From NCBI GenBank assembly GCA_020847855.1, contig JADLBH010000037.1, positions 248,001 to 312,000 of the forward strand: 64,000 bases of DNA, read 5' to 3'. A program made the translations under genes and the position numbers. The notes beneath the pieces were generated by a model that did not search any database, was not told the origin of the DNA, and was given only the letters and a program-made list of their open reading frames with translations. The DNA comes from Fimbriimonadaceae bacterium. Its GTDB lineage: Bacteria; Armatimonadota; Fimbriimonadia; Fimbriimonadales; Fimbriimonadaceae. Positions 1 through 64,000 of the stretch are shown here, in pieces. The stretch's first letter is position 1; each line of letters begins with the position of its first letter.

Positions 1-2124
1 CTCTTCGCCTCGGGGCGAGCTTTGATCGAGCGGCTCCGAGTCAAGCCCAAACCGGGCCTCGGGCCTTCCTGGCACGAGGCGCTCTTTCGCGGCGTGACCG
101 TGTCCGGCGGACCTAATTTGACCTCGATCGCGGCCCCCGACCGGCTTGCCGAAGCGGAGTGGGCACTGCGCCTGTCGCTGGAGCGCGAGTTTGCCAGTCC
201 GGAGGAAACAACCCTTGTTGCGAGCGAGATCGGCACGTACGGGCCCTTGATCCAATCGGCTTCCAAGCGGTTGGCGGTTCCCGTCTCGGCCAGCCTGCCC
301 GCCCCACTCGCCTCTTCGGGCCTCGTCAAGTTCCTCACCGGGCTCCTCCAAGCCCTGGCAACCCGATCACCCTCCTTCCTCGGAAGGGTCGTTCTCGAGG
401 ACTACCTCGGGGGCGCGGCCAGCAACCCGCAGGACGATTCGCTCCCGTCCAAGTGGGAGGACGCGGTCGAGTGGTCGCTCCAGGGCAACGGCTCCGACTG
501 GCTCAGAGTCGCCTTCGGCTGGCTCGAAGCTGCACCCGCCCTCGCGACGCTCCGGGAATGGCACTCGCAGTTCCACCTTTTGGTGGGTGAACTGCTCTCG
601 TCCGCTGGCTCTGCCGATCCCGGCGTGGAGGGCGGCCGAGACCTTCGCTCGATGACCCTCGTCCAGCGCTCCATCGCCGAGTACGCCTTCGCCTATGACA
701 TCGCGGGCGAGGCGAACCTAGACCTCGTCGGGTTCTTGCGGCTCGCAGAAGACCTTTGGGCGGCCGAGACGGTCATGCTCCCCTCGCCACCGGGAGGGGT
801 GCCCGTCGTCTCCACGCCGTGGGCCGTGGGCGCAGTCGAGACCGTGGTCGCTCTCGGCTGTGTGGAAGGCTCCTTCCCCAAGGGCGCGAAACAAGACCCC
901 GTGCTTCTCGACCCCCACCGTGAGGAGCTGGCCAGGCTCGAAGGATGCTATCTGCTCACGAGCCAAGACGCTGCCCGCGCAGAGCGCGATGCCTTCGTCC
1001 GCCTCTGTGGGTCGGCAAGGTCAAAGCTCGTGCTCTCGCGCCCCAAGCGGGACGGCGAGCGAAACTTCGTGCCGTCGGTCTACGTGGTCGAAGCCATGAG
1101 GACCCTGAGCGGAACCGAGTGGGAGCCACCGGGCCTCGCAATCCCGGAAGAATCCGCCGTCCTCCAAGCCGACCTCAAGCTAGGAGAAGCCCTCGCAGGC
1201 CCAAGGACGGGCCCGGTCGAACCCAGACTCATGACCGACCAGGCGCACCAAGCCGTCGCGGTCGGCGAGAGCTCCGCGCTCGATGTTGACCAGATCGGCG
1301 ACTATGTCCGCTGCCCGCTCCGCGCCGCCTTCAGGCACCGACTCTCCGTCCGGCAGCGGGGCCGGCTAGGCTCTCACGTCCTGCTGGACATCCCGGTTCG
1401 AGCGGGGCTCGTCGCGATCCAGGACATGGAGGAGGCGCGAGAACGGCTCAAGGAGGCACTGGAGGCGCGAATCGGCGAGCTTGCGACTCGCGCCATGCCG
1501 CACGAGTCCGCCCTCTTGCGCGCGGTCGGCAGACGGTGGATCGAATCCTGGCTCGGGAACGAGGGCCGTACGCGCGGCGCATGGCCCAGAACGGGCGTCG
1601 AGGGGCGCGCGGAGTTCGGGACAGGGCGACTCAAAGGGACGATCCGCATCGCAGAGGACGTGTCCGTTCGGCTCCAAGGTGCGGTAGGCAGCATCGTGGA
1701 GGCGGACGGCACCATCCGTGTGGTCCTTTTCAAGTCGCGCGAGCTCGACACCCGTTCGAGCGACGCGGACAAGGATGCGGACGCCGCCCGACGGGCCGTG
1801 ATCGCCTTGGCTGCGTTCCGAAAGGGTGATGCGGCCGTTTTCGAGATGGACTATCTAGACAAGGGGCGGGTGATCGAGCCCTACGCCAAAGTGTCCTTGA
1901 CCTATCGAGGCGGCCCAGGCCAACGCGTACAAGGCGGGCCCGACCACGATCTGTATCGGTCGTTGCAGGCAGCCGCGGCCAACCTCCGAGGCGTGGTCGG
2001 CAACATGCGTGCAGGGGCGCTCCGTCCACAGCCGGGCGACCATTGCCGCACGTGCGGGATCACCGAGCTTTGCCGATGGTCGCAGGACGAACAGAACGAC
2101 CGGTTCGCGGGGGGGAACGGCTGA
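1..2124 (+). CDS. AddB/RecB-like PD-(D/E)XK nuclease-family protein (5' end outside window)
   Basis: The reading frame is open to the window edge, so the N-terminus is missing. The middle of the protein has the AddB/RexB pattern of an inactive UvrD-like fold (a GCVEGSFP segment, then ...DPHREELARLEG). The C-terminal third is a RecB-family nuclease domain. It keeps the iron-sulfur cysteines: one in the CPLRAAF segment and three in the terminal CRTCGITELC segment. The usual catalytic residues look lost. Where the family has GRIDRID and DYKTG, this protein reads QGAVGSIV and VVLFKSRE, keeping only the lysine. It would act with the helicase encoded just downstream in double-strand-break end processing. 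That partner is interrupted, so the pair may be decaying or may work as a non-nucleolytic complex. The family assignment is fairly sure; activity is doubtful. Confidence 0.75.
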   Translation, partial: LFASGRALIERLRVKPKPGLGPSWHEALFRGVTVSGGPNLTSIAAPDRLAEAEWALRLSLEREFASPEETTLVASEIGTYGPLIQSASKRLAVPVSASLPAPLASSGLVKFLTGLLQALATRSPSFLGRVVLEDYLGGAASNPQDDSLPSKWEDAVEWSLQGNGSDWLRVAFGWLEAAPALATLREWHSQFHLLVGELLSSAGSADPGVEGGRDLRSMTLVQRSIAEYAFAYDIAGEANLDLVGFLRLAEDLWAAETVMLPSPPGGVPVVSTPWAVGAVETVVALGCVEGSFPKGAKQDPVLLDPHREELARLEGCYLLTSQDAARAERDAFVRLCGSARSKLVLSRPKRDGERNFVPSVYVVEAMRTLSGTEWEPPGLAIPEESAVLQADLKLGEALAGPRTGPVEPRLMTDQAHQAVAVGESSALDVDQIGDYVRCPLRAAFRHRLSVRQRGRLGSHVLLDIPVRAGLVAIQDMEEARERLKEALEARIGELATRAMPHESALLRAVGRRWIESWLGNEGRTRGAWPRTGVEGRAEFGTGRLKGTIRIAEDVSVRLQGAVGSIVEADGTIRVVLFKSRELDTRSSDADKDADAARRAVIALAAFRKGDAAVFEMDYLDKGRVIEPYAKVSLTYRGGPGQRVQGGPDHDLYRSLQAAAANLRGVVGNMRAGALRPQPGDHCRTCGITELCRWSQDEQNDRFAGGNG

Positions 2125-3512
2125 ACCTCACCGCTGCGCAGCGCGAAGCGGTCGAACATCGCACAGGGAGGCTCGTCGTGGTCGCAGGGGCAGGGTCTGG
2201 GAAGACGAGCCTGCTCGTCGCCCGCTACCTAGCCCACGTTCTCGAAGACGGTATCGAGCCCTCGCGACTCCTCACCGTCACCTACACCCGCAAGGCGGTT
2301 GCAGAAATGCGGGAGAGGATCGTCCGCAGCCTGGATGCCAGTGGCCATGGCGAGTTCGCCCAGTCGGCCGAGACGGGCCCGATCCAAACCGTTCACGGAT
2401 TCTGTGAGCGCGTGCTTCGAGAGAACGCCTTCGACGCCGAGATTGACCCTCGCTTCACCATCCTGGAAGGCGCCCAGACCGACCTTCTAGTGGAGGGTGC
2501 TTTCCGTCGAGCCCTGGAAGCCCAGGCGGCGGCCCGGCCCGAGGTCGAGGAGCTTCTCGACCAGATGGCCGGGAAGCCGAGCTTCTTTGGCCCCAACTGG
2601 GTCGAGTCGAGCACCTTTCGGCTCGTGCGCGGCCTGGTCGAGAAGGTGAGAAGCTCCGGGACGACGCCCGAGGCGATGCTCGCGGCCCACGAGACCCCAG
2701 AGAGGACCCTGGCAACGTGGAGCGATGCAATCTGGACCTCCTACGGACAAGAAGGCGCAGCCCCCTTCGCACAGCCCCACCAAACGGTGGATGCCCTTGC
2801 GGAGCTTCACCTGAAGCTTGGGTTCAGCCGGATTCCAGGTCCTGAGGAGGACCTTCGCGCGGCACGAATGACCACCGGGCTCGCGGCACTCACCGTCGAA
2901 ACCTGGAAACAGCTCGATTCCGCGCTCTTTCAGGCCCGTGCCCTCGACTTCGCACTGCTGGAGTCCCACGTCCTGCGCGTCCTCGAGTCCCAACCCAGGG
3001 TCGTGCAACGGCTTCGAGAGCAATATCGCGCGCTCTTGGTGGACGAGGCCCAGGACATCAACCCGGTCCAGCATCGCATCCTTGCCGCTCTCGCCATCGA
3101 GCCCACCATGCTCGTGGGCGACGCCGCCCAGTGCATCTTCGGGTTCCGAGGCGCGGAACCGTCCCACTTCCTCGAACTCGAGGGAGTCCAGCGCTCGGCA
3201 CCGCTCGACGTGAATCACCGCACGACCCAGGTCGTCCTCAACGCCGTGGACCGGGTCTTCAGCCGACAGTGGAAGGAAGACTATGTCCCGATGACGGCCT
3301 CCAGGGAGCCGGAGGGCCCGACCGGGGTGGAGGTCTGGGAACTCCCAGCACGAAGCACCCAAGACATAGCCCGACGCATCCACGACCTCGTTCACGAAGG
3401 GACTCGCCCGGAGGACATCGCCGTACTTTGTCGTTCGAACCAGGCCGCGACCGACTATGCCGCGGCGCTCCGCGAGATGGGGGTGCCCTGCGAGGTGATC
3501 GGCGGGAGCTAG
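2076..3512 (+). CDS. UvrD/AddA-like superfamily 1 helicase, N-terminal part (ends at in-frame TAG)
   Basis: This is the first part of a UvrD/Rep-type 3'-5' DNA helicase. Visible motifs are the Q motif (LTAAQREAV), Walker A GAGSGKT (about residues 38-44), motif Ia (TYTRKAVAEM), Walker B/motif II VDEAQD (about 322-327), motif III around VGDAAQCIFGFRG and motif IV near VNHRT. The frame stops at TAG 3510-3512, directly after VIGGS. The same frame continues at once with KFYIRLEVRDL, the family's conserved segment (GGxxFYxRxEVKDL in PcrA/UvrD). The gene overlaps the nuclease-like gene by 49 bases if the ATG at 2076 is used. A CTG at 2121 (CTGA overlap, G-rich sequence before it, protein starting at NLTAAQ) would match family N-termini better. 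Real nonsense mutation, sequencing error and readthrough cannot be told apart here. Confidence 0.8.
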   Translation: MVAGRTERPVRGGERLNLTAAQREAVEHRTGRLVVVAGAGSGKTSLLVARYLAHVLEDGIEPSRLLTVTYTRKAVAEMRERIVRSLDASGHGEFAQSAETGPIQTVHGFCERVLRENAFDAEIDPRFTILEGAQTDLLVEGAFRRALEAQAAARPEVEELLDQMAGKPSFFGPNWVESSTFRLVRGLVEKVRSSGTTPEAMLAAHETPERTLATWSDAIWTSYGQEGAAPFAQPHQTVDALAELHLKLGFSRIPGPEEDLRAARMTTGLAALTVETWKQLDSALFQARALDFALLESHVLRVLESQPRVVQRLREQYRALLVDEAQDINPVQHRILAALAIEPTMLVGDAAQCIFGFRGAEPSHFLELEGVQRSAPLDVNHRTTQVVLNAVDRVFSRQWKEDYVPMTASREPEGPTGVEVWELPARSTQDIARRIHDLVHEGTRPEDIAVLCRSNQAATDYAAALREMGVPCEVIGGS

Positions 3513-3533
3513 AAGTTCTATATCCGCCTCGAG

Positions 3534-4376
3534 GTGCGCGACCTTGCTAACGCGCTGGAGGCGCTCGTCACCCCGCACTCCGACTACGCTCTTCTTGGCG
3601 TGCTCCGTAGCCCCATGGTCGGCCTCTCGTTGGATTCGGTCGTGGTCCTGGCCAAAGCGGGGAGGGTTTGGGAGCGGTTGGAGTCTTTCGAGCCGGAAGT
3701 GGAAGAGGACAAACCCAGGCTCGCCGAGTTCATGGAGTGGTTCGAACGGATCCGGAAGACGGTGCGACGAGGGCCGGCGTGGGAGGCGCTCTCCGCCATC
3801 CTCTCCGAGTCCCCTTATCTGGTGAGGCTTGCGGGCTCGACGCTTGCCGAGCAGCGGATCGCCACCGTCCGCAAGCGGGTTCGTATGGCCGCTTCGATGC
3901 CGGCGGTCGCGCCCCTTGAGTTCGCCGAGATCCTCCGTGGCGCCCAGGAGCTCGCGGCCGACGAGTTCGAGGCCGATCCGGAATACTCCGATCGGCCCGT
4001 CCAGCTTATGACCATGCACTCGGCGAAAGGGCTCGAGTTTGAAGTGGTCGTGCTGCCCGATGTGTTTGGCCGGATTGGAAGTCAACTTCATCCCGACGAC
4101 GCTTACTTTGACCGCGCCCACCGAACCGTGGTCTTTGACCCCTTCCAAAGCTCGCGGGGCGCTCGCGCCTGGGCGGGCTTCGCGCACGAGCAAGCGAGCA
4201 AGGAAGAGCGATGGCGGCTCTGGTACGTGGGGATGACTCGGGCCAAGCGCCTGCTCTGCCTCTGTGTCGCCGCCAAGGATTGGGGCAAACAATTGGCTGC
4301 GGCGATCGGGGTGGGCGAGGACCTGCCGATCGGCACGGAGATCGTGCTGCGGCCTCGGGTAAACCCGCAGGCGTGA
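3534..4376 (+). CDS. UvrD/AddA-like helicase, C-terminal part (same frame after the TAG)
   Basis: This is the in-frame continuation of the interrupted helicase. It carries motif V (LMTMHSAKGLEFEVVVLPD) and motif VI (WYVGMTRAKRLL), so it is the missing 2A/2B half and not a separate gene. The first coding triplets after the stop (3513-3533) already match the family, and the GTG at 3534 is merely the next possible start. Joined to the upstream part the helicase would be about 770 residues with no fused nuclease domain, consistent with the nuclease being a separate gene upstream. Without a start signal of its own this half would not be made unless the TAG is read through, recoded, or absent from the true sequence. 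Confidence 0.75.
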   Translation: MRDLANALEALVTPHSDYALLGVLRSPMVGLSLDSVVVLAKAGRVWERLESFEPEVEEDKPRLAEFMEWFERIRKTVRRGPAWEALSAILSESPYLVRLAGSTLAEQRIATVRKRVRMAASMPAVAPLEFAEILRGAQELAADEFEADPEYSDRPVQLMTMHSAKGLEFEVVVLPDVFGRIGSQLHPDDAYFDRAHRTVVFDPFQSSRGARAWAGFAHEQASKEERWRLWYVGMTRAKRLLCLCVAAKDWGKQLAAAIGVGEDLPIGTEIVLRPRVNPQA

Positions 4377-5248
4377 AATGGAGACTGGCCCTCGCGCAGA
4401 CGAGGCCCGCAAAGGCAGACCTCGAGTCGAACCTTGATGGGATCGCTGAGGCTGTGCGCCAAGCGGCGAGCGAGCAGGCAGAGCTCGTCGTCTTCCCAGA
4501 GAGCGCCGCGACCGGCTACTATCTCGAAGACGCAGTCGGGAGCCACGCGATCCGGGCCGGAGATCTGTTGCAAGGACTCGTGCAGCGGACCGCCGACCTC
4601 CCACGGCCCGTGGACGTGCTCGTCGGCTTCTACGAGGAGTCCGACGGGCAACCGTTCAACAGTGCCGCATACATGGAGCTTGGGCCCGAGCCGAAAACGG
4701 TCCACGTCTATCAAAAGTTCTTCCTCCCTACCTACGCAATGTTCGATGAGGAGCGGCACCATCGCGCAGGGACTAAGTTGGGGGTCTTCGAATCTCGGCT
4801 GGGCCGGATGGGAGTGCTGATCTGCGAGGACGTCTGGCACTCCACCTTGGGGGCGATGCTGGCGATGAGCGGTGCCGAGTTCGTCCTGGTCCCCACCGCA
4901 TCCCCGACCCGTAGCCTCGCGGACGAGCGGCCCGGCAACGTCCTCCGCTATGAGCGAATGCTGAGGGCCCTCTCCGAGGAGCACGGCGTCTATACCGCGG
5001 CCGCGATGCTCACAGGCTTCGAGGGAGGCAAGGGCCTCTCGGGCGGGAGCGTCTGCTTCGATCCGTTCGGCGAGAAGGTCGTCCAAGCCGATCTCTTCGA
5101 GCCGTCCCTCGTGCTCGCGGAGATGGATCCCGAGACGATCCTCGAGGCGAGAAGGGCAACCCCGCTCTTGGACGATCTGCGGACGAATTGGCCGAGGCTG
5201 ACCGCCGCGTTCGGCCACGGCCTGGGGTCCAACCCCGGCGCAGGGTAG
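4373..5248 (+). CDS. Nitrilase-superfamily carbon-nitrogen hydrolase
   Basis: A 291-residue stand-alone amidohydrolase with the Glu-Lys-Cys triad of the nitrilase fold: E43 in FPESAATGYY, K115 in VYQKFFLPTY and C151 in LICEDVWH. The segments around K115 (KFFLPTYAMFDE) and C151 (ICEDVW) most resemble the glutaminase domain of glutamine-dependent NAD synthetase, but no synthetase domain follows. It probably hydrolyses an amide in the cytoplasm; the substrate cannot be read from the sequence. The GTG start at 4373 overlaps the helicase stop as GTGA, implying translational coupling. The TAG stop at 5246-5248 is the first half of a TAGGAT that could serve as the -10 element for rplY. Confidence 0.85.
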   Translation: MKWRLALAQTRPAKADLESNLDGIAEAVRQAASEQAELVVFPESAATGYYLEDAVGSHAIRAGDLLQGLVQRTADLPRPVDVLVGFYEESDGQPFNSAAYMELGPEPKTVHVYQKFFLPTYAMFDEERHHRAGTKLGVFESRLGRMGVLICEDVWHSTLGAMLAMSGAEFVLVPTASPTRSLADERPGNVLRYERMLRALSEEHGVYTAAAMLTGFEGGKGLSGGSVCFDPFGEKVVQADLFEPSLVLAEMDPETILEARRATPLLDDLRTNWPRLTAAFGHGLGSNPGAG

Positions 5249-5284
5249 GATTTGGGCACGGTCGGGCTTCGTACTGCCCCCAGT

Positions 5285-5289
5285 AAGGA
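5285..5289 (+). promoter_or_regulatory. Shine-Dalgarno sequence of rplY
   Basis: AAGGA lies six bases before the ATG at 5296. It is one of the few clear ribosome-binding sites in the window; most operon-first genes here lack one. Confidence 0.7.
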
Positions 5290-5295
5290 ACTCTT

Positions 5296-5931
5296 ATGCA
5301 GATTCAGCTTCAACCCCGTGCGTCAGGACCGGGCAACAAGCCGCACCAGCTCCGGCGACAAGGCATCCTTCCGCTTGCCATCGTGAGCAAGGACGGGCAC
5401 ACCACCCTCGTGCAGACCGACATGGCCGAGTTCGTCTTCGCGCTCGCCAAGACGGACGGCCTCAGTCGCTTCGATGCGACGATGGAGGGCGAAAAGGGCA
5501 AGTTCAGCGTCCTCGTGAAACAGATCCATAAGGAGGCGGTCTCACGCCGCCCGATCCACGCCCTGCTCCAGGTGGTCACCGACTCGGACATCGTCAAGGC
5601 GGAAGTCTCGATCGCTGTCCACGGCGAGCCGGAAAGCGTCTCGCGGAACGAGGCGACCATGGCACAACTCCTCAACGTGCTCGAAGTCCGGGGCCGGTTG
5701 GACAGCATTCCCGGCACGATTGACGTGGACGCGAGCGGCCTGAGCGAGAGCGACAAGATCCTCGTCTCCGACCTGAAGCTCCCGGAAGGTGTCGAGGTTC
5801 TCAGCTCTCCCGACTCCGTGGTCGTGACCACGCAGATCGCACGCGCGTTCGTCGAGCCGACCCCCGAAGATGCCACCACCTCAGAGGTCGAGATCATCGG
5901 CGAGTCGCCCGCGTCTGGCGACTCCGAGTAG
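5296..5931 (+). CDS. rplY: 50S ribosomal protein L25/TL5/Ctc
   Basis: A 211-residue protein of the long L25 (TL5/CTC) type. The N-terminal 5S-rRNA-binding L25 domain is about residues 1-90 (GNKPHQLRRQGILPLAIV, later RRPIHALLQVV). The CTC beta domain follows, with the typical IPGTIDVDASGL segment near residues 137-148 and an acidic, low-complexity tail. It binds 5S rRNA in the large ribosomal subunit. The ATG is preceded by AAGGA at good spacing. lepA lies 121 bases downstream on the same strand, with an inverted repeat between them. Recognition is confident. Confidence 0.93.
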   Translation: MQIQLQPRASGPGNKPHQLRRQGILPLAIVSKDGHTTLVQTDMAEFVFALAKTDGLSRFDATMEGEKGKFSVLVKQIHKEAVSRRPIHALLQVVTDSDIVKAEVSIAVHGEPESVSRNEATMAQLLNVLEVRGRLDSIPGTIDVDASGLSESDKILVSDLKLPEGVEVLSSPDSVVVTTQIARAFVEPTPEDATTSEVEIIGESPASGDSE

Positions 5932-5964
5932 CCAACCTCAGCCCAAGCTCACGTCATGGATCGT

Positions 5965-5997
5965 GGAACCTCCGGCCTCAATTGGACAGGGGGTTCC
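5965..5997. other. Inverted repeat between rplY and lepA (possible hairpin)
   Basis: Two nine-base arms, GGAACCTCC at 5965-5973 and GGGGGTTCC at 5989-5997, can pair completely with one G-T wobble around a 15-base loop. No T-run follows on the plus strand, so it is not a canonical intrinsic terminator. It could attenuate rplY readthrough or protect an mRNA 3' end. Confidence 0.45.
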
Positions 5998-6033
5998 GCC
6001 ATGAGGTGTCCGGGTACGGTGACCCCCCGCCAG

Positions 6034-6039
6034 TAGACT
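6034..6039 (+). promoter_or_regulatory. Putative -10 of lepA (TAGACT)
   Basis: TAGACT ends 13 bases before the lepA ATG. There is no Shine-Dalgarno sequence and no evident -35, so the predicted 5' leader is only about six bases. Confidence 0.5.
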
Positions 6040-6052
6040 GGCCGGAGCCCGC

Positions 6053-7849
6053 ATGGATCAGTCCCGCATCCGGAACTTCTGCATCATCGCGCATATTGAC
6101 CATGGCAAGAGCACCCTGGCCGATCGCATCCTAGAGCGGACGGGCCTCGTGCGAGGCACGGCGCAGGAGCAGATGCTCGACACGATGGACCTCGAGCGCG
6201 AGCGCGGAATCACGATCAAGATGACTGCCGTGCGCCTCTCCTACACTGCGAAGAACGGCACCGAGTACGAGTTCAACCTCATTGACACCCCGGGTCACGT
6301 GGACTTCACCTATGAGGTGAGCCGGGCGCTCTACGCCTGTGAAGGCGCCCTCCTCTTGGTGGACGCCACGCAGGGTGTCGAGGCGCAGACGATCGCGAAC
6401 GCGAGCATGGCGATGAACCAGAACCTCGAGATCATCCCCGTGATCAACAAGGTGGACCTGCCCCATGCCGACATCGCCATGGCCAAGGAGGAGATCGAGA
6501 ACGCGCTCGCGATCGAGGCGGGCGATGCCATTCCCGCCAGCGCGAAGACCGGCGTGGGGATTGATGAGATCCTGGAAGCCATCGTGCATCGCATCCCCCC
6601 TCCGCAGGGCGACCCAACGGCCCCGCTGCGCGCCCTCATCTTCGACTCGCACTTCGACAACTACCAAGGCGCGGTCGCCTACGTTCGAGTCGTGGACGGC
6701 GAGGTTCGGCCCGGCGACCGAATCCGCATGATGAGCACCGGGAAGACCTTCGAGGTGGACGAGGTGGGCGTCTTCCGACCCAGGCTCGAGCGGTTCGATG
6801 TGCTCACCTCGGGCGAAGTGGGCTTCGTGACCGCCGCGATAAAGTCCATAGGCGATGCGAGCGTGGGAGACACCGTGACCTCCGCTGAGAGGCCCGCACA
6901 ACAACCCCTCCCCGGCTACCGCAAAGCCAACCCTATGGTGTATTGCGGGCTTTATCCCACCGATGCCGACCAGTATCAAGAGCTTCGCGAAGCGATCGAG
7001 AAGCTTCAGATGAACGATGCGAGCCTCGCTTTCCAGCCCGAAACCTCGGCCGCGCTCGGGTTCGGGTTCCGTTGCGGGTTCCTGGGCCTGCTACACATGG
7101 ACATCGCGCGGGAGCGGCTCGAGCGAGAGTTCGACCTCGACCTCATCCTCACCGCGCCCAGCGTGGACTATGTCGTCCACCTGACCGACGGCAAGATCCT
7201 CGATGTCACAAACCCGAGCGAGATGCCCGAGACGACCAAGATCGCCTCGATTGACGAACCCGTCGTACATGCGACCGTGCTCGTGCCGAACGAGTACGTC
7301 GGCACCGTGATGACCCTCTGCCAAGACCGGCGCGGCACATACCAGAGGACGGAGTACCCCTCGCCGAACCGCGCGATCCTCCACTATCAGCTCCCGCTTG
7401 CCGAGATCCTGCTGGACTTCTTCGACAAGCTCAAGTCGCAGACCAAGGGCTATGCCAGCTTCGACTATGAATTGGCAGGCAACGTTGCCGCCGACCTCGT
7501 GAAGGTGGACATCCTCCTCAATGGCGACCTCGTGGACGCGCTGAGCTTCATCGTGAACAAACAGTTTGCCTACTACCGCGGCAAGGCGATCGTCGAGCAG
7601 CTCCGCAAGGTCGTCCCCAGGCAACAGTTCGAGGTGCGGGTGCAGGCCGCCATCGGGGCCAAGGTCATTGCGGCCGACACGATCAAGCCATTCCGAAAGA
7701 ACGTGATCGCGAAGTGCTACGGCGGCGACGTGACCCGGAAGCGCAAACTGCTCGAAAAGCAAAAAGCGGGCAAAAAGCGGATGAAACAGATCGGCGCAGT
7801 CGAGGTGCCTCAAGAGGCGTTCTTGAGCGTGCTCAAGGTCGCCGAGTAG
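6053..7849 (+). CDS. lepA: Elongation factor 4 (LepA)
   Basis: A 598-residue translational GTPase, the normal LepA length. The G domain shows G1 AHIDHGKST (13-21), G3 DTPGH (78-82) and G4 NKVD (132-135). EF-G-like domains II, III and V follow. The LepA-specific C-terminal domain is recognisable in the basic [15 protein letters not shown] segment. The protein back-translocates or remodels stalled ribosomes. It appears monocistronic: its 3' end faces a minus-strand gene 27 bases away, the only convergent pair in the window that does not overlap. The ATG at 6053 is supported by the conserved [18 protein letters not shown] start. Confidence 0.97.
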
Positions 7850-7876
7850 GATCCCCGCTCGAATCGGCGAACGGTT

Positions 7877-8347
7877 CTACTCGGTTGCCCAAACGGTCTG
7901 CGTGTCGGTGAGTGCTTTCACGATCGCTTCAATCGCAGTCCGCATGCGCACGGCGTCCACCCCTCGGTTCTCCACCGGCATTGCGAGCTGTAACCGGTTC
8001 GAAGAAGTGATGTAGAACTGGCTCGGCTGAACCGTGCCGTTCGACTTCAAGAGCTCCTGGAACTTGGTCTTCTCGGTCACGTCGCCCAAGTTCACCAAGA
8101 GCCAAACATATCGTTTGCTCGTGCTGATCTGCCCGGAGAGGTAGATCTTCCAGTCCGTGCCGGTGACGAACTCGTACCCAGAGGTCTCGGAGTCTCCCAG
8201 AGACTTTGCCTCGTACCCCATGTTCTTGAGGAGCTCATTGAGAGAGGCCCGATCCAACTGGGCGTCCTGCCCCGTCGGCACCCCGCGAGCGGTCAGTGCT
8301 CCAAGAACTAGGAGCGAGAAAAGTGTTGCACCTCGGAAGCTCGACAT
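7877..8347 (-). CDS. Secreted protein of unknown function (YbjN/type III chaperone-like fold possible)
   Basis: A 156-residue protein with a hydrophobic signal-like N-terminus (SLLVLGALTARG) and a soluble domain of about 125 residues. The layout (one N-terminal helix, a strand-rich middle with YVWLLVNLGDV, and a closing helix in AIEAIVKAL) recalls YbjN/CesT-like folds. That is an impression, not a motif match. It is the last gene of a minus-strand run, 34 bases after a membrane-anchored protein, but has its own CATAAT hexamer eight bases before the ATG. A GTG directly upstream at 8350 is an alternative start. Confidence 0.6.
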   Translation of the reverse strand: MSSFRGATLFSLLVLGALTARGVPTGQDAQLDRASLNELLKNMGYEAKSLGDSETSGYEFVTGTDWKIYLSGQISTSKRYVWLLVNLGDVTEKTKFQELLKSNGTVQPSQFYITSSNRLQLAMPVENRGVDAVRMRTAIEAIVKALTDTQTVWATE

Positions 8348-8355
8348 CACTGGAG

Positions 8356-8361
8356 ATTATG
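8356..8361 (-). promoter_or_regulatory. Putative -10 (CATAAT) of the 8347 gene
   Basis: On the minus strand CATAAT ends eight bases before the ATG at 8347, or five before the GTG at 8350. No Shine-Dalgarno sequence is present, so a leaderless transcript is likely. Confidence 0.45.
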
Positions 8362-8381
8362 GGAGAAATGGGCTCGCTTCG

Positions 8382-9689
8382 TTACGGGAGGCTCTTCGCG
8401 ATCCATGTGTACTCGACGTCGTCGGACTTCTCAGGAAAGAGCGGTGCCTTCTCGGTCTCGTCTACGCCGTCCAGACCGATCGAGTAGACGGTGAGCTTCT
8501 CACCCTCGACCTTGAATCTCAAAGGCTCCCCACCGAGGGGGCTCACCGGTGCGCCACCGGGTACGTCCGACCACTGCTCGGGCCATTTCGCGGTAGCCGA
8601 GCGGAGGCGGGCGATCTCGAGCAAGGCGTCGAGGATCTTCGCCTTCGTGGCACTGGAAAGGATCGTCACGTCAACCCCCTCGAAAATCGGCAGGCAGTCG
8701 CCCAGGATCTGCTCGGTCGGCTCGCTTGATTTGGCGGCTGCGCGTCGCGCCGCGGAGAGCGTCCGCCAACGCTCGCCCGGTTTCGACCGGGCCGCCTGAG
8801 CAAAGTTCTCCAGCAACCGTGCCGCAAACGCCCTGCGAACAAGGCCGAGCGGCATGAACTTGGGCAGGAGCCGGTCGGGCGAGACCGAGCTCTGCTCGGC
8901 GATCCTTCGATTCAAGTGGTTGGCCACGAAGAGCCCAAAGTAGGACTCCCCCGCGATTGCGGCCTCCGCATCGGCATGGATCACGGTCGACTCGGCCTCG
9001 GTCTTAAGCTGAGCGAGCTTCTCGGGCTGGGCGGCGAAGACGCCCGCAATCTCGTTGACCGCGTCGAGCCGGGTCGTGCTGAGCGAACTCGAGACCATTT
9101 GGGCGATTAGCAAGGGCTCGGTCGCCACGGCCTTCGCCAGTCCATCGAGCATCCGAATGTCCTGGAGAGCCCCTGCAAAGTCGCCTTCGTTCGCCCGGAC
9201 GACGGAGCGAAGCTTGAGGAGCTTCGCACCGAGCTTGAGGTCCGAATACTCCGGCAACGTGGTCTCCAAGGGGTTGGAGAAGTCCCGGTCGGCAAAGAGT
9301 GCGGAACGGCCTCCCACGGTCTCGGCAGCAACGAGCGCCGGGGTGTGCTGGGCTAGGGTCTCGCGCACGGTGCCGGCGTCGTGGGTCTGCACGGCCCGGT
9401 CATAGGTGGCCTTGGCTTCGGGCGAGCGCCCCCGGATGAACGCGCCCAGATCGCGGGCAGCTCGGGCGGCCTCTGGGTCGGCCTTTCCCACCATCGCCAT
9501 GAAGTCCGCCTCCGTGACGACGACCCCCGCATCCTTCGCATCCGAGAGGGCCTTCTCGTACCGCGATGCCGCCGCCAGCCAGGGATAGGCGGCAATCACC
9601 CACGCAACCCCTACTCCTACGAAGATCGCTACGGTTCCGGCCAGCAAGATCCGCCGACCACGGGGCTTTCCACGCTGTACTGTGCCCAT
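8382..9689 (-). CDS. Membrane-anchored protein, paralogue A (pseudopilin-like C-terminal module)
   Basis: A 435-residue protein with an N-terminal transmembrane anchor (ILLAGTVAIFVGVGVAWVI) after a basic start and a long helical periplasmic region. The tail has a WP....SPLGGEPLRFKVEG....VYSIGLDGVDE pattern, resembling the C-terminal loop of type II secretion pseudopilins (GspG). It is clearly homologous to the protein encoded at 10947-12293: NPLETTLPEYSDLK corresponds to EPLSTMFPEFSLMK there, and AGESY and the tail are shared. Function is unknown. The start is fixed by a TATACT six bases before the ATG. The gene begins four bases after the methyltransferase stop yet has its own promoter. Confidence 0.7.
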   Translation of the reverse strand: MGTVQRGKPRGRRILLAGTVAIFVGVGVAWVIAAYPWLAAASRYEKALSDAKDAGVVVTEADFMAMVGKADPEAARAARDLGAFIRGRSPEAKATYDRAVQTHDAGTVRETLAQHTPALVAAETVGGRSALFADRDFSNPLETTLPEYSDLKLGAKLLKLRSVVRANEGDFAGALQDIRMLDGLAKAVATEPLLIAQMVSSSLSTTRLDAVNEIAGVFAAQPEKLAQLKTEAESTVIHADAEAAIAGESYFGLFVANHLNRRIAEQSSVSPDRLLPKFMPLGLVRRAFAARLLENFAQAARSKPGERWRTLSAARRAAAKSSEPTEQILGDCLPIFEGVDVTILSSATKAKILDALLEIARLRSATAKWPEQWSDVPGGAPVSPLGGEPLRFKVEGEKLTVYSIGLDGVDETEKAPLFPEKSDDVEYTWIAKSLP

Positions 9690-9693
9690 TTCG

Positions 9694-10839
9694 TCAGTAT
9701 AGTTGCTGAGAAGAGGGGACTTTATCGAAACCGCTCGTTGCGTTGCCTCGGTACCGGCTCGTACGGGCCACGCCCGACGCCACCGGACGGAGCAGGTGCC
9801 GTCCGAGGCACTCCGCGAGAGGAACGGGAACGGCGTTCCCGAGCTGGCGGTACTTCTGTGCGGTAGTCCCCTCGACGCACCAATCGTCCGGGAAGCCTTG
9901 AAGTCGAAGATACTCCTCGACGCTCAAGGGCCGGAGTTCGCTCGGATGCGCGAGCAACGTGGCAGGCATCGTGGGCGAGGTCACCAGGGTCGGGCTCGGC
10001 TCATCCCAGGCGAGCCGTCTGAGAAACCCGGTACGGCCGCCACTGGAATCGAAAGCACGCCCCAGTGCCTCCCGTTGGAGCCTCTCGGGCAAGTCTCTCC
10101 AGTTCTGCCCAGGCCCCAGCATTGCGGTGTACTTGGCTTGGGCCGACCGGAGAGGTGCATGCTCGTGACGCACGAGCCCTGCCGTGGCCTCCCGGAAGGT
10201 CACTCCTTGCAAGGCTTCGTTTCTCGGCGGCATCAAGGGCCATGCCAAGCTGCCGCGAGAAGCGATCAGGATCACGCGCTCGCGCCGCTGTGCAGCCCCA
10301 TAGAGCGAGGCGTCGTAGAGGCCCACGCAGGTGCGATAGCCCGCACGGGACAAGACTTCTCCGACCCGTCTCAGCACGCCCCCTGGCCGCTCATCCTCGC
10401 TCAAAGGCGGATAGCCCGAGCCCCTCTCAGCATGCGGCCGGTGCCGCAACGGGGCCGAGAGCAGCCCACGGACATTTTCCAAAACGATCCAGCGAGGTTC
10501 GAGTTGGATCGCCAGGTCAAGAAAGTCAAACGCAACCGTGCCTCGCTGGTCGGCGAGGGAGCCTCGCCGACCCGCCGTCGAGAACGCCTGGCACGGGGGG
10601 CCCCCGGCCACGAGGTCGAGATCGCGATCGCCGAGACCACTCTCGCGCCTCACACTGTGGGCATCGAGCTTGCGGACGTCACACTGGAGCAAGGGGAGAC
10701 TGGGGCGGTTTCGTTGGATGGTGGCCGCGGCGACAGGATCCATCTCGTTGGCCCCGAGGCACTCGAACCCTGCCTGCTCCAGGCCGAGGTCGAGTCCCAT
10801 CGCCCCTGTGAAGAAGCTCAGGAAACAAGGACTGCGCAT
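9694..10839 (-). CDS. DNA (cytosine-5-)-methyltransferase, orphan
   Basis: A 381-residue C5-cytosine methyltransferase. Motif I is SFFTGAMGLDLGL (8-20), motif IV AGGPPCQAFS with catalytic C83, motif VI ENVRG (121-125) and motif VIII QRRERV (184-189). Motifs IX/X are present as YLRLQGFPDDW and KYRQLGNAVPV. The region between motifs VIII and IX, where target recognition sits, is short. No restriction endonuclease gene is next to it, so it looks like an orphan regulatory or mismatch-linked methylase. The only Vsr-type nuclease in the window is 48 kb away. It sits between two paralogous membrane-protein genes, suggesting insertion between tandem duplicates. Recognition sequence is unknown. Confidence 0.93.
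   Translation of the reverse strand: MRSPCFLSFFTGAMGLDLGLEQAGFECLGANEMDPVAAATIQRNRPSLPLLQCDVRKLDAHSVRRESGLGDRDLDLVAGGPPCQAFSTAGRRGSLADQRGTVAFDFLDLAIQLEPRWIVLENVRGLLSAPLRHRPHAERGSGYPPLSEDERPGGVLRRVGEVLSRAGYRTCVGLYDASLYGAAQRRERVILIASRGSLAWPLMPPRNEALQGVTFREATAGLVRHEHAPLRSAQAKYTAMLGPGQNWRDLPERLQREALGRAFDSSGGRTGFLRRLAWDEPSPTLVTSPTMPATLLAHPSELRPLSVEEYLRLQGFPDDWCVEGTTAQKYRQLGNAVPVPLAECLGRHLLRPVASGVARTSRYRGNATSGFDKVPSSQQLY
9696..9701 (-). promoter_or_regulatory. Putative -10 (TATACT) of paralogue A
   Basis: TATACT ends six bases before the ATG at 9689 and lies inside the last codons of the upstream methyltransferase gene. The spacing predicts transcription starting at or next to the A of ATG. Confidence 0.6.
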
Positions 10840-10946
10840 CTTCCGGGGCCTCTAGAGAGGGACGGTCCTCGAACCACGAACGAACCGCCCGGATCCTGGG
10901 CCGAGCCGCCTAGCGCGGTCGCGCTCGTCGGGGCCGGATCGCCGGT

Positions 10947-12293
10947 CTATTCCGAGGCCCGAGACTGATCCTCAGGCACCATGGCCGCGATGTCGTCCGC
11001 CGCGCCCTTTTTGCCGTTCCGCTCGGGGCCTGCGCCTCGATCGTCCAGGCGGTCGGGCCCGACGGACCACACGATGAACCCATCCTTGGAAGCCGAGGTA
11101 CCCAAGCGTGTGCCGTTGAACGGGTCCACGAAGGCAGTGCGCTGAGGCCACTGTCCGGTCTTGGCCTCGTACTGGAGGGCGGCGATCAGCGCAAGCGCCG
11201 TTCGCTCGTACGCAACGCGCTTTCGGTATGCGGTCGCCATCAGGCTCATTTCCGGCAAGTATGCGGCGAGCAGCCGGTAGCTCGGATCGCTCTGGAACCG
11301 GACAGCCTTGGCCCTCAACGCCACCGCCTCCATTTGGCTGATCGGGTCTTCCTTGTGCTGGTCGGTCGCTCCGAAGACGTCGCTCCAAAACTCGAGCGCA
11401 CGCGCCTCGTATGCCGATCTTGCCATGGGTACAGGAAGCCACCGCGGAGCGAGACTCGCCGTCTTGTTCCCGGGATTGGTAGCGGTGGTCGAGACAAAGT
11501 CTCGGTCAGCGTGCCGCGAGATGTAGACCATCAAGTAGCTTTCGCCCGCAAGCGTTTTCCTTGCGTCAGGAAAAAGGGCTTCCTTACCGAGGGCTGCGGA
11601 GACGTTCGCAAGGGCGGCCTGGTCACCTCGCGATGCCGCCGCCACCCTCCTTGCCGCGGTCGCCGCCAGCGAGTCTACGTTGCAGGCGACGAGTTGTCCG
11701 ATCATGGTCGGCGACATCGCGGAATGGCGAGCCAATTGGCGGAGCGTCTGGATGTCCTGGACGGCACCGGCAACGTCCCCGTCCAACCCCCGTGCCCACG
11801 CCCGAAGGTGCAGAGCCTTGGCGGCGCCTTTCATGAGGCTGAACTCAGGGAACATGGTCGAGAGCGGCTCCGACCAGTTGTGCTCAAATCGGCAACTGGG
11901 CCGAGCGGCGGCTTGCGTAGCGAGCTCTAGGCCCCGATCCCAGTTCTTGAGCGCAGCCAAGGCCGTGCCTGTGTCCCCACGAAGGAGCGCTTGGCGCGCT
12001 TGCTCCGTTCGGTCGCTCTTGTGGTCGGGCGCAACGTCGGCGATACGCGAGTAGAGTAGGGCTGCGTTCGCCGACGGGGGTACGGTGCCCGGTTCGAGGT
12101 CGGCGGCTTGGACCGGGACATTGGCCTTGGACGCTGCGGCCCGTGCCTCGGACAGACCTTGACCCGCCCTTGCATAGGGGAGCACCACTGCGGTCCAGAG
12201 AGAGGCGGCGACCACGGCGACGGGAACCGTCGCGAGCCGCGCGATCTTCTTGCACTGTGCGGCAAGCTTTTGTAACTTCTCGTTCTTCCTCAT
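10947..12293 (-). CDS. Membrane-anchored protein, paralogue B (pseudopilin-like C-terminal module)
   Basis: A 448-residue paralogue of the protein at 8382-9689. It has a basic N-terminus, one transmembrane helix (VPVAVVAASLWTAVVLPYA) and a helical repeat-like extracytoplasmic region with the shared EPLSTMFPEFSLMKGA and AGESY segments. The C-terminal module reads WPQRTAFVDPFNGTRLG....VWSVGPDRLDDRG. That tail (aspartate/glycine-rich, SxGPD) resembles the calcium-binding-type end of GspG pseudopilins. Unlike most first genes here it has a plausible Shine-Dalgarno GGAG seven bases before the ATG. dapB ends 47 bases upstream. Function is unknown. Confidence 0.7.
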   Translation of the reverse strand: MRKNEKLQKLAAQCKKIARLATVPVAVVAASLWTAVVLPYARAGQGLSEARAAASKANVPVQAADLEPGTVPPSANAALLYSRIADVAPDHKSDRTEQARQALLRGDTGTALAALKNWDRGLELATQAAARPSCRFEHNWSEPLSTMFPEFSLMKGAAKALHLRAWARGLDGDVAGAVQDIQTLRQLARHSAMSPTMIGQLVACNVDSLAATAARRVAAASRGDQAALANVSAALGKEALFPDARKTLAGESYLMVYISRHADRDFVSTTATNPGNKTASLAPRWLPVPMARSAYEARALEFWSDVFGATDQHKEDPISQMEAVALRAKAVRFQSDPSYRLLAAYLPEMSLMATAYRKRVAYERTALALIAALQYEAKTGQWPQRTAFVDPFNGTRLGTSASKDGFIVWSVGPDRLDDRGAGPERNGKKGAADDIAAMVPEDQSRASE

Positions 12294-12340
12294 TCGCTGA
12301 CTCCAGATCCAGGTTCAAAGGTACTGACGTTCGGTGTTCC

Positions 12341-13171
12341 TCAGTCGTTCGCAACCTGGGGGAACATCACATTGTCCAACCCGGTAACAAAGCCTCTCAA
12401 ATCACGGACACCCGCCACCGCCAACTTGACCCCAGGCATGAAGGATCGGCGATCCAAGGAGTCGTGGCGCACGGTCAACACTTCGCCCTCGCCGCCGAAC
12501 ATAACCATTTGGTGAGCCACGAGCCCCGGAAGCCGGATCGAATGGACCTTGACCTCGTGGACCGTGGCCCCCCGTGCGCCGGGCACCTTCTCGACCGCCA
12601 TCGCGTTGCGCCCGGGCTTGCGCGTCCTCGCCTCAGCGATGAGTTCCGCGGTATGGGCGGAGGTTCCGCTCGGGGCATCGAGCTTCCCGGCATGGTGCAT
12701 CTCTACGATCTCTGCGTCGGGCATCCAAGGTGCGACCGTCTCCACGAGCCGCATCATCAACACCGCCCCCACCGCAAAGTTCGGCACGAGGAGGCACGGG
12801 CAAGAGAACTCGACGGCAGCATCGCGCAACGCGGACAGCCCGTCTGGGCCAATCCCGCTCGAACCGATGACGACCGCGATCCCTCGCTTCAGCGCGCTCG
12901 TCCCATATTCCGGCGCGCTCCCTCCGTGAGTGAGCTCCAAGAGCACGTCCGGTTTCGAGGCGTCGAGGGCAGCCCCGAGCTTGCCCTCGATCGTAAGGTC
13001 GGGCGCCTCCATGCCGGCCACGTCACGGCAGTTTTCCCCAACGCGGCTGCGGTTCACGGCCGCCACCACCTCGAACCGATCGTCCGTGCCCAGAGCCTTG
13101 ACGGCTTCCCGGCCCATCTTCCCAGCCGCGCCCACGATCGCGACCCGAACCGGCCCCCTAACTTCAGACAT
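12341..13171 (-). CDS. dapB: 4-hydroxy-tetrahydrodipicolinate reductase
   Basis: A 276-residue NAD(P)H-dependent reductase of lysine/diaminopimelate synthesis. The Rossmann loop is VGAAGKMG (13-20). The catalytic region is EMHHAGKLDAPSGT (157-170), with H159/H160 and K163 positioned as in DapB. It reduces the dihydrodipicolinate precursor in the cytoplasm and so supplies meso-DAP for the wall and lysine. NFAVGAVLMM (131-140) is the other family signature. The gene starts 17 bases after the secreted-protein gene; a CATGAT five bases before the ATG may give an internal start. Product call is confident. Confidence 0.94.
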   Translation of the reverse strand: MSEVRGPVRVAIVGAAGKMGREAVKALGTDDRFEVVAAVNRSRVGENCRDVAGMEAPDLTIEGKLGAALDASKPDVLLELTHGGSAPEYGTSALKRGIAVVIGSSGIGPDGLSALRDAAVEFSCPCLLVPNFAVGAVLMMRLVETVAPWMPDAEIVEMHHAGKLDAPSGTSAHTAELIAEARTRKPGRNAMAVEKVPGARGATVHEVKVHSIRLPGLVAHQMVMFGGEGEVLTVRHDSLDRRSFMPGVKLAVAGVRDLRGFVTGLDNVMFPQVAND

Positions 13172-13188
13172 AGCCGATCATGGCACGG

Positions 13189-13785
13189 TCAGCGCCTTTC
13201 CAGGACGATCCCGTTCGGAAGCTCGACCCGGACAAGATCGCCCCGCTCGTCCAAGTCGCTCCGAACACCGTCCACGATCGTGCGCTGGACCTTCCAGACC
13301 TTCCCCGAAAGCACGGTCTCACGCGGACCGAGGTATGCGGCCGTGGCTGGCTTCCACGCCCCTGCGCCCAGGTCGAAACGATGGTAGGAAAGCCTCTCAC
13401 CCTGGATGGGAACATCGCGCAAAAACCAGAACTCGCTCGGTGCGGCGGTCTGGCCCGACTCCGGATACGGAACCTGGGTCGGCTGAAGCCCCGTGCCCGA
13501 GTAGGAGACGAACCTGCCGTCAAAAACCGCGCTGCGAACCTCGCGCCGACCGTTTCTCACCGTGGTCTGAAGCATCCGCGAAGGGCCGCCGTCCGTGAGG
13601 TACGTGCTCTCTTGCGAGACTTCGATCCCTTGGTCGGGGAACTTCATCTCGACCCGGTTCAGTTTTCGCCCATCGCCGAGGAGCTTTTGCTCGATCGTGC
13701 CCGAGCCTGCGGGAAGCCCGGAGATCAGCACTTCGAACCGCACCGGGACCGGGGTGAGCGCAAGGGCGGCGAGGAGCGTTGTCAT
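13189..13785 (-). CDS. Small secreted protein of unknown function
   Basis: A 198-residue protein with a short hydrophobic N-terminus (LLAALALTPVPV) suggesting export. The body is strand-rich (VRFEVLISGLPAGSGTIEQ, then alternating short strands to VRVELPNGIVLERR). This gives the look of a lipid- or polymer-binding beta fold such as the DUF3108 type, but no diagnostic motif is visible. Its ATG overlaps the stop of the upstream FAD protein gene as ATGA, so it is co-translated with the two amine-oxidase-type proteins. I cannot assign a function. Confidence 0.65.
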   Translation of the reverse strand: MTTLLAALALTPVPVRFEVLISGLPAGSGTIEQKLLGDGRKLNRVEMKFPDQGIEVSQESTYLTDGGPSRMLQTTVRNGRREVRSAVFDGRFVSYSGTGLQPTQVPYPESGQTAAPSEFWFLRDVPIQGERLSYHRFDLGAGAWKPATAAYLGPRETVLSGKVWKVQRTIVDGVRSDLDERGDLVRVELPNGIVLERR

Positions 13786-14765
13786 AGGGTGCTCACCAAA
13801 TGGTGAGCGGCTTCCACCCCGCTCTCATAGGCGAGTTCGACCCTGCCCCCCAGTGTCCAATCGCCGCACAGGACCAGGCGTTCGCCAGGGCGGTTCGCCG
13901 AGGAGAAGCTTGCCATCCCCTCTGGCTGGCTGTACTGCCACCGCTCTACCGCTGCGTACCGCACGTCGGCAACCTCCGTGTGGAGCAGACGTCCGACGTC
14001 CACGAGGGTTTCGGAGACAATGAGCTCGTCACTGGCCTCGAACCGCCTTCGGCTGTACTGCGGGCCGAGTTGGGCGACCAAGGCCGTGCATCCTTCGGGC
14101 GAGCGACCCGAGGGCACCTTTGAACTCTCCATGCTCAGCCAAGTGAGGGGCACCGCGTGCTCAGGGTCAATTGCGGCGAAGTACGGGGTGTCGAACTCGT
14201 GGCCCACCCCCAGCATCACGGAAAGACACGGTCGGTACCGGGCAGAATTGACCTGCCTCCTGTCGCGAACGGACCGAAGCAGCGGAGCAGCGAGCGGTGC
14301 TGGAACTGCAAGGACGACGGCATCGCAATCCTCACCAGAGACCGAAAACCCACCATCGAGTGGACGTGAGACCTCGTGGACCATCGTCGCCGTGCGCACA
14401 TCTAAGCCCTCTGCGAGCAGTCGGGGCAGCGTCTGAATTCCGCTCAGGTAACAGTACCGGTGACCCGCACCCCTGGCGGCGTCCCCTGGCCGCACGTGGA
14501 ACCCATCGTGGACGTAGACCGGCTTCTCCACAGGCACCAATCCCTCCGTAGGCAGTTCCTCGAGCATCGTGCGTTCCAAGCTCAATCCGCGCGGCGCAAC
14601 GGTCGTTGCACCGGAGTCGAACACGAAGCCTTCGGCTGCGTGGGTCAAGCAACGCCCACCCACTTGACCTGAGGCCTCGAACACGGTGACCTCGTGCCCC
14701 TGCTGCCGGAGGGTTCGCGCCGCGGCCAGTCCCGAGATCCCGGCCCCAACGACCGCGACCCTCAT
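13782..14765 (-). CDS. FAD-dependent amine oxidase/renalase-like protein
   Basis: A 327-residue flavoprotein starting with the ADP-binding motif VVGAGISGLAAARTL (about 4-18), followed by FEASGQVGGRC. The C-terminal FAD-binding segment is LCGDWTLGGRVELAYESG. The size and layout match bacterial renalase-like NAD(P)/FAD proteins more than monoamine oxidases. The substrate is unknown. The start is the ATG at 14765, which overlaps the upstream stop as ATGA. An open frame upstream of it is non-coding noise. It is paired with a second flavoprotein (14762-16012), and the two may act in sequence. Confidence 0.8.
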   Translation of the reverse strand: MRVAVVGAGISGLAAARTLRQQGHEVTVFEASGQVGGRCLTHAAEGFVFDSGATTVAPRGLSLERTMLEELPTEGLVPVEKPVYVHDGFHVRPGDAARGAGHRYCYLSGIQTLPRLLAEGLDVRTATMVHEVSRPLDGGFSVSGEDCDAVVLAVPAPLAAPLLRSVRDRRQVNSARYRPCLSVMLGVGHEFDTPYFAAIDPEHAVPLTWLSMESSKVPSGRSPEGCTALVAQLGPQYSRRRFEASDELIVSETLVDVGRLLHTEVADVRYAAVERWQYSQPEGMASFSSANRPGERLVLCGDWTLGGRVELAYESGVEAAHHLVSTL

Positions 14766-16012
14766 GCGGTGACGGGCTCCCTCGTCCGCAGGATGGCCTG
14801 CGCCGCGGTCATGCCTGCCCTCACCGCGCCCTCCAGGGTCGAGGGGAAAGCACCGGTGGCAGCAAGGAGCCCTCCCCCAAGGTCCGTGGGGTGGAGCGCA
14901 GCAGCAAAGCCAGGCGCGTGCCAAGTCTGAGCGCTCTCCAGCCTGTAAACCGCCAAGGGTGACCACGTCCTCGTATCCGCCTTGGGAAACCACTGACCAA
15001 GTTCGTACAAGACGGAACGGGCGAGGGGCCCGTCCTCCTCGCTAGGGTTGCCGAGAACTGTCGCAGCAATGAGGTGCTTACCAGGGGGCGCGAGCGAGGG
15101 ACAGACGTTCGTCGTGACCGCGAGGTGGTTGACTTGACCCTCAAAGTCTGCGTTCAGGACGACCAGCGGATCCGGGTACGGAGCCCGGTCCGCAGCGAAG
15201 TAGATGCACGTGTTCGCTCGGGTCGGGGCCGCAGTCACACCAACGAGCGTCTGGGCCGAGGCGCCGTCCGTCGCCACAACGACCCTCGCAGCTTGGAACA
15301 CCGTGCCATCCGAGGCCCGAACCCCATGGACCAAACCGCCCTCGCGGACGATCTCGACGATCCGACACCCCGTCACCACCGCGTCCTCCGGTAGGTATTC
15401 GGCGACTTGGGCAGCGATCGCGCCCATCCCAGCCGATGGCAGGATCGCCCCGCCCCCGAGCGAGGCCTTCGCATGAAAGCGCATCAGCTGAGCCGAAAAG
15501 CCAAGGCTCCGATCCAAATAGACGCTACCGTAAAGGGGTCGGAAATATCGGTCGAGCGCACCCTCGGAGAACCCGGCACGACGCAACTCGGTTTCTGCGG
15601 TGCAATCCTCCGACCCGAAAAGATCGTCGAAGTCCAAAGCGGCCAGACTCTCGTCGTAAGCTTTGAGGCGAACCTTGTCCCCCACGGACATCAGGCGCGA
15701 GAGCGCGATCCCGATCGGGTCATCGGCTCGAAACTCACGCATCCGGCCCTGGGAGAGCACGATCGCACCGGGGGCGAACGGCTTTGCTTGCAGGGCAGGC
15801 AGGTCAATCTCGCGTGAGAACGCACGATAGCCAGGTAGAGCGAACTGGAAGCCGCGGTCCAGCAGGAACCCGTCCAGCCGATCGGTCCGAAGCTTGCCGC
15901 CCAATGTGCCCGAGGCTTCGAGGAGCAGGACCTTGATCCCCGAGCGGTGCAATCTCCTCGCGCAGACAAGACCCGCGATCCCTGCCCCAACGACGACGAC
16001 TTGAGCCTCCAT
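14762..16012 (-). CDS. FAD-dependent oxidoreductase, phytoene-desaturase/amine-oxidase type
   Basis: A 416-residue flavoprotein with the dinucleotide motif VVGAGIAGLVCARRL near residue 6, LLLEASGTLGGKLRTD next, and the family's closing segment ATGAFPSTLEGAVRAGMTAA. The FLLDRGFQFALPGY signature is typical of the protoporphyrinogen-oxidase/phytoene-desaturase-like NAD(P)-binding family in bacteria outside carotenoid clusters. It is the first gene of a three-gene coupled unit. Its ATG shares a CATG with a possible ATG of the divergent gene, but that gene probably starts later (see 16077), leaving room for a promoter. Confidence 0.85.
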   Translation of the reverse strand: MEAQVVVVGAGIAGLVCARRLHRSGIKVLLLEASGTLGGKLRTDRLDGFLLDRGFQFALPGYRAFSREIDLPALQAKPFAPGAIVLSQGRMREFRADDPIGIALSRLMSVGDKVRLKAYDESLAALDFDDLFGSEDCTAETELRRAGFSEGALDRYFRPLYGSVYLDRSLGFSAQLMRFHAKASLGGGAILPSAGMGAIAAQVAEYLPEDAVVTGCRIVEIVREGGLVHGVRASDGTVFQAARVVVATDGASAQTLVGVTAAPTRANTCIYFAADRAPYPDPLVVLNADFEGQVNHLAVTTNVCPSLAPPGKHLIAATVLGNPSEEDGPLARSVLYELGQWFPKADTRTWSPLAVYRLESAQTWHAPGFAAALHPTDLGGGLLAATGAFPSTLEGAVRAGMTAAQAILRTREPVTA

Positions 16013-16061
16013 GCGAGAGGAGTTTTACCTGGCACGCCGCATCTTCGGAACCGATTCCACG

Positions 16062-16067
16062 TACACT
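16062..16067 (+). promoter_or_regulatory. Putative -10 (TACACT) of the 2TM protein gene
   Basis: TACACT ends nine bases before the GTG at 16077, matching the spacing seen elsewhere in the window. This argues for that start over the ATG at 16011. Confidence 0.4.
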
Positions 16068-16076
16068 GTGAGTAAG

Positions 16077-16592
16077 GTGGACAAAGGCGAGCCGATCTTG
16101 CGAACCGAGGAGGACGTGGAAGCCGTCTTGCGGCTCGCGGTGCGCCACGACTCGGCGGAGACCGCCTCTGATCTGCGGGCCCGCTTGGAGCAGACCGCCT
16201 CCGAGCTGGGCCTCTCCCGAGAGGCGCTCGAGGCGGCGGAGGCACAGTACCGGGAGGACCTCGCCCAAAGATCGGCCCAAGAAGCCCGAGCCCTCGCCTG
16301 GAAAAAGTACCAGCTCGACCGGGTGAAGAACTTCCTTTCGCACCTTGCCAGCTACATCGCCGTGAACGCGGGGCTGATCGCGATGGACTGGCTTCCCGAC
16401 GGCCGGCTCCATTGGGCCTACTGGCCGCTCTTAGGGTGGGGCATCGGAATCCTCTCCGATGCAGCCTCGACCTTCTTGCCGAACAAGGAGACCCGCAAGA
16501 GGTTCGAGAAGCGAGAGCGCCGACGGGAGGCGCAGCGCTCGATGGCCTACAGCGAGTCCAGCAGTTCGAGCGATCCGTCCTCGACCCTGTAG
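16077..16592 (+). CDS. 2TM-domain membrane protein
   Basis: About 171 residues: an acidic N-terminal helix pair (EEDVEAVLRLAVRHDS..., LGLSREALEAAEAQY) followed by a 2TM domain. That domain has a basic pre-helix, two hydrophobic helices (LASYIAVNAGLIAMDWL and WAYWPLLGWGIGILSDA) and a charged RKRFEKRERRREAQR tail. The 2TM family is small and uncharacterised, often attached to regulatory domains. The GTG at 16077 is chosen because a TACACT lies nine bases upstream; the ATG at 16011 would abut the divergent gene's start codon with no space for a promoter. Its 3' end overlaps the convergent carbonic anhydrase gene by 46 bases. Confidence 0.7.
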   Translation: MDKGEPILRTEEDVEAVLRLAVRHDSAETASDLRARLEQTASELGLSREALEAAEAQYREDLAQRSAQEARALAWKKYQLDRVKNFLSHLASYIAVNAGLIAMDWLPDGRLHWAYWPLLGWGIGILSDAASTFLPNKETRKRFEKRERRREAQRSMAYSESSSSSDPSSTL

Positions 16593-17140
16593 ACCGCCCC
16601 TCGGAGTTCCGTCCGGCCGGACGTCACCGCGGATCGAACGATCTCGGACTCCGAGACGAGGAGCCGTGCGGTGGCCCTCACGTTCTCGCGGATCGTCTCG
16701 TTCTCCAGGTCCGTGATCCCGGCTCGGAGCCGCACTGCGGCGGCCGCCTCGGCGACTTGTAGCCGCAAGTCCCCTCCCAGCCCGGTGACCTTCCCCTCCA
16801 CGACCTCTCGAACCGCGAGGCACCCCGTATGGCCCAGCACGACTACGAGAGGGATCTGGAGCACGGCCATTGCGATGTCGAGGGTCCAGCGAACGCTCTC
16901 CGCAAGCACGTTTCCTGGCACGCGGGCGACGAAGAGCTTGCCTACAGGCTGATCAAAGAGGATTTCCGGCGCGACCCTCGAGTCCACGCAGGCCACGACC
17001 ACTGCGATCGGACTCGTACCGCTCGCCACCTTGGGAACCTCAGAAAGGGCGGAGGTGACCCCAGTGGGAGTCCCCGCGAGGAACCGGCGGTTCCCTGCGA
17101 GGAGTTCTTGCCAAGTTCTCTCGGCCGCCTCGCTCTTCAT
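16547..17140 (-). CDS. Beta-class carbonic anhydrase
   Basis: A 197-residue beta carbonic anhydrase. Zinc ligands are C51 (in CVDSR), H104 and C107 (HTGC); the D53-R55 dyad is intact. RVPGN and the IRENVRATARLLV helix are typical. It interconverts CO2 and bicarbonate in the cytoplasm. VDSR in place of the common SDSR is a tolerated variant. The ATG overlaps the upstream coiled-coil gene as ATGA. The 3' end overlaps the 2TM gene by 46 bases on the other strand. Confidence 0.92.
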   Translation of the reverse strand: MKSEAAERTWQELLAGNRRFLAGTPTGVTSALSEVPKVASGTSPIAVVVACVDSRVAPEILFDQPVGKLFVARVPGNVLAESVRWTLDIAMAVLQIPLVVVLGHTGCLAVREVVEGKVTGLGGDLRLQVAEAAAAVRLRAGITDLENETIRENVRATARLLVSESEIVRSAVTSGRTELRGAVYRVEDGSLELLDSL

Positions 17141-17718
17141 CGAACCGCGGCAACTGCCTTATCGGGCGTTGCCGCAGCTTCCGGCTTCGGTTCGAGCGCC
17201 GCCCGGCCACGTTCCACCTCGGTCAGGAGCCGTGCCACGCTGGCCTCGAGCTTCGCCAGGACGTCGTGCGAATATCTCTCCGCCCCGCGCCGCAACTGAA
17301 GGCTCTCCTTCTCGGCGAACGATCGAATCTGCTCGGCTTGGGCCTGTGCGATCTTCAGAACCTCGCTATCGGCCACCAACTGCTCGCTCTGGATCCTGGC
17401 CTGCTCCCTGGTTCGATCCGCCTCAGCGCGCGACTCTTCCAGCATCCGGTCCGCCTGGGCCCTGGCCGTGTCCAAGGTGCTCGCGGCCTCGTCCCGTGCC
17501 GATTCCAGAATCCGATCCACCTCGCGGGCGATCCCGGCAGCGTCACGAACCTCTTTTGGTAGAGAGGCTCGCACCTTGTCAATCGCCATGGAGAGGTTGT
17601 CGGCGTCATAGCCGAACGTGATTCCAAGGATCGGGACGCGCTTCGGAGCGTAAACCTGCTGCTTGAGGTTCTCGAGCATCCGCACGACGTCTTGGGTCGA
17701 ATCTAGGCGGTTGGACAT
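17137..17718 (-). CDS. DivIVA/ATP-synthase-b-like coiled-coil protein
   Basis: A 193-residue protein. A short globular start (residues 1-50, MSNRLDSTQDVVRMLENLK..., then PILGITFGYDADN) is followed by one long alanine/glutamate/arginine-rich coiled coil (about 60-175) and a proline/alanine tail. This resembles DivIVA-like or b-subunit-like scaffold proteins that sit beside coaD in several phyla. No catalytic motif is present. It is transcribed after coaD, with its own TAGACT hexamer in the 83-base gap, and is coupled to the carbonic anhydrase gene by ATGA. A structural role at the membrane or division site is only a guess. Confidence 0.7.
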   Translation of the reverse strand: MSNRLDSTQDVVRMLENLKQQVYAPKRVPILGITFGYDADNLSMAIDKVRASLPKEVRDAAGIAREVDRILESARDEAASTLDTARAQADRMLEESRAEADRTREQARIQSEQLVADSEVLKIAQAQAEQIRSFAEKESLQLRRGAERYSHDVLAKLEASVARLLTEVERGRAALEPKPEAAATPDKAVAAVR

Positions 17719-17734
17719 AGCGATGGAGCCCTAT

Positions 17735-17740
17735 AGTCTA
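17735..17740 (-). promoter_or_regulatory. Putative -10 (TAGACT) of the coiled-coil gene
   Basis: TAGACT ends 16 bases before the ATG at 17718, predicting a leader of about nine bases without a Shine-Dalgarno sequence. Confidence 0.4.
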
Positions 17741-17801
17741 ACACGCTTTGGACCTGGAATCCGCTTCACCGGGGCTGGTGAATATCCTGGGTTCTGGGCG
17801 A

Positions 17802-18293
17802 TTAGGCCCTCCCTGCGCCCCTGCTTCGCTCGATGATCCGCTTGACGGCCTCCGGTACAAAGCCGCTGAAGTCCCCACCCAGCTCCGCCACCTCGCGGAC
17901 CACGGAGCTGGAAAGGAACGAGAACTCGTCCCTGGTGAAGAGGAACACGGTCTCAATCTCGGGCGCCAGTCTGCGGTTCGCCATCGCCACTCTCGCTTCA
18001 TACTCGAAGTCCGAGACCGCACGGAGCCCGCGCACCACGACCCGCGAGGACTTCGAACGGACGAAATCCACCAGCAAGCCGCTGAAGGCTTCCACCTGGA
18101 TCGCAGGGTTGTCGAGGGTGCATTCGCGCAAGGCTTCGATCCTGTCCTGGACGGAGAGGTAGCTCTGCTTCGCCGAGTTCTCGCCGACCGCGACGATGAG
18201 CGAATCGAACAAGTGGGACGCGCGCTCCACGATATCGAGGTGTCCGAGCGTTGGCGGGTCGAACGAGCCTGGGTAGACGGCCGTCTGCGGCAT
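17802..18293 (-). CDS. coaD: Phosphopantetheine adenylyltransferase
   Basis: A 163-residue nucleotidyltransferase of coenzyme A synthesis with the (T/H)xGH motif TLGH (15-18) in GSFDPPTLGHLD, the RGLRAVSDFEYE segment and the closing SFLSSSVVREVA motif. It transfers AMP from ATP to 4'-phosphopantetheine. Length and all signatures are normal for CoaD. The ATG at 18293 is supported by a TAGAAT eight bases upstream. It is divergent from hutH. Confidence 0.96.
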   Translation of the reverse strand: MPQTAVYPGSFDPPTLGHLDIVERASHLFDSLIVAVGENSAKQSYLSVQDRIEALRECTLDNPAIQVEAFSGLLVDFVRSKSSRVVVRGLRAVSDFEYEARVAMANRRLAPEIETVFLFTRDEFSFLSSSVVREVAELGGDFSGFVPEAVKRIIERSRGAGRA

Positions 18294-18301
18294 GCCGACC
18301 C

Positions 18302-18307
18302 ATTCTA
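18302..18307 (-). promoter_or_regulatory. Putative -10 (TAGAAT) of coaD
   Basis: TAGAAT ends eight bases before the coaD ATG on the minus strand. There is no Shine-Dalgarno sequence, consistent with leaderless expression. Confidence 0.55.
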
Positions 18308-18318
18308 TCCTCAGGCGG

Positions 18319-18324
18319 TATCTT
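18319..18324 (+). promoter_or_regulatory. Putative -10 (TATCTT) of hutH
   Basis: TATCTT ends six bases before the GTG at 18331. It supports that GTG as the true hutH start and lies 12 bases from the divergent coaD -10. Confidence 0.5.
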
Positions 18325-18330
18325 CCTGGC

Positions 18331-19842
18331 GTGCTCGTAGAAGGCGGCCTCGTCCCACTTTCCTTGTTCCCTGCGATCGCCCGAGGCGACGAGCCCGCCG
18401 AGTTCAGCGAACAAGCGAGCGAGAGGATGGCGAAAGGGCGAAGCGTAGTGGACCAAGTCCTCAGGTCGGGAAGGACTGTCTACGGTGTGAACACCGGCTT
18501 TGGACGACTGAGCGACACAGGGATCGGCTCGGGTGACTTGGAACAACTCCAGTCGAACTTGATCCGATCTCACGCTTGCGGTGTCGGAGAGCCGCTCTCC
18601 CAGGAGGAGACTCGGCTCGTCCTCGTGCTCAGGGCCAACGTCTTCGCGACCGGGGGCACCGGGATCAGGCCGGAGACCGCCCGAACCCTCTTGAGCCTCT
18701 ATACGAGCGACGTGATCCCGGTCGTCCCTTCGCTCGGTTCCGTCGGGGCGTCGGGCGATCTCGCCCCGCTCGCCCACATCGCGCTCGTCCTCCTGGGGGA
18801 GGGGCAAGTTTGGTCCGGCGAAGGACGCGTGCCCGCGCTCGGTGCGCTACAACGAGCCGGGATCGCGCCAATCCGCCTCGCCCCCAAGGAAGGATTGAGC
18901 TTGGTGAACGGGACCCAAGTCATGCTCGCGGTCGGCGGACTTGCCTTGGCCAAGGCCCTCCGCGTCGCGAGGGCCGCGGACGTGGCGGCAGCGATCTCCG
19001 TGGACGCCCTGCTCGGCACGGACGCCGCGTTCTGTGAGGAGGTGTGCGAGGCGCGGCCCCACCGAGGGCAAGCCAATGTGGGTGCCCGCCTTCGCCACTT
19101 CATGGCTGGGAGCTCGATCCGCGAGTCCCATCGGACCGGCGACTCCAGGGTGCAGGACGCCTATTCCCTGCGGTGCAGTCCTCAAGTCCACGGGGCCGTG
19201 ATGGACACGTTGTGCTTTGCGCGCTTCGCGGTGGAGACAGAGTCCAGATCCTTGACCGACAACCCGCTGGTCTTCCCGGAGTCGAACAGGATCGTGAGCG
19301 GGGGCAACTTCCACGGTGCGCCCCTTGCCTTGGCCTTTGATCATGCTCGGGCCGCCTTGGCGGTCCTCGCCTCAATTTGCGAGCGCAGGACTGACCGTTT
19401 GGTGAACCCCGACCTAAGCGAGGGCCTGCCGCCCTTCTTGGCCCGAAAACCTGGCTTGGAGAGCGGCCTAATGATGCCCCACGTCCTCTCGGCCGCTCTG
19501 GTCAACGAACTCAGGACGACCGCTCACCCCGCCTCCGTGGACAACACGAGCACGAGTGGTGGCAAAGAGGACCACGTCTCGATGGGGATGACCTCGGCCC
19601 TCTTGCTCCGCCGGGCCGTCGAGCTCGCGGCGCGGGTCGTCGCAGTAGAGATGTTCGCCGCTGCCGAGGGCCTGGAACACCGCAAACCGCTCGAACCTGG
19701 GCCGAACCTGGCTCCCGCGGTGCGGACGATCCGCGACTACATCCCTGAGCTGACGGCCGACCGATCCACGGGGCCCGAGATCGAAGCCTTGTCCGAGGCG
19801 ATCTTGGCCGGGGTGTTCGACGGCTTTGGCGATCCCCCGTAG
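18331..19842 (+). CDS. hutH: Histidine ammonia-lyase
   Basis: A 503-residue aromatic amino acid lyase. The Ala-Ser-Gly triad that cyclises into the MIO electrophile is at 140-142 (GSVGASGDLAPLAH), almost exactly its position in characterised HutH. GVNTGFG, QDAYSLRC and the SGGNFHG segment are also present. It deaminates L-histidine to urocanate; no other hut gene lies in the window, so it may serve a stand-alone purpose. The GTG at 18331 is preferred over the ATG at 18292 (which overlaps coaD's start codon) because of family N-termini and a TATCTT six bases upstream. The 3' end overlaps the convergent SpoIIM-like gene by 106 bases. Confidence 0.93.
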   Translation: MLVEGGLVPLSLFPAIARGDEPAEFSEQASERMAKGRSVVDQVLRSGRTVYGVNTGFGRLSDTGIGSGDLEQLQSNLIRSHACGVGEPLSQEETRLVLVLRANVFATGGTGIRPETARTLLSLYTSDVIPVVPSLGSVGASGDLAPLAHIALVLLGEGQVWSGEGRVPALGALQRAGIAPIRLAPKEGLSLVNGTQVMLAVGGLALAKALRVARAADVAAAISVDALLGTDAAFCEEVCEARPHRGQANVGARLRHFMAGSSIRESHRTGDSRVQDAYSLRCSPQVHGAVMDTLCFARFAVETESRSLTDNPLVFPESNRIVSGGNFHGAPLALAFDHARAALAVLASICERRTDRLVNPDLSEGLPPFLARKPGLESGLMMPHVLSAALVNELRTTAHPASVDNTSTSGGKEDHVSMGMTSALLLRRAVELAARVVAVEMFAAAEGLEHRKPLEPGPNLAPAVRTIRDYIPELTADRSTGPEIEALSEAILAGVFDGFGDPP

Positions 19843-20789
19843 CGCAATACGAGGCACCACCACCCCAGGAACGTGGCCGCCCCGAGCGCGACCTTGAGCC
19901 ACGCCGGGACGGAGGGATTGAAGCTCACAAACCCTTCGATCGGGGCCGCCAGTCCGATCATGACAAGCCCGAAGACCAGAAGGTAGAAGGCGTCCACGCC
20001 AGCGATCGCAAGCGCGTCGGCGCGACGCCTGCGCCCCGGCATGATCGCTGCCCTCCCGAGCACGAACCCCCCGGCGCCGGTGACGCAAAGCCCGCCGATC
20101 TCGCTCACTCCGTGGGGCACAAGGCTCGCGAGAAGGAAACCAAGCTTGCCCACCGAGGCCATCTCGCTCGAAAGCGCTCCCACGAGCATTCCGTTCGTCC
20201 ACTCGATGTAGGCCGTTCCCAGCCCGAACGTGGCGACAGCCAATGCGTTCGTCATGACCCCGGCCCTGGGGTTGTTCATCGCATAGAAGGACGTCATCGC
20301 GATTGCCTGGCCCGTGGTGCGCTGCTCGAACCCTCCCTTCTTCCACTCGTCGAAGTTCGCCTTCATCTCCTCGGCGATCACGGTCTCCTTCAGATCCGGC
20401 CTCACCGTAAGTAGAGCGTGCGTCACGACCGCCCCCCCCAGGAACAAGGCGACCCCCAGCCAAATCGCCCATGCCGACCTTCTCACCGTCTCGGCAGCCC
20501 GATGGGCCGCGTTGGACACCGCGCTCAGAAATCCTTTCGACTGACGACGGTACAAGGCGGCGTGGGCTGCACCGACCAGCGCGTTCAAGTACGTCGTCAT
20601 GTCGCGGTTGCTGGAGTGCGACCGCATGTAGGCCAGGTCGGAGCTCGCCGCGCGGTAAAGGCGGACGAACTCCACGACCTCGTCCCCTGCCAGTCGTTGG
20701 ATCCCACTCGCGGACTGCGTGACGAGCTTCTCCAGGCGACGCCAGCCGGCGACGCGCCTCGCGATCAGAGCCTCTTCATTCAGCGACAC
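19737..20789 (-). CDS. SpoIIM/DUF95-family integral membrane protein
   Basis: About 350 residues. A soluble helical N-terminus (LNEEALIARRVAGWRRLEKLV..., FVRLYRAASSDLAYMRS) is followed by a hydrophobic domain with about five or six membrane segments. The SpoIIM-family signatures are present, including FYAMNNPRAGVMTNALAVATFG and LVPHGVSEI. In sporulators SpoIIM works in forespore engulfment. In non-sporulating diderms homologues of this family are of unknown role. The GTG at 20789 is the best start because the conserved part begins directly after it; the frame is open further upstream. The last 106 bases are antisense to hutH. Confidence 0.85.
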   Translation of the reverse strand: MSLNEEALIARRVAGWRRLEKLVTQSASGIQRLAGDEVVEFVRLYRAASSDLAYMRSHSSNRDMTTYLNALVGAAHAALYRRQSKGFLSAVSNAAHRAAETVRRSAWAIWLGVALFLGGAVVTHALLTVRPDLKETVIAEEMKANFDEWKKGGFEQRTTGQAIAMTSFYAMNNPRAGVMTNALAVATFGLGTAYIEWTNGMLVGALSSEMASVGKLGFLLASLVPHGVSEIGGLCVTGAGGFVLGRAAIMPGRRRRADALAIAGVDAFYLLVFGLVMIGLAAPIEGFVSFNPSVPAWLKVALGAATFLGWWCLVLRYGGSPKPSNTPAKIASDKASISGPVDRSAVSSGM

Positions 20790-20890
20790 AGCAGTTCCGC
20801 TGGGAACTTTGGCACATCGTGTGCTGACTCCAAGTCCTACGAAGGAAACCCGAGCGCAAACCCGCACGTGAGTTAGCCTGAGGAGAGATC

Positions 20891-21724
20891 ATGCCGAGGA
20901 AGAAACCGAACGGGATCGGCGACCTTGCCCCCGCGACGTTCGCCCGCCTCACCCGGTCCCCCTTACTCTCCCCCGAGGAGGAGCGGGTTCTCGCGCTTGC
21001 GGCCCGCGATGGGTGCGAACCGAGTCGGAAGAAGCTCGTTGAGGCGAACATGCGCCTTGTGGTCAGCATCGCAAGGAACTATGCGAACTCGAGAGCCGAA
21101 CTCGACGACCTAGTCCAGGAAGGGGCCATCGGCCTTATGCGCAGCATCGAGGGGTTCGAGCCTTCGCTCGGCTTCCGCTTCTCCACCTACGCCTCCCATT
21201 GGATTCGTCAAGCCGTGAGCCGAGCCCAGGCGGTCAAGTCCGGCACCATCCGACTCCCCGCCCACGTCGTCCAACTCCTCCGAAGGATTCACGCCGTGCG
21301 CGGAGAGCTCGCCCAAAGCCTTGGGGTCGAGCCTTCGGACGAGCAAGTGGCCTTGAAGGCGGGCCTGAGCCCTACCAGGGTGAAGCACTTGACCGAGGTA
21401 GCGCAGAGGATCGTGAGCCTGGACGGGCCGAGCACGGTGGCGTTTCGGGTCGCAGATACCGAGGTGGGCCGGGATCCCGTCCAAGAGTGCTTGAACGGGG
21501 CCCTCAAGGATGAGATCGAGACCGCGTTCCAGACTCTCAGCGCGAGGGAGCGCGCCGTCGTCGAGGCCCGGCTTCGAAGACACGCCGGGATCGAGGAAGA
21601 GCCCGCCATCCACGAGCAGCTCTCCGTGACTCGGGAGCGAGCCCGCCAAATCGAGCAGTCCGCTCTCAAGAAACTGCGACGTCTGGCCCAAAGGCGGTCG
21701 CTCGGCGAGTTCCTGGGCCCATGA
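20891..21724 (+). CDS. RNA polymerase sigma-70 family factor
   Basis: A 277-residue sigma factor of the RpoD/group 2 type. A short region 1.2 (LLSPEEERVLALAARDG) leads into region 2 with NMRLVVSIARNYANSRAELDDLVQEG and the -10-reading helix (FSTYASHWIRQAVSRA). Region 3 follows, and region 4 ends in a helix-turn-helix (SVTRERARQIEQSALKKLRRLA). Region 1.1 is absent and the linker contains a non-conserved VAFRVADTEVGRD segment, so it is probably an alternative factor and not the housekeeping one. The gene has a real Shine-Dalgarno AGGAG (20881-20885) six bases before the ATG and a TAGCCT just ahead. Confidence 0.92.
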   Translation: MPRKKPNGIGDLAPATFARLTRSPLLSPEEERVLALAARDGCEPSRKKLVEANMRLVVSIARNYANSRAELDDLVQEGAIGLMRSIEGFEPSLGFRFSTYASHWIRQAVSRAQAVKSGTIRLPAHVVQLLRRIHAVRGELAQSLGVEPSDEQVALKAGLSPTRVKHLTEVAQRIVSLDGPSTVAFRVADTEVGRDPVQECLNGALKDEIETAFQTLSARERAVVEARLRRHAGIEEEPAIHEQLSVTRERARQIEQSALKKLRRLAQRRSLGEFLGP

Positions 21725-21730
21725 AGCACC

Positions 21731-21736
21731 CATAAT
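21731..21736 (+). promoter_or_regulatory. Putative -10 (CATAAT) of the dedA-like gene
   Basis: CATAAT ends 11 bases before the ATG at 21748, in the 23-base gap after the sigma factor gene. Confidence 0.45.
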
Positions 21737-21747
21737 CGGCGCCACGG

Positions 21748-22398
21748 ATGCCTTCCCCTGGCGGTAACCCAATCGAGTTCCTGCTCCACCTGGACGTCCA
21801 CTTGGCCGAGGTGATCCGAACCTATGACCAAGGCACGTACGGCATCCTCTTCGCTTTGATCTATTGCGAGACCGGACTGGTGGTCATGCCATTCCTGCCT
21901 GGAGACTCGCTGCTCTTTGCCTCAGGGCTCTTTACTCGTCCCCCGGACGGCCCGCTTTCCCTTCCCCTCTTGTTCTTCGGGTTCTTCGCCGCCTCTGTGC
22001 TCGGGGACTCGACGAACTTTTGGATCGGGAAGAAGCTCGGGCTCAAGCTCTTCAAGCCAGGAGGCAGGTTCCTCAAAGAGGAGCACCTCGCGAAAACGAG
22101 AGCGTTCTATGAGAAGCACGGCCGAAAAACGATCGTGATGGGGAAGTTCGTCCCCTTCGTTCGCACCGTGGCCCCGTTCGTCGCAGGACTCGACGCGATG
22201 CCTTACGAAAAGTTCCTCCCCACCAGCATCCTGGCGAGCTTGATTTGGGTCGGGGTTTGCGTCGGCGCCGGGCACCTTTTCGGGTGGATTCCCTTCGTGC
22301 GCGATCACTTCGGAGAGATCATTCTTGCCATCATCGCGCTGAGCGTCGTAGGGATCGTGGTGGAAATTCTCCGCTCTCGGCGCAAGCATCCGGTCTAA
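21748..22398 (+). CDS. DedA-family membrane protein (VTT domain)
   Basis: A 216-residue integral membrane protein with the DedA/VTT signatures: a re-entrant segment ETGLVVMPFLPGDSLLFASG (about 42-61), GDSTNFWIGKKLG, the FYEKHGRKTIVMGKFVPFVRT motif with conserved G and R (about 113-132), and terminal helices ending in RSRRKHPV. DedA proteins are thought to flip polyprenyl or phospholipid carriers (undecaprenyl phosphate recycling in some). It sits before fabZ-lpxA on the same strand, fitting a role in envelope lipid supply. Confidence 0.9.
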   Translation: MPSPGGNPIEFLLHLDVHLAEVIRTYDQGTYGILFALIYCETGLVVMPFLPGDSLLFASGLFTRPPDGPLSLPLLFFGFFAASVLGDSTNFWIGKKLGLKLFKPGGRFLKEEHLAKTRAFYEKHGRKTIVMGKFVPFVRTVAPFVAGLDAMPYEKFLPTSILASLIWVGVCVGAGHLFGWIPFVRDHFGEIILAIIALSVVGIVVEILRSRRKHPV

Positions 22399-22401
22399 AC
22401 T
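22396..22401 (+). promoter_or_regulatory. Putative -10 (TAAACT) of fabZ-lpxA
   Basis: TAAACT ends eight bases before the fabZ ATG and contains the TAA stop codon of the dedA-like gene. No Shine-Dalgarno sequence is present. Confidence 0.55.
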
Positions 22402-22409
22402 GGTCGGCG

Positions 22410-22856
22410 ATGCCCGGAATGTCCCCGAAAGAGATCCTCGACATACTCCCGCACCGGTACCCGATGCTGCTCGTGGACCGGATCGTGGACGTGGTGCCCG
22501 GCAAGTCCTGCCGCGGCATCAAGAACGTGACGTTCAACGAGGCGTTCTTCGTGGGCCACTATCCGGGCAACCCGATCATGCCGGGAGTCCTCATCGTGGA
22601 AGCTATGGCGCAGGCCGGTGCCGTGATCCTCTTGACCGACCCGGCCTTCGACGGCTACGTGCCCGTGATCGGAGCCATAGACGACGTGCGATTGCGCCGA
22701 CCCGTGGTCCCAGGCGACACTCTGGAGAGCCAGGTCGAGTTACTTTGGTTCCGTAGAGACGTCGGACGCATTAAGGCCGTCGCGACCGTGGGAGGGGAGG
22801 TCGCGGCGCAGATGGAGCTCACATTCAAGTTAATCAAGCCTACGGAGACGCAATGA
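22410..22856 (+). CDS. fabZ: 3-hydroxyacyl-[acyl-carrier-protein] dehydratase FabZ
   Basis: A 148-residue hot-dog dehydratase with the catalytic pair H50 (FFVGHYPGNPIMPG) and E64 (LIVEAMAQ), the exact FabZ arrangement, and the LPHRYPMLLVDRI start. It dehydrates 3-hydroxyacyl-ACP in fatty acid elongation. The ATG at 22410 is supported by family N-termini and a TAAACT eight bases upstream. lpxA overlaps its stop as ATGA. The fabZ-lpxA order is that of LPS-producing bacteria: both enzymes compete for 3-hydroxyacyl-ACP. Confidence 0.96.
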   Translation: MPGMSPKEILDILPHRYPMLLVDRIVDVVPGKSCRGIKNVTFNEAFFVGHYPGNPIMPGVLIVEAMAQAGAVILLTDPAFDGYVPVIGAIDDVRLRRPVVPGDTLESQVELLWFRRDVGRIKAVATVGGEVAAQMELTFKLIKPTETQ

Positions 22857-23641
22857 CCGTCGCTCACCCGACCGCCTGCGTCGCGGCCGGAGCGGATCTC
22901 GCCGAAGGCGTCGAGATCGGACCTTTCTGCGTCGTGGAGGACAACGTCGCGATCGGGCCCGGCACGAGGCTCGAGTCCCACGTGACCGTCAAATCGAACA
23001 CATCCCTGGGCGCGAGGAACGTGGTGGCCTCTGGGGCCGTGCTCGGGGGCGACCCTCAAGACCGGAAGTACGCGGGCCAAGACACATTCCTGAGGATCGG
23101 CGACGACAACGTCATTCGCGAGTACGTGACGATCCACCGTGCAACCGGGGAAGGGAACGCGACGAAAGTGGGCGACCGCAACTACCTCATGGCCTTTGTC
23201 CACCTCGGCCACAACGTGACCCTCCACAGCGACATCACAATCGCCAACTCGGTCGGGGTCTCTGGGCACGTGACGATCGAAGACATGGTCACCATCGGCG
23301 GCATGACCGGGATCCACCAGTTCGTGAGGATCGGCAAGCTCGCGATGGTCGGTGGACTCTCGCGGATCGTCCGCGACGTGCCCCCGTTCATGCTCGTCGA
23401 GGGGGCAGACCAGGCGGTGCGGGACATCAACGCCGTTGGCCTACGACGAATCGGCGTGACCCAGGAATCGAGGATGGCCCTGCACAAGGCGTGCAAGCTC
23501 CTCTTCCGAAGCCAACTGGGCCTGACGAACGCGATGGAGATCGTGCGACGGGAGGTCAAGGAGACCTCGGAGGTCCGCTATCTGCTCGAGTTCCTGGAGC
23601 GGCTGTTCCACGGGAAGATGGGGCGGGGCGACCAGCGCTAG
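22853..23641 (+). CDS. lpxA: UDP-N-acetylglucosamine acyltransferase LpxA
   Basis: A 262-residue left-handed beta-helix acyltransferase starting lipid A synthesis. Hexapeptide repeats run through about residue 190 (VEIGPF, VAIGPG, ...). The catalytic histidine region is YLMAFVHLGHN (H117/H120), followed by GVSGHVTIEDM and GIHQFVRIG (H155). A helical C-terminal domain (LHKACKLLFRSQLGL..., YLLEFLERL) trimerises and binds ACP. Its presence is direct evidence for lipopolysaccharide. It is coupled to fabZ by ATGA. Its TAG stop shares a palindromic CTAG with the stop of the convergent oxidoreductase gene. Confidence 0.96.
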   Translation: MTVAHPTACVAAGADLAEGVEIGPFCVVEDNVAIGPGTRLESHVTVKSNTSLGARNVVASGAVLGGDPQDRKYAGQDTFLRIGDDNVIREYVTIHRATGEGNATKVGDRNYLMAFVHLGHNVTLHSDITIANSVGVSGHVTIEDMVTIGGMTGIHQFVRIGKLAMVGGLSRIVRDVPPFMLVEGADQAVRDINAVGLRRIGVTQESRMALHKACKLLFRSQLGLTNAMEIVRREVKETSEVRYLLEFLERLFHGKMGRGDQR

Positions 23642-24606
23642 CCTAGGTTCGCCGTGAGACCGGTCGCAGCACTCTCGTAGGCGGCGAGAGCCACCCTGGA
23701 CGCACAGATCCCGTCCTCACCACTGATCCTGAAGGGCTTTCGCTCCTTCACGGATGCCACGAACTCTGCGACCATCGCCGCGTCCAGATCGGAACCCGTA
23801 CCTATGTGGGCCGCCCCACCCTGGTAGACCCGCAAGCCCTGTCCGAAGAGCTCCACATCGCATGTTCCGTGCTCCCCGACGATGGAGAGGTTCACATCGC
23901 CCCAAACCGGGTAATCCTTCGGCCTAGACCAGCTCGAGTCCAGAGTGGCGAAGACACCGCTAGGGAAGCCCAGTGTCAAGTGCGCGGTGTCCTCGACGTC
24001 CAAGCCAAGGAGCCTGTCGCCGGTCTCTGCGGAGACCGAAGTTGGACGTTCGCCAAGAAGTCGCCAAAGAAGATCTGCAACGTGAACCGTATGGTCAATC
24101 ATGGCCCCGCCGCCGCTCTCTTCCTTCTTCACGAACCATCCCCCAGGGCACTTCCCCCGGTTCGTCGCCGACACGCTCAGCACGCGACCGATCTCACCGG
24201 AACGAACCATCTCCACCATCCGGTGGAACACCGGGGAGAATGGACAGGGAAAGGCGGTGCCGAGCAGGCCTGGTGCCTGTGCGTCCGCCGCGGCGATTCG
24301 GCTCGTCTCCTCGGCCGAGGCTGCCAGCGGCTTCTCGCAGAGCACCGGCTTCCCTGCGGCCAGCACGGCCTCGATGATGGAGGCGTGACCGATATTCGTC
24401 CCGGCGGCAACCATTGCGTCGCAATCCGTCGTCAATTCCTCGAGCGAATCGAACGCCGCGCACCCGTGCTCGCCCGCGAATCGAGCCGCTGCGTCGGCAT
24501 CAGGATCCCAAACGCCACTGAGCTCGGCTCCACCGCTCTGCTCAAGACACCGGGCATAGCTCGGAGCGTGAACATGGACCACGCCGGCAATCCCAACCCG
24601 AACCAT
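23638..24606 (-). CDS. Gfo/Idh/MocA-family oxidoreductase
   Basis: A 322-residue NAD(P)-dependent oxidoreductase. An N-terminal Rossmann fold (VGIAGVVHVHAPSYARC) carries the family CEKPLA motif near residue 90. A C-terminal domain follows with GGGAMIDHTVHVADLLWRLLG, whose histidine lies where Gfo/Idh enzymes bind substrate. It probably oxidises or reduces a sugar or inositol derivative; the substrate cannot be read. The dinucleotide loop reads GIAGVVHVHA, a divergent form of GxGxxG. It has its own TATAAT that includes tsaE's stop codon. Convergent with lpxA. Confidence 0.88.
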   Translation of the reverse strand: MVRVGIAGVVHVHAPSYARCLEQSGGAELSGVWDPDADAAARFAGEHGCAAFDSLEELTTDCDAMVAAGTNIGHASIIEAVLAAGKPVLCEKPLAASAEETSRIAAADAQAPGLLGTAFPCPFSPVFHRMVEMVRSGEIGRVLSVSATNRGKCPGGWFVKKEESGGGAMIDHTVHVADLLWRLLGERPTSVSAETGDRLLGLDVEDTAHLTLGFPSGVFATLDSSWSRPKDYPVWGDVNLSIVGEHGTCDVELFGQGLRVYQGGAAHIGTGSDLDAAMVAEFVASVKERKPFRISGEDGICASRVALAAYESAATGLTANLG

Positions 24607-24614
24607 CGCACGCC

Positions 24615-24620
24615 ATTATA
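24615..24620 (-). promoter_or_regulatory. Putative -10 (TATAAT) of the Gfo/Idh gene
   Basis: A perfect TATAAT ends eight bases before the ATG at 24606. The TAA within it is the tsaE stop codon (24618-24616), so terminator codon and promoter element are the same bases. Confidence 0.6.
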
Positions 24621-25035
24621 CGGCTCCAAGGGTCTCCGGGCCCGCGATCGTGATCCTGCGAGCCGCCCCCTCGATCTCGATCTCGACCCGCCAGGCCCGA
24701 TGCCCTTGAGCAAACCCAGGGTCTCGTTCGCCCCACTCGACAAACGTGACGCACTCGCCCAGGCGATCCGCGAAACCGAGATCCTCTGGCTCGTGAAGCC
24801 GGTATAGGTCAAGGTGCAGGACACGAGGATCGGTCTCGAACTCGTTCGCCAAGGTGTAGGAGGGAGAGCGAACCGACCCTTCCCAGCCCAGCGCGCGCAG
24901 GGCCCCTCGCACAAACGTGGTCTTGCCCGCTCCGAGAACGCCAGAAAGGATCACTACGTCCCCTGGCAGCAATTGGGAGACCAGTTGCGCCGCTATCCTC
25001 GCCGTCTCCGCCTCGCAGCGCGACTCGAGCCTCAC
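24616..25035 (-). CDS. tsaE: tRNA threonylcarbamoyladenosine biosynthesis ATPase TsaE
   Basis: A 139-residue P-loop protein of the YjeE family: Walker A GVLGAGKT (32-39), SPSYTLANEF, the HLDLYRL motif and WGER. It works with TsaB and TsaD in making the t6A modification on ANN-decoding tRNAs. The GTG start at 25035 overlaps the upstream isochorismatase-like stop as GTGA. TsaB and TsaD are not in the window. Confidence 0.95.
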   Translation of the reverse strand: MRLESRCEAETARIAAQLVSQLLPGDVVILSGVLGAGKTTFVRGALRALGWEGSVRSPSYTLANEFETDPRVLHLDLYRLHEPEDLGFADRLGECVTFVEWGERDPGFAQGHRAWRVEIEIEGAARRITIAGPETLGAV

Positions 25036-25589
25036 GCGCGCGCCTTGACGAGAGGCAAGACGTCGCGGAAGTTTGGATGGTCAGCCGAGCCCATCCACTC
25101 GTAGACCACCGACTCGGCCAGGGTGAGCACAGCTCCCGCCGAGGTGAGGCGCTCCAGGGCGGTGCGGTGCGCAAACTCGGAACGGGCACCGAGCGCGTCC
25201 GCCACCAGGAAGACTTCCCAGCCCATCGAAAGCAGGTCCAGCGTAGTCTGTGTGACACAGATCGGGGTTTCGATCCCGCAGAGGACGGCTTGGCGGGAGC
25301 CCGTTCCTGCGAGCGCATCGGCAAAGCCCGAGGCGCCGAAGGCGCTGAACCCCATCTTCGGCATCGGAGCCGCGCCCAGCAACTGGGTCAACTCTGGATC
25401 TGTGCCCCCCATCCGTTCGGGGTATTGCTCCGTGGCGAGGATCGGTACACCGAGCAACGTCGCGCACTGGGCTAGGAAACGGGTCGTCTCGACCACGGTC
25501 TGGCTACCCACGATCGGGACCAAGAAGCTTGGCTGCAGGTCCACGATCACGAGCGCGCTCTCCTCGCACTTCGATCGCCCTAGGCTCAC
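25032..25589 (-). CDS. Isochorismatase-family cysteine hydrolase
   Basis: A 185-residue hydrolase with the D-K-C triad of the family: D17 (VIVDLQPSF), K78 (PMPKMGFSAF) and C111 (GIETPICVTQT). The cis-peptide segment before the cysteine is also present. Such stand-alone proteins are usually hydrolases of amides such as nicotinamide or of unknown metabolites. Context (fumarylacetoacetase upstream, TsaE downstream) does not settle the substrate. The GTG at 25589 overlaps the fumarylacetoacetase stop as GTGA. The frame is open further upstream but that part is antisense-like and is not counted. Confidence 0.87.
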   Translation of the reverse strand: MSLGRSKCEESALVIVDLQPSFLVPIVGSQTVVETTRFLAQCATLLGVPILATEQYPERMGGTDPELTQLLGAAPMPKMGFSAFGASGFADALAGTGSRQAVLCGIETPICVTQTTLDLLSMGWEVFLVADALGARSEFAHRTALERLTSAGAVLTLAESVVYEWMGSADHPNFRDVLPLVKARA

Positions 25590-26839
25590 CGCGATGGCAC
25601 CACCCGGCCCGAGCACTCGCCGAACCCGACCCTCAGGCCGTCTCGCTCTGCGAAGGCCTTCATCGTGACGGTGTCCCCGTCCTCGAGGAACGTCCTCGTC
25701 TCGCCGGTCCCGTTCAGGGGGATCGGCCGACTTCCTCGCCACGACAGTTCCAGAAGGCTCCCGAACGTGCCGGGCTCGGAGCCGCTGATCGTCCCAGTGG
25801 CGAAAAGGTCCCCAAACTCGAGCGGCGTACCGTTCGAGGTCATGTGTGCGATCTGTTGCGCTACCGACCAGTACAACTGGTCCATGTTCGTGCGACTAAT
25901 CCGTGTCGGGACCTTCGCCTTGGCGGACTGGAGCCACACCTCGAGTTGGATGTCGAAGTGCGGTGCGCCCTGTACCCGTAGGTGCGGCAACGGGGCCGGA
26001 TCCTGGTTCATCCCCTCGACCCGGAAGGGCGCGAGCGCGTCCAGGGTCACGATCCACGGGCTCACCGTGGTAGCGAAGCTCTTGGCCAAGAACGGGCCGA
26101 GCGGCTGGTACTCCCATCGCTGAACGTCCCGAGCGGACCAGTCGTTGACGATGACGAGGCCCAACACGTGATCCTCGGCCGAAGCGGCCGTGATCCGTTT
26201 GCCTGGATCCTGGCCGTGCGACACATAGACCCCCATCTCGAGCTCGAAGTCCAGCTCCTCGCACGGGCCGAAGACAGGGGCCTCTGTGTCAGGAGCCTTC
26301 TTCTGACCCTTGGGCCGCACCACCTCGCTACCCGACTCGACGACCGTGTTGGCCCGGCCGTTATAGGCGATGGGCATCCAACGGTAGTTCGGGAGGAGCG
26401 GTGGGCTATCGGGCCGAAACATCCGGCCCACGTTGCTCGCGTGGTGGATGCCGCTATAGAAGTCTACGAACGAGCCGGGCGCGATCGGCACTTGTAGGTT
26501 CGCGTCCGCGATCGGGAACAGGGCCCGCTTGCGGAGGGCGGCGTTGTCGCGAAGGCGGGGGTCTTCGGTGCTCAGGAGGCCGAAAACCTGCCTACGCAGG
26601 CTGCGGAGCGACTCCACGTCCAACTCGATGAAGCAGTCGAGGATAGGGAACTCTTCCTCGCTGAGGAGCCCGGCTTCTACGAGCACCCCTGTGTCCAGGG
26701 CCATCTCCCCTATCGCGACCACGACGGCCTCCGGCCTGCCCTTGGGAGCGGCAAGGCCAAAGGGAAGGTTCTGGATCGGGAAGTCACAACCCGCAGGGCA
26801 CTCGACCCAACTCGTAGCATCCTTGGGGACGACGAACAT
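25586..26839 (-). CDS. fahA: Fumarylacetoacetase
   Basis: A 417-residue hydrolase of the FAH family. An N-terminal SH3-like domain (FPIQNLPFGLAA) is followed by the catalytic beta-roll. That domain shows FVDFYSGIHHASNVGRMFR, MPIAYNGRANTVV, the metal-binding CEELDFELEMGVYVS and LVIVNDWSARDVQRWEYQPLGPFLAKSF. It cleaves fumarylacetoacetate to fumarate and acetoacetate, the last step of tyrosine/homogentisate degradation. The ATG at 26839 shares its A with the TGA of the unknown gene upstream (TGATG), so the two are translated together. No homogentisate dioxygenase is in the window. Confidence 0.95.
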   Translation of the reverse strand: MFVVPKDATSWVECPAGCDFPIQNLPFGLAAPKGRPEAVVVAIGEMALDTGVLVEAGLLSEEEFPILDCFIELDVESLRSLRRQVFGLLSTEDPRLRDNAALRKRALFPIADANLQVPIAPGSFVDFYSGIHHASNVGRMFRPDSPPLLPNYRWMPIAYNGRANTVVESGSEVVRPKGQKKAPDTEAPVFGPCEELDFELEMGVYVSHGQDPGKRITAASAEDHVLGLVIVNDWSARDVQRWEYQPLGPFLAKSFATTVSPWIVTLDALAPFRVEGMNQDPAPLPHLRVQGAPHFDIQLEVWLQSAKAKVPTRISRTNMDQLYWSVAQQIAHMTSNGTPLEFGDLFATGTISGSEPGTFGSLLELSWRGSRPIPLNGTGETRTFLEDGDTVTMKAFAERDGLRVGFGECSGRVVPSR

Positions 26840-27729
26840 CAGACGACGTTCTCCATGAGCCAACCAAGCCTTCGCAGTCCCTCGATGGGCTCCTCGACCG
26901 AGCAGGAGCCAAACCCACCGAAGAGGTCTCGGAAACTCTCGATGTCACCCAAGTCCGCGCGGTGGCCCAAGACGTCCATGGCCCCCTCGGAGAAAGCGAA
27001 TTCCTGGCATTCCAGGACGGAAGCGACCTCGCGCCTGCTCAGATCGCAAGTGAGAGCCAAACACGAGGCGGCCAGAACCGCAACAAACCCGTGGTGCCAG
27101 ACGCCGAGAGACTCGTCCCAATGGTGCAGAGGCTCATGAAGACCGGCCGTGAACTTCACGGGGACGTTGAGCGAGGCCGCTTCCACGATGAAGTCCGCGA
27201 CCTCTTCCGTGCTGGGGAACATGGATCGCTCTACCCCGCCGGCACGAAGCTTGAACCCAACGTCTTCGAGGCTCGCTGAGAGTTCCTGCATTGCGGAGGA
27301 TCGGTCGCCATGACCCACAAACTCCACGAACAGGGGCCATCCGTCCGGTTCAAACTCCTCCGCCAGCTTGGCAAGGGAGCGTGCCGCCTTATGGGCGAGC
27401 TTGAGGTCTGCCAGCTTCGCCTCGTAGGCCTGGACAATGACGTTCCCTGGGGCCCCCGCGATCGCCCTAGCGTCCCGCTCAAAGTCGCTCGTGGCGTTCG
27501 CAGGGTGCCCGACAACGGAGACCCGCACCTCCGCACCTGGCTTTAGGGCCGCGCCGAGGTCTTCCAGCTTGGAGACGGGGCAGACGAAGCGGTCCACCAG
27601 CCATCCGTTCCCGCCTGACAACGTGGCGAGGTATTCCGTGGCCGCGGCCCCGATATCGAGCCTCGCGGGCGGGAAGAGCCCGGCATACTCGAGAGTCCTC
27701 GCCAAAAGTGCCTCCAAGGCTGCTCTCAT
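26839..27729 (-). CDS. Conserved protein of unknown function in the fumarylacetoacetase operon
   Basis: A 296-residue soluble protein, not recognised as a named family. It starts with a distinctive LEYAGLFPPARLDIGAAATEYLATLSGGNGW-type segment, then RFVCPVSKLEDL. Alternating strands and helices (VRVSVVGHP, VIVQAYEAKL, LFVEFVG, VPVKFTAGLHEPLHH) suggest a TIM-barrel-like fold. The closing part (HHGFVAVLAASCLAL) has conserved-looking histidines that could bind a ligand or metal. The TACACT at 27737-27742 makes it the first gene of a unit running into fahA, the isochorismatase-like gene and tsaE, coupled by one- and four-base overlaps. A role linked to aromatic amino acid breakdown is inference from position only. 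Confidence 0.75.
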   Translation of the reverse strand: MRAALEALLARTLEYAGLFPPARLDIGAAATEYLATLSGGNGWLVDRFVCPVSKLEDLGAALKPGAEVRVSVVGHPANATSDFERDARAIAGAPGNVIVQAYEAKLADLKLAHKAARSLAKLAEEFEPDGWPLFVEFVGHGDRSSAMQELSASLEDVGFKLRAGGVERSMFPSTEEVADFIVEAASLNVPVKFTAGLHEPLHHWDESLGVWHHGFVAVLAASCLALTCDLSRREVASVLECQEFAFSEGAMDVLGHRADLGDIESFRDLFGGFGSCSVEEPIEGLRRLGWLMENVV

Positions 27730-27736
27730 CCCACCT

Positions 27737-27742
27737 AGTGTA
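27737..27742 (-). promoter_or_regulatory. Putative -10 (TACACT) of the fahA operon
   Basis: TACACT ends seven bases before the ATG at 27729. No Shine-Dalgarno sequence, leaderless type. Confidence 0.55.
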
Positions 27743-27763
27743 TCGGACTCCTGGGCGCGAAGG

Positions 27764-27769
27764 TAGCAT
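27764..27769 (+). promoter_or_regulatory. Putative -10 (TAGCAT) of the ANTAR regulator gene
   Basis: TAGCAT ends 13 bases before the ATG at 27783; divergent from the fahA operon promoter 22 bases away. Confidence 0.4.
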
Positions 27770-27782
27770 CGGGCCCTGCCCG

Positions 27783-28355
27783 ATGCGAGTGTTGATCGCC
27801 GACGACGACCCGATCATTCGTCTTGACCTGATGCAGATGCTCTCCAGCATCGGCTATACCGTGATCGCCGAGGCCGAGGACGGCAGGGCCGCCGTCGAGC
27901 AGTCCTTGGCGCTGAAGCCTGAGGTCTGCGTGCTCGATGTGAAGATGCCAGTGATGGACGGGATTGACGCGGCTCGAGAGATCTCGGAGGCCGGAGTCGC
28001 GCCCGTCGTTCTCTTGACCGCGTTCTCCGACCGGGAAGTGGTGGAGCGCGCCAGTCAAGCCGGCGTCTTCGGATACCTCGTCAAGCCGTTCAAGCCTAGC
28101 GACCTCGGCCCTGCCATCGAGGTGGCTCGGGCTAGATTCGAGCAGAGCTTGCTCCTGGCCCAACAGATCGAGGACCTGAACGACCGCCTGGACGCCCGAA
28201 AGTTGATCGAGCGTGCCAAGGGGGTCCTTGTCACACGGGACGGACTCGAGGAGGCCGAAGCCTATCGCTTGATGCAAAAGGCCTCGATGAACCGAAGGGT
28301 CTCCATGCGCACTGTCGCCGAGGCGATTCTCGCCGGTGGCAAGCTCGCGGACTGA
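27783..28355 (+). CDS. ANTAR-domain response regulator (AmiR/NasR type)
   Basis: A 190-residue regulator. The CheY-like receiver (1-118) has acidic residues D7-D9, phospho-acceptor D52 (LDVKMPVMDG), T79 and K101 (VKPFKP). A coiled linker (RFEQSLLLAQQIEDLNDRL) leads to the ANTAR domain (about 135-188, IERAKGVLVTRDGLEEAEAYRLMQKASMNRR). ANTAR proteins bind paired hexaloop hairpins in nascent RNA and prevent termination. No cognate kinase gene is adjacent. It could act on transcripts from the downstream genes, but I see no obvious paired hexaloops there. Start chosen from the canonical MRVLIADDD. Confidence 0.93.
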   Translation: MRVLIADDDPIIRLDLMQMLSSIGYTVIAEAEDGRAAVEQSLALKPEVCVLDVKMPVMDGIDAAREISEAGVAPVVLLTAFSDREVVERASQAGVFGYLVKPFKPSDLGPAIEVARARFEQSLLLAQQIEDLNDRLDARKLIERAKGVLVTRDGLEEAEAYRLMQKASMNRRVSMRTVAEAILAGGKLAD

Positions 28356-28366
28356 CCGAAGGGTGC

Positions 28367-28372
28367 CACAAT
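28367..28372 (+). promoter_or_regulatory. Putative -10 (CACAAT) of the HIT-udg-nanEK operon
   Basis: CACAAT ends five bases before the ATG at 28378. CACAAT recurs at the same distance before purS and the glcD-like gene. Confidence 0.45.
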
Positions 28373-28377
28373 CGGGC

Positions 28378-28869
28378 ATGGCGGAGCACCTCTGGTCGCC
28401 TTGGCGGTTTGATTACACCACCTCGGCAGTGGCGGGCAGCAACGACGACCTCTTTCTGAGGCTCCCCGCCGCCGGCGACGATCGGGCGAACCTCATTCTG
28501 CACCGGGGCCAGACCGTCTTCGCTGTCCTCAACGCCTTTCCCTACACTAGTGGGCACACGATGGTGGTCCCGTTCCGAAAGGTCGGGCGTATCCAGGACA
28601 TGACCGATGCCGAGCTTCACGAGACCAACCAAATGGTGCGCGACGTCGCTCGATGGCTGGACGCCGTCTTCTCACCCGAAGGCTATAACATCGGTGTGAA
28701 CCAAGGTTCCGCCGCAGGAGCAGGAGTGCCAGGGCACATCCACTGGCACGTCGTTCCGCGATGGTCGGGGGACACGAACTTCATGACCACGGTCGGGGAT
28801 GTCCGCGTGATCCCGATGGAGCTAGGGGAGGCGTACGGCCGAATCGTTTCCGCAAAGGTGGGCACATGA
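28378..28869 (+). CDS. HIT-family nucleotide hydrolase/phosphorylase
   Basis: A 163-residue histidine-triad protein: H120-x-H122-x-H124 in GHIHWHVVPRW, with the LWSPWRFDY start and SGHTMVVPFR segment typical of the Ap4A phosphorylase-like branch. It would cleave dinucleoside polyphosphates or nucleotidyl conjugates. The uracil-DNA glycosylase gene overlaps its stop as ATGA, placing it in a nucleotide-quality or repair context. Start supported by conserved N-terminus. Confidence 0.92.
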   Translation: MAEHLWSPWRFDYTTSAVAGSNDDLFLRLPAAGDDRANLILHRGQTVFAVLNAFPYTSGHTMVVPFRKVGRIQDMTDAELHETNQMVRDVARWLDAVFSPEGYNIGVNQGSAAGAGVPGHIHWHVVPRWSGDTNFMTTVGDVRVIPMELGEAYGRIVSAKVGT

Positions 28870-29507
28870 ATCTGGATCAATGGGAGGCAAAGGCCAAGGC
28901 GTGCAAAAAGTGCGGGCTCGCCGCAAAGCGGAACCACGTCGTCTTTGGCGAAGGGAACGCTTCGGCTCCCCTTGTGCTCGTCGGTGAAGGACCGGGCGAG
29001 GAAGAGGATCGAACCGGCAGGCCGTTCGTCGGGCGGGCAGGGCAGTTGCTCGACCGTGCCCTGGCCGAGGCTGGGCTCGACCGCACCATGGTCTACATTT
29101 GCAACACCGTGAAGTGCAGGGCGTGCGACTGGGACGGGGAGAAGGCGTCGAATCGGCCGCCCAGCGCCGAGGAGACCGCGGCTTGCAGGCGGTGGCTCCT
29201 GCCCCAGCTCGCCGCGATCCGGCCTGAGGTCCTGCTGTGCCTGGGGGCACCGAGCGCAAGGAACCTGATCCATCCCGACTTTAAGATCACGCGGGAGCGA
29301 GGGAAGTACTTCCCGTGCGAGTTTGCCCGCACCGCGATCGCGACGATGCACCCGGCCTATATCCTTCGCAACGGCGGTGGCGGCGCAGATGGCGGATACG
29401 CCCTTCTCGTTGCCGACATCGCCCGCGCATGGGCCGCCGCGCTTCAGCTGCGAGACGGCCGCGCCGCCGTCACGATGGCCGAAAAGGAGCACACGAGTGA
29501 CCGTTGA
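28866..29507 (+). CDS. Family 4 uracil-DNA glycosylase
   Basis: A 213-residue thermophile-type (family 4) uracil-DNA glycosylase with an iron-sulfur cluster: CxxC at C13/C16 plus further cysteines at about 84 and 107. The catalytic loop is VGEGPGEEEDRTGRPFVGRAG (about 39-59) and the uracil/leucine-loop segment is MHPAYILRN. It removes uracil from DNA after cytosine deamination. The start overlaps the HIT gene as ATGA. The 3' end overlaps the fusion gene by 11 bases. The last 25 residues extend beyond the family core. Confidence 0.94.
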   Translation: MNLDQWEAKAKACKKCGLAAKRNHVVFGEGNASAPLVLVGEGPGEEEDRTGRPFVGRAGQLLDRALAEAGLDRTMVYICNTVKCRACDWDGEKASNRPPSAEETAACRRWLLPQLAAIRPEVLLCLGAPSARNLIHPDFKITRERGKYFPCEFARTAIATMHPAYILRNGGGGADGGYALLVADIARAWAAALQLRDGRAAVTMAEKEHTSDR

Positions 29508-30870
29508 CGCCCTCCTCGCCGAACTGCGGGCGTGCCCGCTCGTCGCGAGCGTCCAACCGGAAGGTTGGGCAACGGGCTTGGGGGTGGAAGGGGTGGTGGA
29601 ACTGGCCAGGGCGTCTGTGGACGAAGGGGTGCGCTGCCTTCGCATCGAGGGTGCGGCCGTCGGGCCCAGTCGAACCCTGGGAGTGCCCGTCATGGGTCTG
29701 GTCAAAGCCTCCTACGAGGACAGCCCAGTCTATATTACGCCGACGATGGGCGAGATCGAGTTCCTGATTGATTCGGGATGCGAAGCGATCGCCGTGGACG
29801 CCACATTGCGCCCCAGGCCGGGAGGCGAGCAAGTGGGTCAGCTCGTCCGGCGCATCCACGACGCGGGACGGATCGCGATCGGGGACTGCGACTCGACCGA
29901 TGCCGCGCTCGCCGCCCAGGACGCAGGGTGCGACATGGTCTCGAACGCGCTCGCAGGCTACACCGCTGCTCGCCCACCAACCTCAGGCCCGGATTGGGAA
30001 CTTCTCGACCAAATGGTAGGTACTTGCCACGTGCCGGTCCTTCTGGAGGGTCGAGTCCGGGGGCCCGAGGACGCCTTGCGGGCAGTGCGTGCGGGGGCGA
30101 CCGCGGCCGTGGTGGGCAGCGCACTCACCGATGCTCGCAGGCTTACGCGAAAATTTCTGAGCTCACTGCCCACAAACCGAAGGGTCGGTGCCGTTGACAT
30201 CGGCGGGACCTGGATTCGATACGCGACCTTCGAGCGGAAGGACGAGCACGGGCCGGTCACGAAGGCGCCTCTCCCCAAGACCTTTGCCGACCGGCTCGCC
30301 TGGATCGAGGAGCAAGCCCAGAGCGCGGGGGTCGAGGCGGTCGGCATCTCAGCAGGCGGGACGATCCACCCAGGGAGCGGGCTCGTCGTCGAGTCCCTGG
30401 AAACCATCCCGGACAACCTCGGGCGGCGCTATGCCATCGCAGGAATTGCTGTGAGAGCTCTCAATGACGGCCTCGCCTCGGCTTGGGCCCACGGGCACTT
30501 GGGCAACCGGGTCCTCACGGTCGCACTGGGTACCGGACTTGGAGCGGGGATCGTGTGCGATGGACGCTTGGAGGTTGGAGGGCATGGCGAGTACCTCCGG
30601 CTCAACGAGGCACGTTCGGTCGGCGGTGCGAGCTTCGAGTCCACCCTCTGCGGCCCTGGCGCGGGTGCGGACTCCGTCGTCGAGCTAGCCCGCACGTGCG
30701 AAGGCTTGTTCCATCCCGACCGCGTCGTCCTCTGTGGTTCGAGGGGCCTCGACGAGCAATACCTCTCCCGATGGCCGGGAGCGTGCGCATCACCGTTTGG
30801 GCACGATGCCGGCCTACACGGTGCAGCCGCCCTTTTCTTGGCCCCACCGCCGGGGGTGTTCACCGAATGA
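29497..30870 (+). CDS. Bifunctional N-acetylmannosamine-6-phosphate 2-epimerase / ROK-family kinase (NanE-NanK fusion)
   Basis: A 457-residue fusion. Residues 1-225 are NanE-like: GLVKASYEDSPVYITPTMGEIEFL, AVDATLRPRPGG, then GDCDSTDAALAAQDAGCDMVSNALAGY. Residues about 230-457 are a ROK sugar kinase with DIGGT (234-238), GISAGGTIHPGSG, the LNDGLASAWA segment (catalytic aspartate) and GTGLGAGIVCDG. Together they would phosphorylate ManNAc and epimerise ManNAc-6-P to GlcNAc-6-P, consecutive steps of sialic acid/ManNAc use. The usual ROK zinc cluster (CxCGxxGCxE) is not visible; the region reads ESTLCGPGAG. The GTG at 29497 overlaps the glycosylase gene. No transporter or aldolase is nearby. Confidence 0.88.
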   Translation: MTVDALLAELRACPLVASVQPEGWATGLGVEGVVELARASVDEGVRCLRIEGAAVGPSRTLGVPVMGLVKASYEDSPVYITPTMGEIEFLIDSGCEAIAVDATLRPRPGGEQVGQLVRRIHDAGRIAIGDCDSTDAALAAQDAGCDMVSNALAGYTAARPPTSGPDWELLDQMVGTCHVPVLLEGRVRGPEDALRAVRAGATAAVVGSALTDARRLTRKFLSSLPTNRRVGAVDIGGTWIRYATFERKDEHGPVTKAPLPKTFADRLAWIEEQAQSAGVEAVGISAGGTIHPGSGLVVESLETIPDNLGRRYAIAGIAVRALNDGLASAWAHGHLGNRVLTVALGTGLGAGIVCDGRLEVGGHGEYLRLNEARSVGGASFESTLCGPGAGADSVVELARTCEGLFHPDRVVLCGSRGLDEQYLSRWPGACASPFGHDAGLHGAAALFLAPPPGVFTE

Positions 30871-31895
30871 GGGTCGCCGTTGTGGGTGCGGGGATCATGG
30901 GAGCAAGCTGTGCTCGGTGGCTGGCGGAGGCCGGTCACGAGACGACCCTCTTCGACGCGCACCAACCAGGACACGTCCTCGGTAGCTCCCATGGCGGGCA
31001 GAAGATCGTCCGACAGGCCTATCCAGACCCCTTCCACACGGCTCTCTTGCTGGAGGCGCACCCACTTTGGCGAGAGCTAGAAGAAGCGAGCGGGCTCGAG
31101 CTTTATCACGAGGTTGGACTCGCTTACATCGCAGCTACTTCATCGGGCCAAACGCGGGAGATGGCCGCAATCCTAGAGCACCTCGGCGTACCGTACCAAG
31201 AGGTGGCAGCGCTGCCATCGTCGATGAGCCTCTCGGCGGACGAGACCGCGATTCTCACCCCCGAGGCGGGATGGGTGTCCACGGTACAGGCGTTGGCAGG
31301 CACTCTCATGCTCGCCCGCCGTGCTGGTGCTTCCTTTGTTCACCAAAAGGTCGAGTCTGTTCACGAACTTGACGACTTCGATCTTCGCGTGTTCGCTGCG
31401 GGAGCATGGGCCGGCCGCCTGCTCGGGCTCCGGCTCGTTCCCACGTTGCAGACGTCTGCCTATATCCGGGGAAGGTACGAAGGCCCGGTGTGGATCGAGG
31501 GCTTCGGCCCCGAGCTTTACGGCTTTCCTAACGAACCGGGCTCTGACGCCTTCAAGATCGGGTTCCACGCAACCGGGCCCGAGGCCAACCTGGAGAGCAC
31601 CGCGCGCCCCGTGCAAAACGATCAGCTTGCGACCCTTGTCGAACTTGCCAAGCAACGATTCATGATCCAAGAGCCGGAAGTCGTGTCCGCATTTGCCTGC
31701 ATCTACACCCGTACGCGAGATGAGCACTTCCGCATCGGTTTCCTGGAGCCTGGGACGATCGTCGTCTCGGCGTGCAGCGGCCACGGCTACAAGTTCGCCC
31801 CTTGGATCGGCCGCATGGTGAGCCGCATGGCGACCGGCGAGGCACAACCGCCGCCCGAGTTCGCCATCACCGAGGCTGACCGGATATCCTCGTAG
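30867..31895 (+). CDS. Sarcosine oxidase/N-methyltryptophan oxidase-like FAD protein
   Basis: A 342-residue DAO-superfamily flavoprotein: dinucleotide motif VVGAGIMGASCARWL near residue 4, SSHGGQKIVRQAY (the MSOX-like HG..R..R/Y segment that places covalent FAD), and SACSGHGYKFAPWIGRMV near the C-terminus. MSOX attaches FAD to a cysteine near the C-terminus; the cysteine of SACSGHG sits about where it is expected. It oxidises N-methyl or secondary amines and makes hydrogen peroxide. The ATG overlaps the fusion gene stop as ATGA. Substrate not determined. Confidence 0.88.
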   Translation: MRVAVVGAGIMGASCARWLAEAGHETTLFDAHQPGHVLGSSHGGQKIVRQAYPDPFHTALLLEAHPLWRELEEASGLELYHEVGLAYIAATSSGQTREMAAILEHLGVPYQEVAALPSSMSLSADETAILTPEAGWVSTVQALAGTLMLARRAGASFVHQKVESVHELDDFDLRVFAAGAWAGRLLGLRLVPTLQTSAYIRGRYEGPVWIEGFGPELYGFPNEPGSDAFKIGFHATGPEANLESTARPVQNDQLATLVELAKQRFMIQEPEVVSAFACIYTRTRDEHFRIGFLEPGTIVVSACSGHGYKFAPWIGRMVSRMATGEAQPPPEFAITEADRISS

Positions 31896-31924
31896 GCAGG
31901 CTGTTCAAGCGACTTTGGTACTGG

Positions 31925-32596
31925 TTGGTGGTTTCCACGGTCCGCCGCGTGGTCTTTCCGGTTCTTGGAGGGCTCCGGGTGATCGGTCTCGAGCGCGTAC
32001 CTGCGTCGGGTCCTGTGCTCCTGTGCCCTATTCACGTGAGCCACGTTGACCCCGCCGCGGTGGGATGCTCCTCGCCAAGGCAACTCGCCTTCATGGCCAA
32101 GGCGGAGCTCTTCCGCGTACCGATCTTCGGCCCGCTCATCTCGAGTGTCGGGTGCTTTCCTGTGGATCGAGGACGATCCGGCGTCTCCTCGCTCCGAAAG
32201 GCGGTGGACGTGCTCGATCGAGGTGGCGCTTTGCTCGTCTTTCCCGAGGGCCGAAGGGGTGACGGGGAACGGCTGCAATCCCTGGAGCCAGGGGTCGTCG
32301 CCCTCGCAAAGCGGGACGGTGTCCGCGTGGTCCCGGTCGCGATCGCGGGTTCCGCTAGGATGCTTCCGAAGGGCTCCTCCCGGCCGAGGCGCACTCGGGT
32401 CACCGTTCGCTACGGCGAGCCCTTCACGTTCCAGGAGGCTACGGAAGGTAGCAACGAACCCAAACAGGCCTTCCTCGAACGACTTGCCCAAGAGCTAGAG
32501 AACGGTCAGGCCGAACTCGGCCAACCGTTCAAAACCGGATCTGCAAAGTCGCCTGGACCCGCTGGCCCGGCCTCTCTGCCAGCCACCGAAGACTGA
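31925..32596 (+). CDS. 1-acyl-sn-glycerol-3-phosphate acyltransferase (PlsC type)
   Basis: A 223-residue membrane acyltransferase with the NHx4D-type block HVSHVDP (H37-x4-D42), the substrate-binding FPVDRGRSGVSS segment and FPEGRRGDG. It acylates lysophosphatidic acid to phosphatidic acid. The start is uncertain: TTG 31925, GTG 31928, or a CTG at 31901 that would follow a TATCCT (31885-31890) by ten bases and add a membrane helix typical of PlsC. The C-terminal 25 residues are low complexity (SPGPAGPASLPATED). The last 68 bases overlap the convergent gene. Confidence 0.88.
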   Translation: MVVSTVRRVVFPVLGGLRVIGLERVPASGPVLLCPIHVSHVDPAAVGCSSPRQLAFMAKAELFRVPIFGPLISSVGCFPVDRGRSGVSSLRKAVDVLDRGGALLVFPEGRRGDGERLQSLEPGVVALAKRDGVRVVPVAIAGSARMLPKGSSRPRRTRVTVRYGEPFTFQEATEGSNEPKQAFLERLAQELENGQAELGQPFKTGSAKSPGPAGPASLPATED

Positions 32597-33137
32597 ACCC
32601 TGCGATCGGCCGCGCTTCGAATCCGGCAACGACGTTCTCGCCGCTCCCTTCGGCGAGGATCAAGAACCGATCCCACAGCGGAAGGCTCGCCCCAACGAAC
32701 AGGAGCCCGCTCGAGCGGGTCCAGAACCCTAGGGTCACTTCGGTCGGTGTGTTCTGGTTGAGATCACCAAAGTTTCCGAACCGTTGCGTGAACGCTACGT
32801 ACCCGGCTCTCCCCGGTCCCGTCCGGTCGAGGACGTCGAGCACGCCCAGCGAGAGGCCCGGAGCGATGTCCGTGATGGGAGGGGACAAGTTGTAGCCCAC
32901 GTCCATGGTCCCCCTCCAAGGAAGCCCCTCGGACCGCGAGAGCTCAATGTCCACCTCGTAGGAGTCCATCACCCCGGTTCCAAGCAGGAACTGACCGCCT
33001 GCTCGTTCTCCGATCGGCGCACCGGCCCTCAATCGCACCGCCCCCTGCAAGAGCTTGCGCCCCAAGGGGATGTCCACGAGGCGGTCGGCCATGCCCAGTG
33101 TAGGCAACATGACGGCGAGGGCTGCGATCCAGCGCAC
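32529..33137 (-). CDS. Exported beta-rich protein of unknown function
   Basis: A 202-residue protein with a signal peptide (VRWIAALAVMLPTLGMA) and alternating amphipathic strands ending in an aromatic residue (VQATLQIRF). That is the look of an outer-membrane beta-barrel, with segments such as GTMDVGYNLSPPITDI and LGFWTRSSGLLFVGASLPLW. No family is recognised. The GTG at 33137 is preferred over an open frame extending upstream because a TAACTT ends seven bases before it. The TAA of that element is the stop codon of the acyl-CoA dehydrogenase gene. Confidence 0.7.
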   Translation of the reverse strand: MRWIAALAVMLPTLGMADRLVDIPLGRKLLQGAVRLRAGAPIGERAGGQFLLGTGVMDSYEVDIELSRSEGLPWRGTMDVGYNLSPPITDIAPGLSLGVLDVLDRTGPGRAGYVAFTQRFGNFGDLNQNTPTEVTLGFWTRSSGLLFVGASLPLWDRFLILAEGSGENVVAGFEARPIAGFSLRWLAERPGQRVQATLQIRF

Positions 33138-33144
33138 GAGGCCG

Positions 33145-33150
33145 AAGTTA
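33145..33150 (-). promoter_or_regulatory. Putative -10 (TAACTT) of the 33137 gene
   Basis: TAACTT ends seven bases before the GTG. Its first three bases are the stop codon of the upstream dehydrogenase gene (33150-33148). Confidence 0.5.
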
Positions 33151-34203
33151 CCCCGGCCCAAGCAGTTCGTCGAGCGTCGCAGCGAGAATGTCCGGGGTCT
33201 GGGCGGAGACCGTGTAGACCATGGCTTCGCGATAGACCCTCCCCTCGGGTGCGTCGAGCGCGACCGAACCGCCACCTCCCGCCGCGATTGCGACATGGGC
33301 AGCCTTGGCGGCGAGAGAGATGGCTCTTGCCCTGGCTTTGAGCTTCACCGGCGGCCCCACCTTGCTCGCGGCGACCTCGTCCATTTCTGCCCGCAGCGAA
33401 TCTGCGAGCGCGACAAGTTGCCCGTGCGCGGCGTGGAGCCTCTTGGAGGACTTTCGTTCGGCCGACTTCAGGACCAGGTCGCTGGCGGCCAGGGCGCAAC
33501 CGAGCGCGAAGTAGCCTTGGAGCACCACGTTGAGCATGTCGTTCTCCTGAACCCAACCCCGCGGCTGAACCCCTGCCACGCCTGCATCGGGAACGAAGCG
33601 TGAATCGAGATCCACGGCGACGGTGTTCGCAACCTCGAAGGCGGAGAGTCGCATCCGTGGCCCCACGGTCACCCCCTCCGAGTCCTCGAGAGGAACGAGA
33701 CCCAGGACGGCACGGCCATCCGGGAGCTCGCCCGCCGCTAGAAACTCTTGGAAGAAGCCATGACCGGTGACCCAAGGAACCCTTCCCGTGAGGCGATATC
33801 CGCCCTGGACCTCTTCCGCGACCACGAGCGGCGGGCCCGACCGGCGCAACTGGCTGAAGCCGACGCCGACGAGGCGGCTCCCGTCCGCCATCAAGGGTAG
33901 GAGACTCGACTGGAGGCCCTCGTTCGAGCCCTTGGCGATCAAGCTGGCAGCGCTCTGGTGCTGGGTCTGTAGGAAGCCGAGGGCCCCGCTCGTACGAGCG
34001 ACTGCCACTTGGAAGTGTCGAAACTCGATCTCGGGCAACGCAGGACCACCGAACTCCCATGGTCTCTTGAGAGCCAGGAGCCCTTCCCGTCCCAGCCCCG
34101 CCAACGCCTGACCTAGCGCCGCCTCGTCTCGGTCAATCTCCACCGCGAACGGTGCTACCTCCTCCCGCAGAAACCGCTCGGCACGATCGAGCACCTCGCT
34201 CAT
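33148..34203 (-). CDS. Acyl-CoA dehydrogenase-family flavoprotein
   Basis: A 351-residue protein with the acyl-CoA dehydrogenase layout: helical N-terminus (LREEVAPFAVEI), ALKRPWEFGGPALPEIEFRHF, a beta middle domain with VGVGFSQLRRSGPPL and YRLTGRVPWVTGHG, and a C-terminal helical domain ending in GGGGSVALDAPEGRVYREAMVYTV. It is about 30 residues shorter than usual, and the catalytic glutamate region is not obvious, so it may act on an unusual substrate. It is coupled by ATGA to a GlcE-like gene and forms a unit with two glycolate-oxidase-type subunits. Confidence 0.82.
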   Translation of the reverse strand: MSEVLDRAERFLREEVAPFAVEIDRDEAALGQALAGLGREGLLALKRPWEFGGPALPEIEFRHFQVAVARTSGALGFLQTQHQSAASLIAKGSNEGLQSSLLPLMADGSRLVGVGFSQLRRSGPPLVVAEEVQGGYRLTGRVPWVTGHGFFQEFLAAGELPDGRAVLGLVPLEDSEGVTVGPRMRLSAFEVANTVAVDLDSRFVPDAGVAGVQPRGWVQENDMLNVVLQGYFALGCALAASDLVLKSAERKSSKRLHAAHGQLVALADSLRAEMDEVAASKVGPPVKLKARARAISLAAKAAHVAIAAGGGGSVALDAPEGRVYREAMVYTVSAQTPDILAATLDELLGPG

Positions 34204-34997
34204 CGAAGCACGCCCTTCGGGTCAAGGATTGCGTCCAAGCGTGCCCGCATCACCTCGGTCACCGGATCGCCGCTCCTCTGACCTCTTGGGCCGAGCAAGA
34301 GGCGGTCCGTGTTCGTGGGCGGGGTCATGGACCAAATGGTACAAGAGGCCGGGTCGGCAGCAAAGGGACTGAGGTTCTCGAGAAACGGCTCGTACTCGCT
34401 CCGCAACGTGCGGACGATCCACGCATCCCCTGGGTGTGGCTGGATCAGGCGAGCACTCATCGGTCCGAGTGCGCGGCACGGGAACGTTCGCAGCGCGACC
34501 TCCGTCATCACGAGCCATCGTCCCCAGTTCCCCACCACCATACGGTGGACGTCGAAGCCGGCGACGGACTTTACGACCTTGCTCCCAGACTTTGCGACCA
34601 CACCGCCGGGCCGGACGAACGTAGCCCCCAAGACCCAGTCCCTCGGGCCCCCGTGCTGCGCGAAGAGACCGTGGGGCATGTCACAGGCGATCAGTCCGCC
34701 CACCGTCCCCCAATAGCCCGCCAGCGCGTCACCCGCGATCCCTGGATCCGGCAAGGGCAGGCACTGGCCAACCTTTCTGAGCTCGTCCTGGAGTTCGGTG
34801 ACCCGCGTCCCCGCCCGCACCACCACCGTTTGGTCAGCCGGGTGGAACTCCGTGATGCCGCTCAGATCCCGCAGCGAGACCACCTCGCCCGGCCTCTCGG
34901 GGGCCCAGGCTTCCTTTGTGCCCGCACCCTCGATTCGTATCGCCCTACCGGAGGCCAAGGCGTCCGCGAGTTCGGCCGTAGTGATCGGTGACGTCAA
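34200..34997 (-). CDS. FAD-binding oxidase subunit, GlcE-like
   Basis: A 265-residue protein with a PCMH-type FAD-binding domain: IEGAGTKEAWAPE, VVRAGTRVTELQDEL, GLIACDMPHGLFAQHGGPRDWVLGATFVRPGG and GGVVAKSGSKVVKSVAGFDVHRM. This matches GlcE, the second flavin-like subunit of glycolate oxidase. The TTG start at 34997 overlaps the stop of the GlcD-like gene as TTGA; translation from it begins right at the family N-terminus (TTAELADALASG). The frame is open upstream, but that part is antisense-like. No GlcF iron-sulfur subunit gene lies next to it. Confidence 0.87.
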   Translation of the reverse strand: MTSPITTAELADALASGRAIRIEGAGTKEAWAPERPGEVVSLRDLSGITEFHPADQTVVVRAGTRVTELQDELRKVGQCLPLPDPGIAGDALAGYWGTVGGLIACDMPHGLFAQHGGPRDWVLGATFVRPGGVVAKSGSKVVKSVAGFDVHRMVVGNWGRWLVMTEVALRTFPCRALGPMSARLIQPHPGDAWIVRTLRSEYEPFLENLSPFAADPASCTIWSMTPPTNTDRLLLGPRGQRSGDPVTEVMRARLDAILDPKGVLR

Positions 34998-36427
34998 GTC
35001 GCCGCCCCCCGCCAGCGCGACCGATGCTCCACGCAGCCCTTTTGGTCCGGGATCACCTTGCACGGGTTGCAAAGGACCGAGGGCTCGAACGCGCCGCGAA
35101 CGTCCGACTGTAGCCGCAGGTCCGCAGCATTGAACATGAGCTTCAAGGGCCTGAGCTTCTCCACACCGATCCCATGCTCGCCCGTCACCGAGCCCCCTAG
35201 TTCCACGCACCGGGCGAGGATTCGCTCGCCCGCCTCCACTGCGCGCTCCACCGCGCCTGCCTCACGCTCGTCGAAGTAGAAGCAAGGGTGCAGGTTCCCA
35301 TCGCCGGCGTGGAATATATTGGCGACGCCAAGCCCTGATTCCCGGGCGACTGCGTAGACGGTTTCGAGCACTTCCGCCAAGCGGGAGCGAGGGATCACTC
35401 CGTCGTGCGTGACGATCGTGGGCGCGAGCCTGCCCATCGCTCCGATCCCCTTCTTCCGGGCGATCCAAAGGCGGGCTCTCTCCTTCTCAGACTTAGCGAC
35501 CTCGAAGTGGAACGCGCCGTGGGCTGCACAGGTCTCCAGGACAAGCGCCATCTCTTGCGCCGCCTCTCCCACGTCTCCTTCGCACTCGACGAGCAACGCG
35601 GCCGCCGTCCCTGGCTGTAGCGGAACATCGAACGCCTGGGATACCGCCTCGAGCACGAAGTGATCCATGAGTTCCATCGCCGCGGGCAGCACCCCGCGTG
35701 CTACGATCTCCGAGACCGAAGCCGTCGCGTCTCCCACGGTCCGGAAGGAGACCAGGGTCGTTGCGACCTCCAAGGGAATCTTGACGAGCCGAAGCCACGC
35801 CTCGGTGGCGATGCCCAGCGTGCCCTCCGACCCCAAAAAGAGCGCGACCATGTCGCTCCCTGGCCCACCGGGGACGAGCGACCCGAAGGTCAGAACCTCC
35901 CCCGAGGAGACGACGGCTCGCACCTGGAGCAAGTGCTGGGCCGTCACGCCGTACTTCAGGGTGTGGGGCCCCCCAGAGTTTTCCGCGATGTTGCCCCCGA
36001 TCGTACTCACGCTCTGGCTGGAAGGGTCTGGAGCGAACATGAGGCCGTGCTCCGCCGCATGGGCGCTCACCGTCGCATTGGGCACCCCACACTCGACGTG
36101 TGCGTAACGATCCACTGGATCTATGGCGAGGATGCGGTTCATCCGCTTCGTGGATATCACCACCCCTCCGAGCGCAGGCATAGCCCCGCCGCTCAGCCCC
36201 GTTCCCGCACCGCGCGCCACATAGGGGACCCCCTCCCTCTCGCACAGCTGGACGATGGAAGCGACTTCCTCGGTCGAGTTTGGGAAGGCGATCGCGGTGG
36301 GCTGAGACCGCTCCACCGAGTAGGCGTCGCACTCATAGACGGAACGCGAAGCCGCGTCCCGCCGCACCCGGTCCGGCCCCAGAAGCTCTTCCAGTCGAGC
36401 CAGCCAGTCCGAGGGAGCCGCGTTCAT
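34994..36427 (-). CDS. FAD-linked oxidase, glycolate oxidase GlcD-like
   Basis: A 477-residue flavoprotein. The PCMH FAD domain shows ARGAGTGLSGG (71-81), DPSSQSVSTIGGNIAENSGGPHTLKYG and LFLGSEGTLGI. The FAD-oxidase C-terminal domain has NIFHAGDGNLHP and GSVTGEHGIGVEK, the GlcD/D-lactate dehydrogenase metal and substrate motifs. It would oxidise a 2-hydroxy acid such as glycolate or D-lactate. A CACAAT ends seven bases before the ATG at 36427; the ATG at 36436 lies inside that element and is less likely. It heads an operon with GlcE-like and acyl-CoA dehydrogenase genes. Confidence 0.9.
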   Translation of the reverse strand: MNAAPSDWLARLEELLGPDRVRRDAASRSVYECDAYSVERSQPTAIAFPNSTEEVASIVQLCEREGVPYVARGAGTGLSGGAMPALGGVVISTKRMNRILAIDPVDRYAHVECGVPNATVSAHAAEHGLMFAPDPSSQSVSTIGGNIAENSGGPHTLKYGVTAQHLLQVRAVVSSGEVLTFGSLVPGGPGSDMVALFLGSEGTLGIATEAWLRLVKIPLEVATTLVSFRTVGDATASVSEIVARGVLPAAMELMDHFVLEAVSQAFDVPLQPGTAAALLVECEGDVGEAAQEMALVLETCAAHGAFHFEVAKSEKERARLWIARKKGIGAMGRLAPTIVTHDGVIPRSRLAEVLETVYAVARESGLGVANIFHAGDGNLHPCFYFDEREAGAVERAVEAGERILARCVELGGSVTGEHGIGVEKLRPLKLMFNAADLRLQSDVRGAFEPSVLCNPCKVIPDQKGCVEHRSRWRGAAT

Positions 36428-36434
36428 ATCGGAC

Positions 36435-36440
36435 ATTGTG
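36435..36440 (-). promoter_or_regulatory. Putative -10 (CACAAT) of the glcD-like operon
   Basis: CACAAT ends seven bases before the ATG at 36427; only seven bases separate it from the divergent tmk -10. Confidence 0.4.
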
Positions 36441-36447
36441 TCCGGTG

Positions 36448-36453
36448 TATCCT
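36448..36453 (+). promoter_or_regulatory. Putative -10 (TATCCT) of tmk
   Basis: TATCCT ends six bases before the GTG at 36460, from which translation gives the exact Tmk N-terminus. Confidence 0.55.
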
Positions 36454-36459
36454 CCTGCC

Positions 36460-37074
36460 GTGTTCGTGACCTTGGAAGGGCCCGAAGGGGCTGGCAAGAG
36501 CACAGTCGCACACCTCCTCGCGGAACGTCTGCGCGGAGGAGGGCACAAGGCTTTGCTCACTCGTGAGCCAGGCTCGGGCGAAGTTGGTAGCCGTTTGAGG
36601 GAGCTGTTGCTCTCCGGGGAAGATCTCGACCCTTGGACCGAGACGTTCCTCTTCCTTGCCGACCGGGCCCACCATGTCCGCACATGCCTCACGCCCGCCC
36701 TTGGAGCGGGAAGTCTCGTCCTGTGCGACCGCTTTACCGATTCCACGGTCGTCTATCAAGGTCACGCGCGCGGCTTGCCCATAGAGACCCTTCGCGAGCT
36801 GAACGATCACGCCACAGGTGGTCTCGCGCCCGACCTGACCTTGCTCTTCGACCTAGACCCCGCCATCGGCCTCGCCCGCGTAGCGGCCAAGGATCGGCTG
36901 GACCGTCAGCCCCTGGAGTTCCACGAGCGGGTCCGTGCCGGGTTCCTCGCCGAAGCGGAGCGGGAGCCCGATCGCTGGGCCGTGCTCGATGCGTCCGCGC
37001 CAATCGGCTCTGTCACCGAATCGGCATGGTCGGCTCTGACGTCAAGACTACGGCAGGTGACCCTATCACCCTAG
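36460..37074 (+). CDS. tmk: Thymidylate kinase
   Basis: A 204-residue dTMP kinase: P-loop GPEGAGKS (7-14), REPG, the CDRFTDSTVVYQG motif with the DR(Y/F) sequence, and a LID region with KDRLDRQPLEF. It phosphorylates dTMP to dTDP. The GTG start at 36460 places VFVTLEGPEGAGKST at the N-terminus as in the family and follows a TATCCT by six bases; no Shine-Dalgarno sequence is present. The next gene probably begins inside its 3' end. Confidence 0.96.
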   Translation: MFVTLEGPEGAGKSTVAHLLAERLRGGGHKALLTREPGSGEVGSRLRELLLSGEDLDPWTETFLFLADRAHHVRTCLTPALGAGSLVLCDRFTDSTVVYQGHARGLPIETLRELNDHATGGLAPDLTLLFDLDPAIGLARVAAKDRLDRQPLEFHERVRAGFLAEAEREPDRWAVLDASAPIGSVTESAWSALTSRLRQVTLSP

Positions 37075-38141
37075 TTCTAGCAGGAGTGTTGGCGCAAGTC
37101 TCCGTTCTCGACCCCATAGAACGGTACGCGGCCTGGCGGGCGGACCACTCGATCGAGGCCGAGTTCTCCGTCGAGAGCCAAGAGGAGGTCAAGGTCGCGA
37201 AAGGGGTCTATCGGGCGGGAGCCGCGCGGAGCCAGTTCTTCGAGATGGTCGCGGGCGGCGAGACCGAGCGAATGTTCCAGTGGGGCTCGGACACCCTTTA
37301 CGAGTTCCCGAAGGACGCTGTGTACCTCGAAGCTCACGAGCCGGTCCACATGGCTGGCCCCCCCGATGAGGCGGGCTTGGCCGAGCAGCTCTTTTTCCCC
37401 GTCTTCCTTCAACGGTCCGACTTGACTTGGCTGCTCAACCAAGAGGGTTGGACGACACAGAAGCCCGAGGCGGTCCTCGGGACTCTCTGCGACGTGATGC
37501 AGGGCTCCAATGCCCCCCAGGCCGGTGCTGGCACGGTCGTGACGGGCCACCTCGTCCACCGTGTCTGGATAGACCCCGTGGGCCGCATCTTGCAATGGGA
37601 ATACACGAACAACTCCCCCAGGGGAACCCGGACCACTACCTTTCGCTTCACCAAGATCGGGCTCTCGAACTGGGGCCTGAGGGCGCTGCCGTCACCCAAG
37701 GAAGGAACCGTGCCGCTCTTCCTACCCCGCCGGGGCGAGGGCATCGAGCTCGGCTCGAAACCAAAACTCGCCTCATGGTGGAACGATGTCCGCAAGGAGG
37801 TAGAGCCGGGAAGCCTCGTGGGGAAGAACGGGATGATCGTCCTCTTCACCCGGCCCGACTGCGAGCCCACCAGGGCCGGGCGCGATTTGTGGCAAGCCTT
37901 GTCGGACGAGGCGAAGAAGGCCGGGCTCAGCTTCACCGAGGTCGTGTTTTCCGAAGTAAAGGCCTTGCCCAGCCCCCCATGGCCGCGGTATTGGGACATC
38001 AAGGGCGAGATCGAGAACCAAGTCGCCCCTCCTGGCACCCCCTATTTGCTGAGGTTGGGGCGGGACGGCACGGCCCTCCGAGCGTGGTACGGCTATTCCC
38101 AAGGTGAGGACGCAGAGATCCTCGACGCTCTCCTCAAGTAG
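37026..38141 (+). CDS. Exported protein with LolA-like and thioredoxin-like regions
   Basis: About 371 residues. A hydrophobic stretch near the N-terminus (ITLVLAGVLAQ) suggests export. Residues 30-180 alternate strands around phrases such as DHSIEAEFSVESQEEV and HRVWIDPVGRILQWEY, recalling LolA/LppX-like lipid-binding folds. The last 120 residues (MIVLFTRPDCEPTRAGRDLW...) resemble a thioredoxin-like domain that retains only one cysteine of the CxxC. Both are pattern impressions. The start is unsure: ATG 37026 overlaps tmk by 49 bases and puts acidic residues before the hydrophobic stretch, whereas GTG 37087 or TTG 37090 would remove most of that stretch. The 3' end overlaps the convergent gene by eight bases. 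Confidence 0.6.
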   Translation: MVGSDVKTTAGDPITLVLAGVLAQVSVLDPIERYAAWRADHSIEAEFSVESQEEVKVAKGVYRAGAARSQFFEMVAGGETERMFQWGSDTLYEFPKDAVYLEAHEPVHMAGPPDEAGLAEQLFFPVFLQRSDLTWLLNQEGWTTQKPEAVLGTLCDVMQGSNAPQAGAGTVVTGHLVHRVWIDPVGRILQWEYTNNSPRGTRTTTFRFTKIGLSNWGLRALPSPKEGTVPLFLPRRGEGIELGSKPKLASWWNDVRKEVEPGSLVGKNGMIVLFTRPDCEPTRAGRDLWQALSDEAKKAGLSFTEVVFSEVKALPSPPWPRYWDIKGEIENQVAPPGTPYLLRLGRDGTALRAWYGYSQGEDAEILDALLK

Positions 38142-38553
38142 CGAGCACGCGCTCCGCAAGTACCACGGCTGCAAAGTCGTCAATCGGCTCGGGAGGCATC
38201 TGGAGCGTGGCGGGAAGCAGGCGCCGCCAGCCTCGCCGCGGGTTGTGCTCCCAATACCGCTCCCTCGCCTTGAGGGTCGTGTTGCTCTCGTCCACGACCA
38301 ACACCGCCTTCCCCGGAAGGCTTGCGCGGACGGACTCGACCGTCCTGCGAGACCGGGTGCCCGAACCCACTACGATGAGGTCGCACGGCTCGGCTTGGAT
38401 CGCGGCCTCCAGGGCGGTGGCCAGTTCCTCGGAGGGGACGATCGTGCGGTAGCGCACGCTCAAGCTCCCGTTCTCGCGCCGAACCACCGCCAAGCCACAC
38501 TTGGACGATCCGGGATCAATTGCCATCACGGTTTGGGCGGGGCCGCTCGTCAA
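38134..38553 (-). CDS. YqgF/RuvX-like RNase H-fold nuclease
   Basis: A 139-residue protein of the RNase H fold: VMAIDPGSSKCGLAVV (first aspartate), IVVGSGTRSR (second strand), VVDESNTTLKARERYWE (acidic residue and E) and IDDFAAVVLAERVL (last aspartate). These are the positions of the acidic residues in the YqgF/RuvC nucleases that mature 16S rRNA or cut branched DNA. The TTG start overlaps the DUF3084 stop as TTGA. A TAGAAT ten bases upstream may also drive it separately. Cellular substrate unknown. Confidence 0.8.
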   Translation of the reverse strand: MTSGPAQTVMAIDPGSSKCGLAVVRRENGSLSVRYRTIVPSEELATALEAAIQAEPCDLIVVGSGTRSRRTVESVRASLPGKAVLVVDESNTTLKARERYWEHNPRRGWRRLLPATLQMPPEPIDDFAAVVLAERVLAT

Positions 38554-40082
38554 CGTAACCGCAATTCTAGCTTGAGCCGGTCGGCCGCCCTGGTCTCCTC
38601 CGCGGCAAGGAAGACCAGTCGCAAGGGCCTTCCTGCCTCCCTCGCCAATCGCACCACGCCAAAGAGGGCGTCGCTCTCGATCTCTCCCAAGGGCCGAGGC
38701 TTGCCCGTGGCCGGGATCATTCCCTTCTTCACCACAGAGTCTGCGAGATCACCGGACGCATAGTCGTTGATCTTCTGCAGAATCAGCCTCTCCGACTCTC
38801 CTCCGTCAATACGAACCTCCCCCACCACGCTCCCCATTCGATAAACGACCGGATTGGGCGAGACCTGAAGCACGACCGCGACCGGCTCGGACTGGAAGGT
38901 GTTGATGAAGGAGCGTGCGATGACCACCTGGTCCAAAGGCTTGCCCGCGAGGTCGTCCACCGCCCTCTGCAACTGCTGCTCAGGCGAGACGGGGCGATCG
39001 TTCTGGTCGGTGCGGGGGACGAGCCCGGCGTGCCGACCGTCCGCCAAAGATCCTGCTCCCACGCCCTTTGCTTGCGCGTCCGCCGACTCCAAGACGGCAA
39101 GGACGAACGCCTTCGCCTCCGCCGCCGAGAGCGAGGAGCGAACCGCGATCCGCGCCAACTCGTCGCCGATCTGGTAGGTGATCGGCTTGACGCGGGACGA
39201 GGCTGTCATGTCCTTGAGCCGGGCCACCATGCTCGTGTAGAGCGCGCTTGCGTCGTTGAGCGCCTCCACAGCCTTGGCCCGTTCGGCCTCGGCCTCATCG
39301 CGCGCCTTTTGCAACCCTTCGACCTCCTCCGCCAGTTTCTTGAGCTCGACCGCGGTGCGGGCGCTTTCCGATGCGAGTCGTTCTTGGAGACCAGAGATGG
39401 TTCCTTGTAGGTCCTTCACCGTTTGGTTGAGCGAGGCGAGTTGCCGGGTCTGTTCTTGGATTTTCGCCTCGTTCTGCGCGACCGAGATCTCAAGCCGGAT
39501 GTTCCGCTCTGCGATCTGCTTGTTCTGGCGCACGATCTCCTTGTTGTTCGCCCCAAGCGCGTCCGATTCCTGCATCAGCTTGCGATACTGGGCCTGGATG
39601 GTTTCGAGTCGCTTCCTCGATGCACTCAGGCTCGCTCTGGCCAAGTCCACCGACTTCCTCAGTCCCGCTGCCGTGCCCCGAAGTGCCGAGATCTCCTTCT
39701 CTGAGGCGGCCACTTTCTTGCCCGCGGCCGCAAGTCTTGCCTTCTCGGCGGCAAGGCTACCGAGGGTGCCCTCCAGCTCTTCCCCGGTCTGAGCCAGGCT
39801 GCGCTGCGCTGCCGCTAATTCCGTGCGCGCCTTGTTCCCCTCGAAGACCCATGTGCGAACCGGCTCGCTGATCATCACGAGCGCCACGACGGCAAGGAGC
39901 GTCGCGAGCCCGCCAAACACGCCGGTCATCACCGCGGCCGTGTGCCTTGGGCGAAGTCCAAGGATCGTGAGCCTCTTCTTTCCGAGCGAGCGACCGATCA
40001 AGTCCCCTGCATAGGCGACAAACCCAGAGACGATGACCATGAACCCGAGGAAGAGCAGGCTCACGAGATCCATGCCGTACAT
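38550..40082 (-). CDS. DUF3084-family membrane protein with long coiled coil
   Basis: A 510-residue protein. Two N-terminal transmembrane helices (VSLLFLGFMVIVSGFVAYAG, and GVFGGLATLLAVVALVM) surround a cytoplasmic loop with the family RSLGKKRLTILGLRPRHTA segment. A long coiled coil follows (about 80-300, many AEKARLAAAGKK- and RNIRLEISVAQNE-type heptads). The soluble C-terminal domain contains ITYQIGDELARIAV and LDQVVIARSFINTF. DUF3084 proteins are widespread in cyanobacteria and related groups and are uncharacterised. Here it follows lptF with a one-base TGATG overlap, so it may help anchor or regulate LPS transport across the periplasm. Confidence 0.85.
   Translation of the reverse strand: MYGMDLVSLLFLGFMVIVSGFVAYAGDLIGRSLGKKRLTILGLRPRHTAAVMTGVFGGLATLLAVVALVMISEPVRTWVFEGNKARTELAAAQRSLAQTGEELEGTLGSLAAEKARLAAAGKKVAASEKEISALRGTAAGLRKSVDLARASLSASRKRLETIQAQYRKLMQESDALGANNKEIVRQNKQIAERNIRLEISVAQNEAKIQEQTRQLASLNQTVKDLQGTISGLQERLASESARTAVELKKLAEEVEGLQKARDEAEAERAKAVEALNDASALYTSMVARLKDMTASSRVKPITYQIGDELARIAVRSSLSAAEAKAFVLAVLESADAQAKGVGAGSLADGRHAGLVPRTDQNDRPVSPEQQLQRAVDDLAGKPLDQVVIARSFINTFQSEPVAVVLQVSPNPVVYRMGSVVGEVRIDGGESERLILQKINDYASGDLADSVVKKGMIPATGKPRPLGEIESDALFGVVRLAREAGRPLRLVFLAAEETRAADRLKLELRLR
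38564..38569 (-). promoter_or_regulatory. Putative internal -10 (TAGAAT) before the YqgF-like gene
   Basis: TAGAAT lies in the last codons of the DUF3084 gene and ends ten bases before the TTG at 38553; it could add a separate leaderless transcript. Confidence 0.35.
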
Positions 40083-41191
40083 CAGCGGTTCCTCCGATAG
40101 ATCAGGAAGACGGCGACGCCAAGACCGACCACCGTGGGTGTGAAGCTCGCGATATAGGCGGGGAACAGGCCGCCTTGCGCAAGGATCGCCATCAGATTCA
40201 CGATCATCATGTAGCCAAAGATGATGACGACGGAGAGCCAAAAGCCGGTCGCCGCACCGGAACGGTGGTTTCGTATCCCTAATGGCGCGCCCACAAGCCC
40301 AAACACGAGCGCGCCCAGGGGAACCGCGACCTTGTTCCAGTACCCGAACTCAAGATTGGCGAGCTGGCCCGGATCCTTACTCGGGTTCTCGCGCTCCCGG
40401 TGGATCTGCCGCCCCATTTCCGACATCGCGAGAGCATCGAGGTCGCGAAGTGTCTGCGCGAGAATGTCGGAAGGGGTTGCGCTGAACCTCGGTACCTCTC
40501 GCGGCCACACTCCGTCCACAAAAGTGACCACCGCACCACCGTCCCCCGGCACGAGCTTTGCCGACCCGTTGATACGCCAGTCCTGCTCGTCGTTATAGAC
40601 AAGCTCCTCGGCGTCGAGGAAAAAGCTGACTTTGTCGTCGTCGCCGTAGACCGCGATGACGACTCCGCTCAGGGCGCGACGCGCGAAGCTGAAATCACGG
40701 GCCACGACAAACGCGCGCAACTTCCCGTTCTCAAAGATCGGTCTCGAAGTCGGTTGGAGCGTGGTTCCCTGGAGCTCGCGATCCATCTCCTTTCGGATCT
40801 CCAGCGCCTGCCGGGCAGACCACGGCACGACCAACTCGCCGAACACGAATGCCGCCCCAGCGACCACGATCCCGAACAAACCTACCGGCAGGACGAGCCG
40901 AGGAACGCTGAACCCCGCAGCCTTGATCGCCACGATCTCGCTGTCTCCCGAGAGGCGCCCGAAGGAGAGCAGCGCGGCGAGCAACACCGCCATGGGGAAG
41001 GTCTTCGCCATGATCCCCGGCAGAAGGAGCCCGGCGAGGCCCGCTACTTGGAACGGCGAAGATCCCTTGGCGATGTACTCGGTCAGCTGGAACAAGAACG
41101 AGCCTGCCGTCACCAAAACGGTGAAGATGAGGACCCCGAAGACCCACAGCCCCACGATTTCGCCGAGCACCAGCCGGTCGAGCCTGCTCAT
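40082..41191 (-). CDS. LptF/LptG-family permease
   Basis: A 369-residue YjgP/YjgQ permease. It has three N-terminal membrane helices (from LVLGEIVGLWVFGVLIF to VGLFGIVVAGAAFVFGELVVP), a periplasmic beta-jellyroll (about 130-270, including RAFVVARDFSFARRALSGV) and three C-terminal helices (LGALVFGLVGAPLGIR..., IFGYMMIVNLMAIL). It forms the membrane part of the LPS extractor with LptB. Only one permease gene is present; it may form a homodimer or pair with a distant LptG. Coupled to lptB by ATGA. Confidence 0.92.
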   Translation of the reverse strand: MSRLDRLVLGEIVGLWVFGVLIFTVLVTAGSFLFQLTEYIAKGSSPFQVAGLAGLLLPGIMAKTFPMAVLLAALLSFGRLSGDSEIVAIKAAGFSVPRLVLPVGLFGIVVAGAAFVFGELVVPWSARQALEIRKEMDRELQGTTLQPTSRPIFENGKLRAFVVARDFSFARRALSGVVIAVYGDDDKVSFFLDAEELVYNDEQDWRINGSAKLVPGDGGAVVTFVDGVWPREVPRFSATPSDILAQTLRDLDALAMSEMGRQIHRERENPSKDPGQLANLEFGYWNKVAVPLGALVFGLVGAPLGIRNHRSGAATGFWLSVVIIFGYMMIVNLMAILAQGGLFPAYIASFTPTVVGLGVAVFLIYRRNR

Positions 41192-41928
41192 TCGGGCAAG
41201 CCGACTACGCCTTTGCGCGCCCCCTCGCCTAGGTAGAACTTGCGAACCTCCTCGTTCGCTCGGATGTCTTGCTCCGTACCCTCCGCAAAGATCTGGCCGT
41301 CAATCAAGATGTAGTTCCAGTCCGTGATCCCCAGCGTCGCTTCGACGTTGTGATCCGTGATCAGCACCCCGATCCCATCCTTGGACAGGTTCCTGATGAT
41401 GACTTGCAAGCCGTCTATCGTGACCGGGTCTATGCCGGTGAAGGGTTCATCGAGCAACACGAACTTGGGCGCGACGGCCAGTGCCCTCGCGATCTCGACG
41501 CGCCGCCGCTCACCGCCGCTGAGCACATCCGCACGCTGATCCAGGTAGTCGCCAATGTGTAGTTGACTGGCGAGCTCCTCGATACGGGCGGCGAGCTGGG
41601 GCTTGCTGAGCCGTTGCCGCTCGAGCACAAGCTTCAGGTTGTCCCGTACACTCAGCCGCCGGAAGACGCTGTTCTCCTGGGGAAGGTAACTGACGCCGCG
41701 CCTGGCGCGAACATACATGGGCGCCCTGGTCACGTCGCCCTCCCCCAGCCACACGCTGCCCGCCGTGGGCCTGACGATGCCGATAACCATGTAGAACGTG
41801 GTGGTCTTGCCCGCCCCGTTCGGCCCGAGGAGCCCCACCACCTGGCCCTGGGAGACCTCGAACGACACTCCGCGGACTACTTCCCGCCGCCCATATCTCT
41901 TGTGGAGGTTCTCACCTCGGATCTTCAA
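41188..41928 (-). CDS. lptB: LPS export ABC transporter ATPase LptB
   Basis: A 246-residue ATPase: Walker A GPNGAGKT (35-42), Q-loop in SYLPQENSVFR, signature LSGGERRRVEIARAL (about 141-155), Walker B FVLLDEPFTGID and the H-loop ITDHNVEATL. The order and residues match LptB (formerly YhbG). It powers lipopolysaccharide extraction from the inner membrane with LptF/G. Its neighbours on both sides are Lpt proteins, making the call firm. It overlaps the LptA-like gene by four bases. Confidence 0.96.
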   Translation of the reverse strand: MKIRGENLHKRYGRREVVRGVSFEVSQGQVVGLLGPNGAGKTTTFYMVIGIVRPTAGSVWLGEGDVTRAPMYVRARRGVSYLPQENSVFRRLSVRDNLKLVLERQRLSKPQLAARIEELASQLHIGDYLDQRADVLSGGERRRVEIARALAVAPKFVLLDEPFTGIDPVTIDGLQVIIRNLSKDGIGVLITDHNVEATLGITDWNYILIDGQIFAEGTEQDIRANEEVRKFYLGEGARKGVVGLPE

Positions 41929-42749
41929 CCTCCACCGCCTTCCTTGACTTCCGCGCTCCCTGGGGCTCCTTGGGCCTGGATCCGATCCACGGTGTAGTCT
42001 TCCTTGAAGTTGACCGTGACCCGATTCAGGCCAGACATCGTCCCCTCGAAGCCAGGCCCATCCTCGGGCACGTCCTTGGCGTCTATCGTCACCGCGCCGG
42101 TGATGACCAAGCGGCGACTGGAACGGTCGTATTCCAAGCGGTTGCCTTGGATCGTCATGTCGCGCATGGTCAGCCCGTTCTTGGTGTTCACGATTCGGAT
42201 CGTGGAGCGAGCCGCGACCGTGACTCCGCGCAAGGGGTCCTTGCCTTGAGCCTCCAAGGGGTCCAGCCGCACAGTGCCGGCAGAAGAGGTGACCGTCACA
42301 GTCCGCAAGCCGCCGTCGGTGGAAGTCGCCTTGTTGGTCAGGGTGAAGGCACCGGGCAGGGCCACGACGGCTTCCGACTGGCTTGCCGTGAGGTTCAGAG
42401 TCTCGGAGACCACGACAGTGCCACCGCCGCTTGCCGACTCCACCTCCACTCGCGCCGCCCCCTTCATGGTGCCCTCCCTGAGCCGCATCGCGCCGCCGCG
42501 GGGTTGGGCGACCTTGGCGTCCAGGGTTCGACAGGAGAAGGTCAGGCCTTGATCCAGAGACTGTCCCCGAACCGGGTTCCCCGAAGCGGCAAACTCAAAG
42601 CCACCAGGGGTGAACTGAATCCCGGTCGAAAGAAAGCCCCAAACCTTGAAGCGGCCCTTCTTGTCTTCCAGCATGGGCTTGGTCGCCTGCTGGGCCACCG
42701 CCGTGAAGGCGAGCAAGGTCAGAACGAGAGCGAGGGAGCGTGGAATCAT
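41925..42749 (-). CDS. LptA/OstA-like periplasmic LPS-bridge protein
   Basis: A 274-residue exported protein with a signal peptide (SLALVLTLLAFTAVAQ) and beta-jellyroll repeats of the OstA/LptA type: KVWGFLSTGIQFTPGGFEF, GAMRLREGTMKGAARVEV, NRLEYDRSSRRLVITGAVTIDAKDV. It would form the hydrophobic bridge carrying LPS through the periplasm. It lies between LptC-like and lptB genes, overlapping both by four bases. Sequence is divergent from proteobacterial LptA, as usual outside that phylum. Confidence 0.85.
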   Translation of the reverse strand: MIPRSLALVLTLLAFTAVAQQATKPMLEDKKGRFKVWGFLSTGIQFTPGGFEFAASGNPVRGQSLDQGLTFSCRTLDAKVAQPRGGAMRLREGTMKGAARVEVESASGGGTVVVSETLNLTASQSEAVVALPGAFTLTNKATSTDGGLRTVTVTSSAGTVRLDPLEAQGKDPLRGVTVAARSTIRIVNTKNGLTMRDMTIQGNRLEYDRSSRRLVITGAVTIDAKDVPEDGPGFEGTMSGLNRVTVNFKEDYTVDRIQAQGAPGSAEVKEGGGG

Positions 42750-43282
42750 GGGAACCGGTCAGGGGTAGCGACCCGCTGGAGGTCGGGGGTGGCGCAAAGA
42801 TTCGCGAAAGGGCCGAACTTCCACTCCGTTGACGATACCGTGACACGGCCCGTCGCCTCGATCCGATCGCCTCCGTCCTGGTACCGAATGGAATCCGCGC
42901 GCATCGCGATCCCTCCTTCCGAGTCCTTGACCACCACGTTCCCTTCCGCATGGACTAGACGCCTCACTTGGTCCACCGTGCCGCGATCCGCACGAAAGCG
43001 AGACTTGAGCTTGCCTGCCTCAAAGATCTCTCCGTCCACAACCCGGAGTTGGGAAGAGCCCACGCCTTCCCCCACCTTGATGTCCGAGGAGGCGGCCCGC
43101 ACCACGAACGCGGTCTCGCCCTTCTCGTTCTTGGCCAAAACCTCCACCTTTCCCGTGGCAAGCGTCGTGGTGCCGTTGTCCGACTTGGGCGGTGGGAGGG
43201 ATGTGTTCTCGGGCTTGCGAGAGCGCTGGGGGGCACAGGAGGCCAGAGGGATGAGGGCAGCGAGCGCGACCATCCACCTCAC
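42746..43282 (-). CDS. LptC-like lipoprotein
   Basis: A 178-residue protein with a lipoprotein signal (lipobox LASC near residue 15) followed by an LptC-type jellyroll: EVLAKNEKGETAFVVRAASSDI, QLRVVDGEIFEAGKLKSRFRADRGTVDQ, NVVVKDSEGGIAMRADSIRYQDGGDRIEATGRV. Classic LptC is anchored by a transmembrane helix; a lipid anchor is a common variant elsewhere. It links the LptBF complex to LptA. The GTG at 43282 overlaps rlmN's stop as GTGA. Confidence 0.82.
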   Translation of the reverse strand: MRWMVALAALIPLASCAPQRSRKPENTSLPPPKSDNGTTTLATGKVEVLAKNEKGETAFVVRAASSDIKVGEGVGSSQLRVVDGEIFEAGKLKSRFRADRGTVDQVRRLVHAEGNVVVKDSEGGIAMRADSIRYQDGGDRIEATGRVTVSSTEWKFGPFANLCATPDLQRVATPDRFP

Positions 43283-44346
43283 GTGACCATCCCCAGTTGG
43301 GACGTGCGGTGCCGGCCGAAGCGGGCCCGGTGCTCGCCGGCAAGCTGGCCGCACGCAGCCGCGATCTCGTGGCCCCGCTCTTGCCGCTGGGTCACGTTCA
43401 CACCCTCTGATTCCAAAATCGTCCGATATGCGGCGATGGCGTCCCGCGTTGGCCGCGCAAACCCCTGCTCGGTGTCCACGAAGTTGAACGGGATGAGGTT
43501 GACGACGCACGGCAGCTTGCGAACCAACTTCGCGACCGTTCTCGCTTGGTCCGGCTGGTCCGTCACGCCTTGGATCAAGAGGATCTCGAAGGTGACCTTC
43601 CGGCCGGTCTTCGCCTGGTACTCGCGCACTGCGGAGACGGTCTCGGCCACGGGCCACCGGCGATTCACCGGCATGAGGCGCGCACGGGTGTCGTCGTCGG
43701 GCGCGTGGAGGGAGAGGGCAAGGTGGATCGGGAGCTTACGCTCGGCCAGGCTGCGGATTTGAGGGACGATCCCCACCGTCGAGATCGTCACGTGCCTGCG
43801 GCTCATCCCCACCTCGTCCGCCAGAATCTCGACCGCCCGCAAGACGTTTTCCGTGTTCAAGAGCGGCTCGCCCATACCCATGAAGACGACGTGACTGATC
43901 CTTCGCGCGGCCGTGGCCTGAAGGAGCAACACCTGGCCCACGATCTCGCCCACGCTGAGGTTGCGCTCAAATCCGCCAAGCCCGGTCGCACAGAACGTGC
44001 AGGCCATCGGGCAGCCGACCTGCGAACTGATGCAGCAAGAGACCCTTCTCTCGAACGGGAGCAGGACGCACTCGAACACGTTCCCGTCGCCCCCGTGGGT
44101 GAGGAGCTTGACCACTCCGTCCGCGGCGTCCTTCCTCCCCGCGGCGTGCAAGGGGTTAGTGCGCCAGCCTTCGGCAAGCGCCTTCCGGAGTGCCGCCGGT
44201 AGTACCGACACACTGCGGACATCCGCCACAGCGTCCCGATAGATCGCTTGCGACAGCTGGCGGCCGCGATATGCCCTCGCTCCAAGCTCGACGACAAGCT
44301 CGGTGAGCTCGCCGGTGGTCCGTCCTACCAGCGAAGGGGCTCCCAC
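43279..44346 (-). CDS. rlmN: 23S rRNA (adenine2503-C2)-methyltransferase RlmN
   Basis: A 355-residue radical-SAM methyltransferase. The CX3CX2C cluster motif is C112-C116-C119 (GCPMACTFCATG), with MGMGEPLLN and RRHVTISTVGIVP following. The methyl-carrier cysteine of the C-terminus is present in AAACGQLAGEH. It dual-methylates A2503 of 23S rRNA and A37 of some tRNAs. The GTG start follows a TAGAAT by seven bases. It heads the operon running into lptC/A/B/F, an odd pairing of rRNA modification with LPS export. Confidence 0.96.
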   Translation of the reverse strand: MGAPSLVGRTTGELTELVVELGARAYRGRQLSQAIYRDAVADVRSVSVLPAALRKALAEGWRTNPLHAAGRKDAADGVVKLLTHGGDGNVFECVLLPFERRVSCCISSQVGCPMACTFCATGLGGFERNLSVGEIVGQVLLLQATAARRISHVVFMGMGEPLLNTENVLRAVEILADEVGMSRRHVTISTVGIVPQIRSLAERKLPIHLALSLHAPDDDTRARLMPVNRRWPVAETVSAVREYQAKTGRKVTFEILLIQGVTDQPDQARTVAKLVRKLPCVVNLIPFNFVDTEQGFARPTRDAIAAYRTILESEGVNVTQRQERGHEIAAACGQLAGEHRARFGRHRTSQLGMVT

Positions 44347-44353
44347 AGGTTCA

Positions 44354-44359
44354 ATTCTA
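44354..44359 (-). promoter_or_regulatory. Putative -10 (TAGAAT) of the rlmN-lpt operon
   Basis: TAGAAT ends seven bases before the GTG at 44346. It is the only promoter-like element ahead of the six coupled genes down to DUF3084. Confidence 0.6.
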
Positions 44360-44433
44360 CCTCACAGCACAGCGCAGGCCCCCACGCCCGACCACGGCCC
44401 CAGGCTTGGAACGCGAACCGCGCTTCAAGGGTA

Positions 44434-44439
44434 TAGATT
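44434..44439 (+). promoter_or_regulatory. Putative -10 (TAGATT) of the htrA-like gene
   Basis: TAGATT ends 11 bases before the ATG at 44451, within TATAGATTAG. No Shine-Dalgarno sequence. Confidence 0.45.
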
Positions 44440-44450
44440 AGGTACGAGCG

Positions 44451-45608
44451 ATGCAAACGAAGAGACTTCTCCTGACGGTCGTCCTCACCGCGGTTTCCGC
44501 GTTTGTGGGGGTCTTGGCGGCCGTGAAGCTCCTGCCAGGGAACCCCGTTCTGGGCGAGGCACAACCCGCCAAGCGTGCGGCCGGCGTGCTGCTTCCGGCG
44601 GCGAACGGTACCACAGCCGACTTCCGGGGCGCTGTCAAGGCCATCCTCCCCAGCGTGGTGAGCATTGACACGATCGAGGAGGGCACGAACTTCTTCAACG
44701 AGCGGATTCGACGCAAGGCGCAGTCGGGCTCGGGGGTCGTGACCACCGAGGATGGATACATTGTGACGAACGCCCACGTCGTGCTCCTCGAGACCTTCGG
44801 TGGGGAGAAGAGACCGGCAGACGGTGTCAACGTGACTCTCTCCGATGGCCGGGTCGTCAGCGCAAAGATCGTCGGTGTGGACACTCGTAGCGACCTTGCC
44901 GTCTTGAAGGTGGCCGCCAAGAACCTCGTCCCCATCGCGATGGGGGACAGTTCCGGTCTCGAGGTCGGCCAGTGGGTCGTGGCCGTCGGCAACCCGCTCG
45001 GCTACGAGAACACGGTGAGCGTCGGGGTGGTCAGCAGTATCAATCGTCCGCTGCCCATGGGCGATCAGGCCGTCTTCATTGACGGGATCCAGACCGACGC
45101 CGCGATCAACATGGGCAACAGCGGCGGTGCCCTTTGTGACGCCGATGGCCGACTCGTTGGGATCAACACCGCCATCGCTAGCATCGGCGGAGGCAACATC
45201 GGCCTCGCGTTCGCCATCCCTGTGAAGAGGATGCGGACGGTTATGGAAGACATCATCAAGGTAGGTCGGCCCGTCTACGGCACTCTCGGTGTGCGCGTCT
45301 ACCAGCCGTACAGCATCATTCGCGACCCTCGGCGACGGGAGCAGTTGAAGGAACTGACCCACTCGCCCACCGAGCCGCCGGAGAACGGGATCATCCTGGA
45401 CGAGATAGACCCGGCAGGCGGGGCGGCCAAGGCAGGGCTCGCGCCCCTCGACGTGGTCACCGAGATGGACGGCAAGCCCATCAACTCGATCGAGGACTTC
45501 CTCATCGTCCTCTCGCCAAAGCGCCCTGGGGACACCGTCGAACTCACCGTTTGGTCAAAAGGCAAGGTGAAGAAGGTCGCGGCCAAGCTCGAGGACGCGA
45601 GCCAATAG
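44451..45608 (+). CDS. HtrA/DegP-type serine protease with PDZ domain
   Basis: A 385-residue S1C protease with an N-terminal membrane anchor or signal (LLLTVVLTAVSAFVGVLAAV). The catalytic triad is H109 (VTNAHVV), D148 (TRSDLAVL) and S224 (MGNSGGAL). A PDZ domain occupies about 275-380 (GIILDEIDPAGGAAKAGL, TEMDGKPINSIEDFL). It degrades or refolds damaged envelope proteins in the periplasm. The position next to the LPS-export operon and an ATPase is in keeping with envelope quality control. Confidence 0.94.
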   Translation: MQTKRLLLTVVLTAVSAFVGVLAAVKLLPGNPVLGEAQPAKRAAGVLLPAANGTTADFRGAVKAILPSVVSIDTIEEGTNFFNERIRRKAQSGSGVVTTEDGYIVTNAHVVLLETFGGEKRPADGVNVTLSDGRVVSAKIVGVDTRSDLAVLKVAAKNLVPIAMGDSSGLEVGQWVVAVGNPLGYENTVSVGVVSSINRPLPMGDQAVFIDGIQTDAAINMGNSGGALCDADGRLVGINTAIASIGGGNIGLAFAIPVKRMRTVMEDIIKVGRPVYGTLGVRVYQPYSIIRDPRRREQLKELTHSPTEPPENGIILDEIDPAGGAAKAGLAPLDVVTEMDGKPINSIEDFLIVLSPKRPGDTVELTVWSKGKVKKVAAKLEDASQ

Positions 45609-45685
45609 GCACCGTCCCGGGCCGTGCGCCCCGCTACCCAGACCCAACTGTGCCGCCAACGTCGTCCAAACATTCAGAGCAACCC

Positions 45686-47230
45686 ATGTCACGCAACGCA
45701 GAAGGAGTCACCGAACTCCTCGATGTGCTCCCGCCGGTGATCCGTGAGAGGCTCCTTGCCTCGCCCGACATGAACGACCTGGTCGAGGTGGTGCTGGATT
45801 ACGGCAGGCCCGCGGAAGCGCGGTACATGACCTCCGTGGAGAGGTGGCCCGGCACGATCATCACCGAGCACGACATCGAGCACGTCGTCAAGAACGTCGG
45901 CGAGTTTGGCGGGGACAACCGCGCAGGCATCGAAAGAACCCTCCACCGAATCTCGTGCATCCGGAACCGGGGCAAAAAGGTCATCGGCCTGACCTGCAGG
46001 GTGGGCAGGGCCCTCGAAGGCACGATCGACATCATTGACGACATCGTACGGAGCGGCAACTCGATCTTGATCTTGGGTCGGCCAGGGATCGGCAAAACGA
46101 CCAAGCTGCGGGAAGTGGCCAGAGTCTTGGCCGACGAGGTCAACCGCCGGGTCGTGATCGTGGACACCTCGAACGAGATCGGCGGGGACGGCGACGTGCC
46201 CCACCCCGCGGTGGGAACCGCTCGCAGAATGCAAGTGCCGAACCCCTCCGAGCAGCACGCGGTGATGATCGAGGCGGTTGAGAACCACATGCCCGAGGTT
46301 ATCGTGATTGACGAGATCGGGAACCAAGCCGAGGCAGAGGCGGCGCGAACCATCGCGGAGCGCGGGGTCCAGCTCATCGCCACCGCCCACGGCCAAACGC
46401 TCGAGAACCTGATGCTCAACCCTTCGCTCTGCGACCTCGTGGGCGGGATCCAGGCCGTCACTCTGAGCGATGACGAAGCGCGGCGCCGAGGGACCCAAAA
46501 GACCGTGCTCGAGCGCAAGGCCCCGCCGACGTTCGAAGTCGTGATCGAATTGGTGGACTACGACCGGCTCGCGGTTCACCATAACGTTCAACGCACCGTG
46601 GACCTCATGCTCCGTGGCGTGCAGCCCAAGCCCGAGATTCGGGTTCGGACCGCTTCCGGAAAGGTGGAGGTGGTCCACGGAAGCCAGCTCGATGCCACCG
46701 TGGACGAACCGGGATTCGACCAGCCGATCCCTGCCTTGGCACGCTCGGAGCCCACGGCAGACGTCCCCGTGCCCCCAGTGCGGATCTATCCGTTCGGAAT
46801 CGCCCGGACGCGCCTCGAGCGCGCGATCCGCGAGAAGCAAGCCAACGCCGTGATCACAGGCGATCCCCACCAAGCCGACGCCGTGATCGCCCTCCGCTGG
46901 AGCTCCCAGTCCCGGCCAGGCAAGCTCCGTGAGACCGCACGGTCGGTGCCGACCGTAGTCGTCCGTTCCAATGCGTTCAGCGCGATCTCTGCGGCGCTCG
47001 ACGATGTGCTCCAAGGGCGCGAAAGCTCCGTCCCGAGCGGCCTCGTGGACGAGGTTCATGCGGCGATCGAGGCGGTGATCCAAACCGGTAAGCCGGTCGA
47101 GCTTTCGCCTAGGGATGCCCCGGCGAGAAAGGTCCAGCACCAGATCGTCGAGTCTCGCCATCTGGCGAGCGAGGCGGTCGGACGGGAGCCCAACCGAAGG
47201 ATTCGCGTGCTTCCCGTCCGCGTTTCCTAG
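45686..47230 (+). CDS. R3H-domain AAA ATPase (SpoIIIAA/Ycf45-like)
   Basis: A 514-residue ATPase. An N-terminal region (LLDVLPPVIRERL..., VLDYGRPAEARY) precedes an AAA core with Walker A GRPGIGKT (131-138), VIVDTSNEIGGDGDVPHPAVGTARRM, Walker B VIVIDEIG and IATAHGQTLENL. This is the SpoIIIAA/Ycf45 pattern. A region of unclear fold (about 300-450) leads to a C-terminal R3H nucleic-acid-binding domain (KVQHQIVESRHLASEAVGREPNRRI). The family is found in cyanobacteria, plastids and related bacteria, with unknown substrate; RNA or single-stranded DNA binding is implied by R3H. There is no clear Shine-Dalgarno sequence before the ATG. Confidence 0.9.
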   Translation: MSRNAEGVTELLDVLPPVIRERLLASPDMNDLVEVVLDYGRPAEARYMTSVERWPGTIITEHDIEHVVKNVGEFGGDNRAGIERTLHRISCIRNRGKKVIGLTCRVGRALEGTIDIIDDIVRSGNSILILGRPGIGKTTKLREVARVLADEVNRRVVIVDTSNEIGGDGDVPHPAVGTARRMQVPNPSEQHAVMIEAVENHMPEVIVIDEIGNQAEAEAARTIAERGVQLIATAHGQTLENLMLNPSLCDLVGGIQAVTLSDDEARRRGTQKTVLERKAPPTFEVVIELVDYDRLAVHHNVQRTVDLMLRGVQPKPEIRVRTASGKVEVVHGSQLDATVDEPGFDQPIPALARSEPTADVPVPPVRIYPFGIARTRLERAIREKQANAVITGDPHQADAVIALRWSSQSRPGKLRETARSVPTVVVRSNAFSAISAALDDVLQGRESSVPSGLVDEVHAAIEAVIQTGKPVELSPRDAPARKVQHQIVESRHLASEAVGREPNRRIRVLPVRVS

Positions 47231-47231
47231 C

Positions 47232-47237
47232 TATACT
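47232..47237 (+). promoter_or_regulatory. Putative -10 (TATACT) of the VOC gene
   Basis: TATACT ends five bases before the ATG at 47243, just after the R3H gene's stop. Confidence 0.55.
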
Positions 47238-47242
47238 CGGCC

Positions 47243-47626
47243 ATGGCCGCAAGACTCGACGCCGTAGGGATCGTCGTCCGAGACCTGGCCCGCAGCGTAG
47301 AGTTCTATCGCCTTCTGGGCCTCGACTTTCCGGGGGGCGATGTAGAAGACCATGTTGAAGCCACCACGGCGAGCGGCCTCCGGGTGATGCTCGACAGCGA
47401 AGAGACGATCCTCAGCTTCGACCCCGATTGGAAACGGCCGCAAGGCAACAGTATCGGCCTCGCGTTCCTGTGCGACTCCCCTGCCGAGGTGGACGAGATC
47501 TTCGCTCTCTTGGTGGGCGCGGGCGCCGTGCCGCACAAGAAGCCTTGGGACGCGTTCTGGGGGCAAAGGTACGCCCAAGTCCGCGATCCCGACGGGCACA
47601 CGGTAGACCTCTTCGCCAGCCTTTAG
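47243..47626 (+). CDS. VOC-superfamily (glyoxalase/bleomycin-resistance-like) protein
   Basis: A 127-residue protein with two beta-alpha-beta-beta-beta modules: AVGIVVRDLARSVEFYRLLGL in the first, and AEVDEIFALLVGAG...WGQRYAQVRDPDGHTVDLFA in the second. The RDPDGH ending is the usual VOC signature with a potential metal-binding histidine. The fold covers lyases, isomerases and binding proteins, so activity is open. Its TAG stop overlaps the TAA stop of the convergent SPFH gene (TTAG at 47623-47626). Confidence 0.87.
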   Translation: MAARLDAVGIVVRDLARSVEFYRLLGLDFPGGDVEDHVEATTASGLRVMLDSEETILSFDPDWKRPQGNSIGLAFLCDSPAEVDEIFALLVGAGAVPHKKPWDAFWGQRYAQVRDPDGHTVDLFASL

Positions 47627-48915
47627 GGTTGCTCCGGCGGCTCAGAAGCCTCCACATAGCGAACCTCGACCGGGCCGTCTTCCGACTTTTGTGCCCCGAG
47701 GTTCCTCACCTTCTCCGCAAGGTCTATGCCGAAGACTTCCTTGATCTGCTCGTTAGCCCGGTACAGCGACGCGGCCTCCGACTTTCCGCTCGATCCACCC
47801 AAAACCGTAAGCCGGTCAATCTTCGTATCGGCGATCGTGTCCGTCACGATCTTCAGCACCGGTTGAAGCTTCTGCATGACCAGGATCTCGCGCGCTCGTG
47901 GGCCCGCGCTCTCCCACGCCTCGGCGAGCTTGGTCAGGGCCTCCGCTCGAGCCCGCCCCTCTTCCACGATCGTCGCGACGTCGGCAGACGCCTCCTGCTC
48001 CATGGCCTTGCAGTTCGCCTCCGCCACAGCGATCACGTCGGCTTGAAGCTTCATGCGCACTTGCTCGATGCGCGCGCCCTGAACCTTGAGCTCGGCCCCG
48101 GCCTGGGCCACGAGCGCGGCGACCGCCGACTTCTCTTCCGCAACCAAGGCCGCCCGGCGGGTCTCGGCGTCCGTCAAGCGTTTGCCCGCGTCCGCGGTGG
48201 CCACATTGGTCTCGGCTGCGATCTGGGCCTGCGCCTCTTGCAGCAGGTTCTCGGCCCGCCGGATCTCACTTGCGGCCCGTGCCTCGGCCTCTGCGATCCG
48301 TGCGCTCGCGATGAGAGATGCGTTCCGAATCCGGCCAATGGAATCGAGATACCGCACGTCGTCCGTCATGTTTTGGATCTTGAGGGAGTCAACGACCAAC
48401 CCGAGCGCCGTCATGTCCTGCTCGACCTCTTGAACCAACTTCTCATTGAAGAGATTGCGATCCTCGTTGATCTCTTCGGGGGTCAAGGTAGCCAAGACCC
48501 CGCGCAAGGAACCCTCGAGCGTGGCTTTGGCGATCCCCATGATCTCAGCGCGGGTCTTGCCGAGAAATCGCTCGATCGCATTGTTCAGCACCGGTTCGAA
48601 GCCGGCGACCTTGACGTTCGCGACGCCCTGGACGTTGAGGGGCACGCCGCCTTTGGCATAGGCACCCGACGCGCTGAGCTCGATGATCATGTTCGTGAGA
48701 TCGAGTTGGTCCACCCGCTCGATGAACGGGATCCGAAGCATGTTCCCCCCCTTGAGGATTCGGTACCCCAGCCGCCGGCCCCCCACCATTCGCCGAGTGC
48801 CGCTGAAGATGTACACCCGGTTCGGCGGACAGACATAGAACAGCGTCCGCAGGTTCAGCAAGAGCAGGATGAGGAGGACACCGACCGTTCCGGCCAAGAA
48901 GAGCGCAATGTTCAC
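47623..48915 (-). CDS. SPFH/flotillin-like membrane scaffold protein (second of pair)
   Basis: A 430-residue protein. An N-terminal membrane segment (IALFLAGTVGVLLILLLLNL) is followed by an SPFH/band-7 domain (FYVCPPNRVYIFSG..., RIPFIERVDQLDLTNMIIEL, LEGSLRGVLATLTPEEINEDR). A long alanine/glutamate-rich coiled coil (about 230-350, ASARIAEAEARAASEIRRAENLL) leads to a flotillin-like C-terminus. It would oligomerise into membrane microdomains. The GTG start overlaps the stop of the other SPFH gene as GTGA. The tail DGPVEVRYVEASEPPEQP is likely unstructured. Confidence 0.88.
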   Translation of the reverse strand: MNIALFLAGTVGVLLILLLLNLRTLFYVCPPNRVYIFSGTRRMVGGRRLGYRILKGGNMLRIPFIERVDQLDLTNMIIELSASGAYAKGGVPLNVQGVANVKVAGFEPVLNNAIERFLGKTRAEIMGIAKATLEGSLRGVLATLTPEEINEDRNLFNEKLVQEVEQDMTALGLVVDSLKIQNMTDDVRYLDSIGRIRNASLIASARIAEAEARAASEIRRAENLLQEAQAQIAAETNVATADAGKRLTDAETRRAALVAEEKSAVAALVAQAGAELKVQGARIEQVRMKLQADVIAVAEANCKAMEQEASADVATIVEEGRARAEALTKLAEAWESAGPRAREILVMQKLQPVLKIVTDTIADTKIDRLTVLGGSSGKSEAASLYRANEQIKEVFGIDLAEKVRNLGAQKSEDGPVEVRYVEASEPPEQP

Positions 48916-50210
48916 TTCGATGCCTCCTGGGTCCGGCCAGAGACTGTGCCGGGCACGTCCACCCCGGTGGCGGTCTCCAATGCCTGAAAGACTGCGTTGA
49001 GCATCCCTGGGTACGCCGTCAAGTAGTTCGGCAGGGCCTTGCCGTCCCCGGAGTCGAGAACATGGATGGACTGCACCTTCACCTTCGTGATCCCTTCCGC
49101 GGCGCGAGCGATCAGGTTCTCCAGGTCCTCGATCACCGCGATCTGTCGCGCGCTCGGGCCGGCCTTGGCCCATGCGGCCTGAAGGGCGTCCAACGATTCG
49201 CCCATGGCTCGTCCCTTCTCGCGCACGGCTGCCGCTTGCCCTCGGGCGGCGAGCTCCGCACCCCGACGAGCGGCCTCGGCGGGGAGAACGGTATCGGCCT
49301 CAAGCCGAATCGCCTCCACTTGCGCACGCAAGGCTTGTAGCTCTTGTTCGGCGGTGGCTCTGGCCTCTCGTGCGGCCGCCGTGGTCCGTTCTTCTTCGGA
49401 GCGAACCTGTGCCTCCAAGTCCGCCTTGAGCCTTCGCAGCTCGTTGCGCAGCTGGGCCACCTGTCTCTCCGTCTCCGCCATCTTGACTTGGGAACTGCCT
49501 ACTGCCTTGGCCTCGCTTTGCTCGGCGTCGCGCTTGGCATCGGACTCGGCGATCTCGGCTTGCTGCACGACGAGCGCGATCGCCTTGCGCCCGGTGGCGT
49601 CCAAGTACCCGATCTCGTCGCTCACGTGAAGGATCTTGAGCGTGTCGAGGTGGAGTCCCAGCTTGGCCAGGTCCGCCTCCGACTCAGCAGCCAACTCCTC
49701 GGCAAAGGTCAGACGGTCCTCGTTCACCTGCTCCGGCGTGAGTGTCGCAACAACGCCACGCAGATGCCCCTCGAGGGTCTCTTTCGCCACCCTTCGAATC
49801 TCCTCCACGTCCCGGTTCAAGAACCGCTCCACCGCGTTCCCGATGGTCGTGTCGTTGCTCGAGATTTTTACGTTGGCGATTGCCTCCACGTTCATCGCGA
49901 TACCCCCGCTCGAATAAGCGTTGTGGACGCCGATGGGAACCTCCATCAGGGACAGAGACATCCTATCCACCCGGTTGATGCCAGGGATCGCGAACGCCCG
50001 GCCCCCGATCACGGGGAAGAACCCTTGCGTCTTGCCCCCGATCTGCCGGCGGCGGCCCAGGCCGGAAACGATCAGAACCTCGTTCGGGCCACAGATCTTC
50101 AGGAAGAGCTTCACAATGATCGCGACCAGGATCAGGAGGATCGGCGCGAAGGCCGCGCCAAGGATCAGGGAACCATAGGCCCCCAGTTGATTGAGAATGG
50201 TTTCGGGCAT
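48912..50210 (-). CDS. SPFH/flotillin-like membrane scaffold protein (first of pair)
   Basis: A 432-residue flotillin-like protein: membrane segment (GSLILGAAFAPILLILVAIIVKLF), SPFH domain (ICGPNEVLIVSGLGRRRQIGGKTQGFFPVIGGRAFAIP pattern, LEGHLRGVVATLTPEQVNEDR) and an extended coiled coil rich in EA repeats. It is clearly paralogous to the next gene and of nearly equal length, so the two probably form a hetero-oligomer. Its ATG shares a base with the NfeD-like stop (TGATG). NfeD-SPFH pairing is a well-known functional unit; a second SPFH subunit is less common. Confidence 0.88.
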   Translation of the reverse strand: MPETILNQLGAYGSLILGAAFAPILLILVAIIVKLFLKICGPNEVLIVSGLGRRRQIGGKTQGFFPVIGGRAFAIPGINRVDRMSLSLMEVPIGVHNAYSSGGIAMNVEAIANVKISSNDTTIGNAVERFLNRDVEEIRRVAKETLEGHLRGVVATLTPEQVNEDRLTFAEELAAESEADLAKLGLHLDTLKILHVSDEIGYLDATGRKAIALVVQQAEIAESDAKRDAEQSEAKAVGSSQVKMAETERQVAQLRNELRRLKADLEAQVRSEEERTTAAAREARATAEQELQALRAQVEAIRLEADTVLPAEAARRGAELAARGQAAAVREKGRAMGESLDALQAAWAKAGPSARQIAVIEDLENLIARAAEGITKVKVQSIHVLDSGDGKALPNYLTAYPGMLNAVFQALETATGVDVPGTVSGRTQEASK

Positions 50211-50860
50211 CAGGTCTCTCGTCTCATCTCTTGCAGTACGTCACTGGCTCGAGCCACTCGAGCGATATGGCCCTCCATATCAAGAATCACCACTTCCTCC
50301 CCCGAGAGGATCTCCTCGTCGCCTGCGGGCAAGGCGATCACGTCAATCACGTCACCACGGATCGTTGACCGAAGTTTCCCTGGCGACCCGACCCGGATCG
50401 GCACGCTCACAATACCAGTGGCGCCCATAAAATCCTCATAGCGGACGGCGCTGGAAACATCGGCGCGCCGTAGCCAGGTGACGACGAAAGTCGCCAGCAA
50501 GCCACTCAAGATGCCCGTTCCGGAGCTCAACCCCAGAGTGAGCGGCTCCGCGCTCATCTTGGAGAGCGTGAGCACGGTGCCGACGATTCCGAACGCGGCG
50601 AGCAAATAGACGTAGAATCGGAGCGAGGTGAACGGGAGCCAACTCGCCGAGTCCGTGGCGGCGTTTTCTTCGTGCGGCCCGGCGTGGCCGCCGACATGGC
50701 CGGGATCGTGGTCCCACGGGTCACCGTGATGGCCGAGATCGCCGTGACCACCCAGGTCGCTGTGTCCGCCTAAGTCGCCGTGCCCGTGCAGACCTGCGAT
50801 CGCGGAGAAGAGGACGAGGACTCCCCCCAAGATCGCGCACACCAGGTAGAGCGGCAACAC
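50210..50860 (-). CDS. NfeD-like membrane protein with a histidine-rich loop
   Basis: A 216-residue protein. The first helix (LYLVCAILGGVLVLFSAIAG) is followed by a Gly-His-Asp-rich loop (residues 25-63) containing tandem GHxDLG units, then two more helices and a C-terminal NfeD OB fold (DFMGATGIVSVPIRVGSPGKLR..., EEVVILDMEGHIARVA). NfeD proteins partner with SPFH proteins encoded alongside. The His/Asp loop, facing away from the OB fold, could bind divalent metal. The GTG at 50860 follows a TATGAT; a TTG is the next codon. Confidence 0.82.
   Translation of the reverse strand: MLPLYLVCAILGGVLVLFSAIAGLHGHGDLGGHSDLGGHGDLGHHGDPWDHDPGHVGGHAGPHEENAATDSASWLPFTSLRFYVYLLAAFGIVGTVLTLSKMSAEPLTLGLSSGTGILSGLLATFVVTWLRRADVSSAVRYEDFMGATGIVSVPIRVGSPGKLRSTIRGDVIDVIALPAGDEEILSGEEVVILDMEGHIARVARASDVLQEMRRET
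50720..50785 (-). repeat. Tandem 18-base coding repeat (GHxDLG units)
   Basis: About three and a half copies of an 18-base unit encode consecutive GHGDLG, GHSDLG, GHGDLG and HHGD sequences in the NfeD-like protein (residues 26-47). The copies differ mainly at third codon positions, so they are not very recent and the peptide is being kept. Confidence 0.7.
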
Positions 50861-50871
50861 GGTCGTACCCG

Positions 50872-50877
50872 ATCATA
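50872..50877 (-). promoter_or_regulatory. Putative -10 (TATGAT) of the NfeD-SPFH-SPFH operon
   Basis: TATGAT ends 11 bases before the GTG at 50860. Divergent from menG, whose own element is 60 bases away. Confidence 0.45.
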
Positions 50878-50936
50878 TCCCAGGACCGCAGGTTCGGTTG
50901 CATCGAACCCAGGGGAACGATGGGCGGGCGTGCGAG

Positions 50937-50942
50937 TAGAAT
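50937..50942 (+). promoter_or_regulatory. Putative -10 (TAGAAT) of menG
   Basis: TAGAAT ends 11 bases before the ATG at 50954, supporting that start over a GTG at 50930. Confidence 0.5.
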
Positions 50943-50953
50943 GCAACAGACGG

Positions 50954-51655
50954 ATGGGCTGGGACTCTGGGCCACAACTGGTTGCGGAACGCACGGAACG
51001 GGCTCGCCTTGTCCGTGATGTCTTCACACGGATCGCACCCGTCTACGATCGTGGCAACGCCCTGCTGAGCCTGGGATTCGAGAACCGATGGCGAGCGGCC
51101 GCCGTTGCAAAGTCCGAACTCCGTCCCGGCGACACCGCGCTCGATCTCTGTTGCGGCACCGGCTCTTTTCTGCCGCACCTCCGGCGTGCCGTCGGAAACT
51201 CGGGGACGCTCCTAGGGCTTGACGTCTGCCTACCCATGCTGGGAAGGGTAGGGACGCGGCACTCCGGCGCAGGCCTTGTCCTTGCTGACGCCTGCCGCGT
51301 TCCGGTTGGCTCGGCAACGGTGGACGCTGTCACGATCGGCTGGGGGCTCCGAAACGTGCCCGACCTCCGACTATGCCTCGAGGAAGCGGGCCGTGTGCTC
51401 CGCCCTGGAGGTCGGCTCGTGTCGCTCGACATGGCCCATTCACGGGGCGCGCCCTTCGCCGCTTGCACCCTCATGGCACGGTTGGTAGGAGGGATCCTCG
51501 GCCAGCGGTCGGCGTATTGCTACTTGGCGCAAAGCACCGCCGCGTTTGCTTCTCCCGAGGAGCTCGCGGCCGAGTTCTCGAAGGTCGGGCTCCGAGGCGT
51601 CGGTCACCGCAGGATGTTTTTTGGCCTCATCGCGATCGTCTGGGGGGCGAAATGA
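50954..51655 (+). CDS. UbiE/MenG-type quinone C-methyltransferase
   Basis: A 233-residue class I SAM methyltransferase with the UbiE/MenG features. These are an N-terminal RDVFTRIAPVYDRGNALLSLG (the FxxIAxxYD signature), motif I LDLCCGTGSF, ADACRVPVGSATVDAVTIGWGLRNV (the WGLRNV signature) and RVLRPGGRLVSLDM. It would methylate demethylmenaquinone (or the ubiquinone precursor) at the membrane. Coupling by ATGA to a long-chain polyprenyl diphosphate synthase supports quinone synthesis; menaquinone is more likely in this lineage. Confidence 0.9.
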   Translation: MGWDSGPQLVAERTERARLVRDVFTRIAPVYDRGNALLSLGFENRWRAAAVAKSELRPGDTALDLCCGTGSFLPHLRRAVGNSGTLLGLDVCLPMLGRVGTRHSGAGLVLADACRVPVGSATVDAVTIGWGLRNVPDLRLCLEEAGRVLRPGGRLVSLDMAHSRGAPFAACTLMARLVGGILGQRSAYCYLAQSTAAFASPEELAAEFSKVGLRGVGHRRMFFGLIAIVWGAK

Positions 51656-52665
51656 CGGCGGCTCAGATCCTGCTCTCCCTTTCGGACGATCTGGGGGCGG
51701 CCGTTCCCACCGAGCTTTCTCAAGCCCTGGACTTGGTGGAGGACGTCCTCACCGAGGGTACTCGGAGCCGAGTCGAGCTTGTGGAAACAGCGGCTACTTC
51801 CACGCTCCGGGCTGGTGGGAAGCGGATCCGGCCCGCGCTGACCCTTGTGAGCGCCTTGGCGTGCCGCACGGACGCGGACATCGCACGGACCGCGACCCTC
51901 GGGGCGTGCCTCGAAATGGTCCATATGGCCACACTCATGCACGACGATGTGATTGATGGGTCGGCCACTCGCCGCGGGCGGCCCACCGCAGGCGTCCTCG
52001 TCGGCACCGAGGCCGCCGTGCTCTCAGGGGATGTGCTGCTCGCCAAGGCGATGAACATCCTCGCGCTAGACGGCGATATCGAAGTCATCCGTTTGGTCAG
52101 CTCGGCCGTCGTCGCCCTCGCGGAGGGCGAGATCCTGGAGATCCAGGTACGGGGGAGGTTTGACCTGGCCGAGCACGAGCTTGACCAAGTGGTTGAGATG
52201 AAGACGGCGGCGCTCCTCCGAGCCTGTTGCCAAATCGGCGCCCTGGTGACATCGGCACCCGCAAGGCACTTCGATGCACTGTCTGAATTCGGAGCCTGTG
52301 TCGGAAGGGCGTTTCAGGCAATAGACGACATCCTCGACTATGTCGGCAATCCCGCACGCACTGGCAAGGCCGTCGGACAAGACTTTCGCGAAGGCCAAGC
52401 CACGATGCCGCTACTCCTTTACCGTGAGAAGGCGAGCGCAGAACACGTCGCTTGGGCCGAGCAGAGATTTGGCAAGGACCCTTCGGAGCAAGACTTCGGC
52501 CAGATCGTTGACCTTATGGTCAGCTCAGGGTGCATCGAAGAAGCGCGCCGACGAGCGGACGCCGAGCTCGATCGCGCGCTCGCAGCTCTCGGGCTCCTGC
52601 CAGAGAGCCCCTATCGGAACCTGCTCGAAACGATGGCTCTCGCCCTGGTCCGGCGCGAAGGATAG
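51652..52665 (+). CDS. Polyprenyl diphosphate synthase
   Basis: A 337-residue trans-isoprenyl diphosphate synthase. The first aspartate-rich motif is MHDDVIDGSATRRG and the second FQAIDDILDYVG; GGKRIRPAL lies ahead of the first. Small residues occupy the positions before the first DDxxD, consistent with long-chain (hepta- to octaprenyl) products for a quinone tail. The segment VETAATSTLRAGGKR and the C-terminal RREG end are family-like. ATGA overlap with menG puts head and tail steps of menaquinone synthesis in one transcript. Confidence 0.92.
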   Translation: MTAAQILLSLSDDLGAAVPTELSQALDLVEDVLTEGTRSRVELVETAATSTLRAGGKRIRPALTLVSALACRTDADIARTATLGACLEMVHMATLMHDDVIDGSATRRGRPTAGVLVGTEAAVLSGDVLLAKAMNILALDGDIEVIRLVSSAVVALAEGEILEIQVRGRFDLAEHELDQVVEMKTAALLRACCQIGALVTSAPARHFDALSEFGACVGRAFQAIDDILDYVGNPARTGKAVGQDFREGQATMPLLLYREKASAEHVAWAEQRFGKDPSEQDFGQIVDLMVSSGCIEEARRRADAELDRALAALGLLPESPYRNLLETMALALVRREG

Positions 52666-52671
52666 TCGCCT

Positions 52672-53712
52672 TTGGAACTACATATCGAGACCCGCTCCCT
52701 CACCAAGCGGCACCCGCTCACCATCAGCCGAGGGACGAGCACGGGCAGTGAAAACCTCTTCGTAACGATCTCGCACGAAGGTGCCACCGGCGTCGGCGAG
52801 TGCGCTCCAGGGGTGCTCTCCGACTACCTGTTGGCAGGCAAAGCCGAGACTGCCATCCGCTCCGCGATGGAAGGCTTCGAGATCGAGCGCGGTCCGTTCG
52901 CGGCGATGGAAGCCATGCGGGAAGAAGGTGTGGAAGAGGCGGCCGCTGCCGCGGTGGACATCGCCCTCTGGGACCGGCTCGCCCAACTGGCCGGATTGCC
53001 GCTCTATCGCCACTTGGGCCTCCCCACGCCCTCGGTGCCGACCAGCGTTACTGCAGGGATAGACCCGCCCGAGACCGTACGCAAGAAGGCGGACGAGTTC
53101 CTTTCGCGCACGGGGGCCAGGTACTTGAAGGTCAAGCTGGGCTACCCGGGAGGACTGGAGGAAGACAAGGCGGGGTATCTCGCGGCTCGGCAAGCCGCGA
53201 TACGCCACTCCGCGCGACTCAGGGTGGACGCGAACGGAGGATGGTCCCCGGAGCAAGCGATCCAAATGGGAGCATGGCTGGCTGAGCACGATTGCGAATA
53301 CATCGAGCAACCCTTGGCGCGGGGCGAGGAAGAGTCTCTTCCCGCCGTCTTCGCGGCACGGCGGCTCCCCATCTTTCTCGACGAATCGGTCCGAACGAGC
53401 CAAGACGTTCCGGCCCTCGCCGATCGGTGCGACGGTGTGAACCTGAAACTCATGAAGACGGGAGGGATCACGGAGGCATTGCGCCTCGTCGCAACGGCAC
53501 GGGCCTTCGGGCTCTCCACCATGATCGGTTGTATGGGAGAAAGCTCGGTGGCAATCGCCGCCGGGGTTGCGATCAGCGGGCTCTTCGACCATGTTGACCT
53601 TGACTCCCATCTCAACCTTATGACTGACCCTGCATCGGGTCTCTCGCTCGTCGAGGGCATCGTGACACCGCCCGAGCGGCCCGGCCATGGTGCCAAACTG
53701 AACGCGGAGTGA
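52672..53712 (+). CDS. Dipeptide epimerase (enolase superfamily, DgcA/L-Ala-D/L-Glu epimerase type)
   Basis: A 346-residue enolase-superfamily enzyme of the muconate lactonizing enzyme/dipeptide epimerase subgroup: KVK (K153-x-K155), metal ligands D186 (DANGGW), E212 (EYIEQPLA) and D237 (DES), and general base K262 (LKLMKTGG). The final GCMGESSVAIAAG is typical of dipeptide epimerases. It would epimerise L-Ala-D-Glu or act in D-glutamate use with the DUF1611 protein. The TTG start has AAGGA nine bases upstream. An NlpC/P60 hydrolase gene nearby is consistent with handling muropeptides. Confidence 0.89.
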   Translation: MELHIETRSLTKRHPLTISRGTSTGSENLFVTISHEGATGVGECAPGVLSDYLLAGKAETAIRSAMEGFEIERGPFAAMEAMREEGVEEAAAAAVDIALWDRLAQLAGLPLYRHLGLPTPSVPTSVTAGIDPPETVRKKADEFLSRTGARYLKVKLGYPGGLEEDKAGYLAARQAAIRHSARLRVDANGGWSPEQAIQMGAWLAEHDCEYIEQPLARGEEESLPAVFAARRLPIFLDESVRTSQDVPALADRCDGVNLKLMKTGGITEALRLVATARAFGLSTMIGCMGESSVAIAAGVAISGLFDHVDLDSHLNLMTDPASGLSLVEGIVTPPERPGHGAKLNAE

Positions 53713-54734
53713 TCGCCACCACCGACCGGATCTCCCTGCTCATGGAGGGCTCGATTGACGATGGGACCGGGAAGATGGGCCTGGCCGTACTCCGCTACCA
53801 CGTGGCCAAGGTCGTCTGCGCCATTGACAGCCGACACGCGGGGCGGTGCCTCGGCGAGATGTCCGGCGTTCCTAGGCCGTGCCCCATCGTTGCGAACCTT
53901 GACGATGCCCTGGAATGCAAGCCAACGGTCTTGATCTTGGGCGGGGCCCCGCCTGGGGGTCGCCTCACCCCGGCTTGGGAGGAAACGGTCGTCACTGGGC
54001 TTCGTGCCGGGCTCAGCATCGTGAACGGTCTCCACGACCCGCTCGCCGGCAGGTTCGGAAGCCTCGCACCTGACCAATGGATCTGGGACGTCCGAGCGGA
54101 GCCCGAGGGCTTGACGACGGCGACTGGTGCCGCAACCGCCTTAGACAATCGCCGTGTGCTCTTTCTCGGCACGGACATGTCGGTGGGCAAGATGACGGCG
54201 GGACTCGAGGTTCAACGCGAGGCCAAGAGGAGAGGGATCCCGTGCGGCTTCGTCGCCACGGGCCAATGCGGGATGGTCGTTACCGGCGAAGGGGTGCCGC
54301 TGGACGCGATCCGGCTGGACTTCGCCGCAGGGGCCGTCGAGTGCGAGGTCGTGCGCCGCACTGAACCCTTGGTCCTCATCGAGGGTCAGGGCTCGCTCAA
54401 CCACCCGGCCAGCTCGGCCACGCTCCCACTGATGCGGGGCGCCATGCCGACCCATCTGGTCCTTTGTCACCGTGCGGGGATGAACACGCTCCCGAGGTGG
54501 CCTTGGGTCACGGTTCCCGATCTACCTCGTCTCACAAGGCTCGCGGAAGAACTCTCCGCCGGAGCGGGGGCGTTCGCAAAGCCCACAACCTGTGCCGTCG
54601 CGCTCAACACCCGCGGGCTCGACGAGGGTCAGGCCGCAGCCGCGATCGAGAAGATCAGGAACGACACCGGTCTACCAGTGGAAGACCCAGTTCGGAGCGG
54701 GGGCGGCGTGATCTTGGACGCTCTCTTGGACTAG
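53709..54734 (+). CDS. DUF1611/DgcN-family P-loop protein
   Basis: A 341-residue protein. An N-terminal Rossmann-like domain (VVCAIDSRHAGRCLGEMSG, VLILGGAPPGGRLTPAW) precedes a C-terminal P-loop domain with VLFLGTDMSVGKMTAGLEVQ, FVATGQCGMVVTGEGVPLDAI and LIEGQGSLNHP. DUF1611 proteins occur beside dipeptide epimerases. The marine DgcN-DgcA pair converts D-glutamate through an N-acyl intermediate, so the same chemistry is plausible here. GTG start overlaps the epimerase stop as GTGA. The stop shares a CTAG with the convergent NlpC/P60 gene. Confidence 0.87.
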   Translation: MIATTDRISLLMEGSIDDGTGKMGLAVLRYHVAKVVCAIDSRHAGRCLGEMSGVPRPCPIVANLDDALECKPTVLILGGAPPGGRLTPAWEETVVTGLRAGLSIVNGLHDPLAGRFGSLAPDQWIWDVRAEPEGLTTATGAATALDNRRVLFLGTDMSVGKMTAGLEVQREAKRRGIPCGFVATGQCGMVVTGEGVPLDAIRLDFAAGAVECEVVRRTEPLVLIEGQGSLNHPASSATLPLMRGAMPTHLVLCHRAGMNTLPRWPWVTVPDLPRLTRLAEELSAGAGAFAKPTTCAVALNTRGLDEGQAAAAIEKIRNDTGLPVEDPVRSGGGVILDALLD

Positions 54735-55507
54735 TCCCGTCGGACGGCAACGAGAATATCGCGCCAACGCCCAAACCGGAGATCGTCTGTGTCCACTCCC
54801 TTGTTGTTCGTGCTGCTGTGGATGAAATAGGCGCCACCATCGGCGTGAAACCCGAGGAAAATGCCCGTGTGGCCGATTTTGCCACGCTTGGAATCCCAGA
54901 AATAAAGGCGGTCGCCCGGCAACATCTCTTCCAACCGCTCGACCTTGGCACCCACGAGTGCTTGTTCTGCCGCCGTTCGGGGAAGGTCAACCCCAATCTT
55001 GCCAAAGAGCTGCTGGACAAACCCCGAGCAGTCAATCCCGTTCGTCAGGCTGTTGCCGCCCCAGCGGTAGGGCGTTCCCACGTACTGGAAGGAGGTTTGG
55101 AGCATCTGGGACTTCGCGTCGGTTCCCGTCACGCTCGCGCGCACTCCCGAGCGAGAGGTCTGGGAGGAGCCGGTGCGGGGCGCCGGAGCGCTCTGGCGAA
55201 CGTCGTAGGGTAGGCGTGCGACCTTCTCCGCTAGGATGTATCCGGTCTTCCCGTTCTGCAAAACCACCGAGAACCACTTCTCCCACTTGGTGGGGTTGAT
55301 CACGAGGTACTGGAACTTCGTCGTCGTATAGTAGTTCTTGGCCCGGTCGTCGGGAGTCGAACGGATGGCCGTTTCCTCCAGGGCCTGGCCCAGTTTGCCG
55401 ATCACTACGCCATCGGCCTGAGTCCCTTCGGCGACCGCCTCCTGCGCACGGGCCACGAGGGGGCCTGCAAGAAGGAGCCAGCTGAGGAGAAGGGTTCGCA
55501 TGCGCAT
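54731..55507 (-). CDS. NlpC/P60 endopeptidase with an N-terminal SH3-like region
   Basis: A 258-residue secreted hydrolase: signal peptide (LLLSWLLLAGPLVARA), SH3-like wall-binding region (about 40-100, TKFQYLVINPTKWEKWFSVVL), a Ser/Thr/Pro-rich linker, and an NlpC/P60 domain with catalytic C160 (GIDCSGFVQ), H213 (GHTGIF) and a third polar residue around IHSS. It cleaves the D-gamma-Glu to diaminopimelate link in peptidoglycan stems, releasing L-Ala-D-Glu-type fragments that the neighbouring epimerase could use. Two ATGs (55507, 55501) both fit; a GACAAT lies nine bases before the first. Confidence 0.9.
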   Translation of the reverse strand: MRMRTLLLSWLLLAGPLVARAQEAVAEGTQADGVVIGKLGQALEETAIRSTPDDRAKNYYTTTKFQYLVINPTKWEKWFSVVLQNGKTGYILAEKVARLPYDVRQSAPAPRTGSSQTSRSGVRASVTGTDAKSQMLQTSFQYVGTPYRWGGNSLTNGIDCSGFVQQLFGKIGVDLPRTAAEQALVGAKVERLEEMLPGDRLYFWDSKRGKIGHTGIFLGFHADGGAYFIHSSTNNKGVDTDDLRFGRWRDILVAVRRD

Positions 55508-55516
55508 CTATGGACG

Positions 55517-55522
55517 ATTGTC
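55517..55522 (-). promoter_or_regulatory. Putative -10 (GACAAT) of the NlpC/P60 gene
   Basis: GACAAT ends nine bases before the ATG at 55507 in the short gap after purQ. Confidence 0.35.
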
Positions 55523-55542
55523 GGCCGGCATCCCGTTCGGCC

Positions 55543-56226
55543 TCAGGTTCGTTGTACCTGATTCAGCACCCTGAGGAGCCCCAGTCCGTCCTTCGATCCG
55601 AGGCTCGGACGGGTCGCACGCTCTGGGTGCGGCATCATCCCGAGTACGTTGCGACCCTCGTTGAAGATTCCCGCGATGTCATGAACTGAGCCGTTTGGGT
55701 TCGAGACGGGCGTGCGTTCCCCGTGCGAGTCCACGTATCGGAACGCGACCCTTCCTTCGCCTTCCAGCCGTCGCAGTTCCTCTTCATGGGCCACGAAACG
55801 TCCTTCTCCATGAGCAATGGGAATCCGGATCAGCCCAACCGCGCGAACCGGCCAAACTTCGGAGACGCCCTCGGGACGGAGCCATACATCCTTGCAGACG
55901 AACTTCGTTGCGGAGTTGCGCACCAGGGCCCCCGGCAACAAGCCTGACTCGCAAAGGATTTGAAAGCCGTTGCACACTCCGATCACGGGCGCCCCGGCAG
56001 CGGCAGCGGCCCGAACAGATTCCATCACGGGGGATCGGGCCGCTATCGCCCCGCAACGAAGGTAATCCCCGTAGGAGAAGCCTCCAGGCACCCAAACCGC
56101 ATCGAAGCTGGAAAGATCGGAATTCTCGTGCCACGCATACTCGGCGACATGGCCCGCATCGCGGAGCCCTTGGAGCGCATCTTCGTCGCAGTTCGAGCCA
56201 GGGAACCGTACGACCGCGAACTTCAA
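55543..56226 (-). CDS. purQ: Phosphoribosylformylglycinamidine synthase subunit PurQ
   Basis: A 227-residue class I glutamine amidotransferase: nucleophile C85 (VIGVCNGFQIL) and the His-Glu end of the triad in MMPHPERAT, with the PGGFSYGDYLRCG segment that is specific for PurQ. It feeds ammonia to PurL in purine synthesis. The TTG start at 56226 overlaps purS as TTGA and gives the family start KFAVVRFPGSNCD. PurL is not in the window. Confidence 0.96.
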   Translation of the reverse strand: MKFAVVRFPGSNCDEDALQGLRDAGHVAEYAWHENSDLSSFDAVWVPGGFSYGDYLRCGAIAARSPVMESVRAAAAAGAPVIGVCNGFQILCESGLLPGALVRNSATKFVCKDVWLRPEGVSEVWPVRAVGLIRIPIAHGEGRFVAHEEELRRLEGEGRVAFRYVDSHGERTPVSNPNGSVHDIAGIFNEGRNVLGMMPHPERATRPSLGSKDGLGLLRVLNQVQRT

Positions 56227-56456
56227 TCTGACTCCTCGATCACATAGTCCTCGATCACCGGGTTCGCCAAGAGCCTTTCGCACATCGCCTTGACCTGGGT
56301 TGGGTCAACCTCGTCCATTTCCAGTTCGATGATCTTGCCGATACGGACGGATCGGACACCATCGAAGCCCAGACGAGCCAGCGAGTCACCGACCGTGCGC
56401 CCGGCGGAGTCGAGCAGGGCGGGCTTAAGCGTCACACAGACTCGTACTTTGGCCAC
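56223..56456 (-). CDS. purS: Phosphoribosylformylglycinamidine synthase subunit PurS
   Basis: A 77-residue PurS: VRVCVTLKPALLDSAGRTV and LARLGFDGVRSVRIGKIIEL are diagnostic, and VKAMCERLLANPVIEDYVIE ends the domain. It bridges PurQ and PurL in the FGAM synthase complex. The GTG start follows a CACAAT by five bases. The order purS-purQ is the usual one in bacteria with the split enzyme. Confidence 0.96.
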   Translation of the reverse strand: MAKVRVCVTLKPALLDSAGRTVGDSLARLGFDGVRSVRIGKIIELEMDEVDPTQVKAMCERLLANPVIEDYVIEESD

Positions 56457-56461
56457 GACTC

Positions 56462-56467
56462 ATTGTG
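56462..56467 (-). promoter_or_regulatory. Putative -10 (CACAAT) of purS-purQ
   Basis: CACAAT ends five bases before the purS GTG at 56456, leaderless type. Confidence 0.5.
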
Positions 56468-56488
56468 GCAGTGCTTTCGTAGCGCAGG

Positions 56489-56494
56489 TAACGT
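56489..56494 (+). promoter_or_regulatory. Putative -10 (TAACGT) of the S9 peptidase gene
   Basis: TAACGT ends seven bases before the ATG at 56502. It likely also drives the vsr cassette, which follows without a gap. Confidence 0.5.
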
Positions 56495-56501
56495 TTAGCC
56501 C

Positions 56502-58523
56502 ATGCCAAAGCGGCCGATGCGATTGGAGGATCTGGAGCAGATGACCTTCCTGGGAGACCCCCAGATGAGCCCCGATGGGAAACAAGTCCTCTTCGCCAAG
56601 AAGACATGTGGGGAGAAGAACAAATACATCACGAACCTATGTCTCGCCGAAGTCGCCTCCGGCACCGTTCGACAGGTCACGCAAGGGGAAGGAGGAGCGG
56701 GGCTGGGCCGATGGTCTCCCGACGGCCGTTCGATCGCGTTCGTGAGCGGCCGCGAGAAGAAGCAGGCGCAGGTCTTCCTCCTGAGCATGGAGGGCGGCGA
56801 CGCTCGGCAACTCACCGCGTTTCCCGAAGGTTCCCTGGGGGCGCTGGTCTGGTCACCGGACGGCAAACACATCGCGGTCTCCTTCCGCGAGACCCATCCC
56901 GAGCGCACCCAGTCGGCGGCAAAGGCTAGGGAAGAGAGCGGCGCAAGCGAGCCGCCGTGGGTGATCGAGGACTTGTTCTACCGTATGGATGGGGACGGCT
57001 ACTTTGGGCCCCAACGGTACGGGCTGTTCGTAGTCGAGGTCGAGACCGGCAAGCACAGGCCCCTCGAAGGCGCCGACAAGTTGGGATTCTTCAGTTTCTG
57101 CTGGCTGCCCGACAGCTCCGGGCTCGTTTCGGCGCGCTCGGTCAACCGAGAGCCCCTCTTGCAAAAGCCGAACGATCAGTTGTTCCTCGTGCCGCTGCAG
57201 GGCAAGACGAGCAAGATTGCTTGCAACACCAAAGGCACGAAGGGCAGCCCAAGTGTCTCGCCCGATGGGAAGTGGATCGCGTACACGGGTTCCGATGTCC
57301 CCGAAGATCCGTGGGGCGTCCACAACTCGCGGCTCTGGATCCTGCCGATCGGTGGGGGAGCGGCAAGGTGCCTTACGTCCGAGGCCGACTATTGCCTCGA
57401 TGTCTTGAGCCTGAGCGACACAAGTTTCGGCTTTGTGGCCGACGGAGGGGGGAGCGGCCTCGTGCTTTGGTCTCGCGACTCGAAGACGGTCACGGTGAAC
57501 GTCGGACATCACGGAGCCGTTCACATCGCGCACGTGGACGCTGCCAGAGGAGGTGTGAGGCTCGCCACGAAGCCCAGACAGGTCGCGGTCGCCTCCAACG
57601 CCAGTTCCGACGGATCCAAGGTCGCTTGTACGATCGGCACCGTGACTCGTCTCGCGGAAATCGGCATCTACGAGCCAAAGTCTGGCAAGCTCCGCCAACT
57701 CACAGACGTGAACAAGAAGTTCCACCAAACGGTGGAGATCGTTCCCCCGACCGAGCACTGGGTAGAAAGCACGGACGGTGTCAAGGTCCACACTTGGAAA
57801 CTCCGACACCCGCGCAACAAGGCTAGGAAGTCCCCAGTCGTCCTGGAAGTCCACGGCGGTCCGCACGCCCAGTACGGCTGGGCGCTCTTCCACGAGTTCC
57901 AGCTCCTCGCCGCCGAAGGCTACGTCGTCGTCTACAGCAACCCGCGTGGCTCTAAAGGATATGGAGAAGCCTTCTGCTCCGCGATTCGGGGCAACTGGGG
58001 CGAGAAGGATTGGCAGGACGTCCAAGCGGTCACGGCTTGGATCAAGAAGCTTGATGGGATTGACCCCAAGCGGATCGGGGTGATGGGCGGCTCTTACGGC
58101 GGATACATGACGAACTGGGCGGTGAGCCACACCACCGAGTACAAGTCTGCGATCACGGACCGGTGCGTCTTCAACTGGCTGTCGGCCGCGGGCAACAGCG
58201 ACTTCCCTTTGAACAAGGACGGTTACTTTGGCGGCCAAGCCTGGGGCCCGCACGAAGAGACGAGGACGCTATGGGAGCAAGGCCCGGTCGCGCACTTCCA
58301 CAAGGTCAAGACCCCCATGCTCATCATCCATTCCGAAGGCGACTTGAGGTGCAACGTCGAGCAGAGCGAGCAGGTCTTCTACGTCTTGAAGTGCCTTGGG
58401 GTCCAGGCGCGGTTCGTCCGCTATCCCGCCTCCACCTCGCACGGCCTCTCGCGCAACGGCCCCATGGATCTGCGACGGCACCGCCTCGGCGAGATTGTAC
58501 GGTGGTGGAAGGCGACCTTGTGA
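56502..58523 (+). CDS. S9-family prolyl oligopeptidase/acylaminoacyl-peptidase
   Basis: A 673-residue serine peptidase. A seven-bladed propeller (about 1-400; repeats such as MSPDGKQVLFAKK, WSPDGRSIAFVS, VSPDGKWIAYTG) is followed by an alpha/beta hydrolase domain. That domain holds nucleophile S531 (GGSYGGYMTNW), an aspartate in SEGDLRCNVEQ near 613 and a histidine in TSHGLSRNGP near 647. It trims short peptides, probably in the cytoplasm since no signal peptide is seen. The vsr gene begins seven bases after its stop, so it may share a transcript with that cassette. Confidence 0.94.
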   Translation: MPKRPMRLEDLEQMTFLGDPQMSPDGKQVLFAKKTCGEKNKYITNLCLAEVASGTVRQVTQGEGGAGLGRWSPDGRSIAFVSGREKKQAQVFLLSMEGGDARQLTAFPEGSLGALVWSPDGKHIAVSFRETHPERTQSAAKAREESGASEPPWVIEDLFYRMDGDGYFGPQRYGLFVVEVETGKHRPLEGADKLGFFSFCWLPDSSGLVSARSVNREPLLQKPNDQLFLVPLQGKTSKIACNTKGTKGSPSVSPDGKWIAYTGSDVPEDPWGVHNSRLWILPIGGGAARCLTSEADYCLDVLSLSDTSFGFVADGGGSGLVLWSRDSKTVTVNVGHHGAVHIAHVDAARGGVRLATKPRQVAVASNASSDGSKVACTIGTVTRLAEIGIYEPKSGKLRQLTDVNKKFHQTVEIVPPTEHWVESTDGVKVHTWKLRHPRNKARKSPVVLEVHGGPHAQYGWALFHEFQLLAAEGYVVVYSNPRGSKGYGEAFCSAIRGNWGEKDWQDVQAVTAWIKKLDGIDPKRIGVMGGSYGGYMTNWAVSHTTEYKSAITDRCVFNWLSAAGNSDFPLNKDGYFGGQAWGPHEETRTLWEQGPVAHFHKVKTPMLIIHSEGDLRCNVEQSEQVFYVLKCLGVQARFVRYPASTSHGLSRNGPMDLRRHRLGEIVRWWKATL

Positions 58524-58530
58524 AACCATC

Positions 58531-59007
58531 GTGACGGAAACGAAGCTTTACGGGATCAACAGGCTCCGCGAAACCTTGGTCGTCAAGGAGAGCGTCCGCC
58601 GTTCGATGCAAGGGAACGCAAGCAAGGACACGAAGCCGGAGGTCAAGCTGAGGAAGGCCCTCTGGGAAGCCGGCCTTCGTGGCTACCGCAAGAACTATCC
58701 TCGCTGGCCCGGCAAGCCCGACATCGCCTTCGTTGGCAAACGGCTCGCCGTGTTCGTCCACGGGTGCTTTTGGCATGACTGTCCGATCTGCAAAGCGGGC
58801 AAGCTCCCTGCCACCAACGCCCGCTTCTGGCGTGCTAAGATCGAGCGCAACCGACAGCGCGATGGAGAGAACTTGGACGCACTGAGGTCGGCGGGGATCT
58901 TGGCAATCGTAATCTGGGAGTGCGAATTGAACCGAGACCTCGCGTCGTGCGTTTCCTTGGTCTCGAGCGCCCGCACGAAGATGGGAGGATGCGCGAGCAG
59001 GATCTAA
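58531..59007 (+). CDS. vsr: Vsr-family DNA mismatch endonuclease
   Basis: A 158-residue very-short-patch-repair nickase. ASKDTKPEVKLRKALWEAG is the family start, PGKPDIAFVGK carries catalytic D64, and FVHGCFWHDCPIC holds H77/H82 and zinc-binding cysteines (C79, C84, C87). WECEL (C131) completes the zinc site region. Vsr nicks 5' of the T in T:G mismatches left by 5-methylcytosine deamination. Usually it neighbours a cytosine-5 methyltransferase; here the only one is 48 kb away. The GTG at 58531 gives a family-like N-terminus; no Shine-Dalgarno sequence. The 3' end overlaps the next gene by 19 bases. Confidence 0.93.
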   Translation: MTETKLYGINRLRETLVVKESVRRSMQGNASKDTKPEVKLRKALWEAGLRGYRKNYPRWPGKPDIAFVGKRLAVFVHGCFWHDCPICKAGKLPATNARFWRAKIERNRQRDGENLDALRSAGILAIVIWECELNRDLASCVSLVSSARTKMGGCASRI

Positions 59008-60863
59008 TCCGAATCTTGGGCAGCAACGGTGAAGGCCGTTGCAAACGGCTCGTACGCGAGGTGTTCGAGTGGCCTGGGCACCCCGAGCGGCTTGCCTCGA
59101 TCGGGCCGATCCAAGTCCTGGAGCGGAACGAACCCACCTTCGACCCCGGAAGCTTGGTGCTCAGCAAAGCTACAGGCCCGGAGATTCAGCTCTCTTGGGT
59201 TCGAAACGAGGTTCCCGCCATCATCACCTTGAGCCCGGAGAGGGCGTTTGGCACCGAGATCGAACGGCTCGAGACCATCCAACTCGCTTACGACAGTGCC
59301 GAGCCCAAGGTGCTCCTCGACCGCTCCTTCGACTCGATGGTGACCGCGAGGGCGTTCGTGGCGGAGATGACCGCCTTCGTCGAGGACTGTTACCACGGCG
59401 TCGAGGCGGCAACCTCCACGCGGCGATCCGCGACCAGGCCGCTCCCTCCCACCCAAGCCAAGTCCGTCCTCTCCTCCTATCTCACCAAGACCGTTTTCGT
59501 ATGGTTCCTGCAAGAGCGGGGTTGGCTCACGTACAACGGACAAACGGGCTACCTACAGGCGCTCTACGATGCCTGGAAGGCAGACCCCGGATCCTATCGG
59601 TTCTATCAGCGCCTGGGCCATATCGTCTTTCGGGCGATCGCGGCGACGGACAATTCGGCAAGGAGCATCCTACGCCCCTTGGTCGGCGACGTCCAGAGTA
59701 TTGGGGCGAGCTTCCTCGGTCCGGGTGAGGTGCGAGCCCTCGGCTGCGAAGGGTTCGAGCCGGTGATCGCGGACGAGGTGTTCGAGAGGCTGCTTGGGGA
59801 GAACGGTCTGTTACGCCGATACCACCCGCAGTTCGAGCACGGGCACGAAGACATCGAGCACGTCGGATTGAGCTACCTTGCGATGACCGCCGCCCTCGAA
59901 GAATTAGAGTACGGTGCAAACCACGAGTCCCTCATGGACCTATTGCGGCAAGCGAGAGAAGCGATCCAAGCGGAGGCTGGAGGGGCGGGAGCACCGCCCG
60001 AGGAGAGGCTCGAACGCCTTCGGGGACTGCGGCTCTACTCCCCGGAAGCAGGTTCGGGAGCGATGCTCACGGCGCTCCTCCGTGAAGCGACCCGTGCCTT
60101 CAGCGAAGCGCGGGAAGAACTGGGAGGAGAGGGCGAGAGCCCAGCCGAGTTCGCTCGGTCGCTCGCAAAGGACCGCGTGACCGCCGTGGACCATTGTCCG
60201 AAGAACGTTTTAAGGACTCAAGCTGGGATCTCGCAGCTTCTGCTCGAGCTCGATTCCGTAGAGTCCCCAGCGATCCTGCCCAACCTCAGACAATCGGTGC
60301 AGGAAGGCAGGGCGATCGTCCAATTGCAGGCCCCGCGCATGGTCGAGGACGAGCATAACGAGTTCAAGTCCTCGTTCAACTGGAACAGCCGTACCCAGCA
60401 GCGCGACGCTCGGCTTCGCTCCGGCGTCGTGCGGACCGTGGCCGCGTTCCTCAACACGAACGGTGGAACGCTCTGGCTCGGGATTGACGACAATGGCAGG
60501 CCGGTAGGCTTGGAAGACGAGCTCGCGCTGATTGATGACGCCGCAGCCGAGGACGTGTTCCGAGGCCAGGTTCATGAGGCGCTGAAGAATCAAGTCGAGC
60601 CTTTGCCCTTCCACCACCTGATCTGGGAATGGCGCAGAGTGATGGGCAAGAGCGTCGCCAAGATCTCCGTCCGTCCCAGCCCAGGCGTAAGCTACGTACT
60701 GGAGAAGGCGGAAAACGGTCGCGTGGACGAGACCATCTATGTTCGCGACGGCAACCGCACGATCGCGCTCCTGGGGAGGCATCGGGATCAGTTTGTGATC
60801 GCGCGCAGTACGGGATCGGCTACTCTCTCCCCGGCATGGATCGAGACGAAGCCTGGGCACTAG
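58989..60863 (+). CDS. Fusion of a degenerate Eco57I-type adenine methylase scaffold with an AlbA_2 (Schlafen-type) domain
   Basis: A 624-residue protein. Residues about 140-440 follow the N6-adenine methylase plan: a helical SYLTKTVFVWFLQERGWL block near 160-178, GDV...ADEVFERLL, then a motif-I-like SPEAGSGAML (351-360; family DPACGSGxFL). Next comes a VTAVDHCPKNVLRTQAGISQLLL segment (family YGVDIDPxAV..A...L.L) and LPNLRQSVQEG (family LPNLxxxIxxGNSL). The catalytic NPPY motif is missing: the methylase ends there and an AlbA_2 domain begins (about 452-620; EHNEFKSSFN, AAFLNTNGGTLWLGIDD, DETIYVRDGN). No GxFYTP is present. So it probably keeps a nucleic-acid- or SAM-binding shape without methylation. 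The ATG at 58989 or a GTG at 58920 may be the start. Overlaps vsr and the HD gene. Confidence 0.75.
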   Translation: MREQDLIRILGSNGEGRCKRLVREVFEWPGHPERLASIGPIQVLERNEPTFDPGSLVLSKATGPEIQLSWVRNEVPAIITLSPERAFGTEIERLETIQLAYDSAEPKVLLDRSFDSMVTARAFVAEMTAFVEDCYHGVEAATSTRRSATRPLPPTQAKSVLSSYLTKTVFVWFLQERGWLTYNGQTGYLQALYDAWKADPGSYRFYQRLGHIVFRAIAATDNSARSILRPLVGDVQSIGASFLGPGEVRALGCEGFEPVIADEVFERLLGENGLLRRYHPQFEHGHEDIEHVGLSYLAMTAALEELEYGANHESLMDLLRQAREAIQAEAGGAGAPPEERLERLRGLRLYSPEAGSGAMLTALLREATRAFSEAREELGGEGESPAEFARSLAKDRVTAVDHCPKNVLRTQAGISQLLLELDSVESPAILPNLRQSVQEGRAIVQLQAPRMVEDEHNEFKSSFNWNSRTQQRDARLRSGVVRTVAAFLNTNGGTLWLGIDDNGRPVGLEDELALIDDAAAEDVFRGQVHEALKNQVEPLPFHHLIWEWRRVMGKSVAKISVRPSPGVSYVLEKAENGRVDETIYVRDGNRTIALLGRHRDQFVIARSTGSATLSPAWIETKPGH

Positions 60864-61393
60864 TCACGCACCACACGGCGTCGGACTCCCTTCGACGTCA
60901 CATGCTCGGTGTGGAGGCTTGTATGCGATGGTATGCGCGACACTTCGGAGAAGACCCCCATCCCTGGGGTCTGGCCGGGTTGCTCCACGATTTCGACTAC
61001 GAGGAGCATCCCGGCGAGCACCCGCTCTGGGGCCTGGAAAAGCTCCGCGCTCTGGGAGTCGAACCGGAAGTCTGCGAGGCCATCGCAGCACACTATCCCG
61101 CCAAGACCGGGGTGGAGCCGATCTCCGCGATGGCGCGCCACCTCTATGCCTGCGACGAGATGACGGGGTTCGTCTTTGCGGTCACCTATGTTCGGCCAAG
61201 CCGACGAATCGAGGAGGTCGAGGTCAAGAGCGTGACCAAGAAGATGAAGACACCTTCCTTCGCTGCCGCAATCCCAAGGAGCGATCTCCTGCTCGGCGCA
61301 GAACTCATCCAACTCCCGATCGAAGACCACATCGGAAACGTTCTCCAGGCCCTGGCGGGGCACGCCGAGGCCCTCGGCCTCGCGGGTAACTAG
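60836..61393 (+). CDS. HD-domain phosphohydrolase-like protein
   Basis: A 185-residue HD-domain protein: a first histidine in SLRRHMLGVEACM (H22), the HD doublet in GLLHDFDYEEHP (H51-D52), a later HYPAKTG histidine and a DEMTGFVFAVTYVRP aspartate. This is the metal-binding set of small HD hydrolases. VTKKMKTPSFAAAIPRSDLL is the typical closing segment of the uncharacterised HDIG-like proteins. The start overlaps the fusion gene by 28 bases, so it is translated from the same mRNA. HD proteins often hydrolyse nucleotides or signalling nucleotides; its substrate is unknown. Confidence 0.88.
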   Translation: MDRDEAWALVTHHTASDSLRRHMLGVEACMRWYARHFGEDPHPWGLAGLLHDFDYEEHPGEHPLWGLEKLRALGVEPEVCEAIAAHYPAKTGVEPISAMARHLYACDEMTGFVFAVTYVRPSRRIEEVEVKSVTKKMKTPSFAAAIPRSDLLLGAELIQLPIEDHIGNVLQALAGHAEALGLAGN

Positions 61394-62766
61394 CCTCCGA
61401 CGCGCCCTCGGAGGCTCGGGGAACTTCCGCCGCCGCCCGTCGAGCCCGAAGACTCTGCGGGAACCTCGCCATCCTCGATCACGATCGTCGCTTCGACGCC
61501 TGCCGCCGACAGGTCGTCGTCACCTTCCTTGGTCGAAGCGTCCACCCAAGTCGCTACATAATCGTCGCCCAAGGAGTTCACCATGCGCACCTTGCGGTCG
61601 GGGGTGCCGGTGAGCTTGATCCTCTCCGCCTCGAGGTCATACTGGGCCTTGTTGGCCCAAATCACTCGCCAGGCGTCGGGCCCCAGGCTCTGCCTTGCTT
61701 GGGGGGCACCCGAGAGCACTGCCCTTCGCGAGCCTTCGGAATACCAGTACTCCACGGTCTCGGCGGTGATCGCCATCGGATACTCGCGCAAGCTTTGGCT
61801 CTCCCGCAGCGGGTTCGCCTTTTCGGGAGCCTGCTCAGGCCGTGGGCGGCCCGCGGAGAGGTTCTCCGGAACGAGCGGGGTGACCGGCGGCACCTCCACC
61901 ACCTCGATGCCCCGCTTGGCTCGCGGTTTCACCAAAAGGTCAACCGTGCCCTGCAGCAAGACACGGCGCTCTTTCCGGAAGACGGTCGCCTTCCTCGCCG
62001 TCGCGTTCAGTTCCTTGCCGTAGTAGGTCACGTTGCCCGTCGCCAAGAGTACGTCGGTCTCGCGGTTGTACTCCGCGGTGTCTGCCTTCACCGTGACTTC
62101 GCCGTCCGTCGCGGTCACCTTCGTGAACTTGCTGACCGGTCCCTTGATCGTGGTCACGGACTCGGGGCTCGTAGTGAACCGCCAGTTCGTACGGCCCTTC
62201 TGCTGGGGTGGTTGCCCTTGCCAAAGCAGACCGGTGAGTCTGAGGGTGCCGTCCTGAGGAAAGTAGGCGAGGCGGGAGGCCTTGACCGAGCCCTTGAGCA
62301 GCGTGCCTCGGATCGGCCCATCGCTCCGGAGCCAGGATTCTTTGGGCTCGAAACGGAAGGTCGGTGTGTTCACGTCGAAGTCCGCGGTGTGGACCCTGGC
62401 CCCGCCGCTCCCTGTCAGAGCACCTTGTTCCGAGTAATAGACGACGCTTTGTGCATCGAAGCCGAAGGCTCGGCCCTCCTTCGTGCGGTATACGCCGTCG
62501 CGGACGCGGGAGAGGGTCACGGTGTCGCGGGACGCATCGCTACTGATCTTCGCGACCTTCGCCGTCGCCACGAGACGGTCGCCATCATGGGCTTGCCACT
62601 GGTTCACCCGCATCTCCACCGCGGGCGCATCGGGATCCGCCTCTGCGCGAAACTCGGCCATGGGATCGGCACCCAGTGCCTTCTTGCCCACGAGATAGCC
62701 CTGCCACGCTCCGAAGCCGAGCAGCACGGCACCGACCGCGCCCAGAAGCCTACGGTAGCGTGACAT
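61390..62766 (-). CDS. LptC/OstA-like envelope protein (second LPS-transport-type protein)
   Basis: A 458-residue protein with an N-terminal membrane anchor (LLGAVGAVLLGFGAWQGYLV) and several OstA/LptC-type jellyroll stretches: RVNQWQAHDGDRLVATAKVAKI, FTKVTATDGEVTVKADTAEYNRETDVLLATGNVTYYG, and RRVLLQGTVDLLVKP. A charged region rich in Pro/Glu follows, then further strands (RIKLTGTPDRKVRMVN). It appears to combine LptC-like and LptA-like domains in one chain, separate from the 41.9-43.3 kb pair. It could be a second bridge or serve another lipid. It overlaps the upstream lipoprotein gene by 17 bases and shares a CTAG stop with the HD gene. Confidence 0.8.
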   Translation of the reverse strand: MSRYRRLLGAVGAVLLGFGAWQGYLVGKKALGADPMAEFRAEADPDAPAVEMRVNQWQAHDGDRLVATAKVAKISSDASRDTVTLSRVRDGVYRTKEGRAFGFDAQSVVYYSEQGALTGSGGARVHTADFDVNTPTFRFEPKESWLRSDGPIRGTLLKGSVKASRLAYFPQDGTLRLTGLLWQGQPPQQKGRTNWRFTTSPESVTTIKGPVSKFTKVTATDGEVTVKADTAEYNRETDVLLATGNVTYYGKELNATARKATVFRKERRVLLQGTVDLLVKPRAKRGIEVVEVPPVTPLVPENLSAGRPRPEQAPEKANPLRESQSLREYPMAITAETVEYWYSEGSRRAVLSGAPQARQSLGPDAWRVIWANKAQYDLEAERIKLTGTPDRKVRMVNSLGDDYVATWVDASTKEGDDDLSAAGVEATIVIEDGEVPAESSGSTGGGGSSPSLRGRVGG

Positions 62767-63625
62767 CTACTTCTTGGACGACGGAAGGGTCGGTAACGGT
62801 GAAGGCTCTCTCCCCGGTTCGTGACCCCTTGACAGCTTTGATGCGGTAATTCCCAGCAGGGATCCAGAACCGGTATCGCGAACTACCGTCGGCCCGTCCG
62901 AACCGGATCACGGCGCTCCCCTTGAGCACTTGCACGAGCGAGTCTGCGCCATCGCTGAGCGGGAGTACGTCCCCCGCCACGTTGAACGGCGGAGGGGGTG
63001 GATCGTTCGACCCGACAGGGGACATCGAGACGTCGCCCGTGTCTGCCACACCTCCCACCGGGCCCTGGCTTGGGCTCCAAGACCTCGGGAAGAACCCGGT
63101 CGCGGTCGCCTGGCCCTGTAATCCGAGGAAGACGGTAAGCCCCGCAGGCGAGAATGCCACGTCCTGGATCGAGAAGCTGCCGTTCGCGCCGGAGACCGCC
63201 ATCCGCCCCGCCAGTTTCACGGTCGCCCCTAGAATGGGGGCACCGCTCGATGCGTTCACCGTCCTCCCTTGCACCGTGACGACCTGAGGCCCGATGTAGA
63301 GATCGCCCAGGTCCACGTCGCTCGTAGCGGCAGGGAAGGAGAACGTGCGCACCACCGCCGAACCCCCGGTGGGGGTGAAAGTCACCGTCACAGAGGTGGC
63401 CCCTTGGGGCACGATCAAGGTGAAAAACCCGTCGCTCAGATCGGTCGTGTTCGAGATGGATCCTGAACGGACCGTCGCCGCTGGGTTGGGCGCGGCACCG
63501 GTCTCGATCCAGACCACCCTGCCGGTCAGGGTCACGAGCAGGCCCCCGCCTGTGCCGCCCCCACCCCCACAGCCCCCGAGCAGGAGCGCAAGCATGGTGA
63601 GCACGAGAACAGCTCTGGCTACCAT
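62750..63625 (-). CDS. Lipoprotein with carboxypeptidase-regulatory-like repeats
   Basis: A 291-residue lipoprotein: signal and lipobox (VLTMLALLLGGC, lipid cysteine at 19) followed by a glycine-rich linker. Immunoglobulin-like beta modules of the carboxypeptidase regulatory type follow (GRVVWIETGAAPNPAATVRSG..., GRTVNASSGAPILGATVKLAG, and a third ending YRIKAVKGSRTGERAFTV). These modules bind or space other domains on the cell surface. It starts within seven bases of the end of the upstream partial gene. No enzyme motif is seen. Confidence 0.78.
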   Translation of the reverse strand: MVARAVLVLTMLALLLGGCGGGGGTGGGLLVTLTGRVVWIETGAAPNPAATVRSGSISNTTDLSDGFFTLIVPQGATSVTVTFTPTGGSAVVRTFSFPAATSDVDLGDLYIGPQVVTVQGRTVNASSGAPILGATVKLAGRMAVSGANGSFSIQDVAFSPAGLTVFLGLQGQATATGFFPRSWSPSQGPVGGVADTGDVSMSPVGSNDPPPPPFNVAGDVLPLSDGADSLVQVLKGSAVIRFGRADGSSRYRFWIPAGNYRIKAVKGSRTGERAFTVTDPSVVQEVDVTLP

Positions 63626-64000
63626 TGTGCGGTCGCCACCTCGATCGTCTCGCTGCTCGCCCTGGCCGTGAACAGGAAGTCGTTCCCAGGGCCGAAGGGC
63701 ACCTGCCTGCCGTCTCGTACGGCCGCGACTCGCGACGCTCCATAGGTCGGTGCATAGCTCATGCGGTATCGCACGCCTGGGACGAGCCCGGTCAACCGGA
63801 CGTGAAACGATTGGAAGAACCGAGGCTCGCGAATGTCGCGGTAGAGGCGGAATCCCGAACCGACCGAATACACCCTAGCGCCCACGATCGAGCTCGGCGG
63901 CGTACTGTCCCAGAACCGGTTCGCCGAGCCCGTTGCCCCCTTCGCCGTCCCGATCCTCACGGAACCGAGGTCTCGGCGGCCCGACGAGAAGCGGAGCGTG
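63619..64000 (-). CDS. C-terminal part of a protein of unknown function (5' end outside window)
   Basis: The reading frame stays open to the window edge on the minus strand, so only the last 126 residues are seen. They are strand-rich with aromatic residues (GFRLYRDIREPRFFQSFHVRLTGLVPGVRYRMSY), resembling a fibronectin-type or other extracellular beta domain that ends ETIEVATAQW. A GTG at 63960 is the first start codon inside the window but the frame continues upstream. It likely belongs with the lipoprotein gene it overlaps by seven bases. Function unknown. Confidence 0.55.
   Translation of the reverse strand, partial: TLRFSSGRRDLGSVRIGTAKGATGSANRFWDSTPPSSIVGARVYSVGSGFRLYRDIREPRFFQSFHVRLTGLVPGVRYRMSYAPTYGASRVAAVRDGRQVPFGPGNDFLFTARASSETIEVATAQW

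Follow-up and report, generated by a model that had tools for sequence, protein, structure and literature searches.

A remnant of a restriction-modification methylase joined to a Schlafen-type AlbA_2 domain looks like a resident gene of one Armatimonadota family

The window, the whole stretch of 64,000 nucleotides that was analysed, contains at positions 58531-61393 three overlapping genes on the plus strand. They encode a Vsr endonuclease, a 624-aa protein composed of a methylase-derived part and an AlbA_2 domain, and an HD protein. Profile searches with TIGR00632, AlbA_2 and PF01966 recovered all three genes where an earlier note on this DNA, made from the sequence alone, had placed them. 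The vsr gene (58576..59007) overlaps the fusion gene (58989..60863) by 19 nt, and the fusion gene overlaps the HD gene (60839..61393) by 25 nt. The Vsr frame ends at 59007 and its start is uncertain: GTG at 58531 and TTG at 58576 are the candidates, and the TTG start matches the length of E. coli Vsr better. The frame of the fusion gene is supported by its AlbA_2 profile match and by the alignment to long methylase-AlbA_2 proteins. An S9 peptidase gene (56502..58523, plus strand) lies upstream and a convergent gene for an LptC/LptA-like protein (61390..62766, minus strand) downstream; both are conserved neighbours and are given as context, the peptidase lying outside the mechanism proposed below. 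A promoter/terminator scan and an Rfam search revealed nothing useful, no PADLOC family matched the fusion protein at E-values up to 1, and a search for this protein in plasmids gave no match.

The methylase-derived part of the 624-aa protein consists of a helical N-terminal domain of the BrxX/MmeI/type IIG-like kind (59334..59978, residues ~116-330) and the N-terminal half of a Rossmann methylase core (60024..60308, residues ~346-440) with the segments SPEAGSGAML, VTAVD and LPNLRQSVQEG. Direct searches of Pfam, NCBIfam and PADLOC with residues 1-450 of the window copy found no methylase match at a meaningful E-value, and phmmer with residues 1-449 against the PDB found nothing. Using tblastn, residues 1-449 matched Eco57I-type methylases in related genomes (1.7e-15 for a frame of 1229 aa, 1.8e-11 for one of 1272 aa), and one relative matched MmeI_Mtase at 4e-6. 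The helical domain gave an HMM match to long Eco57I methylases. The model of the whole protein reached a pLDDT of 77.7. A structure prediction limited to residues 115-447 had a pTM of 0.83, and the PDB entries that Foldseek ranked best for it were BrxX/PglX and MmeI (probability 0.72-1.00, no E-value below 0.001). Since the tblastn matches, the MmeI_Mtase match of the relative and these folds agree, we consider the methylase ancestry as sound: the N-terminal and motif I/II region is homologous to Eco57I/type IIG N6-adenine methylases, and the Eco57I plan proposed from the sequence holds up to motif II with the LPNL segment.

Beyond this point the methylase is incomplete. The half-core lacks YYTP, NPPY and the target-recognition domain (TRD); that the catalytic motifs are missing and AlbA_2 stands in their place had been noticed before. 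The catalytic NPPY (motif IV) was absent from the window copy and from every short relative scanned and is present in the long forms; the aligned YYTP (motif X) and the TRD are missing from the window copy in the alignment to the long proteins L061 and L062. The fusion shares the fold of the helical domain and of half the methylase core with MmeI and with BrxX/PglX of BREX systems, but it has neither a catalytic motif nor a TRD, and no BREX gene, including the partners PglZ and BrxC, was recognised among its annotated neighbours. The poor retention of SAM motif I across the copies speaks against a conserved SAM sensor. Because the TRD was lost together with the catalytic half and motif I is not conserved, little is left for the reading of DNA, and the description of this part as a methylase-derived reader is not supported.

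Proteins of about 1,230-1,390 aa with an intact Eco57I-type methylase and an AlbA_2 domain at the C-terminus were found within the host family as well as in other phyla. In the host family (L061-L065, 1229-1301 aa) they consist of a helical N-terminal domain, the intact methylase and the C-terminal AlbA_2 domain; the proteins of 1229 and 1301 aa matched Eco57I at 4e-42 and 3e-24 and AlbA_2 at 5e-15 and 2e-18, respectively, and MmeI_Mtase as well. The same architecture is present in Calothrix (L147), and profile matches indicate it for Solibacteraceae and Zixibacteria. The earlier note had regarded the composition as undescribed; what is new is the internal deletion and the domestication, and not the joining of methylase and AlbA_2 itself. 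The host-family long forms examined (L061-L065) adjoin a large helicase-sized gene, which is a PLD-SNF2 helicase where it was scanned (L061, L062 and L064). At L062 a second AlbA_2 protein of 294 aa follows the long form.

The 624-aa protein is colinear from end to end with the long proteins L061 and L062, except for YYTP and one block of ~560-600 residues. This block extends from shortly past the LPNL...GDSL region up to the AlbA_2 domain, and its position indicates a joint loss of the TRD and the catalytic half with NPPY. The tree of the N-terminal part places every short form on the same side of one branch (support 100), and the long rows closest to this branch are L061 and L062, which bear AlbA_2 and belong to the same family. 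In a tree of the AlbA_2 domain, built by a quick method and with many weak forks, the short forms also group together, but outside the long ones. Since the short forms are not nested there, a methylase fragment may have been fused to a different AlbA_2 domain instead of arising by internal deletion. A chimera of the assembly was rejected because the identical architecture recurs in independently assembled genomes.

Long and short proteins are clearly homologous and share the domain order (helical N-terminal domain, motif I/II region, AlbA_2), but the long form possesses YYTP, NPPY, the TRD and a helicase partner (PLD(HKD)-SNF2, PADLOC C3a139-like), and the short form none of these. Both forms coexist in three genomes (G004, G032 and G107). 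This coexistence and the common N-terminal interface domain would fit a short protein that acts in trans as regulator or decoy of restriction-modification or defence systems consisting of the full-length methylase-AlbA_2 protein and the PLD-SNF2 helicase. We consider such a role as quite improbable: the helicase is absent from most genomes with the fusion and from the window genome (G000), where the fusion protein thus does not need it, and G000 contains no other match to the protein.

In its Fimbriimonadia-like family of the Armatimonadota, 22 of 85 genomes contain the short or reduced form, as counted by profile hits and simple gene calls. A search of 291 genomes of the phylum revealed none in other Armatimonadota, and none was found outside the phylum by a pattern-limited contig scan with a profile from a four-row alignment. 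The locus is conserved in many genomes, in the order PurQ/NlpC, S9 peptidase, Vsr (in some of them), fusion, HD and convergent LptC-like gene. The lengths of the short forms fall from ~640 to ~343 aa, and classes of ~450 aa and ~350 aa occur in the same family. In one genus (L079, L113, L115 and L118) the gene before HD encodes ~343-361 aa; the AlbA_2 domain is kept and the methylase remnant is undetectable. Such shortening and the progressive loss of methylase motifs could mark a decaying pseudogene of an old restriction-modification methylase. This explanation is very improbable, as the gene is under purifying selection: in the testable pairs dN/dS is well below 1 in the methylase-derived and the AlbA_2 part alike, with values of 0.06-0.24 in the methylase-derived part for close pairs with unsaturated dS (several other pairs were saturated). 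These values indicate that the remnant is maintained and not decaying. The frames are also intact in 22 genomes, and the gene is tightly coupled to HD.

The AlbA_2/Schlafen domain (60345..60809, residues 453-607) was identified with the SLFN_AlbA_2 profile (PF04326) at residues 453-591 with an E-value of 7.5e-16. It carries the Schlafen nuclease motif ExxxxExK (E453, E458 and K460) and additionally D501. Of the 28 short or reduced copies, 26 keep this motif, as do all 20 aligned AlbA_2 domains. With Foldseek, the C-terminus of the whole model matched the tRNase domain of SAMD9, SLFN13 and SLFN14. Each of the three motif residues of SLFN14 (E206, E211 and K213) is essential (PMC12215978), as are the motif glutamates of SLFN13 (PMC5862951), and a BREX survey refers to bacterial Schlafens as RNases directed against phages (PMC12839542). 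The AlbA_2 fold is thus common to the fusion and these RNases, and ExxxxExK is common to it and the Schlafens. The fusion differs from them in that its AlbA_2 domain is joined to a methylase remnant and not to the partner domains of Schlafen or SAMD9 proteins, and its RNase activity is a prediction.

At L027 1594-7260 (G003) and L066 8815-14474 (G032) the short fusion occurs in tandem arrays, with three or four copies that have diverged from each other. One paralogue lineage of these arrays has lost the AlbA_2 catalytic motif, which points to a non-enzymatic role at least there. Extended to the whole family, such a role would mean that AlbA_2 binds nucleic acid without cutting and that the protein functions in chromosomal regulation or as a nucleoid-associated factor, which would agree with the vertical, non-mobile character of the locus. 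We regard this as rather doubtful for the family in view of the retention of ExxxxExK in nearly all copies and of the closest folds, which are RNases.

The HD/HDIG metallohydrolase encoded by the third gene matched PF01966 at 1.9e-8 and the HDIG profile above its cut-off. Its best PDB matches were 2ogi and two Ap4A hydrolases. The protein shares the HD motif with the YqeK/HDIG hydrolases, but the similarity is remote: it reached 11.6 bits with the YqeK equivalog TIGR00488, far below the cut-off of 70.15. The neighbourhood survey supported the HD part of the cassette and not the Vsr part. The fusion gene stands directly before HD, with a gap of 0-34 nt or an overlap, in 12/22 fusion genomes from four genera, and both genes co-occur with a Fisher p of 0.004 in the 85 genomes, in a test that treats genomes of shared ancestry as independent. 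HD was also found in 35 genomes without the fusion and therefore has a life of its own. The two fusion genomes without HD are incomplete assemblies (72% and 88%), and a gap in the assembly may explain why the gene is missing from them.

The Vsr protein belongs to the very-short-patch mismatch endonucleases (TIGR00632 at 5e-33, above cut-off; PF03852 at 3.7e-23). Alignment to PDB 1cw0 (4e-19) demonstrated that the E, D and HxxxWH catalytic positions are kept. According to the earlier note, a Vsr nickase, a methylase-derived DNA reader and the HD protein could form one module for defence or DNA-damage response. The overlap of the genes in G000 and the adjacency of Vsr and fusion in four further genomes (G007, G016, G081 and G083; three genera together with G000) speak for it. 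In the remaining 17/22 fusion genomes, however, no Vsr adjoins the fusion. In tests that treat the 85 related genomes as independent, Vsr was associated with cytosine-5 methylases, which 24 of the 28 genomes with Vsr contain (Fisher p 5.5e-5); for the fusion no such association was seen (p 0.19). The DNA-reading TRD of the fusion is gone. In G010 (L088 7092-8146) S9 lies upstream and Vsr adjoins HD directly, the fusion being absent from this position. Such a module is therefore unlikely, and by the simpler reading Vsr is probably a separate tenant of the locus, providing ordinary mismatch repair for cytosine-5 methylases. The window Vsr shares subfamily and intact active-site positions with the known enzymes of VSP repair and differs from them in having no adjoining C5 methylase; in Caulobacter, too, Vsr is encoded apart from its C5 methylase (PMC12907096). 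G000 contains two C5 methylases. The one within the window (9694-10839, minus strand; PF00145 at 4.4e-53) has no recognised partner; it is the nearest to Vsr in the window, ~48 kb away, and its possible cognate.

For the fusion and HD we propose that the ancestor was a restriction-modification type Eco57I methylase which already carried a C-terminal AlbA_2 domain. With the loss of YYTP and of the block containing the NPPY half of the Rossmann core and the target-recognition domain, methylation would have been lost, and the remnant would have persisted in this one family as a resident gene passed on vertically; the outcome resembles a restriction enzyme gene that was turned into a host gene. 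The homologous helical domain of BrxX is a proposed interaction interface (PMC12839542), which suggests a like role for the remnant. Helical domain and half-Rossmann core may thus serve as scaffold or sensor interface that restrains AlbA_2. A stress or phage signal would release AlbA_2 as a Schlafen-type, metal-dependent RNase that cuts tRNA or other RNA, and the HD hydrolase, co-translated with the fusion, might modulate this response, for instance through hydrolysis of a nucleotide signal. For a domesticated, non-methylating scaffold which controls a Schlafen-type RNase and is coupled to an HD hydrolase we estimate a probability of about 50%. The analysis demonstrates common ancestry with methylase-AlbA_2 proteins, the loss of motifs, the conservation of locus and nuclease motif, purifying selection, the adjacency of HD and the statistics on Vsr; the RNase activity, its trigger, the role of HD and a function in defence are what we infer. 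The more specific reading, in which the gutted methylase forms the regulatory half of a Schlafen-RNase/HD-hydrolase module that is resident, inherited vertically and serves stress response or abortive defence, is tentative.

Within a single bacterial family, the long form and those of 624, ~450 and ~350 aa record a stepwise remodelling from a restriction-modification methylase to a Schlafen-type protein that does not methylate and is fixed in the chromosome. Provided that the RNase is active, they would show how parts of phage defence become domesticated and would offer a compact system for studying what a methylase scaffold senses once methylation is gone. In the literature we found no description of a domesticated immune gene of the gutted-methylase/Schlafen-RNase/HD kind. 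AlbA_2 has been added to R subunits too: at L195 (4950-8459) an HsdR-like protein with HSDR_N, SWI2_SNF2 and T1R_D3 domains carries it at the C-terminus. L197, L202, L204 and L219 group with L195 in the AlbA_2 tree, the domain scan covering L195 only.
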